DNA of 64,000 bases from an uncultured Amylibacter sp. (lineage in GTDB: Bacteria > Pseudomonadota > Alphaproteobacteria > Rhodobacterales > Rhodobacteraceae): the NCBI GenBank assembly GCA_947497475.1, contig CANMGS010000002.1, positions 620,001-684,000 on the forward strand. The letters are read 5' to 3'. How positions within the stretch are numbered: position 1 is the first letter of the stretch; each line of letters opens with the position of its first letter. Below the pieces are notes generated by a model. That model was not told the origin of the DNA and did not search any database. It worked only from the letters and a program-made list of their open reading frames with translations. Positions 1 to 64,000 of the stretch are shown here, one piece after another. The translations under genes were made by a program, and so were the position numbers.

Positions 1-43
1 TTATCGGGAAATTACGTAAGTATGATTATAAAGTGTGTGATTA

Positions 44-244
44 ATGAGTATATTATCTTATTCGCGGTTGGCCGCTCTTCTCAAAGCTAAAAATATTAAG
101 CCTTATTCGGATGATAACCTTCCGCATAGTGCTATTGAGAAAATGCATAAATCAAGTGAAACAAAACCATATAACGTTAATCGCGATGCCAATGGATCAC
201 GTCCATGGCACAGTCATAACGCAAAACTAAATCATCAAAGATAA
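44..244 (+). CDS. Small hypothetical protein (66 aa)
   Basis: An ATG-started 66-residue reading frame fills the space before the convergent end of sufS and stops four bases before it. The product is basic and polar, with no membrane segment, signal peptide or motif I recognise. No clear Shine-Dalgarno sequence precedes the ATG. It may be a genuine small gene because nothing else occupies this stretch, but it could equally be a chance frame; the upstream context lies outside the window. Confidence 0.3.
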   Translation: MSILSYSRLAALLKAKNIKPYSDDNLPHSAIEKMHKSSETKPYNVNRDANGSRPWHSHNAKLNHQR

Positions 245-247
245 AGT

Positions 248-1468
248 TCAAGCAAACAGATCGTGGCACAATTCAAGTGCATCGACTAATTTGTCTACTT
301 CTTCCGTGGTATTATACAATCCGAATGAAGCGCGTGTCGTTGCTGTTACGCCCAGATGCTGCATGAGTGGTTGTGCACAATGATGCCCCGCCCGCACCGC
401 AATTCCCTTTTGATCGACGACAGTCGAAATGTCATGAGGATGACCAGCACCGTCCATTGTGAAACTGAAGATAGCGCCTTTGGTCGCTGAATTACCCTGT
501 ATGTTCAGCCAATTTAAACCTGATAGTTTTGTCTGTGCATAATCGCGCAACATACGTTCATGGTCTGCAATGTTTTGCAGCCCTAAACCCATCATATATT
601 CAATTGCAACACCCATACCGATCGTTTGAACAATGCCTGGTGTACCTGCTTCGAACTTATGCGGTGCATCGTTATATGTGACTGTTTCACGCGTTACATC
701 GCGGATCATATCACCGCCACCAATAAAGGGGCGCATTTCAGCCATACGGTCTCGACGAATATAGACAGCGCCCGAAGCAGATGGACCATAAAGCTTATGA
801 CCTGTGATCGCAAAAACATCACATCCGATGTCTTGGACATCTACGGGTGCATGTACACTTGATTGCGAGCCATCGATAACAGTCACAATACCCTTTTCAC
901 GTGCTGCTGTGCATATTGTTTTTACATCCACAACAGTGCCGAGAACATTTGACATTTGTGTAACGGCAATCATTTTCGTTTGCGGAGTGATTGCATCAAT
1001 AACTGTTTGAGGATCCAGATCACCATTAACGTCTGTTTCTACCCATTTTAGTACAATGCCATGGCGCTCTCGTAGGAAATGCCATGGTATGATGTTTGCA
1101 TGGTGTTCCATCACACTTAGAATGATCTCATCACCTGCTTGCAGATTTGGCACACCCCATGCATAGGAAAATAGGTTGAAAGCCTCTGTTGTGCCTGACG
1201 TAAACAGAATTTCATCTTCGTGTTTTGCATTCAAAAACGTTTGAACAATACCACGAACAGCTTCATATTTATCTGTCGCCAGGTTGGATAGATAATGCAA
1301 CCCACGATGCACGTTTGCATACTCATGACTATAGGCCGTATTGATTGCATCTATCACCACTTGTGGCTTTTGTGCAGAGGCACCGCTATCCAAATATACA
1401 AGAGGTTTACCATTCACTTCGCGTGATAATATTGGGAAATCTTTGCGGATTTCATTTACATCATACAT
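248..1468 (-). CDS. sufS: Cysteine desulfurase SufS
   Basis: This PLP enzyme takes sulfur from L-cysteine as a persulfide and feeds it to the SufBCD scaffold. At 406 aa it has normal family length. The PLP-binding lysine lies in ITGHKLYGPSASG (about residue 225) and the persulfide-forming cysteine in RAGHHCAQPLM (about residue 365), the short-loop arrangement of group II (SufS/CsdA) desulfurases. The ATG follows AGAGGT at good spacing and overlaps the preceding membrane-protein gene by 8 bp, so it is translated as the last gene of the suf operon. No sufE is visible nearby; the sulfur acceptor must be encoded elsewhere or be SufB itself. Confidence 0.95.
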   Translation of the reverse strand: MYDVNEIRKDFPILSREVNGKPLVYLDSGASAQKPQVVIDAINTAYSHEYANVHRGLHYLSNLATDKYEAVRGIVQTFLNAKHEDEILFTSGTTEAFNLFSYAWGVPNLQAGDEIILSVMEHHANIIPWHFLRERHGIVLKWVETDVNGDLDPQTVIDAITPQTKMIAVTQMSNVLGTVVDVKTICTAAREKGIVTVIDGSQSSVHAPVDVQDIGCDVFAITGHKLYGPSASGAVYIRRDRMAEMRPFIGGGDMIRDVTRETVTYNDAPHKFEAGTPGIVQTIGMGVAIEYMMGLGLQNIADHERMLRDYAQTKLSGLNWLNIQGNSATKGAIFSFTMDGAGHPHDISTVVDQKGIAVRAGHHCAQPLMQHLGVTATTRASFGLYNTTEEVDKLVDALELCHDLFA

Positions 1469-2063
1469 TCTGAATTACCTCTGGTGTGATGCCTAACATA
1501 GCAAGTAGGATAGATACGATAAACGACAAGCCAAATATTGATGCTATAACTCCAAATAGCACGCTCATAATGCTTGTAAATCCATGTATTTCAGAAATGA
1601 AATGTACGATCAGATACAGCATGACACCTACTGACATTAAAAAGATTAAAACACTCAGTTGAGTGCTTATAAAACCAGCAAAGAACTGAATTACTTGGAT
1701 TAAGATTAATACGATTTGTAGCCAAACCATCGCTGTTAAGCACTCTTTGAATGTACCGTGACCACCAAAGAAGCGGCCGATTACAGAGATAAGGAATGCA
1801 GTTCCTGCTAATACAAGGACTTGAACAACAAAAACTGATAATGGTTGGGATGTGAACCCTTCCATGCTTTTCTGAACGTCGGAAGGTTGAAACATCAATG
1901 TGAGCAGAGGCATTATCATGCTTAGCACTATGGCAAGCACCGTAGCTTGCGCCAATTGCGGCATGGTAATCACGATGTCCAATACGATACGCAAACACTT
2001 TTTTGGCTCAAAAAGTGTATTCGCTGCCAGCTTAAGCCAGTCGCCCGCCGTATTGAGTTGCAT
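1461..2063 (-). CDS. Yip1-family integral membrane protein
   Basis: This 200-aa protein has a short amphipathic N-terminus followed by about five hydrophobic segments, ending close to the C-terminus. Layout and hydrophobicity match bacterial Yip1-domain proteins (Pfam Yip1 clan), whose function is unknown. The ATG directly follows the stop codon of the gene upstream (TAA-ATG) and its end overlaps sufS by 8 bp, which implies translational coupling. It is the third of three membrane genes between sufD and sufS. A role in iron-sulfur assembly at the membrane is only inferred from position. Confidence 0.7.
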   Translation of the reverse strand: MQLNTAGDWLKLAANTLFEPKKCLRIVLDIVITMPQLAQATVLAIVLSMIMPLLTLMFQPSDVQKSMEGFTSQPLSVFVVQVLVLAGTAFLISVIGRFFGGHGTFKECLTAMVWLQIVLILIQVIQFFAGFISTQLSVLIFLMSVGVMLYLIVHFISEIHGFTSIMSVLFGVIASIFGLSFIVSILLAMLGITPEVIQNV

Positions 2064-2723
2064 TTACCATGCTCCGTTTGCCTTCATGTAAAATACACCT
2101 ATCAGTGCAACCAAAGAAAGCAAAGACATCACCATGAAAACTGGTGAAGAATTCTTAAATTTATGGGATTCTGATATCCCTTCTGAAATAAACCAAACAA
2201 AAGGTATTAAACCCAGCCAATATGGCGGCAATGAAATCCAGTCTTCACGAAATAATGGTACATATTCTTCAAGGCTATACATGCTGACTGTAACAAGTGC
2301 AGCTATAAAACCAAAAGGTGCTGCAACCAAAGCTGCCCAAAACACACAAACGCGTGTTTCGTACCAAGTGCCCTGCCCTTTGAACAATCGGCAAAACCCG
2401 TAAACGATCAGCGAAAATGTATACATGCAAGCCGTGCGCAACATTAATGCACCGACCAGCCAAACGCTAATTTCCAATGGGATTAAATCAGAAGCACTCG
2501 ACATTGGTGCAACTACTGTTTTTATGCTCCACGATAAAAAGAAAACAAGATCAGATAAAAGCACCATGAACACAAGGCGACCCTCATTGGGGGCTTCGTC
2601 AATCATACGGCGCGCAGAGGAACGCATGTCTTTCCAAGCGTCTAAAACACGCTCTAACATCGAGGTCCTATTTGTCGAAAATACCCCAGTATAACCTTGA
2701 TAGGCTTCAGGTTGTACACCCAT
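2064..2723 (-). CDS. Yip1-like integral membrane protein
   Basis: This 219-aa protein has a soluble N-terminal stretch of about 50 residues and then about five hydrophobic segments. It resembles the flanking Yip1-type proteins in layout and in its FKGQGTWYETRVC region, which parallels FNGQATYAESRRA in the gene two places upstream; divergent tandem duplication is likely. The ATG at 2723 has AAGGA upstream; an in-frame ATG at codon 22 also has a plausible AGGA site, so the first 21 residues are uncertain. It abuts the next gene exactly. Function unknown. Confidence 0.6.
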   Translation of the reverse strand: MGVQPEAYQGYTGVFSTNRTSMLERVLDAWKDMRSSARRMIDEAPNEGRLVFMVLLSDLVFFLSWSIKTVVAPMSSASDLIPLEISVWLVGALMLRTACMYTFSLIVYGFCRLFKGQGTWYETRVCVFWAALVAAPFGFIAALVTVSMYSLEEYVPLFREDWISLPPYWLGLIPFVWFISEGISESHKFKNSSPVFMVMSLLSLVALIGVFYMKANGAW

Positions 2724-2803
2724 TACAAGAATCCTTTACGCTACTCATCTTACTAATCACTTGTGGAGTACGAGATAAATATGGCGAAAATATGGGGTGA
2801 ATT

Positions 2804-3277
2804 TTAGCTAAATTCTGTTTCGGTAACGGTAGCGCGTAATTGCCATATGAATACAATAGCTGTCATCACGTTAAGTGTCATCGTTAACGTGCTGTTATTT
2901 AATACATATGATGCGCCTGATAGTAATATAAATGGCGTTGTGGCAACCGCAGCCCAATTCAATGCACGACGCGATTCAGCATAGGTGGCTTGGCCATTAA
3001 ATTTTGAAAATACCCAATGTAGTAAACCAGCAATTCCATAAAGCATCAGCGGCAAGAAAAAGACGTAGGAAATAAAAAGCCCCGCCATCATGCCTGTAAA
3101 TGTATCTTGATCAGGTGCAGAGAGAACAACACGCGGAAAGCTAGCGATTAAATTAATAACGCCAAACAACATGCCATAAAACAAGGTTTGTGGTTCAGTG
3201 ATCCCGCGTTCGATCTGAACTTGCATGGTTTTGCGCGGGGCGCGGTACGCCCCGGCTATATCGCCAATTAATGACAT
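2804..3277 (-). CDS. Yip1-family integral membrane protein
   Basis: This 157-aa protein begins with a short cytoplasmic segment typical of Rhodobacterales Yip1 proteins (start MSLIGDIAGAYRAPRKTM) and has four to five predicted membrane helices. A FNGQATYAESRRALNW segment lies between helices. Its ATG overlaps the sufD stop by one base (TAATG), so it is coupled to sufD. An 80-bp gap separates it from the next membrane gene. Family membership is inferred from layout; the molecular role is unknown. Confidence 0.7.
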   Translation of the reverse strand: MSLIGDIAGAYRAPRKTMQVQIERGITEPQTLFYGMLFGVINLIASFPRVVLSAPDQDTFTGMMAGLFISYVFFLPLMLYGIAGLLHWVFSKFNGQATYAESRRALNWAAVATTPFILLSGASYVLNNSTLTMTLNVMTAIVFIWQLRATVTETEFS

Positions 3278-4566
3278 TATGCGCGTCTACGTTCCATCCA
3301 TGCCGCAAGGCGATCATGGATTTCATCAGCAAGATCACTGTTGTCGATCTCATCAATCGCTTCACCCAAGAATGCTAGAATAAGCATATCTTGCGCCTGT
3401 GCCTTTGGCACGCCGCGTGATGTCAGATAGAACATTGCATCTTCGTCGATCGCACCAACAGTTGACCCGTGTGAACAAGCAACGTCATCTGCGTAGATTT
3501 CCAATTCAGGCTTCGCAAGGAAATTACTGTCGTCATCCAATAGTAGGCCTTGTGATATCTGGTAACCATCTGTTTTTTGAGCATCAGGTTGAACCAAAAT
3601 TTTACCTTGAAACACACCAGTTGCACCATTACGCAAAACTTTCTTGAAAACCTGGCGGCTTTCACAGTCCACACTGTCATGTGTCACAAATACAGTATCA
3701 TCGTGATGGAAATCTTTGCCATCACCCGCAGATGCACCGCTTACAGTTGCCTGAGCATCATCACCAGTGAATTCCAAAACGCTTTCATTGCGTGTCAGCA
3801 TACCATTCACTGTCATCGTGAAAGAACGGTAAATGCTTTCAGCACCCAAACGACCATACATATGTGTAGCCGTTTTGCGTTCATGATCGCGCCCTTGTGT
3901 GCGCACATGGTGGAACTCAGCATTGTCAGCCACATCAACCTCTAGAACAGAGTTGAAACGCGCAGCACCTGGGCCACTTTCCAGCAATGTGAACTTTGCA
4001 CCCTCTTCCACTTTGATGACATGGTGAACCATTGCATCAGAGTTTTCAGATGTGTGAATGTAACGCAATGCCAATGGCTTTGTGGTTTCAGCTTTCACAT
4101 GGATAACCAGACCTTCTGTCGCTACTGCCGTATTCAAAGCGGCCATTGGACGATCCACAGGGTTTTGACCATTTGCTTCCAACACACCGAACAAATCTTT
4201 TGCCCAGTGAATGTCTTTTGATGTGGCCTCTGTCAATGTTTCAATCTCAACACCTTCCAATGACAGATCATCAGATTGCGCAGTATCAAGAACGCCGTCT
4301 ACGAAAACCACTTTCACGCGATCAATCGCATCAAACATCGGTGCTTCATCCGATGCAAACAAAGCTGCAGATGGTGTTGGCACTTCTGTTAAAGCTGTTG
4401 GGTTTGTATATTTCCAATATTCATCACGTTTGTTTGGTGCACCAATAGCACGCAAATGCGCAGCAGCTTTTGCACGCGCTTCAGTCGCCCAAGCAGCACC
4501 TGATGGTACAGCATAAGCAGCAAGCAAGGCTTCTGATGCTTCAAATTTAGGATTAGTCACAGCCAT
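3277..4566 (-). CDS. sufD: Fe-S cluster assembly protein SufD
   Basis: SufD pairs with SufB on a SufC dimer to form the SufBC2D scaffold, where it helps iron acquisition. The 429-aa protein has a variable helical N-terminal half and a C-terminal beta-helix core. The family-typical C-terminal segment ACSHGSTVGAIDEDAMFYL and the following SRGVP turn are clear. It lies 2 bp downstream of sufC and overlaps the next gene by one base. Length and position match SufD in alphaproteobacterial suf operons. Confidence 0.95.
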   Translation of the reverse strand: MAVTNPKFEASEALLAAYAVPSGAAWATEARAKAAAHLRAIGAPNKRDEYWKYTNPTALTEVPTPSAALFASDEAPMFDAIDRVKVVFVDGVLDTAQSDDLSLEGVEIETLTEATSKDIHWAKDLFGVLEANGQNPVDRPMAALNTAVATEGLVIHVKAETTKPLALRYIHTSENSDAMVHHVIKVEEGAKFTLLESGPGAARFNSVLEVDVADNAEFHHVRTQGRDHERKTATHMYGRLGAESIYRSFTMTVNGMLTRNESVLEFTGDDAQATVSGASAGDGKDFHHDDTVFVTHDSVDCESRQVFKKVLRNGATGVFQGKILVQPDAQKTDGYQISQGLLLDDDSNFLAKPELEIYADDVACSHGSTVGAIDEDAMFYLTSRGVPKAQAQDMLILAFLGEAIDEIDNSDLADEIHDRLAAWMERRRA

Positions 4567-4568
4567 AA

Positions 4569-5324
4569 TTAAGCAACCTCAGCCAAAATATCAGCATAGC
4601 CGTTGTTTTCGACTTCTAATGCCAACTCTGGGCCACCAGATTTAACGATTTTACCGTTTGCCATGATGTGCACCACGTCAGGCTTAATGTGATCCAACAA
4701 GCGTTGGTAGTGTGTGATCACAAGGAATGAGCGTTTGCCATCGCGCAATGCATTAACACCTTCGGCAACCAATTTCATCGCATCCACGTCTAAACCTGAG
4801 TCTGTTTCGTCCAAAACACACATCTTTGGTTCTAGCATCGCCATTTGAAGGATTTCATTACGTTTCTTTTCACCACCAGAAAAACCAACATTTACAGGGC
4901 GTTTCAGCATGTCTGCATCAATTTTCAAAGCTTTTGCTTTTTCGCGTACAACCTTCAGGAATTCACCCGCAGACAATTCCTCTTCACCACGTGCTTTGCG
5001 CTGTGCATTTACAGCAGTACGTAAGAACGTCATGTTACCAACGCCCGGAATTTCCACTGGGTACTGGAACGCCAAGAACAAACCAGCAGCTGCACGCTCT
5101 TCTGGTTCCATTTCCAACAAGTCTTCGCCGTATAGTTCAGCAGAACCATCTGTTACTTCGTAACCGTCTTTACCCGACAAAACATAAGATGTTGTTGATT
5201 TACCCGAGCCATTTGGCCCCATGATTGCATGAACCTCACCTTCGCCGATTTTCAAATCTACGCCTTTAAGGATTTGCTTGTCTTCTTCTTCCAAGCCAAC
5301 TTGGAGGTTTTTGATTTCTAACAT
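4569..5324 (-). CDS. sufC: Fe-S assembly ATPase SufC
   Basis: This cytoplasmic ABC-type ATPase drives conformational change of the SufBCD scaffold. The 251-aa protein shows Walker A GPNGSGKST (about residues 36-44), the SufC-type signature region VGFSGGEKKRNEILQ (about 147-161), and Walker B with the D-loop in CVLDETDSGLDVDA. No membrane partner exists, as is normal for SufC. It is one base past the small membrane protein gene and 2 bp before sufD. Confidence 0.97.
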   Translation of the reverse strand: MLEIKNLQVGLEEEDKQILKGVDLKIGEGEVHAIMGPNGSGKSTTSYVLSGKDGYEVTDGSAELYGEDLLEMEPEERAAAGLFLAFQYPVEIPGVGNMTFLRTAVNAQRKARGEEELSAGEFLKVVREKAKALKIDADMLKRPVNVGFSGGEKKRNEILQMAMLEPKMCVLDETDSGLDVDAMKLVAEGVNALRDGKRSFLVITHYQRLLDHIKPDVVHIMANGKIVKSGGPELALEVENNGYADILAEVA

Positions 5325-5325
5325 G

Positions 5326-5508
5326 TCATTTGTCTTTCGATTTACCGTATTTTTTTACAAGGACGAACATCGCTGCTGCGAAAACGCCCATCAGAATTGA
5401 GAAAATTAAGTTTGCAAGGAACGTGCCACCCATCCCAGTTGTCCAGCCTATGAAAAAGACTGCAACTGCGGCAACTGCACCGTAGATGAGTGTGTCGCGT
5501 TGAACCAT
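5326..5508 (-). CDS. Small two-helix membrane protein in suf operon (60 aa)
   Basis: A 60-residue protein with two hydrophobic segments (about residues 8-24 and 30-50) and a basic C-terminal tail (KKYGKSKDK). It starts in TAATG, overlapping the sufB stop by one base, and ends one base before sufC. That tight packing argues strongly that it is translated. I know no assigned function; position between sufB and sufC suggests a membrane-linked accessory of the Suf machine, but this is inference. Confidence 0.7.
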   Translation of the reverse strand: MVQRDTLIYGAVAAVAVFFIGWTTGMGGTFLANLIFSILMGVFAAAMFVLVKKYGKSKDK

Positions 5509-7013
5509 TAGCCCACTGACCCTTCAAGTGAGATAGCCACAAGCGCTTGTGCTTCCATCGCGAATTCCATTGGCAATGCTTGCAGCACTTCCTTACAGAA
5601 CCCGTTTACTACCAAAGCAACAGCTTCTTCTTCGTCCATACCGCGTTGTCGGCAATAGAACAGCTGTTCATCGTCCACTTTCGATGTTGTGGCTTCATGC
5701 TCTACACGCGCAGAATTGTTCTTCACTTCGATATAAGGAACAGTGTGCGCCCCACATTTATCGCCGATCAGCAAGCTGTCACATTGCGTATAATTGCGGC
5801 CATCTTTGGCTTTAGGATGCATAGACACCAAACCACGATATGTGTTTTGCGCTTTACCGGCAGAAATACCCTTGGATACGATCCGCGACTTGGTGTTTTT
5901 ACCCAAATGGATCATCTTTGTGCCTGTATCCGCTTGCTGCATGTTGTTAGCAATCGCAATCGAATAGAATTCGCCTTGGCTGTCATCACCGCGCAAGATG
6001 CAAGATGGGTATTTCCAAGTCACAGCAGAGCCTGTTTCCACTTGCGTCCACATCACTTTAGCACGATCCCCACGGCAATCTGCACGTTTCGTCACAAAGT
6101 TGTAAATACCACCCTTGCCTTCTTCATCACCAGGGAACCAGTTTTGAACGGTTGAATATTTGATTTCAGCATCTTCTTGGATCACAAGCTCAACAACAGC
6201 CGCGTGTAGCTGCGCCACATCACGTTGCGGTGCTGTACAGCCCTCAAGGTAAGACACATACGACCCTTTTTCAGCGATAATAAGTGTACGCTCGAACTGA
6301 CCAGTATTTTCCGCATTGATACGGAAATATGTAGACAGCTCCATCGGGCATTTCACACCTTTTGGGATGTAAACAAATGACCCATCAGAGAACACGGCCG
6401 AATTCAAAGTCGCATAGAAATTGTCAGATTGTGGAACCACAGAACCGATGTATGTCTTCACCAAATCAGGATGTTCTTTCAAAGCTTCGGAAATCGACAT
6501 GAAGATCACGCCAGCTTTCTTAAGCTCTTCTTGGAAAGTCGTCCCAACAGACACACTGTCAAACACCGCATCCACAGCAACTTTGCGCTCTTCTTCTGGT
6601 GCTTCTACACCAGCCAGCAACGCTTGCTCTTTTAAAGGAATGCCAAGTTTTGCGTATGTTTCCAAAAGTTTTGGGTCAACCTCGTCCAATGACTTTGGCT
6701 TTTCTTCGGCCATAGATTTTGGACGTGCATAATAATAGATATTTTGGAAATCGATTTTTGGATAATCGACCATCGCCCAATCAGGCTCTTCCATTTGAAG
6801 CCAGCGCTTGTAAGCAGCCAAACGCCATTCCAACATCCATTCAGGTTCTTCATTCTTTTCAGAAATCAAACGCACAATGTCTTCGGTCAAACCCAATGGT
6901 GCATATTCGATTTCGATATCTGTTTCGAAACCGTATTTATATTTACCACCCAGTGCTTGAACCGCTTCAACGGTTTCCGCTTCTACACCTTCTTTGACTA
7001 TAACGTCGCTCAT
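5508..7013 (-). CDS. sufB: Fe-S cluster assembly scaffold SufB
   Basis: SufB is the core scaffold on which clusters form. The 501-aa protein has the conserved C-terminal region with [21 protein letters not shown], where the conserved cysteine and histidine implicated in cluster formation lie, and the central LEGCTAP segment. The ORF track starts 21 codons earlier, but that start would overlap the upstream desulfurase gene; the ATG at 7013 has AAGGA at good spacing and gives the normal length, so I prefer it. It is second in order after iscR and the iscS-like gene, with an 11-bp gap. Confidence 0.95.
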
Positions 7014-7023
7014 AATTCGTCCT

Positions 7024-8067
7024 TTATGCCGCTTTAGCGCGGTATTTCGTGTATGCTTTGCCCCATGCTGAAACAAAGCCGTCTATTTCATCTTTTGTGT
7101 TTGTAGGCCCTAATGAAACCCTGATGGCAGATGATGCCGTGATGTCATCAAATCCCATGGCCTGCAACACCTTGCTGGCCTTAACTTTACCGCTTGAACA
7201 CGCAGACCCTGCTGAAATGGCATATCCTGCCAAATCCATCTGCATGACTTGTGTTTCACCCTTCCAACCAGTCACTGCAAAGTTGCTGGTATTAGGTAAA
7301 CGTTTTACACCCTTACCAAAGAAAATAGCGTCGGGCGCCACTTCGGCAATGCGGTCTTCCATATAGTCGCGGAGTTCCGCCACTTCATCCCAAACACCAT
7401 TGGCAAGGTCATTTGTCGCGGCCTGTGCAGCAGCGCCAAATCCGGCAATACCAACAATATTCTCTGTCCCTGAACGGCGGCCTTGTTCTTGTCCGCCCCC
7501 TTTGATCTGCGGGATAATCTCAACACCTTGTTTTATAACAAAAGCACCAACACCTTTTGGGCCGCCAAGCTTGTGTGCAGATAACAATCCTATGGTGGTA
7601 TCTGCCCAGTCAAATGCAGTGGCAGTTTTCCCAAAAGCCTGTACATAATCAGATAAATACAAACCCGCTGGTAAATCTTGTAAAACACCTGTTTCACTGT
7701 TTGCGGCCTGTAATGTTGATTTTGCAGGCTCATCAACGGCAACGATCCCATCCTGATCAGCTTTCAAGCTGTTATCAGCCCAAGCACCTACACAGTCATG
7801 TTCAATACCAGCGGCAACAATGTCAGCGTTTGCAAGGCTTAATGCAGCCGCTTCCGTTGCACCTGATGTAAAGGCTATATCTGCAGAGCTTGCACCAAAG
7901 GCATCAGAAACCTGCTTGCGTGCCTTCTCTATGATACCTGTCGCTATCCGACCTTCAGCATGAACTGACGATGGATTGCCCACAGCATCCATCGCCGCAA
8001 TCATCGCATCGCGTGCTTCTGGGCGTAAAGGTGCTGTTGCATTCCAATCCATATAAGCGCGCGTCAT
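7024..8067 (-). CDS. Cysteine desulfurase, IscS/NifS type
   Basis: A second PLP cysteine desulfurase (347 aa) in the same operon. The aspartate-linked ATEAAALSL region, the PLP lysine in [13 protein letters not shown], and the catalytic cysteine in [11 protein letters not shown] (on the longer mobile loop) place it in group I (IscS/NifS), unlike SufS downstream. It is somewhat shorter than E. coli IscS (about 404 aa). Its start overlaps iscR by 4 bp (ATGA). It may serve targets other than SufB, for instance tRNA thiolation by MnmA; that is inference. Confidence 0.9.
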
Positions 8068-8525
8068 GCTTCATCCACCACTTGAAATAGAGATGGAACC
8101 GCAGGACAAGGTGCCATTTGATTTTCAATCACATCTGACAATCGCGCTTGATGCAAGAATACATAAACCTGCGCAGATAGACTTTCCCACAAACGGTTAT
8201 TCAAAGATTGGGCACGGCTACCAGATAAAGCACCAGAGGCACCTGCCCCTTTTGCCAAAGCATCCATCGTTTCATCAACCGATGCCAAAACATCAGAAAC
8301 GCGAATAGCATCAGGTGTCATAGCCAATTTATAACCACCACCTGGCCCACGAATAGATTCGACGAATCCTGCGCGGCGCAATTTGACAAATAGTTGCTCC
8401 AGATAATTCAGTGAAATATCTTGGCGTTTTGAAATTTCAGCCAAAGAAACAGTGCCACCATCGCTCTCTAAAGCGATATCCACCAGCGCAATCATCGCAT
8501 ATCTGCCTTTTGTGCTGAGTTTCAT
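8064..8525 (-). CDS. iscR: Rrf2/IscR-family iron-sulfur regulator
   Basis: This 153-aa transcriptional regulator heads the suf operon. The Rrf2 winged-helix region is clear (MKLSTKGRYA start; ISLNYLEQLFVKLRRAGF recognition region; SIRGPGGGY wing). In E. coli IscR three cysteines bind a [2Fe-2S] cluster; in the equivalent stretch here (after SVDETMDAL) no cysteine remains, and the only cysteine of the protein is in APCPAVP near the C-terminus. From memory, Rhodobacter sphaeroides IscR likewise lacks the triad and still responds to iron. It probably represses its own operon through dyads in 8570-8627. Confidence 0.92.
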   Translation of the reverse strand: MKLSTKGRYAMIALVDIALESDGGTVSLAEISKRQDISLNYLEQLFVKLRRAGFVESIRGPGGGYKLAMTPDAIRVSDVLASVDETMDALAKGAGASGALSGSRAQSLNNRLWESLSAQVYVFLHQARLSDVIENQMAPCPAVPSLFQVVDEA

Positions 8526-8569
8526 GGGGTATCCCTTATGTCTCTGGTTGACGAATGCATCATTACCTC

Positions 8570-8587
8570 TTAGTCAGATACGACTAA
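8570..8587. promoter_or_regulatory. Inverted repeat TTAGTC-N6-GACTAA, candidate IscR operator
   Basis: A perfect dyad with 6-bp arms lies 45 bp upstream of iscR. Position and symmetry suit a dimeric regulator, most simply the IscR-type protein encoded next to it. I do not recall the Rhodobacterales IscR consensus well enough to claim a match; the assignment is inferred. Confidence 0.45.
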
Positions 8588-8608
8588 TGCAAAGGCTCTT
8601 CTGCTCTA

Positions 8609-8627
8609 ATTTAGAATGGTTCTAAAT
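8609..8627. promoter_or_regulatory. ICE / Irr box (ATTTAGAA-TGG-TTCTAAAT)
   Basis: A perfect palindrome with 8-bp arms and a 3-bp spacer matches the iron-control element TTTAGAA-N3-TTCTAAA bound by Irr, the haem-responsive Fur-family regulator of alphaproteobacteria. It lies 84 bp upstream of iscR and 70 bp upstream of the divergent hydrolase gene. Irr control of the suf operon under low iron is the likely meaning. Confidence 0.75.
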
Positions 8628-8696
8628 TCTCTGAGCGATACTGTCAACTATTAGACGGAACTTTGAGCCAAAGACTGATTTGGAGCGTAAGGCAGA

Positions 8697-9356
8697 ATGC
8701 CAGAAATTATTTTTCCAGGCCCAGAAGGCCGCCTAGAAGGTCGCTACCACCCGCAAAAGAATATCAAGGATGCACCGATTGCAATTATATTGCACCCGCA
8801 CCCTCAATTCGGCGGCACAATGAACAATAAAGTTGTCTATAACTTACACTACAAGTTCTATAATATGGGCTTTAACGTTCTCCGCTTTAATTTCCGCGGT
8901 GTTGGTCGTTCGCAAGGCGAATATGATCAAGGTATCGGTGAATTGTCAGATGCAGCATCCGCTTTGGATTATCTTCAATCGATGAACCCAAATGCCAAGC
9001 ATTGCTGGGTTGCTGGTTTCAGCTTTGGTGCATGGATCGGCATGCAACTTTTGATGCGCCGACCTGAAATCTCTGGTTTTATTAGCGCATCCCCACCCGC
9101 AAACATGTATGATTTCAGCTTCTTAGCGCCCTGCCCATCTTCTGGATTGATTATCAATGGCTCCTCTGACCGTGTGGCGCCGCCCGCAGATACAGAAGAA
9201 TTGGTGAATAAGCTGCATGAACAAAAAGGCATCACGATCACGCATGAGATTTTGGAAAGTGCAGATCACTTTTTCAAGAAAGAAGAACATATGGATCTGA
9301 TGTTGGATACGGTCGAAGAATACGTTCGACGTCGTTTAACAGAAACGTCTCGTTAA
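8697..9356 (+). CDS. Alpha/beta-hydrolase (COG2945-like)
   Basis: A 219-aa cytoplasmic hydrolase of the short, lid-less type. The nucleophile elbow is GFSFGAW (about residues 102-108), the oxyanion/HGG-like segment is ILHPHPQFGGTMNN near residue 31, a late acid is in NGSSDRVAPP, and the catalytic histidine is in ADHFF near residue 197. The ATG has AAGGC at good spacing. It is monocistronic, divergent from iscR, and closed by a strong terminator. The substrate is unknown. Confidence 0.85.
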   Translation: MPEIIFPGPEGRLEGRYHPQKNIKDAPIAIILHPHPQFGGTMNNKVVYNLHYKFYNMGFNVLRFNFRGVGRSQGEYDQGIGELSDAASALDYLQSMNPNAKHCWVAGFSFGAWIGMQLLMRRPEISGFISASPPANMYDFSFLAPCPSSGLIINGSSDRVAPPADTEELVNKLHEQKGITITHEILESADHFFKKEEHMDLMLDTVEEYVRRRLTETSR

Positions 9357-9361
9357 TATCG

Positions 9362-9386
9362 AAGCCCTGCGTAGCAGGGCTTTTTT
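9362..9386 (+). terminator. Rho-independent terminator of the hydrolase gene
   Basis: A 9-bp stem AAGCCCTGC / GCAGGGCTT with a GTA loop is followed by a T run, directly after the hydrolase stop codon. Confidence 0.9.
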
Positions 9387-10485
9387 ATGGCTGCGAGATA
9401 ATACCACCGCAAACTGGCTTCGAACATCCCGTTGTGGTTGGCGATGATGTCGGTAAGCCACGCATCACGCGTACAGCCAAATAAGCAAAAGCCTGCGCTT
9501 CCAGCATATCCCCATCCAAGCCCACGTTTTCGACAGGTTCAACCGATACATCTAACCGCTGTTTCAAGGCATTCATCAAAGATGTATTTTTACGCCCACC
9601 ACCGCAGATCAACCAACGATATGGATCAGTGCTGAAATGCATTTGCGATGCATATACACAAGAGGCTGCAAGTGCGGTTAATGTTGCCGCTGCGTCTTCT
9701 GTAGAAAGTGGCTTAATTAAATCTTCTAATTCAGTAAAACTGTTTCTATCCAAAGATTTAGGCGGCATTCTTAAGAAGTATTCGTTTTGGAAAACAGCTT
9801 CTAAAATATCTGTATTCACAACTCCTTTTGCAGCCACAGCACCATCTTCATCAAACAACAACCCTAAACGCTTTTCCAACAGATCATTGATGGGCGCATT
9901 CGCAGGCCCAGTATCAAAAGCTAACAACGCCTCTGGGTGTTCTGGTGCATGCTTTGAGCCATTTACCAACGATACATTGCCCACCCCACCTAAATTCACA
10001 AAAGCCATTGGGCGCTTCATTCCCAGTTGTTTGGCGCAAGCATGATGAAAAAACGGTGCGAGCGGCGCGCCTTCCCCCCCTGCTTCCATATCAGCCGTGC
10101 GAAAATCCCAGACAACTGCTTTGCCAGTATCCTTTGCCAATTGCGCACCCGCACCCAATTGATGTGTGCGCCCACCTTTTGGATCATGGGCTAGGGTCTG
10201 CCCGTGAAAGCCAATAACCTCTGCATCAGGGAATTTCGCAATCACTTCGGCATGTGCATCTCGCACAACACTTTCTGCGGCCGTCAGCAAATTTGGACTT
10301 TCATCGGGCCATAATCCCTGCGCCGTTGAAATCGTTGCCTGTTCCGCTGCACTATATGGGCGAAAGATACTCTCGCCAAAGGCCAATATCCGTTCGCCAT
10401 CGGTCATCAACATTGCCCCATCCACCCCATCCATAGAGGTGCCAGACATCAAACCAAGGGCCCATATGGGATCAAATGCTGCCAA
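9385..10485 (-). CDS. anmK: Anhydro-N-acetylmuramic acid kinase AnmK
   Basis: AnmK hydrolyses and phosphorylates 1,6-anhydro-MurNAc from cell-wall turnover to MurNAc-6-phosphate. The 366-aa protein has the family's N-terminal [13 protein letters not shown] signature, the HGQT motif, the NLGGVGNVS segment and a FDTGPAN phosphate-binding loop. Base reading shows the start codon is TTG at 10485, preceded by AAAGGAAAG; the first in-frame ATG lies inside the nucleotide-binding motif and is too late. It is divergent from tyrS with 67 bp between them. Confidence 0.93.
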
Positions 10486-10552
10486 TGCTCTTTCCTTTCA
10501 CGAAACATGCGGTATACAGCGAATACTATACATATCAAAGGACGATAAACAC

Positions 10553-11803
10553 ATGACATACAAGCCCAAATCAGAGTTTCTGACAGCAATGTTGGAACGG
10601 GGCTTCTTGCAGGACTGCACAGACCTGGAGGGGCTCGACGAACGCCTACTCGAAGGACCTGCAGCTGCTTATATCGGCTTTGATGCAACAGCTGACAGTT
10701 TGCATGTTGGATCACTCATTCAAATCATGATGTTGCGCTGGTGGCAAAAGACTGGAAATAAACCTGTAACCCTTATGGGGGGCGGTACGACAAAGATTGG
10801 TGATCCATCTGGGAAAGATGAATCCCGCCAATTGATCACGGCTGAAAAGATTGATGAGAATATCGCTGGCATTAGAAAGGTATTTGCAAAATACCTTTCT
10901 TACGACGCAGGCGAAACCGCTGCGATTATGCCGAATAATGCGGAATGGTTGGACAATCTGAACTACATCGAATTCTTACGTGATTACGGCAAGCATTTTA
11001 CCATCAACCGCATGGTAACGATGGAAAGTGTAAAGTTGCGTCTGGATCGTGAGCAGCCACTGACATTCCTAGAATTCAACTACATGTTATTGCAAGCCTA
11101 TGATTTCATGGCTTTAAACCAGAATTATGATGTCGTGTTGCAAATGGGCGGCTCTGATCAATGGGGCAATATCGTCAATGGTATCGATTTGACGCGCCGC
11201 ATTAATAAAAACACTGTTTTTGGCCTTACAACCCCTCTTTTGACCAAGGCGGATGGTTCTAAAATGGGCAAGTCGGCCTCTGGTGCGATCTGGTTGAATG
11301 AAGAAAAGCTAAGTTCCTACGACTTCTGGCAATTCTGGCGGAATACTTTGGATGCAGATGTTGCAAAATTCTTGCGTTTGTTCACAGAGCTTCCATTGGA
11401 TGAATGCGAACGTCTTGGTGCTTTGGACGGACAAGAAATCAACCAAGCAAAGATCACTTTGGCGAATGAGGTGACAAAGCTTTGTCACGGTGCGGATGCA
11501 GCACAAGCAGCAGAAGCCACAGCCAAAGAAGTGTTCGAAAAAGGTGGTGTTGGTGACGATCTGCCAACACTAGAGTTAACAGCCGATGAAATTGGCGAAG
11601 GTATCAGCTTTACACAACTTCTTGTGCGCTCTGGCATTGTTGGCAGTGGTAAAGATGCCAAACGTGCCATCGCTGGCGGTGGTGCTAAGCTAAATGACGA
11701 AGCTGTATCCAATGCTGGTTTGATGTTGACGGCAGATGACATTGCACAAACGCCAAAGATATCATCAAGTAAGAAAAAACACGCACTTATAAAGCTTGTT
11801 TAA
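10553..11803 (+). CDS. tyrS: Tyrosyl-tRNA synthetase
   Basis: Charges tRNA-Tyr in the cytoplasm. This class I synthetase (416 aa) has its HIGH-type motif as HVGS (in [11 protein letters not shown]), the KMSKS loop as KMGKS, the GSDQWGNI tyrosine-site segment, and a C-terminal S4-like RNA-binding domain ([17 protein letters not shown]). The ORF track extends 38 codons upstream into anmK; the ATG at 10553 has AAAGGA upstream and gives the normal family start, so I use it. Confidence 0.96.
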
Positions 11804-11804
11804 A

Positions 11805-11837
11805 TAAAAAAGGCGGCTCAATTGGCCGCCTTTTTTA
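11805..11837. terminator. Bidirectional terminator between tyrS and cyclophilin gene
   Basis: AAAAAAGGCGGC and GCCGCCTTTTTT form a GC stem flanked by A and T runs, so it can end transcripts from both convergent genes. Confidence 0.88.
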
Positions 11838-11851
11838 TGTTTATCAATGTC

Positions 11852-12424
11852 TTATTTGTCAGATTTGATGTAAACTTTGCTCATATAATCAGGCTTGGCA
11901 ACAGAGCCATTGTTGGCTTGGCTACCACGTTTGATTTTATTTACAACGTCTTGACCAGAACTCACACGACCGAGAACTGTGTATTGCCCATTTAACGACG
12001 GGTAATCTTGAAGCATGATAAAGAATTGAGAATTAGCACTGTTCGGGCTTGATGAACGCGCCATACCGACAACACCTTTTTCAAACTTCATGCTTGAAAA
12101 CTCCGCAGGCAAATCAGGTAACTTAGATCCACCAGTACCCGCAAAACGTGGGTTAAAACCTTCTAGCTTACCGTTTTGCACGTCCCCTGTTTGCGCCATA
12201 AAGCCAGAGATCACACGGTGAAATGTTACATTGTCGTATTGACCTTCACGTGCCAAACGTTTGATGCGTGTCACGTGCTTTGGCGCCACATCTGGTAACA
12301 ATTCGATTTCAATCGTACCAGTGTTCTTACCAGCCACTTCAATCACCAATGTATTGTCAGCATCCGCTGCAAATACAGAAGTCGCCATTGAAACAGCTGC
12401 GATCAGAGTTGTGAAAAACCGCAT
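11852..12424 (-). CDS. Periplasmic cyclophilin-type peptidyl-prolyl isomerase
   Basis: Catalyses proline cis-trans isomerisation during protein folding. The 190-aa protein starts with a cleavable signal peptide (MRFFTTLIAAVSMATSVFA, then ADAD), so it acts in the periplasm. The cyclophilin core shows the catalytic arginine in VTFHRVISGFMAQTGD and the FFIMLQDYPSLNGQYTVLGRV segment. It directly follows a cytoplasmic paralogue whose stop overlaps this start by one base. A PpiA-type role is inferred. Confidence 0.9.
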   Translation of the reverse strand: MRFFTTLIAAVSMATSVFAADADNTLVIEVAGKNTGTIEIELLPDVAPKHVTRIKRLAREGQYDNVTFHRVISGFMAQTGDVQNGKLEGFNPRFAGTGGSKLPDLPAEFSSMKFEKGVVGMARSSSPNSANSQFFIMLQDYPSLNGQYTVLGRVSSGQDVVNKIKRGSQANNGSVAKPDYMSKVYIKSDK

Positions 12425-12930
12425 TATACGTCTGCCGCCACTTTAACTGAAATCATTGTATCTGGCTCCATTGGCGGCTCACCACGTTTGATTTTGTCAA
12501 CGTGTTCCATACCTTCAACAACACGACCATAAACCGTGTATTGGTTGTTCAAGAAGTGGTTGTCATTGAAGTTGATAAAGAATTGAGAGTTTGCACTGTC
12601 TGGCATCGCAGAACGTGCAGCACCCAATGTGCCTTTATCATGTGGTAATTTTGAAAACTCAGCTGGAAGATCTGGCAGATCAGAACTGCCTGTACCTGCA
12701 CGGCGCAGATCAAAGTCAGCACCTGTGTTGCCATTCGCCACATCACCAGTTTGCGCCATGAAACCATCTATTACACGGTGGAATACAACATTGTCGTATT
12801 TACCAGCGCGTGCCAATTCTTTCATACGCTCGCAGTGCTTTGGTGCTACATCTGGCAGCAATTCGATTGTCACATCGCCATGCTTAAGCGTCATGATGAT
12901 TGTGTTTTCTGGATCTTTAATCTCAACCAT
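12424..12930 (-). CDS. Cytoplasmic cyclophilin-type peptidyl-prolyl isomerase
   Basis: A 168-aa cyclophilin without signal peptide, expected in the cytoplasm (PpiB-like). The FHRVIDGFMAQTGD active-site segment, the SQFFINFNDNHFLN stretch and the NQYTVYGRV strand are present. The ORF track starts at a GTG at 12960; the ATG at 12930 is better, with GGAGA six bases upstream. It is upstream of and coupled to the periplasmic paralogue, so both are made from one mRNA; the pair probably arose by tandem duplication, one copy gaining a signal peptide. Confidence 0.92.
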   Translation of the reverse strand: MVEIKDPENTIIMTLKHGDVTIELLPDVAPKHCERMKELARAGKYDNVVFHRVIDGFMAQTGDVANGNTGADFDLRRAGTGSSDLPDLPAEFSKLPHDKGTLGAARSAMPDSANSQFFINFNDNHFLNNQYTVYGRVVEGMEHVDKIKRGEPPMEPDTMISVKVAADV

Positions 12931-12996
12931 TTCGGTCTCCGTTTTCAATGTTCGGCGCACATTATCCTTAGCAATGCCAAAGGAAAAGCCCGCATA

Positions 12997-13491
12997 TTAG
13001 GATTTCTTGAATTTCTCGATCAAAGCTTTTTGAACACCAGGTGTTACGAACTTTGATACATCGCCATCAAGGCGTGCAATTTCTTTTACCAAACGCGATG
13101 CGATGGCTTGATGTTTGGCCTCTGCCATAAGGAACGCAGTTTCGACATTAGAGTTCATAGCGCGGTTCATGCCAACCAGTGCATATTCATATTCAAAGTC
13201 AGATACAGCGCGTAAGCCTCGGATGATCAACTTGGCGCCAACTTCTTCTGCTTTATCGATCAACAGGTTTTCAAAAGGTTCAACAACCACTTCTGTGCCA
13301 TTTGTTCGCATGTTTTCTACATTGCGTTCAATCATATCAACACGTTCTTCAAGTGTGAATAAAGGACCTTTGTCGCGGTTGATAGCAACACCTATCACCA
13401 AACGGTCAACCAAAACGCAGGCGCGTTCGATAATGTCCAAATGACCCAAAGTAACAGGATCAAATGTTCCCGGATAAAGCCCTACGCGCAT
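12997..13491 (-). CDS. coaD: Phosphopantetheine adenylyltransferase
   Basis: Catalyses the penultimate step of coenzyme A synthesis, joining ATP and 4'-phosphopantetheine. The 164-aa nucleotidyltransferase has the GTFDPVTLGH motif at the N-terminus and RGLRAVSDFEYE in the middle. The C-terminal ISSTxxR-type motif is degenerate as in this lineage (SRLVKEIARL). The ATG at 13491 follows GGAGG and is preferred over the ORF start four codons upstream. It is upstream of the two cyclophilin genes on the same strand. Confidence 0.94.
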   Translation of the reverse strand: MRVGLYPGTFDPVTLGHLDIIERACVLVDRLVIGVAINRDKGPLFTLEERVDMIERNVENMRTNGTEVVVEPFENLLIDKAEEVGAKLIIRGLRAVSDFEYEYALVGMNRAMNSNVETAFLMAEAKHQAIASRLVKEIARLDGDVSKFVTPGVQKALIEKFKKS

Positions 13492-13558
13492 TACGACCTC
13501 CATCGCTTATTTCGGTAAACCACTGGAACTATATCATCGGCCTAACGTCAAGGGTGAT

Positions 13559-14446
13559 TTATGCTTCTTTACGTTTCACCATGTCGCGCATTCCTGCTGC
13601 CAACCTGTCCGCAAAGCGGTTCAAACGCCCAACACGGCGGTCTCCTTCATGTCGTACAAGATAAAAGCTGCGGCTTAAGGAAAGTGTTTCTTTATGCATA
13701 AACTGAATGTCAGGAAAGTTCGGCATTGCGAAATCATGTACTACTCCAACCCCTGCCCCTTGATTAATCATATTGATTTGAACAGACACTGAATTAGAAG
13801 CCAAACTTGGCGATGGTTGCAATCCCATATGGGATAAATAATCCAATTCTTTGTCAAAAATCAGATCGGGAATATAACCAATGATTGGGTGGTTCTTTAG
13901 ATTATCTATTTCAGCAAGGTCAGGATGCTGATCAATATAATCACGGTGTGCGGCCAAATGTAGGTGATAATCGGTCACTTTTTGCACCAATAAACGCCCT
14001 GCTGTAGGCGGTGACACTGTAATTGCCATATCGGCTTCGCGTTTTGACAGGTTTAAAACACGCGGTAAGGCCAAAATTTGAATTTCTAAGTCTGGGTTTT
14101 CAGCGGATATTTCCGCACAAACCTCTGGCAACAAAAAGTTCGCACTACCATCTGGTGCCCCTATCCTAATGACACCACTTAACTGGTCTGTTGGCCCCTG
14201 CATAATCTCTTGGGCAGACAGTGACGATAATTCCATCTCTGTAGCATGATCCATCAACCGTTGCCCTGCATCTGTCAAATCATAACCCTGCGGTGTCTTT
14301 ACGAACAATTGTGCTGACATCTGTTCTTCAAGCCGCGTTATGCGCCGCCCCAATGTACTGGGATCCATTTTTAACTGTTTACTAGCTGCAGTCAGACTGT
14401 TCGCTCGACCAACATGTAAAAATACCCGTATATCATCCCAATTCAT
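13559..14446 (-). CDS. LysR-family transcriptional regulator
   Basis: A 295-aa regulator with an N-terminal winged helix-turn-helix (NSLTAASKQLKMDPSTLGRRI) and a C-terminal type 2 periplasmic-binding-fold effector domain. It is divergent from mmsA-mmsB with about 100 bp between them and an LTTR-type dyad in that space. The natural inference is that it controls the valine/propionate degradation pair; the effector is unknown. Confidence 0.88.
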   Translation of the reverse strand: MNWDDIRVFLHVGRANSLTAASKQLKMDPSTLGRRITRLEEQMSAQLFVKTPQGYDLTDAGQRLMDHATEMELSSLSAQEIMQGPTDQLSGVIRIGAPDGSANFLLPEVCAEISAENPDLEIQILALPRVLNLSKREADMAITVSPPTAGRLLVQKVTDYHLHLAAHRDYIDQHPDLAEIDNLKNHPIIGYIPDLIFDKELDYLSHMGLQPSPSLASNSVSVQINMINQGAGVGVVHDFAMPNFPDIQFMHKETLSLSRSFYLVRHEGDRRVGRLNRFADRLAAGMRDMVKRKEA

Positions 14447-14459
14447 TACTTACCTCGTA

Positions 14460-14473
14460 TTGCAAAAATGCAA
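14460..14473. promoter_or_regulatory. LysR-type operator candidate (TTGCA-N4-TGCAA)
   Basis: An interrupted palindrome fitting the T-N11-A core of LysR-family sites lies 13 bp upstream of the regulator start and about 75 bp upstream of mmsA, where an autoregulating LysR protein would bind. Confidence 0.45.
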
Positions 14474-14548
14474 AATGAATGTGCCATATTGACTGTTTAA
14501 AAAGATAAAATGCAAGAGCATACTGACGCCAACCATGGGAGAAGTCAT

Positions 14549-16048
14549 ATGCAAGAATTAACACATTACATTAACGGCGAGCACGTCAAAGGCACATCTG
14601 GACGTTTCGCTGATGTATTCAACCCTGCCACAGGCGAAGTTCAGGCAAAGGTACCATTGGCAAATACCGCTGAATTGGAAAAAGCTGTTGAAATAGCTGC
14701 TGCTGCACAACCTGCATGGGCGGCCGTTAACCCACAACGCCGTGCTCGTGTTATGATGCGTTTCGTAGCGCTGTTAAACCGTGACATGGATAAACTTGCC
14801 GAAGCACTCAGCCGCGAACACGGTAAAACTCTTCCAGATGCTGCTGGCGATGTTCAACGTGGCCTAGAGGTTGTGGAATACTGCATCGGTGCCCCACAAA
14901 TGCTAAAGGGTGATTATACAGACAGCGCTGGCCCTGGCATTGATATGTACTCCATGCGCCAAGCTCTGGGTGTTACAGCGGGCATCACACCGTTTAACTT
15001 CCCAGCGATGATCCCAATGTGGATGTTCGCCCCTGCAATCGTATGTGGCAACGCTTTCATCCTGAAACCATCTGAACGTGATCCATCCGTCCCATTGATG
15101 CTGGCGGAATTGATGGAAGAAGCAGGATTGCCAAAAGGTATTTTGCAAGTGGTGAATGGTGACAAAGAAGCGGTTGATGCCATTCTATACAACGACACAA
15201 TCCAATCTATTGGTTTTGTGGGCTCTACACCAATTGCAGAATACATCTACGGCACAGGCTGTTCACAAGGTAAGCGCGTGCAATGTTTCGGCGGTGCGAA
15301 AAACCACATGATCATTATGCCGGATGCTGATATGGATCAGGCGGCAGATGCATTATTGGGTGCAGGTTATGGTGCAGCTGGTGAACGTTGTATGGCAATC
15401 TCTGTTGCTGTTCCTGTTGGCGATGAAACTGCCGATCGCCTGATTGAAAAACTGGCGCCTAAAGTGGAAGCTTTAAAAGTAGGTCCATACACATCTGGCA
15501 ATGATGTGGACTACGGCCCTGTCGTTACGGGTGCTGCAAAAGAAAATATTCTAAACTTGGTGGAAAGTGGCGTGAAAGACGGTGCAAAGCTTGTCGTGGA
15601 CGGCCGTGATTTCAGCTTGCAAGGTTATGAAGACGGTTTCTTTGTTGGTGCGCATCTATTTGATCACGTCACAACTGATATGGATATCTACAAAAAAGAA
15701 ATCTTCGGCCCTGTCCTATCAACGGTTCGTGCTCAATCCTACGAAGAAGCCATCGGTATGGCGATGGATCATGAATACGGCAATGGTACAGCAATCTTTA
15801 CCCGCGATGGCGATACGGCGCGTGATTTCGCAAATCGTATTAACATCGGCATGGTGGGCATTAACGTACCAATCCCTGTGCCTTTGGCCTATCACACGTT
15901 CGGTGGTTGGAAAAAATCAGTCTTTGGCGATTTAAACCAACACGGCCCAGATGCGTTTAAATTCTACACACGCACCAAAACAGTCACATCGCGTTGGCCA
16001 TCAGGCATCAAAGAAGGCGGTGAATTCTCAATCCCAGTGATGGAGTAA
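14549..16048 (+). CDS. mmsA: Methylmalonate-semialdehyde dehydrogenase (CoA-acylating)
   Basis: Converts methylmalonate or malonate semialdehyde plus CoA and NAD+ to propionyl- or acetyl-CoA, in valine and inositol breakdown. The 499-aa ALDH-superfamily protein has the catalytic cysteine in GAAGERCMAIS and the NFPAMIPMWMF substrate-pocket segment typical of MmsA. The ORF start at 14510 is replaced by the ATG at 14549, which follows GGGAGA. mmsB begins 4 bp downstream, and its Shine-Dalgarno (GGAG) lies in the mmsA end. Confidence 0.95.
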   Translation: MQELTHYINGEHVKGTSGRFADVFNPATGEVQAKVPLANTAELEKAVEIAAAAQPAWAAVNPQRRARVMMRFVALLNRDMDKLAEALSREHGKTLPDAAGDVQRGLEVVEYCIGAPQMLKGDYTDSAGPGIDMYSMRQALGVTAGITPFNFPAMIPMWMFAPAIVCGNAFILKPSERDPSVPLMLAELMEEAGLPKGILQVVNGDKEAVDAILYNDTIQSIGFVGSTPIAEYIYGTGCSQGKRVQCFGGAKNHMIIMPDADMDQAADALLGAGYGAAGERCMAISVAVPVGDETADRLIEKLAPKVEALKVGPYTSGNDVDYGPVVTGAAKENILNLVESGVKDGAKLVVDGRDFSLQGYEDGFFVGAHLFDHVTTDMDIYKKEIFGPVLSTVRAQSYEEAIGMAMDHEYGNGTAIFTRDGDTARDFANRINIGMVGINVPIPVPLAYHTFGGWKKSVFGDLNQHGPDAFKFYTRTKTVTSRWPSGIKEGGEFSIPVME

Positions 16049-16052
16049 ACAC

Positions 16053-16925
16053 ATGAAAATCGGATTTATCGGTTTAGGAAATATGGGCGCCCCAATGGCT
16101 GTCAATTTGGCAACTGCTGGGCACGATGTAACTGGCTTTGATTTGGTAACGGATTGCCCAGATGGTGTTGCTAAAGCAGACACCGCTACCCAAGCGGTAA
16201 CGGATGCTGATGTTGTAATCACCATGCTACCAAACGGTGCAATTTTACGTAGCGTTGCAGATGAAATCATCCCTGCCATGAAAGCGGGCGCAACCCTATT
16301 GGATTGCTCAACCGTGGACGTGGAAAGCGCGCGTGCTGTGGCAGATGCTGCCACAGCCGCGGGTCTATTGGCGGCCGATGCTCCTGTTTCAGGGGGTATT
16401 GGTGGTGCCGCTGCAGGAACACTGACGTTTATGGCGGGGGGTTCTGACGAAGCATTCGCAAATGTCAGCCCTCTATTCGATATTATGGGGCAAAAAGCAG
16501 TGCATTGCGGCCCATCTGGCAACGGGCAAGCCGCTAAAATCTGCAACAACATGATCTTAGGTGCCACAATGATTGCCACATGCGAAGCTTTTGCATTGGC
16601 GGATAAACTTGGCCTAGAACGTCAGTCCATGTTCGATGTGGTCAGCACATCCTCTGGTTACAGCTGGTCAATGAATGCGTATTGCCCAGCCCCTGGTATC
16701 GGGCCAGAAAGTCCCTCTGATAACGACTATAAACCAGGATTTGCTGCAGAACTTATGTTGAAAGATTTACGTCTTTCTCAACAAGCCGCTGAAAGTGTCG
16801 ATGCGCCAACACCAATGGGTGAACGCGCAACAGAACTTTATAAGCAATTTGTTGAAGACGAAGATGGTCTTGGATTAGACTTTTCAGCAATGCTGCCACG
16901 ATTTGAAAAGCAAACACGCGGCTAA
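16053..16925 (+). CDS. mmsB: 3-hydroxyisobutyrate dehydrogenase
   Basis: Oxidises 3-hydroxyisobutyrate to methylmalonate semialdehyde with NAD+, one step before MmsA. The 290-aa protein has the N-terminal Rossmann motif GFIGLGNMGAPMA, the DAPVSGGIGGAAAGTL substrate loop and the catalytic lysine in GNGQAAKICNNM. It is in one operon with mmsA. Acyl-CoA dehydrogenase and enoyl-CoA hydratase genes that often accompany the pair are not here. Confidence 0.94.
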   Translation: MKIGFIGLGNMGAPMAVNLATAGHDVTGFDLVTDCPDGVAKADTATQAVTDADVVITMLPNGAILRSVADEIIPAMKAGATLLDCSTVDVESARAVADAATAAGLLAADAPVSGGIGGAAAGTLTFMAGGSDEAFANVSPLFDIMGQKAVHCGPSGNGQAAKICNNMILGATMIATCEAFALADKLGLERQSMFDVVSTSSGYSWSMNAYCPAPGIGPESPSDNDYKPGFAAELMLKDLRLSQQAAESVDAPTPMGERATELYKQFVEDEDGLGLDFSAMLPRFEKQTRG

Positions 16926-16929
16926 TGCA

Positions 16930-17367
16930 TTAAACGCCGCGGATCATATCCAACATCGCGGCGTTTTCACCTGATATTTCCTCTAAACGCGCTTTCACGA
17001 CATCACCCAAAGTGATGACACCAACAAGTTTTTTCTTTGCGTTGATCACTGGCATATGGCGAAAACGGCCTTCTGTCATTGTTTCCAAAACCATTTGCGC
17101 AGTATCGGACATATCACAACTCATGACGGTACCTGTCATCAAGCTTTCAACAGTGTCATTAATACATGTTGTGCCGCGTTTACCCATTTCTCGAATAATA
17201 TCGCGTTCTGATAAAATTCCGTCGATTGTTTTACCGTCGTTGCTAACAACCAATGCACCAATACGATGTGCAGACAAATCTGCGACCGCATCAGCAATCG
17301 TGTGATCTTTTGTGATTGTATAAATTGTGCCCTTTGGTTTCGAACCTAGAATTTTTTCAACTAGCAT
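16930..17367 (-). CDS. CBS-domain pair protein
   Basis: A 145-aa protein made almost wholly of two CBS domains (about residues 10-65 and 75-130), a module that binds adenine nucleotides. No catalytic domain is attached. The second domain carries GRFRHMPVI and VGVITLGDVVKARL. The ATG is preceded by a strong AGGAGG-like site. It ends 4 bp from the convergent mmsB. It is probably a sensor or modulator of another protein; partner unknown. Confidence 0.85.
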   Translation of the reverse strand: MLVEKILGSKPKGTIYTITKDHTIADAVADLSAHRIGALVVSNDGKTIDGILSERDIIREMGKRGTTCINDTVESLMTGTVMSCDMSDTAQMVLETMTEGRFRHMPVINAKKKLVGVITLGDVVKARLEEISGENAAMLDMIRGV

Positions 17368-17439
17368 TAATACCTCCTATAAGAATGAAAGCATCTTAGC
17401 ACGGTTTAAGATTCCCACAAAACTAAGTCTGAGTAAAAG

Positions 17440-20298
17440 TTATTCAGCGGCAGTTCTTTGCGGATTTAACATACCTTTCAGGTAGTGCCCCGTATAACTG
17501 CCTTTAACTTCGGCCACTTCTTCTGGTGTACCTGTAGCAACGATTTGACCACCGCCATCACCACCCTCTGGACCAATATCAATGATGTGATCTGCTGTTT
17601 TTACTACATCCAAATTATGTTCAATAACGATCACTGTATTGCCTTGATCGACTAGTTCATGCAAGACTTCTAGTAATTTTCGAACATCTTCGAAATGTAG
17701 ACCAGTTGTAGGTTCGTCCAAAATATAAAGTGTTTTACCCGTAGAGCGTTTCGCCAATTCTTTGGATAATTTCACACGTTGCGCTTCACCACCAGATAAC
17801 GTTGTAGCTGGTTGGCCAACCTTAATATACCCAAGCCCAACACGCATCAACGCAGTCATTTTATCTCGGATACTTGGCACAGCCTTAAAGAATTGCTCAG
17901 CATCTTCGACAGTCATGTCCAAGATGTCAGCTATACTTTTACCCTTAAATAACACTTCCAAAGTTTCACGGTTGTACCGTTTACCCTTACAAGTTTCGCA
18001 TTCCACATAAACATCAGGCAGAAAGTGCATCTCGATCTTAATTAACCCGTCACCCTGACAGGCCTCACACCGTCCGCCCTTTACATTGAAACTAAACCGA
18101 CCAGGTTTATATCCCCGCGTTTTCGCCTCGGGTAACCCAGCAAACCATTCACGGATCGGTGTAAACGCCCCTGTATAAGTCGCAGGGTTAGATCGCGGTG
18201 TTCGTCCAATGGCACGTTGGTCAATATCGATCACTTTATCTAGTAAAGTCAGACCATTCACCGCCTCACATGGCGCAGGTGTTTGTTTTGCTCCATTCAG
18301 ACGCATTGAAGCTGTCTTAAATAGCGTTTCAATCGTCAGCGTAGACTTACCGCCGCCAGAAACACCCGTAACGCAAACGAATTTACCCAGCGGGTACTCT
18401 GCGGTAATGTTTTTCAGGTTGTTCCCTGTTGCGCCTTCTACAGTAACAGACTTGCCTTTACCTTTGCGACGTTCCACAGGAATGCTGATTTCACGTTTTC
18501 CTGTAAGATACTGACCTGTAATAGACTTCTTTGATTTTATAATCTGTGCAGGTGTTCCTTTGGCAATAATCTCACCGCCATGAACACCAGCGCCTGGACC
18601 AATATCTAAAACATAATCCGCCGTTCGAATGGCTTCTTCGTCGTGTTCTACAACAATTACGGTATTTCCCTGATCCCGCAGGTTTTTTAGTGTTTCTAAT
18701 AAACGGTCATTATCGCGTTGATGTAAACCAATGGATGGCTCATCGAGCACATATAAAACACCTGTCAAACCAGAGCCAATTTGCGATGCTAAACGAATAC
18801 GCTGACTTTCTCCGCCTGATAACGTGCCCGCAGAGCGTGAAAGTGTCAGATAATCCAAACCAACGTTTACCAAGAACCCCAAACGTTCGCGGATTTCTTT
18901 TAAAATCGCCGTAGCGATCTCATTCTTTTGTTTAGTTAGACTTACAGGTACGCTTTCAACCCAATCCAACGCCTCTTTAATAGACATTTCAACCACTTGA
19001 CCCACATGTAGATCAGCGATTTTTACGGCCAAAGCCTCTGGGCGCAGACGGTACCCACCGCACGTCCCACAGCCACGGTTGTTCTGATAGCGTTCAAATT
19101 CTTCGCGGATCCAGTTGCTGTCCGTTTCGCGGTAGCGACGCTCCATATTTGGGATCACACCCTCAAATGTTCGCGTTACCTCATAAACCCGCCCTGCTTC
19201 GTCATAACGAAACTTGATCTCTGTATCGCCTGATCCATGCAACATTACTTGCTGCACCTTTTTAGGCAGATTACGCCATTCAGCATCCTTATCGAAACCG
19301 TAATGCGCTGCGATCGCTTCGATGGTTTGCTTGAAATACGGCGATTTTCCTTTTGCCCAAGGGGCCAAAGCACCGTCATATAGGGATAAGCGCGTATCTG
19401 GCACAACCAAACGTTCGTCAAAGAACAGCTCTACGCCCAGACCATCACAGTCAGGACAAGCGCCGAAAGGTGCGTTGAATGAAAACAACCGTGGCTCAAT
19501 CTCTGGAATGGTAAACCCAGATACAGGGCATGCAAAGTTTTCAGAAAAAGTAATACGCTCTGGCTCACCTTCTTTTGGCGCGGTTTCCAGAATGGAAATC
19601 CCATCGGCCAAATCCAAAGCGGTACGTAAACTATCCGCCAGACGCGTTTCCAACCCTTCACGCACAACAATTCGGTCAACAACCACATCAATATTATGGC
19701 GAAATTTCTTATCTAATGTGGGCGCATCGTCCAGCTCATAGAACTCGCCGTTCACCTTCACACGTTGAAAGCCCTGTTTCTTAAGCTCTTGAAACTCCTT
19801 GCGGTATTCGCCTTTGCGGTCCCGTACAATCGGCGCCAACAGATAGGCGCGTGTGCCCTCTTCCATCGCCATAATACGGTCAACCATTTCAGACACTTGT
19901 TGTGCCTCAATCGGTTTGCCCGTTGCTGGTGAATATGGCGTCCCAACTCGCGCAAACAACAATCTCATATAGTCGTATATCTCGGTTACAGTACCCACGG
20001 TAGAACGCGGATTTTTCGATGTGGTTTTTTGCTCAATCGAAATCGCAGGTGATAATCCCGCAATATGATCCACATCAGGCTTTTGCATCATATCCAAGAA
20101 TTGACGCGCATATGCAGACAAGCTTTCCACATAGCGGCGCTGCCCTTCAGCATAGATCGTATCAAACGCCAGCGATGATTTGCCAGAGCCAGACAAACCA
20201 GTGATCACCACAAGCTTGTCGCGCGGAATATCCACATCCACGGATTTCAGATTATGTTCACGTGCACCGCGGATTTCGATATTCTTTAGCTCGGCCAT
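17440..20298 (-). CDS. uvrA: Excinuclease ABC subunit UvrA
   Basis: Damage-recognition ATPase of nucleotide excision repair. The 952-aa protein has two ABC ATPase halves: Walker [10 protein letters not shown] near residue 33 and GVSGGGKST near 645, each with an LSGGE signature. The zinc region CEACQGDGL...CETCKGKRY is intact. In the first zinc site the usual CxxC reads CPVS, so one cysteine is serine; I believe this is common in alphaproteobacteria. A LexA box sits 71 bp upstream of the start. Confidence 0.97.
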
Positions 20299-20368
20299 AA
20301 TGGGGTATTCCTAAGAAATGTTTAGCAATATGTAATCGGACACGCGAAACATGCCAGTGAAAAGAATG

Positions 20369-20383
20369 GAACACAAGGGGAAC
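20369..20383. promoter_or_regulatory. LexA box upstream of uvrA (GAAC-N7-GAAC)
   Basis: GAACACAAGGGGAAC matches the direct-repeat SOS box GTTC-N7-GTTC of alphaproteobacterial LexA (read on the minus strand), at the correct distance from uvrA, a known member of that regulon. Confidence 0.8.
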
Positions 20384-20401
20384 ATTTGTGATTTAAAAGG
20401 A

Positions 20402-20986
20402 TTATCTGCCTAAAATCTTTTTCACGTAATTACGTGTTTCTTTATAGGGTGGTACACCGTTGTATTTTTCAACAGCGCCTGGGCCTGCATTATAAGCAGC
20501 AAGAGCCAAGCGCCAGCTGCCAAATTTACGGTATTGTTTTGCCAAATACCTTGCCCCACCCTCAAGGTTTTGTTTTGGATCACGTGGGTTTACGCGTAGT
20601 GCACGTGCAGTGGCTGGCATAAGCTGTGCTAAGCCAATCGCTCCCGCATGAGATCGTGCCTTTGGATTCCAATTGCTTTCTTGCTGTACCAAACGGTTAA
20701 ACAAGTCTCTTGGAATACCATGTCTGCGTGCTGCCGCTTCTGCCAAAGATTTATATTTACCTTTGTAGTTGCCTTTGTAGCGTGGAATCGCTGTGTAATC
20801 TTTCTTACCCTCAGGGAGTAAGCGATTAGAGCCTTTGTACTGTCTGGCCAAACGGCCATCTAAAAGATTGTTGTGTAAACGTGAAATTTGACGTGATTTC
20901 GATGACTTGGACAGACCAGCTGCATATACTGGTCCACTCAATGCAATACTGCACGCCAATAATAATGATATGCCCCGTCTCATCAT
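20402..20986 (-). CDS. Lytic transglycosylase, SLT domain
   Basis: Cleaves the MurNAc-GlcNAc bond of peptidoglycan. The protein (194 aa from the ATG at 20986; the ORF track uses a GTG three codons earlier) has a signal peptide ([22 protein letters not shown]), a basic linker, and a C-terminal SLT fold. The catalytic glutamate lies in [12 protein letters not shown], followed by [14 protein letters not shown] and [12 protein letters not shown]. The enzyme is expected in the periplasm. It stands alone between uvrA and ssb. Confidence 0.92.
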
Positions 20987-21161
20987 TTCGCCCACTTAAA
21001 CCATTCTTATTTTGAAACTCTTTACCCTGTTTTGTGCAATTTTACGAGTCTTTGCTTTATCACAATTTAATAACGTTCTTTTCACCTCTTCTTAATCACT
21101 TTCATATGGTCTAAACATCATTAACCAAGATTACGCCTAAGATTCGATGGGGAGAAACCTA

Positions 21162-21653
21162 ATGGCCGGAAGTTTAAATAAAGTAATGTTAATCGGAAAC
21201 TTGGGTGCAGACCCAGAAATCCGCACATTCGGCAATGGTGGACGCGTTTGCAACCTGCGTATCGCTACATCAGAACGCTGGCGTGATAAAAACACTGGCG
21301 AAAACCGCGAGAAAACAGAATGGCACACAGTAGCGATCTTTTCTGAGGGTTTGGTTAAAGTTTGCGAGAACTACCTACGTAAAGGATCTAAAGTCTTTAT
21401 CGAAGGCGCATTGCAAACACGCAAATGGCAGGATCAATCAGGCAATGACCGTTATTCAACCGAGGTCGTATTGCAAGGTTTTAACGGCACTCTAACCATG
21501 CTTGACGGTCGCGGTGGCGGTGACAGCATGGGTGGTGGTCAAGGCGGCGGTTACGGCGGCCAAGCAAGCGGTGGCGGCAGCTATGGCGGTGGTTCAGGTG
21601 GCGGTGCACCAGCCCCAATGAACAACGACTTGGATGATGAAATCCCGTTCTAG
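21162..21653 (+). CDS. ssb: Single-stranded DNA-binding protein
   Basis: Protects single-stranded DNA in replication, recombination and repair. The 163-aa protein has an N-terminal OB fold ([25 protein letters not shown]), a Gly-rich linker (about residues 118-150) and the acidic tail DDEIPF that recruits partner proteins. The ATG at 21162, with GGGGAG upstream, is better than the ORF-track start five codons earlier. It has its own terminator. Confidence 0.96.
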
Positions 21654-21677
21654 AAAAAATTACATATTAAATGTTTT

Positions 21678-21720
21678 AAAACAGCCTGTTAGATACCTAT
21701 CTTCAGGCTGTTTTCTTTTT
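21678..21720 (+). terminator. Rho-independent terminator of ssb
   Basis: An 11-bp stem AAAACAGCCTG / CAGGCTGTTTT with a 15-nt loop is followed by a T-rich tail 24 bp after the ssb stop. Confidence 0.85.
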
Positions 21721-21823
21721 GGATAAATGTAAGCGCATTGTAACGCTAAACATTGCGGTCACGCATTCGTTATGCTATAAAAAAACACAACATATAGTGT
21801 TTACATAACAGAACGAGCAGACC

Positions 21824-24559
21824 GTGAGCGACGAGACAGAAATCCAAGACGAAAACGCACCAGAACGCCCAGTATACGATGGCCCGCAGATCACCATCGA
21901 AGAGGAAATGAAAACCTCTTATTTGGACTATGCGATGAGTGTGATTGTAAGCCGCGCAATCCCAGATTTGCGCGACGGTCTAAAACCAGTTCACCGCCGC
22001 ATCCTCTATGCGATGCACGAAGCGGGTAACAGCCACGAAAAATCATATCGTAAGTCTGCGCGTGCTGTGGGCGACGTTATGGGTAAATATCACCCACACG
22101 GTGATGCCGCGATTTACGATGCTTTGGTGCGTATGGCCCAAGATTTCTCGATGTCCCTGCCGCTTTTGGATGGCCAAGGTAACTTTGGCTCTATGGACGG
22201 TGATAACGCCGCTGCGATGCGTTACACAGAGGTCCGCATGGATAAACCTGCCGCATTCTTGCTGGCAGATATCGACAAAGACACCGTTAATTTCCAAGAC
22301 AACTACGACGGTAAGGATCAAGAGCCATCTGTTTTACCAGCTCGCTACCCAAATATGTTGGTCAACGGTGCTGGCGGTATCGCTGTGGGTATGGCCACAA
22401 ACATCCCACCACATAACCTTGGTGAAGTGATCACAGCGACATTGGCGTTGATCGAAGACCCAGACATGGACAGCGTTCAACTAATGGAACACGTCCCTGC
22501 TCCTGATTTTCCAACGGGTGGTATCATCCTTGGCCGTTCTGGTGCGCTAAAAGCTTACACCGAAGGCCGCGGTAGCGTCATCGTCCGCTCTAAAACCTCT
22601 GTCGAAGAAATTCGCAAAGATCGCTGGGCCATCGTGATCCACGAAATTCCGTATCAGGTGAACAAAGCAACCATGATCGAAAAGATCGCGGAACTGTCCC
22701 GTGATAAGAAAATCGAAGGCATCGCGCACGTCCAAGACGAATCTGACCGCGTTGGCGTACGTGTGGTTGTGGAATTGAAACGGGATGCAACGGCCGAAGT
22801 CGTGCTGAACCAGCTATTCCGCTATACCCCAATGCAAACCAGCTTTGGCTGTAACATGTTGGCCTTGAATGCTGGTCGTCCAGAACAATTAGATCTACGT
22901 GGCTTCCTAACAAGCTTTATCGGCTTCCGCGAAGAAGTTGTTGCACGCCGCACAGCCTATGAACTACGCAAAGCTCGTGAACGCAGCCACCTCTTGTGCG
23001 GTTTGGCTGTTGCCGTATCCAACGTAGATGAAATTGTTGCCACGATCCGTTCATCAGCAGACCCAGCCGAAGCGCGTTCAAAACTGATGACACGCGCGTG
23101 GCCTGCCCATGACATCGTGGAATACATCAAACTGATCGATGATCCATCACACACAGTGAATGATGATGGCACATACCATCTGTCCGAAGCACAGGCGCGC
23201 GCAATCCTTGAACTTCGCCTCCAACGCTTAACCGCAATGGGTGTGAAAGAAGTCACAGACGAGCTGCAAGAGCTTGCTGGTAAAATCTCTGACTACCTAG
23301 ATATCCTACGTTCACGCGACCGCATCATGTCGATCATCTCTGATGAACTGACAGAAGTGCGCGAAAAATTCGCAGAACCACGCCGCTCTGAAATCGTAGA
23401 ATTCGCGGGCGATATGGATGACGAAGACCTGATTGAACGCGAAGATATGGTCGTTACAGTCACCAACTCTGGCTATATCAAACGTACGCAACTTGTCGAA
23501 TACCGCGAACAAAAACGCGGTGGCAAAGGCACACAAGGCATGAACACCAAAGACGAAGATTTCGTCACGAACTTGTTCGTTGCCAACACCCACACCGCCC
23601 TGTTGTTCTTCACAACCGATGGTATGGTGTACAAGCTGAAAACATGGCGCTTACCTTTGGGCGGTCGCAATGCCCGTGGTAAAGCCATTATCAATCTTCT
23701 GCCAATCCAACAAGGCGTCAGCATCGCTGCGATCATGCCAATCGATGCGGCTGAGGAAGATTGGAAGGATCTGCAAATCGTATTCGCCAACTCTGAAGGT
23801 GGCGTGCGTCGCAATGCGCTGTCCGATTTCACCAATGTTAAGTCTAACGGTAAGATCGCAATGAAACTGCCAGAAGGCGTTTCCATTGTTGGCGTGAACA
23901 TCGCCACCGAAGATGATGACTTCTTCCTAACCACTTCACAAGGTAAGGCGATCCGTTTCCCAACCACAGATGTTCGTGTCTTTAAGGGCCGCGATTCATT
24001 GGGTGTACGCGGTATCAAACTGGCTGAAGGCGATCACGTCGTCTCTATGGCCGTTGTCCGCCATGTGGATGCATCCGCCGAAGAACGCACAGAATACTTC
24101 AAAATGCGTCGTGCGCTTTCTGATGAAGACGGCGGTGATGCGGATACATCTGATCTGTCCATCACATCAGAGCGCTATGAAGAGTTAGCAGCTTTGGAAC
24201 AATGGGTTCTAACCATCACACGCGGCGGCTTTGGTAAACGCTCATCAGCCCACGAATACCGCGTTTCTGGCCGTGGTGGTCAAGGTGTGGCAGCAGCAAA
24301 CTTGGATCGCCGTGATGATAACATCATCGCAAGCTTCACAGTCCAAGACGAAGATCAAATCATGTTGGCCACATCCACAGGCCAATCCATCCGCTGCCCA
24401 GTATCAGGCATTTCCCGCCAAGGCCGCACATCATCAGGCGTGACGGTCTTTAACGTATCCAAAGGCGAAGAAGTGGTTTCTGTGGCATACATTGCTGAGA
24501 CGCAAGATGAAGAAGACGCTGAAAGTGGCGAAGCAGAAGCGCCAGCAGCAGAAGAATAG
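21824..24559 (+). CDS. gyrA: DNA gyrase subunit A
   Basis: Breakage-reunion subunit of gyrase. At 911 aa it has the normal N-terminal winged-helix and tower domains with the catalytic tyrosine in [11 protein letters not shown], and a C-terminal beta-pinwheel with the GyrA box ([10 protein letters not shown]). The quinolone region reads [17 protein letters not shown], so the position of E. coli Ser83 is Ala while Asp87 is kept. The start codon is GTG at 21824. An acidic, Ala/Glu-rich tail ends the protein. Confidence 0.97.
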
Positions 24560-24585
24560 ATAAACCACAATATGAATTCGGATCA

Positions 24586-24610
24586 GGGGGCATACGCCCC
24601 CTTTTCTTTT
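24586..24610 (+). terminator. Rho-independent terminator of gyrA
   Basis: GGGGGC-ATAC-GCCCCC followed by TTTTCTTTT lies 26 bp after the gyrA stop. Confidence 0.88.
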
Positions 24611-24636
24611 ACCCAACTCTGGAATACATCCCCCAC

Positions 24637-25983
24637 ATGACAAAACCTATTCACATCATCGGCGGCGGTATGGCCGGATCAGAAGCAGCTTGGCAAATCG
24701 CCAACGCAGATATCCCTGTGATCATCCACGAAATGCGTCCAACAGTTGAAACTTTCGCTCATCAAACCGAAGGTTTAGCTGAACTTGTGTGTTCAAATTC
24801 TTTCCGTTCCGATGATGATGAAGGCAATGCCGTAGGCTTGCTGCATTGGGAAATGCGCCAGGCGGGTTCCATCGTTATGGAAATGGGCGGTAAACATTCC
24901 GTTCCCGCAGGCAGCGCATTGGCCGTTGACCGCGATGCATTCAGCCAAGGTGTTACAGAAAAACTGCTGTCCCACCCAATGATCAAATTGGAACGCGGTG
25001 AAGTCACAGGATTGCCACCTGCCGAATGGGGGCAAACCATCATCGCCACAGGCCCCCTAACCTCACAATCTATGGCCGAAGCTGTACTCGCAGAAACTGA
25101 TCAATCCTCACTCGCCTTTTTTGATGCCATTGCCCCTATCGTTCACGCCGACAGTGTAGATATGTCAAAAGCGTGGTTCCAATCCCGCTATGACAAAGGT
25201 GAAACCGAAGAGGAACAGACAGCATATTTGAACTGCCCAATGGATGAAGAGACCTATAATGCCTTTATCGATGCGTTATTAGCTGCTGAAAAAACAGAAT
25301 TCAAAGACTGGGAAAAAGACACACCGTATTTTGAGGGCTGCTTGCCCATCGAAGTTATGGCCGAACGCGGCCGCGAAACCTTGCGTTGGGGCCCGATGAA
25401 GCCTGTTGGCTTAACGAATCCACATCAACCAGACATCAAAGCCCATGCTGTCGTGCAATTGCGCCGCGATAATGCTTTGGGAACCCTGTTCAACATTGTT
25501 GGTTTCCAAACCAAAATGAAATACGGTGAACAAGCGCGTGTACTCTCGATGATCCCAGGTTTGGAAAACGCTGAATTCGCCCGTTTGGGTGGCATTCATC
25601 GCAACACATTCATCAATTCACCTTTGCTTCTCGATGATCAAATGCGTCTAATGTCGCGCCCAGATATTCGCTTTGCAGGACAAATTACAGGCGTAGAGGG
25701 TTATGTCGAAAGTGCTGCAATGGGATTGCTTGCTGGTCGTTTAGCTGTGTCCGAGGCACGTGGTGAAAGCCGTCAATCACCACCGAACACCACTGCTATG
25801 GGTGCCCTGATCCGTCATATCACAGGCGATGCAGAAGCAAAAACCTTCCAGCCTATGAATGTGAACTTTGGCCTGTTCCCACCTGTTGATAGCGCGAAAA
25901 CAGGCCGTCGTAACCGCAAAGACCGTTACAAAGCTTATACAGACCGCGCCAAATCTGATTGGACAGCATGGTTGCAGGCATAG
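24637..25983 (+). CDS. trmFO: Folate-dependent tRNA (uracil-54-C5)-methyltransferase TrmFO
   Basis: Makes ribothymidine-54 in tRNA using methylenetetrahydrofolate and FAD. The 448-aa protein starts with the FAD-binding [14 protein letters not shown] and has the family-specific [11 protein letters not shown] segment with the cysteine implicated in catalysis, plus [17 protein letters not shown]. It starts 77 bp after gyrA beyond a terminator and runs towards the methyltransferase and gluQ genes on the same strand. Confidence 0.94.
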
Positions 25984-26006
25984 CATCGCATTGCTAACAT
26001 GCCTGT

Positions 26007-26627
26007 ATGAACACGCACAAAGACCATCTTTCGCGGGCATATGGCCTCGAAAAAGTTAAAGACACGCAAGATTTTTACTCGGATTGGGCCGCAACATATG
26101 ATGCGGAAATCCAAGAAAACGGATATGCAACGCCATTACGATGCGCAAAAGCTCTTGCAGGATTTACACCAGATCAAGATTTGCTCGTCCTTGATATCGG
26201 TTGCGGCACAGGTTTATCAGGACAAGTTCTGGCTGAAACGGGCTTCACCCGTATCGAAGGTTGCGATATAAATCCCGATATGCTGGAAATCGCGAAATCA
26301 AGAAATATATATGATAACATATGGTTAGAAGATGTTCGTAAACCAATGAATTTCGAAGATGGCCTTTATGATGCAATCACAGCAGTCGGATCAATAGGCA
26401 TTGGTGCTGCCCCAGTTGAAACATTGTACAAAATGCTAGCAAAACTCAAAAGCGGCGGCATGGCAGTGTTTTCCTTTAACGATCACACACTTGAGGACCG
26501 TACATTCGAAGCAGCGCTTGCCAATCACTTAGATTGCGGCGCTTATGAACTGATGTTCAAGGAACATGGCGACCATTTGCCCGGCAAAGGGATCAAATCA
26601 ACAGTATATGTGGTACGAAGACGGTGA
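26007..26627 (+). CDS. SAM-dependent methyltransferase (class I)
   Basis: A 206-aa Rossmann-type methyltransferase. Motif I is LVLDIGCGTGLSG (about residues 55-67), the acidic post-I residue lies in IEGCDINPDML, and the rest follows the Methyltransf_11/25 pattern. The protein begins with a segment resembling WBSCR27/TPR-linked methyltransferases (DFYSDWAATYDAEI). Its stop codon overlaps the GTG start of gluQ, so the two are coupled. The substrate is unknown. Confidence 0.8.
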   Translation: MNTHKDHLSRAYGLEKVKDTQDFYSDWAATYDAEIQENGYATPLRCAKALAGFTPDQDLLVLDIGCGTGLSGQVLAETGFTRIEGCDINPDMLEIAKSRNIYDNIWLEDVRKPMNFEDGLYDAITAVGSIGIGAAPVETLYKMLAKLKSGGMAVFSFNDHTLEDRTFEAALANHLDCGAYELMFKEHGDHLPGKGIKSTVYVVRRR

Positions 26628-27481
26628 TTGTTGAACGTTTTGCGCCTTCTCCCACAGGTCTTTTGCACTTGGGGCACGCTTATTCTGCGCTTTTGGCATG
26701 TGATATTGCCAAAGCCACTGGTGGGCGTTTTCTGGTGCGGATTGAAAATACAGACGCCGCGCGGTGTAAGCCAGAGTATGAAACAGCGTTATTCGAGGAT
26801 TTAGAATGGCTTGGTATAGACTGGGAAACACCCGTTTTACGCCAAACAGATCGGTTAGATTCCTATGATAATGCCTTAGACAAGCTTATCGATATTGGAT
26901 TGTGCTATCCTTGCTCTTGCACCCGCTCAGATATCAAAAACGCATTATCTGCCCCACAAGAAGGCGCAGAACCTGCTTTTGGGCCAGATGGTTTGATTTA
27001 TCCGCGTACATGTTGCCATCGCTCAATGTCAGAACGTACTGCCCAAGATGCGATCCGTTTGGATATGACCAAAGCCGTTTCAATGCTGACATCTGAATTG
27101 AGCTTTCAGGAAATCGGCACTGATCCCCACAAAACCATCACGATTGATCCACAACCCCTAATCACAGATTGCGGTGATATTGTTCTCGCGCGCAAAGATA
27201 TCGCGACAACGGCTTATCATATGTCGGTTGTCATTGATGATGCATATCAAGAGGTTACACATGTTACACGCGGCTTGGATCTTGCCTCAGCAACCTCAAT
27301 TCATTGCCTGTTACAAAACCTATTAGGCCTACCAACGCCAATCTATCGCCATCATAGATTGATCCGAGACGAAAACGGTAAACGTCTGGCTAAACGCGAT
27401 GATGCGCGCTCTATCCGTGCATATCGTGAACAAGGTTTAACCCCAGAAGATATTCGTGAAATGGTTGGCCTTACTTCATAG
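26624..27481 (+). CDS. gluQ: Glutamyl-Q tRNA(Asp) synthetase
   Basis: A truncated GluRS paralogue that attaches glutamate to the queuosine base of tRNA-Asp. The 285-aa protein starts at a GTG overlapping the previous stop and carries the class I FAPSPTGLLHLGHAYSAL HIGH motif. Zinc ligands lie in CSCTRSD and YPRTCC, and the KMSKS-like loop is KRLAKRDDA. It lacks an anticodon-binding domain. Its 3' end overlaps the convergent hisI by 11 bp. Confidence 0.93.
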   Translation: MIVERFAPSPTGLLHLGHAYSALLACDIAKATGGRFLVRIENTDAARCKPEYETALFEDLEWLGIDWETPVLRQTDRLDSYDNALDKLIDIGLCYPCSCTRSDIKNALSAPQEGAEPAFGPDGLIYPRTCCHRSMSERTAQDAIRLDMTKAVSMLTSELSFQEIGTDPHKTITIDPQPLITDCGDIVLARKDIATTAYHMSVVIDDAYQEVTHVTRGLDLASATSIHCLLQNLLGLPTPIYRHHRLIRDENGKRLAKRDDARSIRAYREQGLTPEDIREMVGLTS

Positions 27482-27836
27482 GATCCATAATGATTACTTC
27501 GTCGCCGCCCTGAACTTCTGTGTAAAAACAAGTGCGACGCATTGTGTGGCACGCAGCCCCCGTTTGATCACAGGTCACCAGCAAACAATCACGATCACAA
27601 TCCACACGCAACGACACCAACATCTGCATATTACCAGATGTCAGTCCTTTTTTCCAAAACTCTTGGCGAGAGCGCGACCAATACGTCACATGACCCGAAC
27701 GCAAAGTCTCTTCCACGGCTTCTTTGTTCATCCAAGCCATCATCAAAACCTCGCCCGTACCCTCTTGCTGGGCAATGGCAGGAATAAGGCCTTTGTCATC
27801 ATATTTTAGTGAGGCTGCGTCGAATTTTATGGTCAT
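27471..27836 (-). CDS. hisI: Phosphoribosyl-AMP cyclohydrolase
   Basis: Third step of histidine synthesis: opens the adenine ring of phosphoribosyl-AMP. The 121-aa zinc enzyme has the MMAWMNKEA segment, YWSRSRQEFWKKG, the magnesium site DCDRDCLL and zinc cysteines in GAACHTMRRTCF. The ORF-track start is seven codons upstream; neither start has a clear Shine-Dalgarno, and I prefer the shorter by family length. It is a stand-alone HisI, not fused to HisE, and no other his gene is nearby. Confidence 0.93.
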   Translation of the reverse strand: MTIKFDAASLKYDDKGLIPAIAQQEGTGEVLMMAWMNKEAVEETLRSGHVTYWSRSRQEFWKKGLTSGNMQMLVSLRVDCDRDCLLVTCDQTGAACHTMRRTCFYTEVQGGDEVIIMDPMK

Positions 27837-27913
27837 TTGTCTGGTTTCGCTTTGCATTCTGGAATTCTAGCCCTAATTAGTCATTAATAGATCGGAATGC
27901 AAAGGCCCATCCA

Positions 27914-28348
27914 ATGTCAGACAACCAAGATTTGATGAAGCTTTATTCACAGCGCATCCTGAAACTTGCTGCTAACATTCCCCTGATTGATCGTTTGGAA
28001 AACCCAGATGCAACGGTGCGTAAACGCTCGCCACTCTGCGGTTCTACGGTAGAGGTTGATGTAAACGTCGAAAACGATGTGATCACCGCATATGGCCAAG
28101 ACGTAAAGGCTTGCGCATTGGGTCAAACTGCTGCTTCTGTGCTGGGCGCACATGCTGTCGGTGCCTCCAAGGATCAATTGGAAAAGGCACGCGATCAGTT
28201 GTTCGCCATGCTTAAAAACGATGGTCCTGTGCCCGACGCCCCTTTCAATGACCTAGAGGTTCTTTTGCCTGCCAAAGAATACTCTAACCGCCATGCCTCT
28301 ATTATGCTTGCCCTCGAGGCCACATTGCAAGCTATGGAAGAAGCATAA
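27914..28348 (+). CDS. NifU-N/IscU-like iron-sulfur scaffold protein
   Basis: A 144-aa protein of the COG0822 scaffold family. It shows CGSTVEVDVNV, the region of the first ligand cysteine (CG[DS]), and a second cysteine in VKACALGQTAAS matching the GxGCAxS-type segment; the third usual cysteine is missing at the C-terminal end. It may be a partly degenerate Fe-S or sulfur-transfer scaffold. It lies far from the suf operon. The ATG follows AAAGG at good spacing. Confidence 0.75.
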   Translation: MSDNQDLMKLYSQRILKLAANIPLIDRLENPDATVRKRSPLCGSTVEVDVNVENDVITAYGQDVKACALGQTAASVLGAHAVGASKDQLEKARDQLFAMLKNDGPVPDAPFNDLEVLLPAKEYSNRHASIMLALEATLQAMEEA

Positions 28349-28379
28349 AAAAACACCGCAATCCAAAGGGATGCGGTGT
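28347..28379 (-). terminator. Minus-strand terminator downstream of the 39-aa ORF
   Basis: The hairpin ACACCGC-ATCC / GGAT-GCGGTGT (one bulged base) is followed, read on the minus strand, by seven T. On the plus strand it is followed by AAAGTTG, so the U tract is on the wrong side for the preceding scaffold gene. It marks the end of a minus-strand transcript. Confidence 0.75.
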
Positions 28380-28518
28380 AAAGTTGTAGCAAGTCGTGAT
28401 CTGTATGCTTGAGTGTGATCGGGGAAGATCGTGTTCCGTGTGAGGCATGGAACCAAGCGAACATCATAGAGGGTACGTGATGTTAATCGTCAGATAGACC
28501 GCAGGCAAAAATTGTAAA

Positions 28519-28638
28519 CTAGTAAAGCCCTGGCAGATGAAGACCAACCATGAGCATGACAAAAATAGCTGTCAGGCCAAGAGTATCCTCAATAATGGCT
28601 TTTGGAGAGTGGGTTGCGAGCTTAGAAATATGTTTCAT
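28519..28638 (-). CDS. Small single-pass membrane peptide (39 aa), LexA-box associated
   Basis: This ORF is below the cut-off of the supplied track. An ATG with AGGA about nine bases upstream opens 39 codons ending in TAG. The first 20 residues are basic to mixed (MKHISKLATHSPKAIIED). The remaining stretch is hydrophobic (LGLTAIFVMLMVGLHLPGL) and fits one membrane helix. A LexA-type box and phased GAAC repeats lie 84-118 bp upstream, and a minus-strand terminator lies 140 bp downstream, so the piece looks like a complete transcription unit. Size and layout resemble SOS-induced membrane peptides such as Caulobacter SidA or E. coli TisB, but I see no sequence identity; function unproven. Confidence 0.6.
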   Translation of the reverse strand: MKHISKLATHSPKAIIEDTLGLTAIFVMLMVGLHLPGLY

Positions 28639-28775
28639 TGTATCGTATCCTGCCAAGGTTTGTTTCAGTGTTTTGTTCTTTTTGTTGCCCCTTTGTTCTC
28701 ATATGTTTGTTCTTTTGTAAAGAACTTTATGAGAACATTGGTGAACAAATTAGAACATCCTTAACTAAGATATAT
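28639..28775. other. AT-rich promoter space with GTTC/GAAC repeats
   Basis: The gap between recG and the 39-aa ORF holds GTTC at 28675, 28695 and 28709 and GAAC at 28722, 28733, 28743 and 28753. The arms at 28709-28725 form a perfect palindrome GTTCTTT-TGT-AAAGAAC. The last four repeats are spaced 11, 10 and 10 bp, about one helical turn. Confidence 0.6.
28722..28736. promoter_or_regulatory. LexA-type box upstream of the 39-aa ORF (GAAC-N7-GAAC)
   Basis: GAACTTTATGAGAAC has the same spacing and orientation relative to its gene as the uvrA box in this window. It lies 84 bp upstream of the small ORF start on the minus strand. Extra GAAC copies at 10-bp steps could be auxiliary half-sites. Confidence 0.6.
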
Positions 28776-30866
28776 CTAACCTATTGATAACAAACGAATA
28801 GATTTTTCGTGTTCTAATAGGTATAAAAGCGTGATCACGGCGTTACCACGGCGTGATTGCAGTTTTGCATCCTCATGGATCAGCAATCTGGCGTCATCAT
28901 GGGCAATTTTCATCAGGGTTGTTTGGGCTTCCAAATCACCAACACGGAACCGTGCAACACCAGATTGCGCTGTTCCCAACAGATCCCCTGCACCGCGTAA
29001 TTTCAAATCTTCCTCTGAAATTCGGAACCCATCTTCGGTTTCACGCATGACAGTCAAACGCCGTTCTGCCGTTTTGCCCAAAGGGGATGCATACATCAAC
29101 AAACAGGTGCTTGCTTGGGTTCCACGTCCAACACGGCCCCTTAACTGGTGTAATTGTGCCAAACCAAAATGTTCTGCCTGTTCAATCACCATGATTGACG
29201 CATTGGGGACATCCACCCCCACCTCAATCACAGTTGTAGCAACCAGAATTGACGTTTCACCGTTGATAAACGCCTGCATGGCTGCATCTTTTTGCGCCAC
29301 AGGCATTTGCCCATGCACCAATCCAACGTTTTCATCACCCAAGGCCAAGCGCAGCGTTCTAAACCTATCTTCGGCGGCGGCATGATCCACCAATTCGCTT
29401 TCTTCGACCAATGGACACACCCAATAGGCTTGTTTGCCTTCAGCAATCGCAGCTTTCAAACGGTCAACAACTTGATCCATACGGGAATTCGAAACCAACA
29501 CAGTGCTAATCGGTTTCCGCCCCGGTGGCTTTTCATCCAGAATAGACACATCCATATCACCGTAATGCGAAAGCTCTAATGACCGTGGAATTGGTGTGGC
29601 TGTCATCACCAAAACATCAACAGCATCACCTTTTGCGCCCAAATCCATACGTTGACGCACTCCAAATCTGTGCTGTTCATCGATCACTGCAATACGAAGC
29701 GCAGAAAATTCCACATCTTTTTGGAATACGGCATGTGTCCCCACCAAAATATGGATATTTCCTTCAGCCAACGCGTTTAACTTTGCTGTGCGTTCTTTGC
29801 CCTTATCGCGCCCTGTTAGTATTTCCAGAACCACGCCTGCCTCTTCGGCCAAAGGTTGTAGCCCAGATAAATGCTGACGCGCTAAAATTTCCGTCGGGGC
29901 CATCATCACACCCTGCCCGCCTGCCTCAACCGCGGCTAGGATTGCCATAAAGGCCACAAGCGTTTTACCAGCCCCTACATCCCCTTGTAGCAAACGGTTC
30001 ATACGGTTGTTGTCCGCCATATCCGTTGTGATCTCATCAATCGATCGGCTTTGTGCGCCTGTTGGCTTATATGGTAAAGATGCCAGCACTTTATTACGCA
30101 GTTTACCCGTTCCCAGTGTCGGAATACCTTTGGCGCGCCGCGTATTGGCGCGTGCAATCGCCAAAGTGGTTTGATGCGCTAGAAACTCATCATAGGCCAA
30201 ACGTTCACGTGCTCTGGCTTCACGTGACAGATCAGATGTGGATTGTGGGGCATGTGCTGCCAAAACCGCGTCTTTCCAAGATGGCCAACCGTGTTTCTTC
30301 AAAACTGAGGGTTCAATCCATTCAGGCAAATCGGGCATACGTGCCAAAGCCCCTTTAGCAGCTTTTTGGATCAACTTTTGGGTAATCCCAGCTGACATAG
30401 GATACACAGGTTCAATGGGCGGAATATTGTCTGCCTCATCCACAGATAAAATATAATCTGGATGCACCATTTGTGCCAAACCATCAAAGACTTCCAACTT
30501 GCCAGAAATAATCCGCTTCTGCCCAGATGGCAGTTGTTTTTGCAACCAATCCTTACGCGCATGAAAAAACACCAACTGAAAACTGGCGTTTGAATCCTCG
30601 ACCATCACACGATATGGGCGGCCTTTGACGGCATTGGGTTGATGCAAACCAACAGTGACCTCTACAGTCACAACAGAAGGTAAAACCGCATCATTAATAG
30701 TTTTGATAGGATTGCGATCAATCAAATTATGCGGCAGCGTGAACAGCAAATCAGCAGGCTTTTCCACGCCCATTTTGGCAAAATGCTCTACTGTACGCGG
30801 TCCAACCCCATCCAGACCTTTTAGGTCAGCGAATAATGGAAAAAGTATTTCAGGACGGCGGCTCAT
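28776..30866 (-). CDS. recG: ATP-dependent DNA helicase RecG
   Basis: Remodels stalled replication forks and Holliday junctions. The 696-aa protein has an N-terminal wedge OB domain (about residues 50-150), then superfamily 2 helicase motifs: Walker A LLQGDVGAGKT, DEQH box (VIDEQHRFGV), TATPIPRSL, and QLRGRVGRG. Seven bases separate its start from ligA, so the two are likely cotranscribed. Confidence 0.96.
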   Translation of the reverse strand: MSRRPEILFPLFADLKGLDGVGPRTVEHFAKMGVEKPADLLFTLPHNLIDRNPIKTINDAVLPSVVTVEVTVGLHQPNAVKGRPYRVMVEDSNASFQLVFFHARKDWLQKQLPSGQKRIISGKLEVFDGLAQMVHPDYILSVDEADNIPPIEPVYPMSAGITQKLIQKAAKGALARMPDLPEWIEPSVLKKHGWPSWKDAVLAAHAPQSTSDLSREARARERLAYDEFLAHQTTLAIARANTRRAKGIPTLGTGKLRNKVLASLPYKPTGAQSRSIDEITTDMADNNRMNRLLQGDVGAGKTLVAFMAILAAVEAGGQGVMMAPTEILARQHLSGLQPLAEEAGVVLEILTGRDKGKERTAKLNALAEGNIHILVGTHAVFQKDVEFSALRIAVIDEQHRFGVRQRMDLGAKGDAVDVLVMTATPIPRSLELSHYGDMDVSILDEKPPGRKPISTVLVSNSRMDQVVDRLKAAIAEGKQAYWVCPLVEESELVDHAAAEDRFRTLRLALGDENVGLVHGQMPVAQKDAAMQAFINGETSILVATTVIEVGVDVPNASIMVIEQAEHFGLAQLHQLRGRVGRGTQASTCLLMYASPLGKTAERRLTVMRETEDGFRISEEDLKLRGAGDLLGTAQSGVARFRVGDLEAQTTLMKIAHDDARLLIHEDAKLQSRRGNAVITLLYLLEHEKSIRLLSIG

Positions 30867-30872
30867 ACACCT

Positions 30873-33014
<2,142 letters not shown>

Positions 33015-33074
33015 TCAATATTATATCATATTGATTTAAAGCACTCAGACAAAACCGTCCATTGATTCCTTATG

Positions 33075-33785
33075 TTATCCAGCTTCGGCAAGGGCGGGTG
33101 TTTCAACACCAACGGGGTCCCGCAAAACATAACCACGTCCCCAAACGGTTTCGATATGACTGTCGCCACCTGTGGCTTCGGCAAGCTTCTTACGCAACTT
33201 ACAGATAAACACATCGATGATTTTCAATTCAGGTTCATCCATGCCGCCGTAAAGGTGATTCAAGAACATTTCTTTGGTCAATGTTGTTCCTTTACGCAAA
33301 GAGAGCAATTCAAACATCTGATACTCTTTACCTGTCAAATGTACTTCTTTACCGTCAACATCGACAATTTTTTGATCTAAATTCACGTTGATACTGCCTG
33401 TCGCAATAATACTTTCAGCATGGCCCTGTGATCGACGTACAATTGCATGAATACGGGCTACAAGTTCGGCGCGATCAAATGGTTTAGTCAAATAATCATC
33501 CGCCCCAAAGCCAAACCCTTTTAATTTATCTTCGACTGAATCATATCCAGACAGAATTAAAATTGGCGTACGCACTTTTGCATTGCGTAATTGGCGTAAT
33601 ACTTCGTGCCCATCCATGTCAGGTAAATTTAGATCCAATAGTATAAGGTCATAATCATATAACTTTGCAAGATCGATACCTTCTTCGCCTAAGTCAGTTG
33701 CATAGACATTAAAATTGGCATTTTGCAGCATCAATTCGATACTTTTGGATGTAGTGGGATCGTCTTCAACTAATAAAATTCGCAT
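33075..33785 (-). CDS. ctrA: Cell-cycle response regulator CtrA
   Basis: Master regulator of cell cycle, motility and gene-transfer functions in alphaproteobacteria. The 236-aa OmpR-type protein has a receiver domain (acidic pocket EDDPT, phospho-acceptor in [13 protein letters not shown]) and a winged-helix domain ([27 protein letters not shown]). The ATG follows GGAGG. A TTAA-N7-TTAC element upstream suggests autoregulation. sciP lies just upstream on the same strand. Confidence 0.96.
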
Positions 33786-33838
33786 AAAATCCTCCGCGAC
33801 CGGTCAATTAATATTGTAATTACTTTGTAGAAAAATGG

Positions 33839-33853
33839 TTAATCATGAGTTAC
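33839..33853. promoter_or_regulatory. CtrA-binding-site candidate (TTAA-N7-TTAC)
   Basis: TTAATCATGAGTTAC, with another TTAA following, differs by one base from the full CtrA site TTAA-N7-TTAA and lies 54-68 bp upstream of ctrA. Confidence 0.45.
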
Positions 33854-33881
33854 TTAATAGAAAAAAGTTTACTGATACAAT

Positions 33882-34160
33882 TTAGGGTTGTCTATAGCTT
33901 TTCAATTTAGTTGCCTTTAATGCGGCAAAACCATGCGCTTTGATTGCTGTGTACCATTCGTTAAACTCATCTTCCGATAATGCGTACATATCGCAGGCTT
34001 CTGCCATTGAAATCAGATTGGTTTCCACACCTAAAACAACAGTAGCTTTGCGCGATGCAACCCATCTTTTCGTAGAAACAGGCGGCAAATCCGACCGCGT
34101 AAATTTACGACCATTTGGCAAAGTCACATAGGCAGGACCATTGTTTTTCTTTAAATACAT
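33882..34160 (-). CDS. sciP: SciP/DUF1153 CtrA-inhibitory protein
   Basis: A 92-aa helix-turn-helix protein of the DUF1153 family; in Caulobacter SciP binds CtrA and blocks its promoter activation. Seen here are the N-terminal TLPNGRKFTRSDLPP, STKRWVASRKATVV, an HTH region ISMAEACDMYALSEDEFNEW, and the family-typical end LKSYRQP. I choose the internal ATG (MYLKKNNGP) over the ORF start four codons upstream because close relatives, from memory, begin there. It sits next to ctrA, consistent with the role. Confidence 0.85.
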   Translation of the reverse strand: MYLKKNNGPAYVTLPNGRKFTRSDLPPVSTKRWVASRKATVVLGVETNLISMAEACDMYALSEDEFNEWYTAIKAHGFAALKATKLKSYRQP

Positions 34161-34280
34161 ATCCGCTCGCATTGATAACGTCGCGTATTTTTGCCCTGAA
34201 ATCCTTAATCACAAATGAAAGCGGCTCTTGTGAATGTCTAAGGTTTTACGATAAAGCGAGCAATTAAGGAGATCGTAACC

Positions 34281-35423
34281 ATGGCATTAGATACACCATT
34301 ACCGTTGAATTCGATGGGCTTTGCCAAAGAACCCAAAGATACACGTGTGCTTGTCGCTATGTCAGGCGGCGTAGACAGTTCCGTTGTGGCAGCGCAATTG
34401 GCATCCGAAGGGTACGACGTGGTTGGTGTCACACTACAGCTTTATGATCACGGAGCGGCTTTGGCCAAAAAAGGTGCATGTTGTGCTGGGCGTGATATCC
34501 ATGATGCACGCCGTGTGGCTGAAGAAATGGGTTTTCCCCATTACGTTCTGGATTATGAGAATAAGTTCAAAGAAAGCGTGATCGACGAGTTCGCTGATGC
34601 ATATCTTGCGGGTGCAACCCCCGTCCCATGTATCCGTTGCAATGAGCGCGTGAAATTCCGCGATCTGTTGGAAACCGCCAAAGACCTTGATGCGGACTGC
34701 ATGGCAACAGGCCACTACATCCAACGCTTCCAAGGTGACGAAAAAGCAGAGCTACACAAAGCCGCTGACGGAGACCGCGATCAATCCTATTTCCTATTCT
34801 CAACAAAACAAGAACAGCTAGATTATCTGCGCTTCCCATTGGGGCATCTGAAATCCAAGGCAGAAACACGTGAACTGGCCCGTAAATTCGGTCTGCCCGT
34901 TGCAGACAAGCCAGACAGCCAAGATATCTGTTTCGTTCCAAACGGGTCCTACGCCGCTGTCATCGAAAAACTACGACCTGAAGCAGCAGACCCAGGCGAT
35001 ATCGTCCATCTGGATGGCGAAGTTTTAGGTCAGCACAAAGGCATCATCCACTACACCATCGGCCAACGCCGTGGTTTGGGCATCGGCGGGCGTGATCCGC
35101 TTTATGTGGTGAAATTGGATGCAGACACAAAACAAGTTATCGTTGGTCCGAAAGAGGCTTTGGGTACAACAACAGTCCCTGTACGCGAAATCAACTGGCT
35201 GGGTGATGAACCGTTTGAATCTCGCTCTGAATGGCATGTCAGCGTTCGTGTGCGCTCTACCCGCGCACCTAAAGAAGCAATCATCCGTCCTATTAGCGCC
35301 ACCGAAGCCTCCGTTGAACTGCTTACGTCAGAAGAAGGCGTCGCCCCAGGCCAAGCTTGCGTATTCTACGAAACCGAAGGCACTAGGATTTTTGGTGGTG
35401 GCTGGATTTGGCGTGGGTATTAG
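34281..35423 (+). CDS. mnmA: tRNA-specific 2-thiouridylase MnmA
   Basis: Makes 2-thiouridine-34 in tRNAs for Lys, Glu and Gln using ATP and relayed sulfur. The 380-aa protein has the PP-loop [15 protein letters not shown], the catalytic cysteine pair in [16 protein letters not shown] and [11 protein letters not shown], and the [10 protein letters not shown] segment. The ATG has GGAGA upstream. Sulfur would come from a desulfurase such as the IscS-type enzyme in the suf operon. Confidence 0.96.
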
Positions 35424-35467
35424 ACTATAAACCTTTGTATTATTTTGAGTATTACGAAGGTTTTTAC

Positions 35468-36082
35468 ATGTTTTACTTAGATAACTTCCCAGAATCGCCA
35501 AAAAAACCAAATGGCTATTGTAATCTAACGAACTCATCTGAATGGATGCCTTGGCTAATTTGTATGGTTCCCCGCAGTATAGACACTTCCGTAGCAAGTT
35601 ATTTTTATTCAAATGCAAAACACATTATTGTTGGTTTGGAAATGAAAGCAGGACTAATCATTCCTCATCAAGAAAGTCGAAGTACTGGTTCGGTTTTATT
35701 TGAGCCATATTTTCAAATTATGTCATTTGAATTTTGTGTAGGTGTATTTTCCCTTTTTGAGGGGCTAGGTTCTTTTATCTACCTCGTGAACAACGGTAAA
35801 AACGGTTCAGAAGGGGAACGAGTTATCACCAATAATTGGATATCAGCGATTGTAAATACATACGATGGTGATGGAGAAAAAGATTTAGAATCTAAACTTA
35901 AGCTTGTGAAGTCTGTACGTGATAAAATGCATCAAGATAAGCTTGGTATTAGAGAAGACATTGATTGGCATTCATTTGACTATGACCGTGCATTCAAACC
36001 AGCATTAGAAGCAGTTCAAATTATATTAACCAATTGTGAAGAAGCCATTCCAAAAAATACTAACCTCTTATATAATCAATGA
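35468..36082 (+). CDS. Orphan hypothetical protein, AT-rich
   Basis: A 204-aa protein (ATG at 35468 with GAAGG seven bases upstream; the track starts 20 codons earlier inside mnmA). It is visibly richer in AT, Tyr, Phe, Asn and Lys codons than its neighbours. The C-terminal half looks helical, with a RDKMHQDK segment after a long loop that only loosely recalls HEPN-type RxxxxH motifs (the spacing is three, not four to six). I do not recognise a family. Composition and position at the edge of a gene-poor islet suggest recent acquisition. Confidence 0.6.
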   Translation: MFYLDNFPESPKKPNGYCNLTNSSEWMPWLICMVPRSIDTSVASYFYSNAKHIIVGLEMKAGLIIPHQESRSTGSVLFEPYFQIMSFEFCVGVFSLFEGLGSFIYLVNNGKNGSEGERVITNNWISAIVNTYDGDGEKDLESKLKLVKSVRDKMHQDKLGIREDIDWHSFDYDRAFKPALEAVQIILTNCEEAIPKNTNLLYNQ

Positions 36083-36180
36083 AATTTAACATGAAGCCCC
36101 CCACTAACACCATTTCGCTAGCAGATTTTTTTCTTATCTATGCTGTATATGGTTGAAAATGGTGGGCCCACCAATGTGGT

Positions 36181-36333
36181 TTATAGAACCGAACAAGGTT
36201 GCCCTGCCTTGCGCTTAGTTTGACCTGTCATTTTAGCGGTTTCCTCATATGACGCTGTTAACCGTCCTTCGGAAACCCGAAAACCAATATGTGTCGACGG
36301 GACTGTTATACCCTGCAAAACGTTGATACGGCG
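36181..36333 (-). pseudogene. Possible remnant of a formylglycine-generating-enzyme-like gene
   Basis: Between two in-frame stops the minus strand reads about 50 codons containing VPSTHIGFRVSEGRLTA. The HIGFRV motif is typical of the extreme C-terminus of SUMF1/FGE-sulfatase-modifying and EgtB-like proteins. No start or N-terminal domain exists, so it would be a decayed tail. The match rests on a short motif. Confidence 0.3.
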
Positions 36334-36355
36334 TTACACCTGCGTGCGGTGAGTG

Positions 36356-37342
36356 CTACTGTGCGATCTTGGTCAGTGTTTCTATCTCAACGATCTGCCC
36401 TTCACGCAGAACCTCTGCCGTAACCGTATAATTCCCGGCAACCCAGCCGCCACGTGGGGCTTTTTTACCAGAAAAATACATTTGTGTGGCTCTGTTGCGC
36501 TCAAGTGGGTCATATGTTTTTGTTATGATCTCACCTTTTGCATTCATCAAAGACAGGCGGATTTGGTCGCCCTTTTTTACATTGATCGCGCGAACATACC
36601 CAACAAGTGCACCTGCCGTGCGTGTCGGTATATAGTCTTGAAATGTTTCATTCTCGATGTCTTGTATGGTGATCCGACCATCTGCAAATCCAAGGTTAAT
36701 GATTTGAGTGGGTTGATAGGCCAATATCTCTTGTAGGTTTTCTGCCCAAAGATTGCCTTTTGGCAATTCTCCGCATTGGGTGATTTCATTGGGATTTAGA
36801 AACGGATCGATCTTTTCTCCATCTTTACGTAAAGACAGATGTACATGCGGGAATTGGGTTTTACCAGATAAACCCACCTGCCCGATTACATCGCCAGCTT
36901 TAACAAACTGTCCTTTTTTGACAGACACACTGCCCAGTTTCATATGGCAGTACTGTGTTTCCCATCCATCATCATGTTCGAGCACCAAACCATTTCCGCA
37001 TTCTTTGCCCTTATAGGCTGCGCGATCTGCATCGCTTTGCACCAATTTATCAGGCATAGTGTTGCGCAATCCCAAAACACGGCCATCAGCGGAAGCGAGG
37101 ACATTTACGCCCTCTTCCATATCTTGAAGTGTGAGCAATCTAAAATCCGTACCTTTATGGCCATCATAAGTAGCGGCTCCACAGCCAAAGTCACGCACAA
37201 CTTCGCTATCATCCAAATCCATATATTGCTGGATATAACAGCTCTTGCCCAACTCACACTCAATGGGCAGTTGCAAAACGGGTGGTTCTGCCATTGCTGG
37301 AAATGATATTAAGGATAAACCAAAGAATACGCGAAAAAACAT
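36356..37342 (-). CDS. Secreted M23-family (LytM) peptidase
   Basis: A 328-aa periplasmic protein with a signal peptide (MFFRVFFGLSLISFPAMA). The LytM domain (about residues 55-180) keeps zinc ligands in GHKGTDFR (HxxxD) and HVHLSLR (HxH), so it should be an active peptidoglycan endopeptidase. The C-terminal 140 residues form a beta-rich unknown region. It is divergent from the M20 peptidase gene. Confidence 0.88.
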   Translation of the reverse strand: MFFRVFFGLSLISFPAMAEPPVLQLPIECELGKSCYIQQYMDLDDSEVVRDFGCGAATYDGHKGTDFRLLTLQDMEEGVNVLASADGRVLGLRNTMPDKLVQSDADRAAYKGKECGNGLVLEHDDGWETQYCHMKLGSVSVKKGQFVKAGDVIGQVGLSGKTQFPHVHLSLRKDGEKIDPFLNPNEITQCGELPKGNLWAENLQEILAYQPTQIINLGFADGRITIQDIENETFQDYIPTRTAGALVGYVRAINVKKGDQIRLSLMNAKGEIITKTYDPLERNRATQMYFSGKKAPRGGWVAGNYTVTAEVLREGQIVEIETLTKIAQ

Positions 37343-37412
37343 AATTACCTCTTTAACTTAATCCCGAAATCTATTTAGTTTCTGACAATCCACAAGCGAA
37401 AGAATCCATACC

Positions 37413-38786
37413 ATGTCATTAGAGAAAGTTCTTGCCCATATTGATGCCGATCAAGACGCAGCACTGGCGCGATTGATCGAGTTATTGAAAATCGAAAGTG
37501 TCTCAACTGATCCTGCTTATGCAGCAGAATGTGATAAAGCTGCGGATTGGTTGGTGGATGATCTGAAGTCGATTGGGTTTGACGCATCAAAACGCCCTAC
37601 CCCTGGTCACCCTATGGTCATGGCGCATGGGGATCAAACGGACGGTACGCATGTGCTGTTCTATGGGCATTACGATGTGCAGCCTGTTGACCCTTTGGAA
37701 TTATGGAATTCTGCACCTTTTGATGCAAAAGTCGAAGACACGCCAAATGGCCCTGTGATCCGTGGGCGTGGCTCATCTGATGACAAAGGCCAGCTAATGA
37801 CATTTGTTGAGGCTTGTCGTGCTTGGAAAGCTGTGACGGGATCACTGCCGACTAAGATTTCGATCTTCTTTGAAGGTGAAGAGGAAAGCAGCTCACCGTC
37901 TCTTGTGCCATATATGAATGAAAACAAGGATGAGTTGCAGGCAGATGTCGCTCTGATTTGTGACACTGGTATGGTGGAACCTAATACCCCCTCTATCGTG
38001 ACGATGTTGCGCGGTATGGTGAAGGCTGAATTTACGATCACAGGGCCAAGCAAAGATTTGCACAGTGGCATGTATGGCGGCCCGTCTATCAATCCATTAC
38101 GCGTGATGAGCCAAGCTTTGGGCGCGTTACATGATGAAACTGGCCGCGTGACATTGGAAGGTTTTTATGACGGGGTTCCTGAATTGCCTGCGAATGTTGC
38201 TGAGCAATGGAATAATCTCGATTTCGACGGTGATAAATTCCTGAACGAAGTTGGATTGTCAAAACCTGCTGGAGAAAACGGACGCAGTGTTTTAGAAATG
38301 TTATGGTCACGCCCAACGGCTGAGATTAACGGTATGTGGGGTGGATATACCGGCGAAGGTTTTAAAACTGTTCTGCCTGCGGAAGCCAATGCCAAAGTCA
38401 GTTTCCGTTTGGTAGGGCAACAAGACCCTGACCAAGTTGAAGCAGCCTTTAAAAAGCACATAGAAAAGCACCTACCAGAAGATTGTACGGTCACATATCA
38501 TTCCACAAGCGGTGACAGCGCATCAAATATGGCGATTGATCATCCTGCATTTGAAAAAGCCCGTAATGCATTATCAAATGAATGGGCTAATGAAGGTGTG
38601 TTTGTTGGGTGTGGTGGTTCCATCCCTATTGCGGGACATTTCCAAGATATCGTTGGTTTGGAAACCATGCTCATCGGCTTTGCCCAAGATGATGATAGTA
38701 TCCATTCGCCGAATGAAAAATACGACCTGCGCAGTTTCCATAAAGGTATCCGCAGTTGGGCGCGTATTTTGGACGCTTTAAGTTAA
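37413..38786 (+). CDS. M20-family dipeptidase
   Basis: A 457-aa zinc-dependent peptidase of the ArgE/DapE/CPG2 group. The first metal-site segment is VLFYGHYDVQPVDP (about residue 85), GRGSSDDKGQ carries the bridging aspartate, and FEGEEESSSPSL holds the catalytic glutamate pair. A dimerisation (lid) domain follows at about residues 190-340. No signal peptide. It is likely a cytosolic dipeptidase. Its stop overlaps the convergent neighbour by 9 bp. Confidence 0.88.
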   Translation: MSLEKVLAHIDADQDAALARLIELLKIESVSTDPAYAAECDKAADWLVDDLKSIGFDASKRPTPGHPMVMAHGDQTDGTHVLFYGHYDVQPVDPLELWNSAPFDAKVEDTPNGPVIRGRGSSDDKGQLMTFVEACRAWKAVTGSLPTKISIFFEGEEESSSPSLVPYMNENKDELQADVALICDTGMVEPNTPSIVTMLRGMVKAEFTITGPSKDLHSGMYGGPSINPLRVMSQALGALHDETGRVTLEGFYDGVPELPANVAEQWNNLDFDGDKFLNEVGLSKPAGENGRSVLEMLWSRPTAEINGMWGGYTGEGFKTVLPAEANAKVSFRLVGQQDPDQVEAAFKKHIEKHLPEDCTVTYHSTSGDSASNMAIDHPAFEKARNALSNEWANEGVFVGCGGSIPIAGHFQDIVGLETMLIGFAQDDDSIHSPNEKYDLRSFHKGIRSWARILDALS

Positions 38787-39272
38787 CCGTCTTTTGGCTG
38801 ACCAAAGTAAAGCACGCGAATATAAATCGTGAAAACCGAGTAATGCTGAAAACAAAAAGCCCATCTCGGTTTTCCCGTTTTGTTTATGGAATTTAGCCGT
38901 TACAGCGGATCCAAAATACAATCGTGTACCCTTCTCTTGTGGATGTATTGATAACCACGATGATGTGCGGCCTGCATTTAGCAATATTTGAGTTTCTGTA
39001 CGCTCCGTAAGTTTCCATAAAGCAAAATAATTGGATTGGTTCGATGCCAAAGCTACAACGTCTTGGTCTGTTGAAGAAGCTGATGCAAATAGTTTTAGAA
39101 GGAACCGTTCCAATTTGAACAATGGCGTTTTGTAGAAAGCGTTTATATATGCTTCTAAACTGACGCGACCTTGAAGTTCGCAGTAATAACAATCCGCATA
39201 TGCATTCAGTTCTGTTGCATAGGTGTCCAATAAACTGTCCTCTGGGACATCGCATTTGTTTATAGTACTCAT
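38778..39272 (-). CDS. Conserved hypothetical protein (164 aa)
   Basis: I use the ATG at 39272, which follows AGGTG, eight codons inside the track ORF. The protein has no signal peptide. An N-terminal DCYYCELQGRVSLEAYINAFY segment, a central SSWLSIHPQEKGTRLYFGSAV strand pair, and a C-terminal LLGFHDLYSRALLWSAKRRL helix remind me of unnamed small proteins common in Rhodobacterales. No catalytic motif is apparent. Function unknown. Confidence 0.65.
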   Translation of the reverse strand: MSTINKCDVPEDSLLDTYATELNAYADCYYCELQGRVSLEAYINAFYKTPLFKLERFLLKLFASASSTDQDVVALASNQSNYFALWKLTERTETQILLNAGRTSSWLSIHPQEKGTRLYFGSAVTAKFHKQNGKTEMGFLFSALLGFHDLYSRALLWSAKRRLT

Positions 39273-39531
39273 TTTGCACCTGTAGTGGCCATTCAATACC
39301 TAATTTTTTGTGTTTTTGTATTTTATGTAAACAACCAAATTGTCGCTGATATGATATGATATATTACGTAACGTCACTTGGTAGTAATCTTGAATGGTAC
39401 TCATGATCATATATCTAAGAACCAGCCTTGGGGAAGTGGGCCCTTTAAGTAAATGTATACTTTAGGCGGTAAGTAGTGTTTTTGCCATAGTTTGATGGCT
39501 GTGTAGCGTAATGATTTCTGGGTCTACTTAA

Positions 39532-39807
39532 TCAATCAGTGACACGTGCTGAACGTCCACCACGTCTTTTTGATTTTGCAGATTTTTGACCATCCTTAAT
39601 TACACTCGTCATTGGATGGTCGGGATGGTCAGTTTCATACTCATTCAATAATTGAATTAAGTAATCTTGCATATTCCCGACAGGTGTATTCATTGCCCAG
39701 TCTAAAAAAATCATACGGCATTCTTCCAAAGATACACCTTCTATGCGGTATGCTTCATAAATCATACCACGCGGATCAATATCTAAATTCCCTTTGAAGA
39801 CAGCCAT
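39532..39807 (-). CDS. Conserved hypothetical protein (91 aa)
   Basis: A small acidic protein with a basic tail (KSAKSKRRGGRSARVTD). The opening NLDIDPRGMIYEAYRIEG and EECRMIFLDWAM segments feel like a conserved Rhodobacterales family, but I know no function. The ATG follows GAGGG. It starts 21 bp after glnE ends and is likely part of that transcript. Confidence 0.65.
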   Translation of the reverse strand: MAVFKGNLDIDPRGMIYEAYRIEGVSLEECRMIFLDWAMNTPVGNMQDYLIQLLNEYETDHPDHPMTSVIKDGQKSAKSKRRGGRSARVTD

Positions 39808-39828
39808 GTCACCCTCGAAACATTGTTT

Positions 39829-42588
39829 CTATGACAAATACTGCAAAATGATCCGCTCTGCATCCTTTGTTTTCGACATCATAGCTGCTTCTAACGTCGC
39901 ATTATCGGCAAAACCAGTCACTGATAGGATGTGATCTAAGCCTGATTGGCTTAGCGTATTTACATCAAAACTACCTGTTACGAGTAAACGGCTGATATGT
40001 TGCACTTGGGATAGTAAGCTATGCGTTTCGATTAGAATTAGTGCATCATCCGAAGATAATAATTCCGCTTCTGCTGCCAAAGCCAATTGACCCTTGGGAT
40101 CATTTTCCAAGATATTTCCGATTAAAGCACAGGCTTGGGCCAAAAGTTCTATATCAAGTAAGCCACCTTTGACTTCTTTGACCTCCCAGATACTTTTATC
40201 TTTGGATTTAGTCTCACTTAGTTTTTGACGCATATCCGCGACATCTGTCAAAACTTTTGAGCGGTCATGTTTCGATTGCACAATATTTTCCCGGATACCT
40301 TCGACTTGTTTAATCACGGTATCAGATCCAGCAACAACCGATGCACGTGTCAGGGCTAAATGTTCCCATGTCCATGCTTCATTACGTTGATAATTTTCAA
40401 AACCAGTAACGCTTGTTGCCACGGGTCCTTTACGACCAGATGGACGTAAGCGCATATCTACCTCGTAAAGCTTCCCTTCCCCCGTTAAAGACGTGAGAGC
40501 AGTTACAAGCGCCTGTGTTAAACGTGCATAATATTGCGCAGGTGCTAGTGGTCGTGAGCCATCTGAAGTATCTTGATCCGCTGGATCATAAATCACAATC
40601 AAATCCAAATCAGACGTTGCTGTCATTTCACATGACCCCAACTTACCCATTGCCAGAACGGCTAAACCGCCGCCAGCAATTATACCGTGCTTGCGTTTAA
40701 ACTCTTGCTCTACATAGGGTAATATTCCGGCTAAACAGGCCTGTGCTAATTCAGAATAAGCTTGGGATGCTTCAAATGCGTCGGCAATATTACGCAGTTG
40801 TAAAACACCTATACGAAAATGATGTTCTTTGTGCCAACGGCGCGCCATATTAAGTTGATCTTCATAATCTGTAAGCCCCGAAAGAGCCTTATGAAATCCA
40901 GCAATTAAGGCGTCTTTATCAGGTAAAGGTTCAAAAAACGTTCCAGCAATAACAGCATCTAAAACATTAGCATTTTGTGCAAGATATGTGGCTAGTGATG
41001 GGGCTGTACTGACGATATCTAACACCAAATCCAGAATTTTTGGATTGCTGTTGAATAGTGAAAATAACTGCACTCCTGTTGGTAAGCCGCTGATAAACGT
41101 TTCAAAATGCCGTAATGCATCTTGGGGGTCTTTTGAATCGGTTAAACCTTTTGAAATACGAGGTTTCAAACGTTCAAAAATATCTACCGCACGTGGACTG
41201 CGAAAAGCTGGTAAACTTAGCCATGATGCAAAGGTATCTTCAAAATCATCAATACTACTTGCTTGTTCTTTCTGTGGCGCAAAGAATTTTTCTATAATAT
41301 TATGAATATCTTGCAGGTCTTTTTGAATGTAAGCAAAGAAAGTTTGCGTATCTTCTGATCCACAAAAACGTGCAAAACGGTTCATATCATCATCTGACGA
41401 TGGCAGGTCGTGTGTTTGAATATCCCCAATCATTTGAACACGATGTTCATGTGTTCGATGTTTACGATACGTTTTTTGCAATGTTTCACATATAGATTGA
41501 TCAATCCAACCGCTGTCAGCAAGATTTTGCAATGACACAACGGTTCTACGGTCACGCAAGGTTGGATCGCGCCCACCTGCAATCATTTGGCGGGTTTGCG
41601 CAAAAAATTCAATTTCACGAATGCCGCCCCGCCCCAGTTTCATATTGTGCCCAGAAACAGATATATCCGATGTCAGCTTTTTATGTTCTCTGATACGCAA
41701 GCGCATATCGTGTGCATCTTCGATCGCAGCAAAGTCTAGGTGTTTTCGCCATATAAAAGGTTTCAAGTCCTCTAAGAACCTTTCACCAGCGGATATATCA
41801 CCAGCACAACTACGCGCTTTGATAAAAGCGGCGCGTTCCCATGTCCGTCCTTCGTTCTCATAATATTGCAATGCTGCAGTTGTTGACACACAGACGGGTG
41901 TAACAGATGGGTTTGGGCGTAGTCGTAGATCTGTGCGAAACACATATCCATCCCCTGTTACATCAGATAAAATTTTACACATACGTTGTATGATTTTGAT
42001 GAAGTGTGGGCGAAGCTCGCCAATGTCATCATCAGCATAACGCGCGTCATCGAATAAACATATCAGATCAATATCTGACGAGTAGTTTAATTCAAATGCC
42101 CCCATTTTACCCATAGCCAGAACGAAAATTCCGGCACACTCATCTGGTACATCAGCTGCATGATTAGGCACTTTGCCGCGTTCAATATCTTGGGCGACTA
42201 AATGTCTAAGCGTAATATGGCAGGCATAATCAGCAAAACGTGTTAAGGCTGTTGTCACCTCTTCTAACGTCCAAACACCTCCTAAGTCACATAGGGCTGT
42301 CAAAAGTGCTATACGGCGCTTTGCTTGGCGCAGACTGGCTTCTATGTTTGTGTCATCAATATCCGTTAAGCAAGCTTCGAAGACAGTCCAAGGGTCCTCT
42401 TTCCATATCGATTGCAACCAATCGGCTTCTTTTGTGATTAAACCGCGCAAATAAGGGCTACAGCCAGCTGTTCCTAAAATTAGATTATAAACAGGCCCAG
42501 ATGTAAGATTTAAGATCGCTACAGTTTCATTTGCGCGTTCTATATTATACGGGATCGGTGTTGATGAAATATGGTCTTGAAAAATCAT
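39829..42588 (-). CDS. glnE: Glutamine synthetase adenylyltransferase/removase GlnE
   Basis: Bifunctional enzyme that adds or removes AMP on glutamine synthetase under PII control. The 919-aa protein has two nucleotidyltransferase domains: deadenylylation half with ELNYSSDIDLICLFDD (about residue 178) and adenylylation half with CEMTATSDLDLIVIYD (about 655), joined by a helical linker. It lies 30 bp after lpxB, at the tail of the envelope cluster. Confidence 0.95.
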   Translation of the reverse strand: MIFQDHISSTPIPYNIERANETVAILNLTSGPVYNLILGTAGCSPYLRGLITKEADWLQSIWKEDPWTVFEACLTDIDDTNIEASLRQAKRRIALLTALCDLGGVWTLEEVTTALTRFADYACHITLRHLVAQDIERGKVPNHAADVPDECAGIFVLAMGKMGAFELNYSSDIDLICLFDDARYADDDIGELRPHFIKIIQRMCKILSDVTGDGYVFRTDLRLRPNPSVTPVCVSTTAALQYYENEGRTWERAAFIKARSCAGDISAGERFLEDLKPFIWRKHLDFAAIEDAHDMRLRIREHKKLTSDISVSGHNMKLGRGGIREIEFFAQTRQMIAGGRDPTLRDRRTVVSLQNLADSGWIDQSICETLQKTYRKHRTHEHRVQMIGDIQTHDLPSSDDDMNRFARFCGSEDTQTFFAYIQKDLQDIHNIIEKFFAPQKEQASSIDDFEDTFASWLSLPAFRSPRAVDIFERLKPRISKGLTDSKDPQDALRHFETFISGLPTGVQLFSLFNSNPKILDLVLDIVSTAPSLATYLAQNANVLDAVIAGTFFEPLPDKDALIAGFHKALSGLTDYEDQLNMARRWHKEHHFRIGVLQLRNIADAFEASQAYSELAQACLAGILPYVEQEFKRKHGIIAGGGLAVLAMGKLGSCEMTATSDLDLIVIYDPADQDTSDGSRPLAPAQYYARLTQALVTALTSLTGEGKLYEVDMRLRPSGRKGPVATSVTGFENYQRNEAWTWEHLALTRASVVAGSDTVIKQVEGIRENIVQSKHDRSKVLTDVADMRQKLSETKSKDKSIWEVKEVKGGLLDIELLAQACALIGNILENDPKGQLALAAEAELLSSDDALILIETHSLLSQVQHISRLLVTGSFDVNTLSQSGLDHILSVTGFADNATLEAAMMSKTKDAERIILQYLS

Positions 42589-42618
42589 ACCTATTTGTGG
42601 TCAGAACCCGCAGATAGG

Positions 42619-43821
42619 TCAAGCACCTGATTGATTGATCTTTATGGCATTTAGAACAGATAATGCACTTCTTAACCCAGGATTTTCATGCCCCTCGCCC
42701 AATTGTTTCATTGCATTATTGCAGGCGGAAATTTGGGAATCCCGAATATCACTATCATTTAATAATTCTAAAACAGATGTTGCTACAGCTTGTGGAGTAC
42801 ATTTGTTAAAGAGCAATTCAGGCACGACATAGCTGTCCGTTATGATGTTTATCAAATTAGCGCGGTCAGTTTGCGCCAAACGCTTTACAGCCCTTTCCGT
42901 CATCCAACTGGCACGATACGCAATAACCATCGGGCAACGTTGTTTGGCTAAATCCAAAGCGATTGTGCCCGAAGTAGCGATTGCAAGTTGGCTTGCCGCA
43001 TAGATTGCCCGTTTACGCTGCTCAGCCACCAATGGATCATGTGATGATGGATCCAGAACCGTAATGGGTAAGTCAGTGCACGCCAATTGATCATTTATCA
43101 GCTCTAAAACAGATCGTGCAGCTGGTAATACAAATTTTGTATCGGGATTTGATTTCAGAATATCTTTGATCGCATCCATATAAATGGGCAATAAGCGTTT
43201 AATTTCTGATTTACGCGAGCCTGGTAATACGCAGATGATATTATCATCTGATGAAAGTCCTATTTCCCCCAAGACCGCATCTATTTCACTTGCATCGGGG
43301 CGACTTTCATTCACAGCAGGATGGCCGACGAAATCGCAGCTCATGCCCTCGCGTTCCATAAAGAGAGGTTCGAAGGGCAGCAGCGCTAATACATGATTAA
43401 CAGTCTTCGCCATCTTAGTAGCACGTTCTGGGCGCCATGCCCAAACAGATGGGGCAACATAATGGATGCTATATTGCTCTGGTTTTGCCGCACGAAGCTT
43501 TTTGCCAACCCGTAGGCAAAAATCTGGACTGTCAATTGTTATGAATACATCCGCATCCATTGCAATTGCAGCTTCTGTTGTTTGTTTGATGCGCTTCTTT
43601 AATTTGGGAATTGCTGGAATGACTTCAAATAATCCCATGATGGATAAGTCTGACATCGGGAACAGGGATTTTAGCCCTGCCGCTTGCATCATTTCACCGC
43701 CAATCCCCTGAAACTCTACGGCACCCTCTGTTAAGGTCTGTAGGCCAGTCATCAAATTACCGCCAAGCTTATCCCCAGAAGGTTCTCCTGCAATGATAAA
43801 GACTTTTAATGGGCGTTTCAT
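42619..43821 (-). CDS. lpxB: Lipid-A-disaccharide synthase
   Basis: Joins UDP-diacylglucosamine and lipid X to the tetraacyl disaccharide of lipid A, at the inner membrane. The 400-aa GT-B protein shows the AGEPSGDKLGG start, FQGIGGEMM, HYVAPSVWAWRPERA, and LPGSRKSEI motifs. It overlaps lpxI by 4 bp. Confidence 0.95.
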   Translation of the reverse strand: MKRPLKVFIIAGEPSGDKLGGNLMTGLQTLTEGAVEFQGIGGEMMQAAGLKSLFPMSDLSIMGLFEVIPAIPKLKKRIKQTTEAAIAMDADVFITIDSPDFCLRVGKKLRAAKPEQYSIHYVAPSVWAWRPERATKMAKTVNHVLALLPFEPLFMEREGMSCDFVGHPAVNESRPDASEIDAVLGEIGLSSDDNIICVLPGSRKSEIKRLLPIYMDAIKDILKSNPDTKFVLPAARSVLELINDQLACTDLPITVLDPSSHDPLVAEQRKRAIYAASQLAIATSGTIALDLAKQRCPMVIAYRASWMTERAVKRLAQTDRANLINIITDSYVVPELLFNKCTPQAVATSVLELLNDSDIRDSQISACNNAMKQLGEGHENPGLRSALSVLNAIKINQSGA

Positions 43822-44669
43822 TTTTCGGCGCCTTCTGCATCATAAGAGTGAATAAAGAGCCCTAATTTATCTGCAGCATCTATTGTTTCCTCTAAGCCAA
43901 GGATCAAAACGCTTTGTGCTTGAACCGCTATGCCGCTTAAACCTGCTTTGGCTGCGTTTTCTACAGTCTTTGGGCCAATTGTTGGTAAATCTAGGCGCCA
44001 ATCTTGTCCTTTTTTAGGGGCTTTTAACAGAACACCTTGGCCAGCTTCTTCATCCGGTCTGTAATTGTCCGAGGTTTCTGCCACAAAGTTTAACATTGCG
44101 TCGGTACCTTGAATAGATTCAATGCCAAGACATAGACCCTGTGCCACCACAGCACCCTGCCCAACATCAGCAACCCCCATTTGCAAAACAATTTCTTTTG
44201 CACGGTTTAAATCATTAAGGTCATCCTTGGATGGTTTGGCTTTGGTCAATGTTCCTCTTGGTGCCAATAAATGCTCTAGTATTTCATGGGCCCCAATTAT
44301 TTTAAGACCTTCATCTTGGAATACAGCCTTAACAGCATCCAATGTTGCCCCATCACCCATTTTCAACTTTGGCAAAAGCTTTGCTGCTAAAGAGATCATT
44401 TTTAGATCAAACTTTAAGGGATTAATGCGAGGACGTAAGATATAACCAGCAAAGACCAATTCTTTACAGCCTTCTGCATGCAGAGATTTAAACAATGCGC
44501 CAGGCTTTTCAAATGTCGCTTCAATCAATGGTTCGTTACGGCGCCACTCTGGGCGATAGCCGTTAAAACAAACCAAAACCACCTTGCGGCCCATTTCAGC
44601 TGCAGATCGCGCCAATAGTTCAGGAAGTTGACCTGTTCCAGCTATGATCGCAAGTGTGGCTTGGGACAT
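43818..44669 (-). CDS. lpxI: UDP-2,3-diacylglucosamine diphosphatase LpxI
   Basis: Hydrolyses UDP-diacylglucosamine to lipid X; LpxI is the non-homologous replacement of LpxH in alphaproteobacteria (DUF1009). The 283-aa protein has the N-terminal AIIAGTGQLPELLARSA, and the core AHEILEHLLAPRG and DLPTIGPKTVENAAKAG segments. It lies between lpxA and lpxB, as in Caulobacter. Confidence 0.93.
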   Translation of the reverse strand: MSQATLAIIAGTGQLPELLARSAAEMGRKVVLVCFNGYRPEWRRNEPLIEATFEKPGALFKSLHAEGCKELVFAGYILRPRINPLKFDLKMISLAAKLLPKLKMGDGATLDAVKAVFQDEGLKIIGAHEILEHLLAPRGTLTKAKPSKDDLNDLNRAKEIVLQMGVADVGQGAVVAQGLCLGIESIQGTDAMLNFVAETSDNYRPDEEAGQGVLLKAPKKGQDWRLDLPTIGPKTVENAAKAGLSGIAVQAQSVLILGLEETIDAADKLGLFIHSYDAEGAEK

Positions 44670-44673
44670 TCCC

Positions 44674-45483
44674 TTAGCCTTTTCTAGGCGTGCAAATATG
44701 GCGGCTGGTGTCTGATGTCATAAAATCCACAACATCCATCACTAAAGCACTATCAGCGTATTTTTCGCGTGCAGCAAGTGCGCGTTCGCGTAGAACACCT
44801 TCTTCACCATGAAAGATATCTTTATAAGCGGCGCGAACTGCATTGATTTCATCTTTGGAATGCCCACGGCGTTTCATACCTATAAGATTTAAAGCATCTA
44901 ATTTAGCGCGATTCCCCGAAACAGTACCGTATGGAATAACATCTTCGACCACAGCTGCAAAAGCCGCTAACATAGCACCCGATCCAATACGACAGAATTG
45001 GTGGACACCAGAATGTGCACCCATAACGATATTATCGCCTGCAATGACATGGCCTGCAATTCCTACGTAATTTGCAAGAACATTACCGTTTCCAATAATA
45101 CAATCATGCCCAACGTGAGTATGCATCATAAGCAGGTTGTTATCACCAATTTTGGTTAAACCACCGCCGCCTTCAGTTCCTGGGCTAATGGTTGCGCCTT
45201 CTCGTATGCGATTGCGTTTACCAATTTCAAGCTTAGTACGCTCGCCACCAAATTTAAGATCTTGAGGGATGTGGCCTACAGATGCGAATGGAAAGATTGT
45301 GCATTCATCACCAATATCAGTCCAACCATCGATTACAGCATGAGATTTAAGCTCTACTTTTGAACCTAATGTCACCTCAGGGCCAATAACAGCATAGGGT
45401 CCAATTTTACAATCTGCCCCAACTGTCGCTCCATCTTCGATTATGGCTGTTGGATGAATGTCCGCAGTAGAATGAACCGTCAT
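44674..45483 (-). CDS. lpxA: UDP-GlcNAc O-acyltransferase LpxA
   Basis: First step of lipid A synthesis. The 269-aa protein has an N-terminal left-handed beta-helix of hexapeptide repeats (HPTAIIEDGATVGADCKIGPYAVIG) and a C-terminal helical domain. The catalytic histidine is in MMHTHVGHDC, and GAHSGVHQFCRIG follows. It is 2 bp after fabZ. Confidence 0.96.
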   Translation of the reverse strand: MTVHSTADIHPTAIIEDGATVGADCKIGPYAVIGPEVTLGSKVELKSHAVIDGWTDIGDECTIFPFASVGHIPQDLKFGGERTKLEIGKRNRIREGATISPGTEGGGGLTKIGDNNLLMMHTHVGHDCIIGNGNVLANYVGIAGHVIAGDNIVMGAHSGVHQFCRIGSGAMLAAFAAVVEDVIPYGTVSGNRAKLDALNLIGMKRRGHSKDEINAVRAAYKDIFHGEEGVLRERALAAREKYADSALVMDVVDFMTSDTSRHICTPRKG

Positions 45484-45485
45484 TA

Positions 45486-45950
45486 TTATGCCTCTTCCGG
45501 TGGTACCATCATTGCTGCGAATTCAGCAGATGTGACCACTTTTCCATCAACGATACCTTCTCCATAAAACTTCCAAATCTTACTGCTTCCACGCATCACT
45601 TTTACATGAAGCTCAAGTACATCGCCTGGACCTACTTTATGGCGAAATTTACATTTATCAATTGTCATGAAGTAAACCAATGTTTCACTATCTTCCATTC
45701 CCATTGACTTGCTTACAAGTACGGCAGCAGTTTGTGCCATCGCTTCGACAATCGTAACACCTGGCATGACAGGCATACTTGGGAAGTGGCCTTGGAAATG
45801 AGGTTCATTATATGTCACATTTTTAATACCAACAGCACTTTCGCGTAAAACAACATCGCGTACTTTATCGATTAATAGAAATGGATATCTATGTGGAATC
45901 AGACGTTTAATTTCCTGAATATCGATTATTTCTGAAGTGTTATCACTCAT
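45486..45950 (-). CDS. fabZ: 3-hydroxyacyl-ACP dehydratase FabZ
   Basis: Removes water from 3-hydroxyacyl-ACP in fatty acid synthesis and shares its substrate with LpxA. The 154-aa hot-dog-fold protein has the [12 protein letters not shown] start region with catalytic histidine in [11 protein letters not shown] and glutamate in VEAMAQTA. The ORF start 19 codons upstream runs into the ompH gap; the ATG at 45950 has AAAGG upstream and gives the normal length. Confidence 0.95.
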
Positions 45951-46016
45951 GTTTGCCGCCTTTATTTTCTGTCTATCTTGAGTAGCAACCAATGTGCTAA
46001 TATTCAAGATGGTTGG

Positions 46017-46583
46017 CTATTCTTTTGGTGAAGTTTTGGATGCGGATAATTCTTTATCAATCATCTCTATTGCTGCATTAGTAATGTCACCATCAGATGC
46101 AGATATGAAAATAGCTTGATCGCTTAAGATAAATTGAATTCCACGATCTTGCATCAATTGAATAATAATTGGTTGTACTAATCTAAAAAAGGCGCGCCGC
46201 GCCTGTATCTGTGTCGCATTCAGTTCGGTCGTTTTTGCAGCCTGTTCTTTACGAATATTTTCTACTTTTTCGTTAAAAGCTTCCGCAAGTTTCCGAAATT
46301 CTATATTAGAAAGTTCCTTACGTTTTTGCGTTAACGCTGTTTCTTCGGCTGTAAGTTCTTGCTCTATACGCCGGTTTTCATCCGCAAGAGCACTAGCGTC
46401 TTTTTGAAATTTTTGCGCAAAACTTTTGCCATAGAGGCTATCTGCAAACAGCCTGTCTTGGTTAATTGTCGCAACACTTGACAGTGTCTCAGATGTTGGG
46501 AATTCATCAGCAACCGCCATGAGTGGCGGTTGCCCTAAAAAAAAAGGAATAAGAAACGCGAATATGGTGCGGCTTCTACACAT
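46017..46583 (-). CDS. OmpH/Skp-family periplasmic chaperone
   Basis: A 188-aa secreted protein (signal peptide ending near PLMAVADE) with a long charged helical hairpin (about residues 60-140) of the Skp/OmpH type, which carries unfolded outer-membrane proteins to BamA. It sits five bases after bamA and precedes fabZ, the classic place for this gene. Sequence conservation in this family is low, so position is part of the argument. Confidence 0.87.
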   Translation of the reverse strand: MCRSRTIFAFLIPFFLGQPPLMAVADEFPTSETLSSVATINQDRLFADSLYGKSFAQKFQKDASALADENRRIEQELTAEETALTQKRKELSNIEFRKLAEAFNEKVENIRKEQAAKTTELNATQIQARRAFFRLVQPIIIQLMQDRGIQFILSDQAIFISASDGDITNAAIEMIDKELSASKTSPKE

Positions 46584-46588
46584 GAACC

Positions 46589-48925
46589 TTAGAAACGTGA
46601 CGAAACGGAGAAACGGAAGTTTTCTGTTCTGTCAAAATCTTCTTTTTGTAGCGGGCGAGCAAAATCAAAACGAAGTGGCCCAAGTGGCGATTCCCAAAAG
46701 AGCGATACACCAACAGCCGTTCTGAGCGAACTTTCTCTACCTTGAACAGTCGCGCCATTAGACGGGACACCTAGCCCGTATAAAGTACCTGCATCAAAGA
46801 ATAAACCACCGTGGATGCCATATTCCTCAGGCGCACCTAATGGAAAGCTCGCTTCTATACGGGCGGCAAGAAAGCGATTTCCACCGAGTGATTGATCTAC
46901 ACCAGTAGATGTATCGCGGGGGCCAATGCCTAAGATTTCAAAACCACGTAAACTTTCCCCACCTAGGGTGAATCGCTCGGTAATTAAAGTTGGATCTGAA
47001 GATTGAATTATACCGCCTTCAATTTCTGCAGAGACGATAACTTCTTCATTAAAGAATGATTTGAAATACTTGGCTTCTGCTCTTGTTCGCGAAAATGTTC
47101 TATCTCCCGTTAGGCCAGCAAATTCCTGCGTAATAGAGAAATTATAACCTGATGTTGGTTCGATAATAGAATTACGTTTATCAAAACTATATGTGGCACC
47201 AACTAAACCAGTGGATGTCGTGCCAACATCAGGCAGAATAACAGCTGAAATTGGGGTGGTCGTTGACGTCGTTGATTCAATTTTATCATTAGAGAACGTT
47301 GTAAACAAACGTAGTCGGCCATTTTCACTCACTGGGAATGCTAAACTTGGTGTGAATGTAAGAGATGTCGTTTCAAAAGCATTTTCATCGCGCTCAGTGG
47401 TGCCGAAACCAAAATTTAGCCCAAATGCTAGATCGCGACCCAGAAACTCAGGTTCTACGAAATCAATTTGTAAACGACTATCTTCTGAGGCAGCTGCTAT
47501 TGCTGCTCCTAAACTTTGGCCACGTCCTAAAAAATTACGTTCATTGATGTTTACACTAAAACCTAATCCGTTATCCGAGCTAGCAGTAACACCAAATCCA
47601 AAAGATCCTGTTGGTTTTTCCTCGACATCAACATCAACAATGACTTGCTCTGGACTTGATCCTTCGCGTGTTTGAACATCAACTTTCTCAAAGAAATTAG
47701 TGGCCCGTACCCTGGTTACACCATTCCGAATAGCGCGGCGGTTAAAAGGATCACCTTCAACGGTTCTGAATTTACTCCGAATTACGCGGTCAAGAGTAGT
47801 AGAGTTTCCTTCGATATCAATGCGTTCTACAAATTGGCGTGGACCGCGTTGAATCTCAATTTCAATATCTAATGTACGTGTATCATCATTTCGAGTTACA
47901 CGTGGTACAGATTGCACAAAGTTCTTACCGGACGATGATGCTTGGTGGTCAATGCGTTCCAAAACATTATCAAGTTGTTCTGGAATGTAAGTTGATCCGC
48001 GTTTCAAAGTATTGAGCTTTTGATAATCTTCAGCATCAATATCATCTTCTAAGCTTACGATTGTAACATCGCCAAAATCATATTTTTGGCCTTCTTTTAA
48101 CTTCAATGTAACTTGGAAAGAGTTCCGTTGTTTTGCAAATTCTGCTGTTGTTGATTCAACCTCAAAATCAATATATCCGCGTTTTGCATAGAAATCACGT
48201 AGACGTTGTTTGTCTACTGCAATACGGTCTTCGATAAATGTATCGCCTTTTACAACGCTTCTAAATATACCAGCTTGTTTTGTTGCAATCACACGCTTCA
48301 AGCGACGGTCAGAAAATTTGCGGTTACCCAAGAATGAAATACGACCAATGTCAGAAATAGCGCCTTCTTTTACTTCAAAAACAAGGTCGACACGATTATC
48401 AGAACGGCGAATGATTTTGGGATCAACGGTTGCGGATAAACGGCCCGTTACAGAATAGGCTTCGGCAATAGCTTGTGCATCAGATTCAGCTGTGCGGGGT
48501 GAAAATGCGCGGCGTGATCTTGATTGTACCAAAGCAAGAAGGGCGTCGTCTTTTAAACGTTTATTTCCTTCAACGCGGATAAGGTTGATTGTTGGGTGTT
48601 CAGTAACATCGATCACTAAACGACCACGTTCTGGGCTAATATCAACGGTTTCAAACAAGCCTGAATCGTAAAGGTTTTGGATTGCGCCATTTATTTGCCC
48701 GGGTGTAACGCGTGTACCAGGTGTAATGCCTGAGATAGAGCGGATTGTATCTGAAGCGATACGTTCATTGCCAGCCACATCAATGCGGCTGAATGTTGCT
48801 GAAGCTTGAGCATGCGCCAAAAATAGGTTTGGTGCGATGGGGGCAGCCGCTATAGTTAAACCAACAGCTACGGCTGTCGATTTCAAAGCTAATTTTAGGT
48901 TGGGATTATTTTGAACTAATTTCAT
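46589..48925 (-). CDS. bamA: Outer-membrane protein assembly factor BamA
   Basis: Central outer-membrane insertase. The 778-aa precursor has a signal peptide, five POTRA domains (about residues 45-430) and a 16-strand barrel. The barrel's VRGF-type motif appears as LRGFEILGIGPRD near residue 650, and the last strand ends in a terminal phenylalanine (NFRFSVSSRF) as required for barrel proteins. It is between rseP and ompH. Confidence 0.96.
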   Translation of the reverse strand: MKLVQNNPNLKLALKSTAVAVGLTIAAAPIAPNLFLAHAQASATFSRIDVAGNERIASDTIRSISGITPGTRVTPGQINGAIQNLYDSGLFETVDISPERGRLVIDVTEHPTINLIRVEGNKRLKDDALLALVQSRSRRAFSPRTAESDAQAIAEAYSVTGRLSATVDPKIIRRSDNRVDLVFEVKEGAISDIGRISFLGNRKFSDRRLKRVIATKQAGIFRSVVKGDTFIEDRIAVDKQRLRDFYAKRGYIDFEVESTTAEFAKQRNSFQVTLKLKEGQKYDFGDVTIVSLEDDIDAEDYQKLNTLKRGSTYIPEQLDNVLERIDHQASSSGKNFVQSVPRVTRNDDTRTLDIEIEIQRGPRQFVERIDIEGNSTTLDRVIRSKFRTVEGDPFNRRAIRNGVTRVRATNFFEKVDVQTREGSSPEQVIVDVDVEEKPTGSFGFGVTASSDNGLGFSVNINERNFLGRGQSLGAAIAAASEDSRLQIDFVEPEFLGRDLAFGLNFGFGTTERDENAFETTSLTFTPSLAFPVSENGRLRLFTTFSNDKIESTTSTTTPISAVILPDVGTTSTGLVGATYSFDKRNSIIEPTSGYNFSITQEFAGLTGDRTFSRTRAEAKYFKSFFNEEVIVSAEIEGGIIQSSDPTLITERFTLGGESLRGFEILGIGPRDTSTGVDQSLGGNRFLAARIEASFPLGAPEEYGIHGGLFFDAGTLYGLGVPSNGATVQGRESSLRTAVGVSLFWESPLGPLRFDFARPLQKEDFDRTENFRFSVSSRF

Positions 48926-49013
48926 TAGACTAACTCTTTATCTGCTCTGTCAGCGATTTTTTTTGCGGTATAGCACGGGTAATTGCGCTGTACCATCATA
49001 TTTTACAGTTATC

Positions 49014-50342
49014 TTATAGCCTCATAATATCATTAAAGGTCGTAAACAGCATCAAAGATAGAAGCATTGTAAGCCCCAATGTCATAACGACTTGGATCGC
49101 TTTTGCACTTGGTGGCCGACGAAATATTGCTTCATATGCATACAGCACTAAGTGGCCGCCATCTAAAACTGGAATTGGCATAAGGTTTAAAAAACCAATT
49201 GCTGTTGAAATAAAACCAACTAATGCGATGAGTTCTAGTAAACCAGCCGATGCTTGATGGCCTGATACTTGGGCTATCCCAAGTGGGCCTTGTAAATTTT
49301 CTGCGCCAACATTGCCGACAATAATCTGATAAATTCCATCCAGAGATCCCGTAATCACGGAATATGTACGTAATACACCAGCTTCCATAGCCTTAAAGAA
49401 TGGAGTGCTTTCTACGACTGCATAGAATGGTAAATCAGCGCTAATACCAATCATCATACGTTTTTCGAATTGTGATTGTCCGACCTGAATATCACGAAAC
49501 TCTGGTGTTATAGAAAGATCAATGACTTGCCCTTCGCGCCAAACTTTCAGTGCAATTTTAGTTTCGGTGGATGATTTAATGATGCTAACAAGATGTGAAA
49601 ATGATTTGATTTCAACATCATCCGCGAACAACAATACATCTCCAACTTTTAAACCTGCTTTGCTTGCAGGTGAAACAGGTAAAACTGCCCCAACGAGTGC
49701 GGGTGAAAGCGATGGCCCTGGTATGATGATATCTTGGCCATCACGCGTTACGGCATAATCTAATGATGCTTCTTCTTTTAATGTGCCATACATGCTGTAA
49801 ATATCAGCGAATTCATTCACTGCAGAGCCATTAATAGAAAGGATTTTGTCGCCGGTACGCAGTTCAGATTGGCTTTCTGGTAATTCGGCAATTTTGCCAA
49901 TTACGGTGTCATTTGAAACAGTCCCCACGTAAAGAGCAATTCCTGTGAAAACGACTGCGGACAGAATGAAGTTTGCTGCTGGGCCTGCAAAAACAGTTAA
50001 AGCACGTTTGTATAACTTTGCCCCATTTAATGTTTTATGCTGAATAGCCGGATCAACGTTGTTCTTCTTTAAGCTACTGCCATCAGCGTCCCCTAAAAAA
50101 CGTACATATCCACCCAAAGGAATCGCAGCCACCTGCCATTTGGTTCCGTGTTTATCTACACGAGACATAATTACTGGACCAAAACCCAATGAGAATATTT
50201 CTGCATGTATGCCACACCAACGCCCAACAATATAATGGCCATATTCATGGATAGAAACGACGATACTTAAAACAATCACAAATGGAATGATTGTTGTTAA
50301 AAGTGGGCCTATAACGGGGATATAAGTCAGAAAATCAAACAT
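49014..50342 (-). CDS. rseP: Intramembrane zinc metalloprotease RseP
   Basis: Site-2 protease of the inner membrane, which cleaves anti-sigma factors and leftover signal peptides. The 442-aa protein has HEYGH (HExxH) in the first membrane helix (about residues 34-38), two PDZ regions in the middle (PASKAGLKVGDVLL), and the third zinc ligand segment NLMPIPVLDGGHLVL near residue 390. It lies 3 bp downstream of dxr. Confidence 0.95.
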   Translation of the reverse strand: MFDFLTYIPVIGPLLTTIIPFVIVLSIVVSIHEYGHYIVGRWCGIHAEIFSLGFGPVIMSRVDKHGTKWQVAAIPLGGYVRFLGDADGSSLKKNNVDPAIQHKTLNGAKLYKRALTVFAGPAANFILSAVVFTGIALYVGTVSNDTVIGKIAELPESQSELRTGDKILSINGSAVNEFADIYSMYGTLKEEASLDYAVTRDGQDIIIPGPSLSPALVGAVLPVSPASKAGLKVGDVLLFADDVEIKSFSHLVSIIKSSTETKIALKVWREGQVIDLSITPEFRDIQVGQSQFEKRMMIGISADLPFYAVVESTPFFKAMEAGVLRTYSVITGSLDGIYQIIVGNVGAENLQGPLGIAQVSGHQASAGLLELIALVGFISTAIGFLNLMPIPVLDGGHLVLYAYEAIFRRPPSAKAIQVVMTLGLTMLLSLMLFTTFNDIMRL

Positions 50343-50345
50343 TAG

Positions 50346-51509
50346 TTATTTTTGGTATCCTGTAAGTTCTTTTACATGCTCTCTAGCCCATGTATCAGCT
50401 TTAATGATTTTGTCCATCTTATCCGCACTTTGGTCATCAAAGCTAGATAATGATTTAACAGTTTTTGCAACCAAATCAGCCATTTGAAGAAAGCCAATTT
50501 TACCTTCCAGAAATAGATCCAATGATTGTTCTTTTGCGGCATTGAATACAGCACCAGCTAATCCCCCTTTTGCCATCACTTCATGTGCAATTGAGATTGC
50601 TGGGAAACGTGTTGTATCTGCAGGTTGAAAATCAAGTTGAGACAATTGTGAAAAATCTAGGCGTTCCACTCCTGCGTTTTGACGTTTTGGCCAATAAAGA
50701 GCATAACCAATTGCACCGCACATATCTGGTGGGCCCATTTGCGCCATAATAGCCCCATCATTAAACCCTACCATACTATGGATAATGGATTGTGGATGTA
50801 CCACAACTTCGATTAGGTCGCTAGAAAAATCAAATAACTCTTTTGTTTCAATTATTTCCATTGCTTTATTAAACATAGATGCGCTGTCAATCGAGATACG
50901 CTTACCCATTGACCAATTGGGATGATCTGCGGCTTGGTCTGGTGTAACGCGCGCCATTTCATCTCTAGATGCATTTAAGAAAGGGCCGCCAGATGCAGTA
51001 AGTAATATACGTTCTACTGATTTGATATCTTCGCCATTTAAAGCCTGAAAAATAGCCGAATGTTCGCTATCTACAGGAAGCAATGTACAACCATGCTGGT
51101 GACATGTGTTTTTTAATAATGCGCCTCCACAAACGAGGCTTTCTTTATTTGCTAAGGCAAGTGTTTTGCTGTTTTGGGCAAGCGCCAAGCTGATCTCTAA
51201 TCCAGCAAAACCAACCACTGCTGACATTGCCCAATCAACAGTTTGTGATGCGGCATCAATCAACTCAGAACGGCCTGCGTAAACAGAAATATTCGTCCCT
51301 TTTAATAAGCTTTTTAGATCGTCTCTTAAATTATCTTCAGATGTAACTGCAACTTTAGCGTCTAACGATTTGGCAATATCCGCGAGTTTTTTTATGTTTT
51401 TTCCGCCACTTACGGCAACCACATCAAAAGCATCTTTATCTTGTTCTATTAATCGAACTGTATTTTGTCCAATTGAACCCGTTGCACCAAAAATTGAAAC
51501 CCGACGCAT
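50346..51509 (-). CDS. dxr: 1-deoxy-D-xylulose-5-phosphate reductoisomerase
   Basis: Second step of the MEP isoprenoid pathway. The 387-aa enzyme has the NADPH motif IFGATGSIGQNTV, LANKESLVCGG, LPVDSEHSAIFQ, and the flexible-loop GKRISIDSASMFNKAMEIIE segment. The track ORF begins 14 codons earlier, inside cdsA; the ATG at 51509 overlaps the cdsA stop by one base (TAATG). Confidence 0.95.
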   Translation of the reverse strand: MRRVSIFGATGSIGQNTVRLIEQDKDAFDVVAVSGGKNIKKLADIAKSLDAKVAVTSEDNLRDDLKSLLKGTNISVYAGRSELIDAASQTVDWAMSAVVGFAGLEISLALAQNSKTLALANKESLVCGGALLKNTCHQHGCTLLPVDSEHSAIFQALNGEDIKSVERILLTASGGPFLNASRDEMARVTPDQAADHPNWSMGKRISIDSASMFNKAMEIIETKELFDFSSDLIEVVVHPQSIIHSMVGFNDGAIMAQMGPPDMCGAIGYALYWPKRQNAGVERLDFSQLSQLDFQPADTTRFPAISIAHEVMAKGGLAGAVFNAAKEQSLDLFLEGKIGFLQMADLVAKTVKSLSSFDDQSADKMDKIIKADTWAREHVKELTGYQK

Positions 51510-52294
51510 TAATATACACCAACAAGACCAGCTATGCCGAGTAAGAAGCACACGCCGAGAACGCCATCAAAACGATCAAGTAAGCCGCCATGCCCTGGAA
51601 TTAGATTACTACTGTCCTTCACACCTGCCCGACGTTTAACAGCGGATTCAACAAGGTCACCTGCCTGTGCAGCTATCGAAACCAGAATTGAAGCTGGGAT
51701 TAGCAACAAAGGTTGCGCATTCAAAATGACAAAAATCAAACCGACGATTGCAGCTAAAGCCCAGCCACCAAGTGTACCTGACCATGTTTTCTTTGGGCTA
51801 ATACGTGGCCAAAGCTTTGGGCCACCAAAAATCTTACCCGCAAAATATCCACCAACGTCACTGGCAACGATACAAAGCAAAAGCCAGACTGTTAAGAAAA
51901 AGCCCTGTTCTATTCGAAAAGCTCCAAGATCTGTCGTTGCGGCCATAAAAATTAGCAAGCCCGCAAATACTGTAAATCGTGCTTTTTCAATATGTAATCC
52001 TGCTAAAATCAAACAAGGCAAAAGCTTTAATGCTGTCAAAGCCATTGGCGATAAGCCTATTGGAAAGAAGGAAATATAGACAAAACCTGCAGCGAAAATG
52101 CCAGAAACTATTGATAACCAGCTTCGAGTGTCATGCATATGGCTGATTTCCCAAGCCATTAGACCCGCGGAAATAATTAAAAGGTATTGAAATGCAGCGC
52201 CACCCTGCCAAAGAGTAAAGCCAGCAATAATCAGCATTACGATAGCAGATGCTATACGAGTGGTTAGATCGGAAAAATCTGCCTTTGAACTCAT
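51509..52294 (-). CDS. cdsA: Phosphatidate cytidylyltransferase
   Basis: Forms CDP-diacylglycerol, precursor of all phospholipids. The 261-aa polytopic membrane protein has the SPKKTWSGTLGGW segment and the C-terminal CTP transferase signature (KRRAGVKDSSNLIPGHGGLLDRFDG). It overlaps uppS by 4 bp. Confidence 0.95.
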   Translation of the reverse strand: MSSKADFSDLTTRIASAIVMLIIAGFTLWQGGAAFQYLLIISAGLMAWEISHMHDTRSWLSIVSGIFAAGFVYISFFPIGLSPMALTALKLLPCLILAGLHIEKARFTVFAGLLIFMAATTDLGAFRIEQGFFLTVWLLLCIVASDVGGYFAGKIFGGPKLWPRISPKKTWSGTLGGWALAAIVGLIFVILNAQPLLLIPASILVSIAAQAGDLVESAVKRRAGVKDSSNLIPGHGGLLDRFDGVLGVCFLLGIAGLVGVY

Positions 52295-53013
52295 TTGCCT
52301 ATCACAGACCCAAAACGACGCTCGCGGCTTCGATATTCTGCAAGCGTTTGTTCATAGATAGCGACAGTAAAGTCTGGCCATGATTCTTCGACAAATGCAT
52401 ATTCTGAATAAGCAGACTGCCATGGTAGGAAATTTGACGTACGATATTCACCTGATGTTCGGATTACGAGATCAGGGTCAGGCGTATTTGTTGTATCAAG
52501 ATAACCATTTATTGTTTCTTCGGTGATTTCTTCTGGCGCTAAATCGCCAGATTGAATAGCAGCGGCCATTTTTTGAGACGCACGAACCAATTCATCACGT
52601 CCGCCGTAGTTCAATGCGATGTTTAATTCTAATGTTGTGTTGTGTGCCGTCTGTTCCTCGATCCAATCGATCAACTTACGCAGCTTCGCGTCCAGTGGTT
52701 CACGGTTCCCAATGAAACGCATGCGTACGCCTTCTGCTAACATATCTGCAGATTCCGCTAAGATATAACGGCGAAAAATACGCATCAAACCAGACACTTC
52801 TTTTTCAGAACGTTTCCAATTTTCTGTGGAAAAAGCATAGAGGGTTAAATGTTTCACACCAAATGTTTTTGATGCTTTAACGATCTTTTTAACCATACGC
52901 GCACCACGCATATGACCGTCAAGTCGCTCTAACCCGCGCTTTACAGCCCAACGACCATTGCCATCCATAATGATGGCAACATGCTTTAAATCTCTTTGTA
53001 TGGATTGTGTCAC
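52291..53013 (-). CDS. uppS: Undecaprenyl diphosphate synthase
   Basis: Makes the C55 carrier lipid precursor for peptidoglycan and LPS. The 240-aa cis-prenyltransferase has VAIIMDGNGRWA (catalytic aspartate), TLYAFSTENWKR, the ALNYGGRDE segment and the C-terminal DLVIRTSGEYRTSNFLPWQ. It lies between frr and cdsA. Confidence 0.96.
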   Translation of the reverse strand: MTQSIQRDLKHVAIIMDGNGRWAVKRGLERLDGHMRGARMVKKIVKASKTFGVKHLTLYAFSTENWKRSEKEVSGLMRIFRRYILAESADMLAEGVRMRFIGNREPLDAKLRKLIDWIEEQTAHNTTLELNIALNYGGRDELVRASQKMAAAIQSGDLAPEEITEETINGYLDTTNTPDPDLVIRTSGEYRTSNFLPWQSAYSEYAFVEESWPDFTVAIYEQTLAEYRSRERRFGSVIGK

Positions 53014-53038
53014 AATACTATCCCGTGTGGGACTCCAG

Positions 53039-53599
53039 TTATACCTGCATAATCTCGGCTTGTTTATTCTCTAACACACCGTCAATCGCAGCAATAGCAT
53101 TATCTGTTAAAGTCTGGATTTCGTCAGACCAAATTTTCTGGTCATCTTCACCCATGCCATCTGCTTTGGCTTTTTTGATTTGATCCATACCATCCCGACG
53201 AACATTGCGAATAGAGACTTTAGCATTTTCTGCATACTGACCTGCCAATTTTGACAAATCCTTACGACGTTCTTCGTTCAATTCAGGAATTGGTAAACGT
53301 AATGTCATTCCGTCAACAACTGGGTTCATACCTAAGCCACTGTCACGGATAGCTTTTTCAACAGCACCAACAAGGCCTTTATCCCATACTGTCACAGTAA
53401 TCATACGAGGTTCAGGAACATTTACTGTACCACATTGGTTCAACGGCATAGATGACCCATATGCATCAACCATAACAGGTTCTAGAATAGAAGCGGATGC
53501 GCGGCCTGTGCGCAAACTTGAGAATTCATTTTTAAGTGCTCCCATTGCACCGTCCATACGGCGCTCTAGGTCTTTAAGATCAATATCAATATCAGACAT
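53039..53599 (-). CDS. frr: Ribosome recycling factor
   Basis: Splits post-termination ribosomes together with EF-G. The 186-aa protein has the [10 protein letters not shown] and [17 protein letters not shown] segments of the three-helix bundle. Its start is 30 bp after pyrH, and it is followed by uppS, as in most Proteobacteria. Confidence 0.97.
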
Positions 53600-53629
53600 T
53601 ATTGTCTCCCATTTGCTGCTCTTAGTGGT

Positions 53630-54364
53630 TTAGCCCACTGTCGTATAAGTTCCTTGTCCACGCAATATACCAGCCAAACCACCAGGTGTGTCCAGTGAAA
53701 ATACAATAATAGGTAGATTGTTATCGCGCGCCAATGCAATCGCTGATGCATCCATCACTTTTAGGTTCTTTTGTAACACCTCGTCGTATGAAACATTATC
53801 ATACCGTGTAGCATCTGCATTCGTTTTCGGGTCTTTGTCGTAAATCCCGTCAACTTGCGTGCCCTTAAAGATCGCTTCACAATTCATTTCTGATGCGCGC
53901 AGAGTGGCCGCAGTGTCTGTCGTGAAATATGGGTTACCGGTACCCGCAGCAAAGATACAAACACGTTTTTTCTCTAAGTGACGCACAGCGCGGCGGCGAA
54001 TATATGGTTCGCACACTTGATCCATTGGAATTGCGGAAATGACACGTGTATGAACACTAAGAGCTTCTAACGCACCTTGCATGGCTAGTGCATTCATTAC
54101 TGTCGCTAACATGCCCATGTAATCAGCCGTTGTACGTTCCATACCTTGAGCAGATCCTTGAAGACCGCGAAAGATGTTACCACCACCAATAACAAGACAA
54201 ACTTCCACACCCATATCGTGAAGCGTTTTGACTTCAGCAGCAATACGTTCAACTGTTGGAGGATTAAGACCAAATCCTTGGTCACCCATCAGGGCTTCGC
54301 CCGAAATTTTTAAAAGAACTCGCTTATACGTTGGTTTTTCGCCAGGTTGCGACCCATCGGACAT
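53630..54364 (-). CDS. pyrH: UMP kinase
   Basis: Phosphorylates UMP to UDP. The 244-aa amino-acid-kinase-fold protein has [26 protein letters not shown] and [16 protein letters not shown]. The track ORF is 34 codons longer, but the ATG at 54364 has AAAGGAG at good spacing and the usual length. First gene of the minus-strand envelope cluster. Confidence 0.96.
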
Positions 54365-54479
54365 AATCGACTCCTTTAAATTATCGTTGCTGCAAATAAT
54401 CGGAAATAGCGCATTGTTGCAATGACAAAGTGGTACTGTATACGCTAAATATCGCCAAGAAACCAATAATGAGCCGAAT

Positions 54480-55406
54480 GTGACCGCCCTTCTTTCAGAT
54501 ACAAAGTCAATTTTAATTGCAGGGCCAACAGCCTCTGGAAAGTCATCTTTGGCGATTGAAATCGCAAAGCATGTAAATGGTGCTATTATAAATGCTGATG
54601 CATTGCAGGTTTATGAGGGTTGGTCTGTCTTATCTGCGCGACCACCACAAGAAGACTTAGAGCAATGTCCGCATTACATGTATGGCCATGTTGCAATGGA
54701 TCACGCCTATTCAGCTGGGGAATGGTTGAGGGATATTCAAAAGCAACTTGATATTTGCGCGGAAAGAAAAGAGCGCCCAATCATTGTCGGTGGGACAGGC
54801 TTATATTTTTCCTCTTTAACGCAAGGATTGGCACATATACCTGATGTGCCTGCATCAGTACGTGCTGAAGCAGATCAAATGATTTCTGACCATGGCAGAA
54901 ATGTATTTGCCAGTATCTTGGAAAACGAAGATCCAGAAACCTATGCCCGCATTGATGTTCAAAACCCTGCACGTACGCAACGTGCTTGGGAGGTATTAAG
55001 AGCAACAGGTATTAGTCTATCCAGGTGGCAGGATGAAACTGATGCCCCATTATTAGCTGAAAATGATGCACATCTATTTTCTTTAATCAGTGAAACGGAT
55101 TGGCTGAATGAACGCATAGATCGTCGATTTGATATTATGCTTGAATTAGGCGCGTTAGAGGAATGCCAAGTTGCTATCGATGCGGGTTGGTGGGATGAAA
55201 ACCAGCCGTCTTGTAAAGCCATCGGCGCAAAAGAGCTTATTTCATACCTACAAGGTGACATGGATTTGACCGATGCCATTGAAGCTGCAAAGTTGCAAAG
55301 TAGAAGATACGCAAAACGGCAGCGTACGTGGTTTCGTGGGCGAATGAAAGATTGGCAAAAATTGCACTTATCAGACAGTAAATTTGATTTAACAAAAATT
55401 TTATAA
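54480..55406 (+). CDS. miaA: tRNA dimethylallyltransferase
   Basis: Adds the isopentenyl group to A37 of tRNAs reading U-starting codons. The 308-aa protein starts with GTG and has the P-loop [35 protein letters not shown] and the [12 protein letters not shown] segment. It is divergent from pyrH, with 115 bp between them. Confidence 0.95.
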
Positions 55407-55511
55407 GCAAAATATTGCTAAAAACATACATTTAAGCCTAGGTTGTCTTTTTAAAACCAGAAGAATCGGATATTTGGCTGTAAGGCCATACAAAATTAGG
55501 AACACCATACC

Positions 55512-56360
55512 TTGACGCATTCCCATCTTATGCAAAGTGAGCAAACTGTTTTCGTCAGTGCGCTTGCACCAAGCGTACGAAGCTTTACGCCTGAATCGCG
55601 TATGGACGGTCAAAATGGAATGCACAAAATATTTTGGCTCTCAAAAGGCAATGCACGTATTATGATTGATGGTGTGACCAAAGGCGTGGGACCAAATACA
55701 TTTGTATATGTTCCAAGTAATGTTCCACATGTATTTGAAGTTGGCGCAAACAGTTATGGCTCATTCATATCGATTGACCAAAAAGCAAAAATTAACATGC
55801 CAAAGCATTCTTTTGTGTTTCCTGTTTTGAATATTATGAAGCAGTCAGAAATTACAAAATATGTAGATAGTATTGTTAGCGAAGCCACATCCGATACAGA
55901 GGGACGTTTTCCAGCTATGGAAGCCTATGTGAACTTGCTGATTGTACATATATTACGTCTGACTGGTGATAAAATCGAAAACATCAAAGAGACGGCATCT
56001 CAAAAATTGATGCGACGGTTTTCGCGTATATTAGAACGCCAATATAATACCGGCCGCTCTTTGAGCGAATATGCAGATGCACTTGGGGTAACAACAACAC
56101 ATCTATCGCGGGTTTCTCGCGCTTTGAACCACAAATCTGCAGGGCAAATTATCCAAGAACGTGTTTTGAGTGAAGCAATGCAGTTACTCTTGCATAGCAA
56201 CTTAAAGGTACAGGATATTTCCAAACAGCTTGGATTTAGCTCTCCTGCATATTTCACACGTTTATTTAATTCTAAACTTCATCAAACACCTAAAGATTAC
56301 CGTAAATCTCGTGCTCGAGGGCCAGAGGAAACTCAGCGCATCAGGGCACGCGGTTTATAA
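55512..56360 (+). CDS. AraC-family transcriptional regulator
   Basis: A 282-aa regulator with an N-terminal cupin-like sensor (GMHKIFWLSKGNARIMIDG) and two C-terminal helix-turn-helix units (SLSEYADALGVTTTHLSRV; VQDISKQLGFSSPAYFTRLF). The TTG start has AGGAA about ten bases away; an ATG six codons later (55530) is an alternative without a clear ribosome site. The gene 8 bp downstream is a small monooxygenase, perhaps its target. Confidence 0.88.
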   Translation: MTHSHLMQSEQTVFVSALAPSVRSFTPESRMDGQNGMHKIFWLSKGNARIMIDGVTKGVGPNTFVYVPSNVPHVFEVGANSYGSFISIDQKAKINMPKHSFVFPVLNIMKQSEITKYVDSIVSEATSDTEGRFPAMEAYVNLLIVHILRLTGDKIENIKETASQKLMRRFSRILERQYNTGRSLSEYADALGVTTTHLSRVSRALNHKSAGQIIQERVLSEAMQLLLHSNLKVQDISKQLGFSSPAYFTRLFNSKLHQTPKDYRKSRARGPEETQRIRARGL

Positions 56361-56368
56361 GGACTATA

Positions 56369-56713
56369 ATGCCAGACCACTTTGCCCCCTTACCTGAACC
56401 ACCTTATTACGCTGTGATCTTTACCAATCAACGCACAGACTTTGACGCGGGTTATGCAGCAATGGCAGAAAAGATGGTGGAAATGGCAGCGCAACAACCA
56501 GGGTTTATAGGTGTCGAAAGTACTCGTGATGAGGCTGGTTTAGGCATCACTGTTAGTTACTGGAAAGATGAGCAGTCATTATTAGCATGGAAAGCTGTGG
56601 CGGAGCACGCATTTGCGCAAAAGATGGGGCGTGAAAAATGGTATGAGTATTATATTACTCGTATTGCGAAGGTAGAGCGCCACTATGCCGGACCAGAAGG
56701 ACGCGGTGGTTAG
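56369..56713 (+). CDS. Antibiotic-biosynthesis-monooxygenase-domain protein
   Basis: A 114-aa ferredoxin-like-fold protein. The pattern PGFIGVESTRDEAGLGITVSYWKDEQSLLAWK followed by FAQKMGREKWYEYYITRIAKVER is typical of the ABM family, in which quinone or haem-type oxidation has been shown for some members. It begins 8 bp after the AraC regulator and overlaps the convergent gene by 4 bp. The substrate is unknown. Confidence 0.85.
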   Translation: MPDHFAPLPEPPYYAVIFTNQRTDFDAGYAAMAEKMVEMAAQQPGFIGVESTRDEAGLGITVSYWKDEQSLLAWKAVAEHAFAQKMGREKWYEYYITRIAKVERHYAGPEGRGG

Positions 56714-57045
56714 TCTGTATAGTCACCAACATCGATAGTGCCGTTTTTGGCGATAAAGCGCACTTTGGTTCCTTCTGAATTTGCTTCAACATCATAACAG
56801 ACCCATGTCACAGCTGGAGGCCAAACAGAGCAATATTGGTTGTTCTCTGCACGCCATTCACCGTGTGTCACTATTTGAGTTTCATAGATTGTACGACCGT
56901 CTGCAAAAAACTTTTGAATGGGATAGCCATATTTGAGGGTTTTGTCGCTAAGAGCCGCTTCAATGCCTTCATTTGACAATTTTTGCCATGTTTCGGCAGA
57001 GGACATGCTGGCGATAAACATGAATATAGTGATCAAACGTAGCAT
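56710..57045 (-). CDS. Secreted hypothetical protein (111 aa)
   Basis: I use the ATG at 57045, preceded by AGGGGG. It gives a clear signal peptide (MLRLITIFMFIASMSSA) with cleavage before ETWQ. The mature part is about 90 residues with two cysteines (QYCSVWPP and TWVCYD) that could form a disulfide. It looks like a small periplasmic beta-rich protein. Function unknown. Confidence 0.65.
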   Translation of the reverse strand: MLRLITIFMFIASMSSAETWQKLSNEGIEAALSDKTLKYGYPIQKFFADGRTIYETQIVTHGEWRAENNQYCSVWPPAVTWVCYDVEANSEGTKVRFIAKNGTIDVGDYTD

Positions 57046-57126
57046 AGTTGCCCCCTGTCCTTGCGTCTTAAGTCGCATCAGTTTATGAGGCACCCGACAC
57101 TCCTACAACCATAAAAAGGTCCTGCC

Positions 57127-58428
57127 ATGATCCCTCGTTATTCTCGTCCAGAAATGGTCGCTATTTTCTCACCAGAAAGCAAATTCCGTATCTGGTATGA
57201 AATCGAAGCACACGCATGTGATGCAATGGCAGACTTAGGTGTAATCCCGCGCGAGAATGCTGATGCGGTTTGGAAAGCCAAGGACGTAGAATTTGATGTG
57301 GCGCGCATTGACGAAATAGAAGCGGTTACAAAACATGATGTAATTGCTTTTTTAACGCATTTGGCTGAACATGTAGGCAGCGAAGAAGCACGGTTTGTGC
57401 ATCAAGGGATGACATCATCAGATGTATTGGACACATGTTTTAATGTTCAGTTGGTGCGTGCGTCTGACATTCTGATCAAAGGCATGGAAGATTTGCTGGA
57501 AGCGCTTAAGCGCCGCGCGATGGAACACAAGATGACTGTGCGTATTGGTCGTTCGCACGGCATTCATGCCGAGCCAACAACTATGGGTCTGACATTTGCA
57601 CGTTTCTATGCGGAAATGGATCGTAACCTTAATCGTTTGAAGAAAGCACGTATGGAAATTGCGACAGGTGCGATTTCTGGTGCGGTTGGTACATTCGCAA
57701 ATATCGACCCTGCTGTTGAAGAACATGTTTGTGCAAAACTTGGTCTTGAACCAGAACCGATCAGTACACAGGTTATTCCACGCGACCGCCATGCTGCATT
57801 CTTTGCAGCATTAGGTGTTGTTGGGTCATCTATTGAGAATATCGCAGTAGAAATTCGCCATATGCAGCGCACAGAGGTTTTGGAAGCTGAAGAGTTTTTC
57901 AGCAAGGGTCAAAAAGGCTCGTCTGCAATGCCACACAAACGCAACCCTGTTTTGTCTGAAAACCTAACAGGTTTGGCGCGTTTGGTGCGTATGGCCGTTG
58001 TGCCTGCGATGGAAAACGTAGCGCTTTGGCATGAGCGCGATATTTCACACTCTTCTGTTGAGCGTAATATTGGCCCAGACACATGTGTGACTTTAGATTT
58101 TGCTTTGGCACGTTTGACAGGTTTGGTTGATAAATTGGTTATCTATCCTGACAACATGCTTGCTAACATGAATAAGTTCCGTGGTTTGGTAATGTCACAA
58201 CGCGTTCTACTAGCTTTGACACAAGCAGGCGTAAGTCGTGAAGATAGCTATAAACTGGTTCAGCGCAATGCAATGAAAGTTTGGGAAGAAGGTAAAGACT
58301 TTAAAACCGAGCTTTTAGGTGACGATGATGTATTGAAAGCATTGAGTGCTGAAGAAATCGAAGAGAAATTTGATCTGGGCTATCACACGAAGCATGTTGA
58401 TACGATTTTCAAGCGTGTATTCGGATAA
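57127..58428 (+). CDS. purB: Adenylosuccinate lyase
   Basis: Cleaves SAICAR and adenylosuccinate in purine synthesis. The 433-aa fumarase-superfamily enzyme has RIGRSHGIHAEPT, the TSSDVLDTC region and the signature KGSSAMPHKRNPVLSE. It lies two kilobases before purC-purS-purQ, separated by a terminator and a gene on the other strand. Confidence 0.96.
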   Translation: MIPRYSRPEMVAIFSPESKFRIWYEIEAHACDAMADLGVIPRENADAVWKAKDVEFDVARIDEIEAVTKHDVIAFLTHLAEHVGSEEARFVHQGMTSSDVLDTCFNVQLVRASDILIKGMEDLLEALKRRAMEHKMTVRIGRSHGIHAEPTTMGLTFARFYAEMDRNLNRLKKARMEIATGAISGAVGTFANIDPAVEEHVCAKLGLEPEPISTQVIPRDRHAAFFAALGVVGSSIENIAVEIRHMQRTEVLEAEEFFSKGQKGSSAMPHKRNPVLSENLTGLARLVRMAVVPAMENVALWHERDISHSSVERNIGPDTCVTLDFALARLTGLVDKLVIYPDNMLANMNKFRGLVMSQRVLLALTQAGVSREDSYKLVQRNAMKVWEEGKDFKTELLGDDDVLKALSAEEIEEKFDLGYHTKHVDTIFKRVFG

Positions 58429-58540
58429 TTGATTCTGAAAAGACGAAAATTATTTTCGTCTAATGTGAAAGTTAAGTTTGAAATCATTGCACCAAATATG
58501 CAAAAAAAGCGATTAAGACTAACTTTTGGGTAGTTATTTT

Positions 58541-58572
58541 AAAAAAGAGTGACTATTGTCACTCTTTTTTTT
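58541..58572 (+). terminator. Terminator downstream of purB
   Basis: A perfect 13-bp stem AAAAAAGAGTGAC / GTCACTCTTTTTT with a TATT loop runs into further T. Confidence 0.88.
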
Positions 58573-58644
58573 GTGACCTAAGGTAATAATAATTTTACTA
58601 TTTCAATAATTATTTTTCTGATCGATGTAACGGAAGATAATTTA

Positions 58645-58766
58645 CTACCTCGCGGTGTTGTTGTCTTACGTGGTGAATAGAGCTCCAGCAGGAATGCGTG
58701 TACTGTTTATGTCGATCTTTTTGTTAGATTATATCAAGGCCTCAGATTTTTCTGAGGCCTTTTTTA
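58645..58766 (+). ncRNA. Candidate small RNA between two terminators
   Basis: A plus-strand terminator at 58736-58766 has no coding sequence feeding it, because the purB terminator lies upstream. A GATAAT -10-like element at 58636 with TTTCTG 15 bp before it could start an RNA of about 120 nt containing CCTCGCGGTGTTGTTG. I do not recognise the family. Boundaries are guesses. Confidence 0.35.
58736..58766 (+). terminator. Orphan plus-strand terminator
   Basis: AAGGCCTCAGA-TTTT-TCTGAGGCCTT followed by TTTTTATATT; the U tract is on the plus strand, so it does not serve the minus-strand gene that ends at 58770. Confidence 0.85.
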
Positions 58767-58769
58767 TAT

Positions 58770-59084
58770 TTATTGTTCGTTCATAATTTCGTTTTTTGCA
58801 GTTCTCATAAACTCGGACATCTTTGTGCGTAGCTCATTTTCATCTACGCGATCACCTAAGTCACCATTAAGTTTGCGGAAGACATCTTCATCACCTGGTT
58901 CTTCAAGGTTCGCATTGACAACAGTTGCAGCATAAGTTTGCACTTCAACACCTGTTTTTCCAAGAATTTTTGCCGCCCATAGACCGAGCATTTTATTCCG
59001 TCTTGCCTCTGCGTTGAACTGCATTTCCGCATCATGTGCGAACTTTGCCTCAAATGCATGTTCACGTTCATCAAATGTTGTCAA
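58770..59084 (-). CDS. F1-ATPase inhibitor zeta subunit (DUF1476)
   Basis: A 104-aa all-helical protein of the DUF1476 family, whose Paracoccus member binds F1 and inhibits ATP hydrolysis. The N-terminal MTTFDEREHAFEAKFAHD stretch, which carries the inhibitory region, and NKMLGLWAAKILG are family-typical. Base reading shows a TTG start, supported by a perfect AGGAGG five to six bases upstream. Confidence 0.88.
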   Translation of the reverse strand: MTTFDEREHAFEAKFAHDAEMQFNAEARRNKMLGLWAAKILGKTGVEVQTYAATVVNANLEEPGDEDVFRKLNGDLGDRVDENELRTKMSEFMRTAKNEIMNEQ

Positions 59085-59244
59085 TTTAGCCTCCTGTAAA
59101 ATTACTTTATATTAGACATGTGGGGTGCAAATATCACTTTGCAAGACCACTAAGGAATAGCCTTGCTGGTCGGCAAGGGACAGCTTATAGAGTGCATACG
59201 GTAAGGGGCTATGTGAGTCCCCCACCCCATATATGGAGACCCCG

Positions 59245-59997
59245 ATGGCCAAGGGCGCAAAAATATACGAAGGCAAAGCCAAGACGCTTTACGAAGGTCC
59301 AGAGCCTGGGACAATCATTCAATACTTCAAAGACGACGCAACTGCATTCAACGCAGAGAAAAAAGACGTTATTGATGGCAAAGGTGCGCTGAACAACCGT
59401 TTTTCTGAACACTTTATGCAAGGTTTGGAAAGCATTGGTCTGCCGACACATTTTATCAAACGTTTGAATATGCGCGAACAATTGGTCAAACGCGTTGATA
59501 TCGTTCCTTTGGAAGTCATCGTTCGTAATGTTGCCGCTGGCAGCATGTCAAAACGTTTGGGGATTGAAGAAGGCACTAAACTGAACCGCCCATTGGTTGA
59601 GTTCAGTTATAAAGACGACAGTCTTGGTGATCCATTGGTTGCAGAGGAACATATCCTTGCGCTTGAATGGGCGACACAGCGTGAATTGGATGAAATGATT
59701 GCAATGGCGCTACGTGTGAATGATTTCCTATCTGGAACAATGCACGCTGTTGGTATCAAATTGGTTGATTTCAAAATCGAAATTGGCCGCCTGACTGAAA
59801 ATGATTACCAACAACTCGTTATCGCAGATGAAATCAGCCCAGATAGCTGTCGTTTATGGGATATCGAGACTGGTCAAAAACTAGATAAAGATGTGTTCCG
59901 TCGTGATTTGGGCAACCTTACTGATGCCTATTCCGAAGTTGCACGCCGTTTGGGGTTACTCCCGAAAAACACAACCACACCTAAACTTGTAAAATAA
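59245..59997 (+). CDS. purC: SAICAR synthetase PurC
   Basis: Joins CAIR and aspartate in purine synthesis. The 250-aa protein has [30 protein letters not shown], and LVDFKIEIG. The ATG at 59245 has GGAGA upstream and is used instead of the track start four codons earlier. purS follows after 12 bp. Confidence 0.96.
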
Positions 59998-60009
59998 GAG
60001 GCAAGACCG

Positions 60010-60249
60010 ATGAAAGCACGCGTACATGTGACCCTAAAAAATGGTGTTCTAGATCCTCAGGGGGCGGCCGTGCGCCACTCGTTGAGAGCTTTGGGATTTG
60101 ATGGTGTTGAAAAAGTACGCCAAGGTAAAATCATCGAAATGGAATTGACGGAAACAGATGCTGCTAAAGCAGAAGAACAAGTCAAAGCGATGTGTGAAAA
60201 GCTTTTGGCAAATACAGTGATCGAAGACTACGCAGTGGAAATTCTATAA
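60010..60249 (+). CDS. purS: FGAM synthase subunit PurS
   Basis: Structural subunit of the PurLQS formylglycinamide ribonucleotide amidotransferase; it bridges PurL and PurQ. The 79-aa protein has VTLKNGVLDPQGAAVRHSL and ends with a beta strand, all family-typical. It overlaps purQ by one base (TAATG). Confidence 0.95.
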   Translation: MKARVHVTLKNGVLDPQGAAVRHSLRALGFDGVEKVRQGKIIEMELTETDAAKAEEQVKAMCEKLLANTVIEDYAVEIL

Positions 60250-60926
60250 TGCGCGCAGCAGTTATCCAATTCCCCGGCTCTAACTGTGACCGCGACCTTG
60301 CTGTCGCTTTTGACAAGGTTTCTGGTCACAATAAACAAACACAAATGGTTTGGCACAAAGAAAGCAGCCTGCCACAAGGTTTGGATGTGATCGGCATCCC
60401 AGGTGGGTTCTCTTTTGGGGATTACCTGCGGTGTGGTGCGATTGCAGCGCGTTCACCAATTATGCGCTCTGTTGTCGATTTTGCTAACAAAGGTGGGTAT
60501 GTGGTTGGCATTTGTAACGGCTTTCAGGTTTTGACTGAAAGTGGTTTGTTACCAGGTGTTTTGATGCGTAATGCACAGCTGAAATTCGTCTGTAAGGATG
60601 TTGGTCTTAAGGTCGAAACAACAGACTCTATTTTTACGAATGAGCATAAAAAAGGTGATGTTGTCACCTACCCCGTTGCACATCACGAAGGCAATTATAC
60701 GGCTGATGCAGAAACCCTAAAAACACTGCATGGCGAAGATCGCGTTGCTTACACATATACGAATAATCCAAACGGTGCGATGGACGATATTGCGGGTATT
60801 CTGTCAGAGAACCGTCGAGTTTTGGGAATGATGCCACACCCAGAACGCCTAAATGACCCTGAATTAGGTGGCGTTGATGGTTCTAAGTTGTTTGAAAGCA
60901 TCGCTGGATCGCTTGTTTCCGCTTAA
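60249..60926 (+). CDS. purQ: FGAM synthase glutaminase subunit PurQ
   Basis: Releases ammonia from glutamine for PurL. The 225-aa class I amidotransferase has the nucleophile in VVGICNGFQVLTESGLLPG and the His/Glu dyad in MMPHPERL. PurL is not in the window, although it often follows purQ; here dctB-like starts 60 bp downstream. Confidence 0.95.
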   Translation: MRAAVIQFPGSNCDRDLAVAFDKVSGHNKQTQMVWHKESSLPQGLDVIGIPGGFSFGDYLRCGAIAARSPIMRSVVDFANKGGYVVGICNGFQVLTESGLLPGVLMRNAQLKFVCKDVGLKVETTDSIFTNEHKKGDVVTYPVAHHEGNYTADAETLKTLHGEDRVAYTYTNNPNGAMDDIAGILSENRRVLGMMPHPERLNDPELGGVDGSKLFESIAGSLVSA

Positions 60927-60986
60927 AGTGATGTCAGCACCTGCATTTTACTTGAGCGTGAAGCGCACTGCGCTTACACTTTCATA

Positions 60987-62747
60987 ATGGCAACAGATAC
61001 AACACTTTCATCTGTAAATTCGAGACGTACAAATCTATTTATGCGATTTGGAGTCTTATTTATAATTTTAACGGCTTTTGCCGTTATGTTCTTAAGCAAC
61101 TTATATTTCACAGAACGTTTTACACAAAGCACACGCGCTAATGCTGAACGGCAGCTCTCGTTATATAGCGGCCGTATTATCAGTGATTTACAACGTAGCT
61201 CAGTGGTTCCCTTGCTATTATCGCGTGATACAACGCTAATTGCAGCGCTAAATAGCTCTGATTTCGTATCGTCTTCACAAAGATTAATCAGTTACCAAGA
61301 TGATATTGGTGCAAAGAATATATTTCTATTAAGTGCCGAAGGTCGCGTTGTAGCAACCAGCAATAGGCAGCAACTTGGGAGCTTTTTGAACGACAAACCA
61401 GTTTTCGTATCTGCCGTACGCGCCAGCGATACTGTTTTTACCAGCTTTGAAAACGACAGTGGTGGGACATCATATTATTTCTCTCGTCGTGTCCAAAGCG
61501 CTAGTCAGACGGTTGGTATCATTGTTGTCGAAGTGGATTTAGATGGCCTATTTGATACATGGTCTAAAAATGATGCAACTTTGATTGTTACGAATAGCGA
61601 AGGTACGATTTTACTTTCAACAGAACGTCAATTTCAAAATCAAACTTTAGCCGAAGCTTTATCAAACCAACCCGTTCTATCTACAATGGAACGTGCTTTA
61701 CGTGCGACTGGTGAATGGTCTGGATCCGTTGCTGACGCTTATATACGTGGACAACCTTTATTCCGTATTGATGAAAAGGTCCCCTTCCAAGGTTGGAATA
61801 TTGTATATCTTGCATCATTCGAAAGCATACGCGCACGTGTGAACGGTATCCTTGCATTGGAAATCATGGGCTATGCGATGGTGCTTGCCGTGATGTTCTA
61901 TATTTTGTCTAAGCGCGCAATGCGTAAGTCTTTTGTATTCCAAGCTGAATCTGCTGAGTTACGGGCCTTGAATGATCAACTGACACTTGAAATATCACAA
62001 CGTGAGGAAGCAGAGCGAAACCTACAAGTTGCAGAACAAAGTTTAGCGCAGAGTTCAAAATTGGCAGCTTTAGGTGAAATGTCTGCAGCTGTTAGTCACG
62101 AATTGAACCAACCACTTGCTGCTATGCGCACATATTTGGCTGGAGCAAAATTGCTGTTAAAGCGCCGCCGTCCAGAAGAAGCCATTGGTAGTTTTCAACG
62201 TATCGATGATTTGATTGAACGTATGGGTGCTATAACACGACAGTTAAAATCATATGCGCGTAAAGGTGAGGATGACCTGCAAGAAGTCGATCTGCGTAAA
62301 GCGGTTCAAGGCAGCATGTCTATGATGTCTCCACAGCTTAATCAGCTTGAAATTGAGATTACAGAGACCATGCCAAAGGCCCCTGTTATGGTTTTGGGCG
62401 ATATGGTGCGCATTGAACAAGTGATTGTGAACCTTCTGCGGAACGCTATTGATTCTATGAAACTACAAGGCGATCGTCATCTGGATATTTTACTGGTTGC
62501 TGGCGACATGGCGAAATTATCTATTAAAGACAATGGGCCGGGCATTGAAAACTTGGATAATTTGTTTGAGCCGTTCTATACCACAAAGCAACCAGGCGAC
62601 GGTGTTGGGCTTGGTTTGGCTATTTCTTCTGGGATTGCGAATGATTTAGGTGGGCGACTTCTCGCTCGAAATGTAAACCCACGTGGTGCAGTGTTTGAGT
62701 TCCAAATTCCTATGATTAAACAAGAGACTGTAAAAGCGGCGGAGTAA
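60987..62747 (+). CDS. DctB-like sensor histidine kinase
   Basis: A 586-aa membrane kinase of the C4-dicarboxylate sensor type. Two membrane helices (about residues 20-40 and 290-310) enclose a periplasmic double-PAS/Cache sensor. A coiled-coil linker follows, then the HisKA H-box AAVSHELNQPLAAM, the N-box NLLRNAIDSM, and G-boxes DNGPGIEN and GVGLGLAIS. The response-regulator gene starts 7 bp after it. The ligand may be a C4-dicarboxylate; no dct transporter is in view. Confidence 0.88.
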   Translation: MATDTTLSSVNSRRTNLFMRFGVLFIILTAFAVMFLSNLYFTERFTQSTRANAERQLSLYSGRIISDLQRSSVVPLLLSRDTTLIAALNSSDFVSSSQRLISYQDDIGAKNIFLLSAEGRVVATSNRQQLGSFLNDKPVFVSAVRASDTVFTSFENDSGGTSYYFSRRVQSASQTVGIIVVEVDLDGLFDTWSKNDATLIVTNSEGTILLSTERQFQNQTLAEALSNQPVLSTMERALRATGEWSGSVADAYIRGQPLFRIDEKVPFQGWNIVYLASFESIRARVNGILALEIMGYAMVLAVMFYILSKRAMRKSFVFQAESAELRALNDQLTLEISQREEAERNLQVAEQSLAQSSKLAALGEMSAAVSHELNQPLAAMRTYLAGAKLLLKRRRPEEAIGSFQRIDDLIERMGAITRQLKSYARKGEDDLQEVDLRKAVQGSMSMMSPQLNQLEIEITETMPKAPVMVLGDMVRIEQVIVNLLRNAIDSMKLQGDRHLDILLVAGDMAKLSIKDNGPGIENLDNLFEPFYTTKQPGDGVGLGLAISSGIANDLGGRLLARNVNPRGAVFEFQIPMIKQETVKAAE

Positions 62748-62754
62748 TAGCCAA

Positions 62755-64000
62755 ATGGCAGAGCAAATGACGATAGCAATTGTCGACGATGAACAAGACA
62801 TGCGCGAGAGTATCTCACAATGGTTAACCCTATCGGGATACAGAACAGTCACCTATCCTAGTGCGGTTCATGCACTTAAGGAAATTGACGCAGATTTTCC
62901 AGGTATCATCATTTCCGATGTTCGGATGCCTGAAATAGACGGCATTCAATTTCTAAAGAAAATACAGAGCATTGATAACACACTTCCGATGATCATGATC
63001 ACGGGACACGGCGATGTGTCTATGGCTGTAGAAGCGATGCGCATTGGCGCATATGACTTTCTTGAAAAGCCATTTAACCCAGAACGCATGGCAGAGTTGG
63101 CTAAACGTGCGGTACAAACACGCCGTTTACAGTTAGATAACCGGACTTTACGCCGTGAATTGTCTGATGGAACAGTTCTGTTGCGGAAACTGATGGGAAC
63201 TAGCCCCGTTATGGAACGGTTGCGCGAAGACATCTTGGATTTGGCACAAGCTGATGGTCATATCTTAATTTCTGGTGAAACAGGAACAGGCAAAAGCTTG
63301 ATTGCACATGCGTTACACGCTTGTGGATCGCGCCAAGGTAAGAAGTTCATCACAGTAAACTGTGCGGCTTATACAGAGGATGAATTGGCTAAACGCTTGT
63401 TCGGCCCTAACGAAGATGCGACACCGTTTCTAGAGGCATCTTTAGGCGGCACATTATGCCTTGAGGATATTGAATCTCTACCTGCATCTATTCAGGCAAA
63501 ACTATTGAGTTCGATTACAGAACACGATCGTGGTGAAGTTTCGCAACTGCGAATAATTGCAATTTCAAACGAACCTGATCCGAATAAATCACTGGATGAT
63601 ACAATCCGCCAAGACTTGTATTTCCGTTTGGCGGCAATGCAGATCACCCCTCCTCCATTGCGTCAGCGTGGTGAGGATATTTTGACTTTATTCACGCGTT
63701 ATGCTGAAAACTTTGCGGATGAATATGGTTGTGACCAACCTGAGGTTTCGGCAGAGGATGCAGCGAAGTTATTACAAGCACCTTGGCCTGGTAATATTCG
63801 TCAATTGATCAATTTAGCGGAACGTGCTGTGCTACAAAGCCGCCGTGGTAGTTATTCAATTTCCAGCCTGTTGATGGCAGATGGCGATCAGGAGACACCT
63901 GAGGTAATTGAAGACGGTAAACCATTGAAAGAGCACGTAGAAGCCTTTGAACGTATGCTGATCGATAACACCATGCGCCGTCACAAAGGCTCTATTCAAT
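62755..64000 (+). CDS. DctD-like response regulator, partial, lacking GAFTGA
   Basis: The frame runs off the window end; 415 codons are visible, missing most of the C-terminal Fis-type helix-turn-helix. The receiver domain has DDEQD and phospho-acceptor IIISDVRMPEIDG. The AAA+ domain has Walker A SGETGTGKS and an arginine finger in RQDLYFRLAA. Between LFG and GGTL, where sigma-54 activators carry GAFTGA, there is only PNEDATPFLEASL. The Walker B pair reads LCLED, with D and E exchanged. It may not work with sigma-54. Confidence 0.85.
   Translation, partial: MAEQMTIAIVDDEQDMRESISQWLTLSGYRTVTYPSAVHALKEIDADFPGIIISDVRMPEIDGIQFLKKIQSIDNTLPMIMITGHGDVSMAVEAMRIGAYDFLEKPFNPERMAELAKRAVQTRRLQLDNRTLRRELSDGTVLLRKLMGTSPVMERLREDILDLAQADGHILISGETGTGKSLIAHALHACGSRQGKKFITVNCAAYTEDELAKRLFGPNEDATPFLEASLGGTLCLEDIESLPASIQAKLLSSITEHDRGEVSQLRIIAISNEPDPNKSLDDTIRQDLYFRLAAMQITPPPLRQRGEDILTLFTRYAENFADEYGCDQPEVSAEDAAKLLQAPWPGNIRQLINLAERAVLQSRRGSYSISSLLMADGDQETPEVIEDGKPLKEHVEAFERMLIDNTMRRHKGSIQ

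Follow-up and report, generated by a model that had tools for sequence, protein, structure and literature searches.

What fills the short interval between mnmA and an M23 family peptidase gene in an uncultured Amylibacter sp., and what might its contents do? The window analysed here is a stretch of 64,000 nucleotides from a genome of 3.02 Mb, in which the two genes are separated by a gap of about 930 bp. The ctrA-sciP neighbourhood in the window and the named organisms that carry relatives of the gap gene suggest Rhodobacteraceae. The gap holds an intact gene that is referred to below as the orphan, followed by about 270 bp that reach to the convergent peptidase gene and carry one copy of a dispersed, structured element (Table 1).

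A variable gap downstream of mnmA

The orphan stands out from its surroundings in base composition, with a GC content of 0.35 (GC3 0.26) against 0.448 for the window, and just 0.3% of the 615-bp stretches in the window are equally AT-rich. No significant family was found for its product in Pfam, NCBIfam, PADLOC, PHROGs or the sequences of the PDB; a weak match to TY-Chap2 (E 0.26) was taken as chance. The AT-rich islet with a 204-aa gene of unknown family, which an earlier note on this DNA had recognised, is thus real. Elsewhere in the window, a 172-aa ORF on the minus strand (38778-39296) has no match in Pfam or NCBIfam.

A likely ribosome-binding site, GAAGG (35457-35461), stands 7 nt upstream of the ATG at 35468, so that a longer, TTG-started version of the ORF is probably spurious. 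This site is overlapped by an imperfect inverted repeat, AAACCTTTGTA...TACGAAGGTTT, located 3' of the mnmA stop codon and followed by a T-rich stretch. Judged from its letters, the repeat may act as a terminator or a leader hairpin; a terminator scan with a loop limit of 8 did not pick it up, and a sequence scan found no promoter-like site. Neither an integrase nor an insertion sequence was identified beside the orphan, whose flanks (mnmA, sciP, ctrA and the M23 peptidase gene) place it outside any prophage.

Table 1. Positions of the orphan gene, its motifs, the structured element and the flanking genes in the window
Feature	Position	Strand	Remarks
mnmA (tRNA 2-thiouridylase)	34281..35423	+	380-aa ORF; conserved, bounds the variable gap on the left
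Imperfect inverted repeat AAACCTTTGTA...TACGAAGGTTT, then T-rich	35429..35464	+	Read from the sequence
Orphan gene	ORF 35468-36079, stop to 36082	+	Intact ORF, 204 aa + stop
NAKH, codons 49-52	35612..35623	+	Invariant N-x-K-H of helix 1, from family alignments
RDKMHQD, codons 151-157	35918..35938	+	Invariant RDxxHQD, end of predicted helix 140-157
Structured gene-end element, one of its dispersed copies	36096..36348	-	blastn, nhmmer, covariance model
Element core, match to covariance model R1	36159..36297	-	34 pairs, 7 helices, branched; E 4.6e-25 in this genome, the copy being in the R1 training set
TGGTGGGCCCACCA, a palindrome (helix 7 of the element, covarying)	36160..36173	.	T-rich stretch after it on the minus strand
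M23 family peptidase gene	36356..37342	-	Pfam Peptidase_M23, E 1.3e-20; convergent right flank

Comparison with congeners revealed that mnmA (75-99% identical to the window gene) and the M23 gene are adjacent in seven of them, with differing contents of the gap. The distance is about 20 bp in two genomes (G121 and G328). In the others, the gap is occupied by three secreted-looking proteins (G306), one protein resembling these (G311), a 156-aa lipoprotein-like gene (G323), a 231-aa gene without family (G312), or a 398-aa gene together with a 209-aa gene (G308). The 398-aa protein of G308 (L060 2649-3845) matches HEPN_Swt1 at 31.4 bits, above the Pfam cut-off of 27.5, and also the PADLOC candidate PDC-M34B. 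The orphan is present in one of the 33 congeners, its own genome, and absent from the other 32, which rules it out as a housekeeping neighbour of mnmA. Such sporadic occurrence, beside gaps that are differently filled or nearly empty, supports the earlier proposal of a site of gene gain and loss: conservation of the orphan next to mnmA proved to be anything but universal. As far as gene order tells, the interval is best explained as a chromosomal slot that gains different genes in different congeners.

The orphan family and its predicted protein

Relatives of the orphan share 43-54% identity with it and are rare. The closest (52-54%) come from Gemmobacter, Actibacterium, Alterinioella, Marimonas, Aquibium and an uncultured Rhodobacterales bin. 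Viral contigs yielded five relatives in a first search and then nine (43-53%), and two plasmids carry one each, in Sinorhizobium alkalisoli (50%) and Bradyrhizobium septentrionale (44%). The family was detected in 4/298 genomes of the bacterial family, 2/385 of the class and 1/399 of the phylum, each tally counting the window's own genome, while INPHARED (50,697 phage records) contained no relative. A distant relative of 26% identity, itself rare, is encoded in G046 (L010 1381-2052); its matches with the orphan are reciprocal (E 4.5e-4 and 5.8e-4), and a query of the viral contigs with it found nothing. The L010 gene stands downstream of a topoisomerase subunit B-like gene.

In prophages, the relatives are mostly single, reverse-oriented genes with the tail terminator (phrog_4204) on one side and a gene of phrog_6367 on the other, adjoined by the genes of the minor tail protein and the tape measure protein. 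Exceptions are L124, in which the relative lies beside tail genes in forward direction, and L125, in which it lies in the phage replication region. With an orphan relative the slot measures 730 bp. Among the 80 viral contigs whose tail terminators are most similar (IMG/VR loci L131-L210, some of them near duplicates), all 68 in which both flanks could be placed hold 0.5-2.8 kb of other cargo and no orphan relative. The relatives are therefore accessory genes in a differently filled slot, as is expected of prophage cargo (moron) genes. The other cargo includes two HEPN_RiboL-PSP matches, a PD-T4-6-like kinase, a RES domain, and Gp49 and NYN proteins, as well as chromate and sulfate transporters, GNAT acetyltransferases, an alcohol dehydrogenase and regulators. 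This mixture rules out an exclusive defence slot, and the position alone is no proof of defence because transporters, acetyltransferases and other non-defence genes share it.

On the Bradyrhizobium plasmid pBs1S1b (L073), the relative lies 3 bp upstream of gajA-gajB, the genes of the Gabija system, with gajA recognised by PADLOC at E 1e-228. The Gabija operon directly downstream of it (L073 8583-13765) has its gajB split by an IS1380-type transposase gene. The relative on the Sinorhizobium alkalisoli plasmid (L072) lies near insertion sequences; convergent with it are clustered genes for ThiF, multiubiquitin and DUF6527 proteins (L072 8642-11996), for which PADLOC gave E1-E2-like matches.

Structure prediction of the orphan, which the earlier note had proposed, was performed with AlphaFold2 on ten aligned relatives. 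The resulting model is all-helical (mean pLDDT 81, pTM 0.81), with long helices at residues 40-70, 79-108, 140-157 and 172-193 and an extra helix at 121-132 between the second and the third. The same helix order came out of a second model (pTM 0.79), built for a relative of 44% identity. HEPN domains are four-helix bundles in which an insert separates helix 2 from helix 3, and helix 3 ends in an Rx4-6H motif (PMC3710099); the helix order of both models is the canonical HEPN order. RDxxHQD, invariant in the family, is a candidate active site at the position of the HEPN motif, one residue shorter: close relatives carry RDKMH, RDKLH or RDRLH, that is Rx3H, outside the defined Rx4-6H, and L010 alone has a canonical Rx4H (RDSAIHQD). 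The aspartate after the motif arginine is invariant, providing the polar residue (N, D or H) expected in HEPN proteins. Two glutamates in helix 2, E88 and E98, are invariant as well, without the Ex3[KR] context in which the conserved acidic residue of HEPN helix 2 often stands.

Foldseek comparison of the orphan model with the PDB placed HEPN toxin chains in the top six matches, none of them at E 0.001; YutE (probability 0.80), MntA-HepT and Csm6 likewise ranked high. With the second model, two non-HEPN proteins headed the matches, HEPN chains were frequent and again none reached E 0.001. A viral structure library gave no meaningful match, and no HEPN profile matched the orphan sequence in Pfam, NCBIfam, PADLOC, PHROGs or the PDB sequences. 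Given the Rx3H spacing, the lack of a profile match and the lack of a significant Foldseek match, the modelled protein is termed HEPN-like and is not filed as a proven HEPN member.

Taken at about even confidence, the best explanation is that the orphan represents an acquired, prophage-type HEPN-like defence gene. Its relatives are cargo of alphaproteobacterial prophages and plasmids; the orphan itself would have been horizontally acquired and may have arrived in the chromosomal gap by recombination. The product would be a stand-alone RNase of the metal-independent HEPN type, latent until phage invasion triggers its activity, upon which it would cut RNA, stop growth and abort the infection. 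Its active site would consist of R151 and H155, both in the RDKMHQD that closes helix 3, like the R and H of the anti-phage RNase Tha. A host-defence role had earlier been called possible but unsupported; the possibility stands, and it now has indirect support from sequence context and model, namely the prophage cargo position, the Gabija adjacency, the HEPN-like fold and motif, and the HEPN_Swt1 protein in the G308 gap.

The main rival, since the prophage slot holds mixed cargo, is a prophage cargo protein of another function, all-helical and without RNase activity, whose resemblance to HEPN bundles would be due to chance. Superinfection exclusion, lysogenic conversion or regulation might then be its task; we regard this, in general and in these examples, as possible though rather doubtful. 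The chromate and sulfate transporters and GNAT acetyltransferases in the slot, the subthreshold Foldseek matches and the Rx3H spacing are all consistent with it, but it is opposed by the findings that RDxxHQD is invariant exactly at the HEPN position, that the distant reciprocal relative L010 has the canonical Rx4H, and that a second HEPN protein occurs in the same gap in G308 and one orphan relative at Gabija. A role as toxin in a toxin-antitoxin pair, or as an addiction gene that phages and plasmids retain, with an antitoxin encoded elsewhere or not recognised, is improbable. Some HEPN proteins that act alone are toxins, and prophages and plasmids do carry the family, yet no small partner gene was seen beside the orphan in the window, nor consistently in its relatives, which are single genes in prophages and have different neighbours on the two plasmids.

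A dispersed structured element at gene ends

The right part of the gap is largely taken up by one copy of an element of about 250 bp that blastn and nhmmer found to be dispersed. In the window, it starts 8 nt after the stop codon of the M23 gene and ends about 14 nt from that of the orphan. Covariance model R1 recognises 16 copies in this genome, 15 in G306, 14 in G308, 12 in G311, 11 in G323 and 8 in G312. The element occurs in 14/33 congeners when weaker R1 matches are counted; under stricter filters, R1 matches were found in just 3/298 genomes of the family, two of them of this genus. Rfam gave no match at E<=1 in the window region, where tRNA genes were likewise not found. The sole Rfam match with six further copies was PYLIS_3, which lies outside the element: at L104 340-439, it scores 49.6 bits (cut-off 38) near a copy.

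Covariation was tested for the seven helices on 21 copies. Paired cells amount to 93.9%, compared with 37-48% when the partners are slid, a control that flatters the structure because the latter was partly derived from the same alignment. Compensatory double changes are the stronger structural evidence: they number 56 cells against 15.0 in shuffles, and none of 500 shuffles was as high. One hairpin, for instance, is seen as TTACTGGTAA, TCATCGGATGA or TTAACGGTTAA. The window copy alone folds no better than shuffles (z 0.41), so that the structural support comes from covariation among copies and not from the folding energy of a single copy. Extra hairpin modules (AAGTGTTTC...GAAACACTT, or CGGGTTTTCAAAGATTGCTTTGCAATCTT...) are present at different points in copies L082, L088, L091, L099 and L103.

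The copies are often located at gene ends. In 23 of 49 distinct copies, no more than 30 bp separate the start from the stop codon of an ORF on the same strand; in 20, the end is equally close to the stop codon of a convergent ORF. An inverted repeat at the end of many copies reads as a terminator for the convergent gene and is degenerate in the window copy. The palindrome TGGTGGGCCCACCA of helix 7, with the T-rich stretch that follows, is likely a terminator for the M23 transcript. The element lies between the convergent stops of the orphan and the M23 gene; it probably folds within the M23 transcript, at its 3' end, and would help to end transcription. If such a 3'-UTR role is true, transcripts of the upstream genes would be expected to carry the branched fold and to stop past the GGTGGGCCCACC helix. 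G306 and G311 each have an orthologous copy at the same place next to the M23 gene, and G312 has part of one, so that the element is probably an older resident of the site than the orphan.

A decaying miniature transposon or REP-like selfish repeat without a role at gene ends is a serious alternative, to which we give somewhat less than an even chance. Dispersal in 8-16 copies in several congeners, largely of one clade, would be expected of such a repeat, as would palindromes and optional inserted hairpins. The compensatory changes kept in seven helices argue against it; so do the 23/49 copies that start close to a same-strand stop codon and the orthologous sites held in G306, G311 and partly G312, although all of this would also fit a selfish element that came to reside at gene ends.

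There is next to no chance, finally, that the right half of the islet is the remnant of a formylglycine-generating-enzyme (FGE) gene, as the earlier note had proposed from a minus-strand HIGFRV motif that it called typical of FGE C-termini. The letters THIGFRV are indeed present on the minus strand and are all that speaks for this reading, but they lie inside the element copy, and no Pfam or NCBIfam model matched the peptide. A protein search with the tail peptide found nine places in its own genome, some interrupted by stop codons; the DNA of the region is 93% identical in the nearest congener, G306, with a 1-nt indel. Without FGE similarity in the profile searches, and with a DNA family of about 16 copies in this genome that has interrupted frames and compensatory base changes, the decayed tail is refuted, and the string is a by-product of the repeated structured element and not a gene remnant. 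The structured element thus accounts for the false FGE call.

Known systems and implications

The nearest working analogue of the orphan is Tha, a tail-activated HEPN anti-phage RNase of Staphylococcus aureus prophages (PMC11087260). Both would be single, prophage-encoded, HEPN-like helical proteins, and in both cases HEPN-MNT toxins and Csm6 emerge from fold comparison. Tha has 301 aa and the motif R265NSIMH270 (Rx4H), and its inhibitor gene ith overlaps it in antisense (PMC11087260), whereas the orphan has 204 aa and Rx3H, and no overlapping antisense gene was identified in its relatives. As modelled, the orphan resembles HEPN RNases such as HepT, Swt1-HEPN and RiboL-PSP-HEPN (PMC3710099) in its order of four core helices, interrupted by an insert after the second, in a motif that ends helix 3 with an aspartate after the arginine, and in invariant helix-2 glutamates; it differs from them in having no profile match, Rx3H instead of Rx4-6H and no visible Ex3[KR]. 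The orphan is not a component of Gabija (GajA-GajB), in spite of the Bradyrhizobium relative just upstream of gajA, and neither the window copy nor the other relatives have an adjacent Gabija. The fixed prophage slot with exchangeable cargo resembles the P2/P4 defence hotspots (PMC9122126), but it belongs to the head-tail region of prophages from alphaproteobacteria and its cargo is mixed, and the window copy is outside any prophage.

Like REP sequences and the rhizobial RIME, with which it was compared by description and not by sequence, the element is intergenic, palindrome-rich, multi-copy and clade-restricted. It differs in its length of about 250 bp, its branched covarying structure, its frequent position at gene ends and the absence of an Rfam match. 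No description of a matching repeat was found in Rfam or in the openly licensed literature searched, and the element is apparently undescribed.

Relative to the libraries searched, the orphan family is new, with a shortened motif, and would be a new HEPN variant if the HEPN reading holds. An orphan without family thereby gains a concrete, testable function: it would belong to a rare kind of HEPN-like protein carried by prophages, with two residues as candidates for catalysis. The prophage slot, otherwise filled in 68/68 measured contigs, is a place to seek further phage-encoded defence genes. It is conceivable, and put forward tentatively, that one 930-bp gap joins a new prophage defence family, HEPN-like and bearing RDxxH, with a new clade-specific family of branched 3'-UTR elements. 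The latter might, with equal reserve, serve as modules for termination, processing or 3'-UTR-derived regulatory RNA in up to 16 copies per genome. If confirmed, the element would be a new dispersed 3'-UTR element, the role of which is testable at up to 16 sites per genome.
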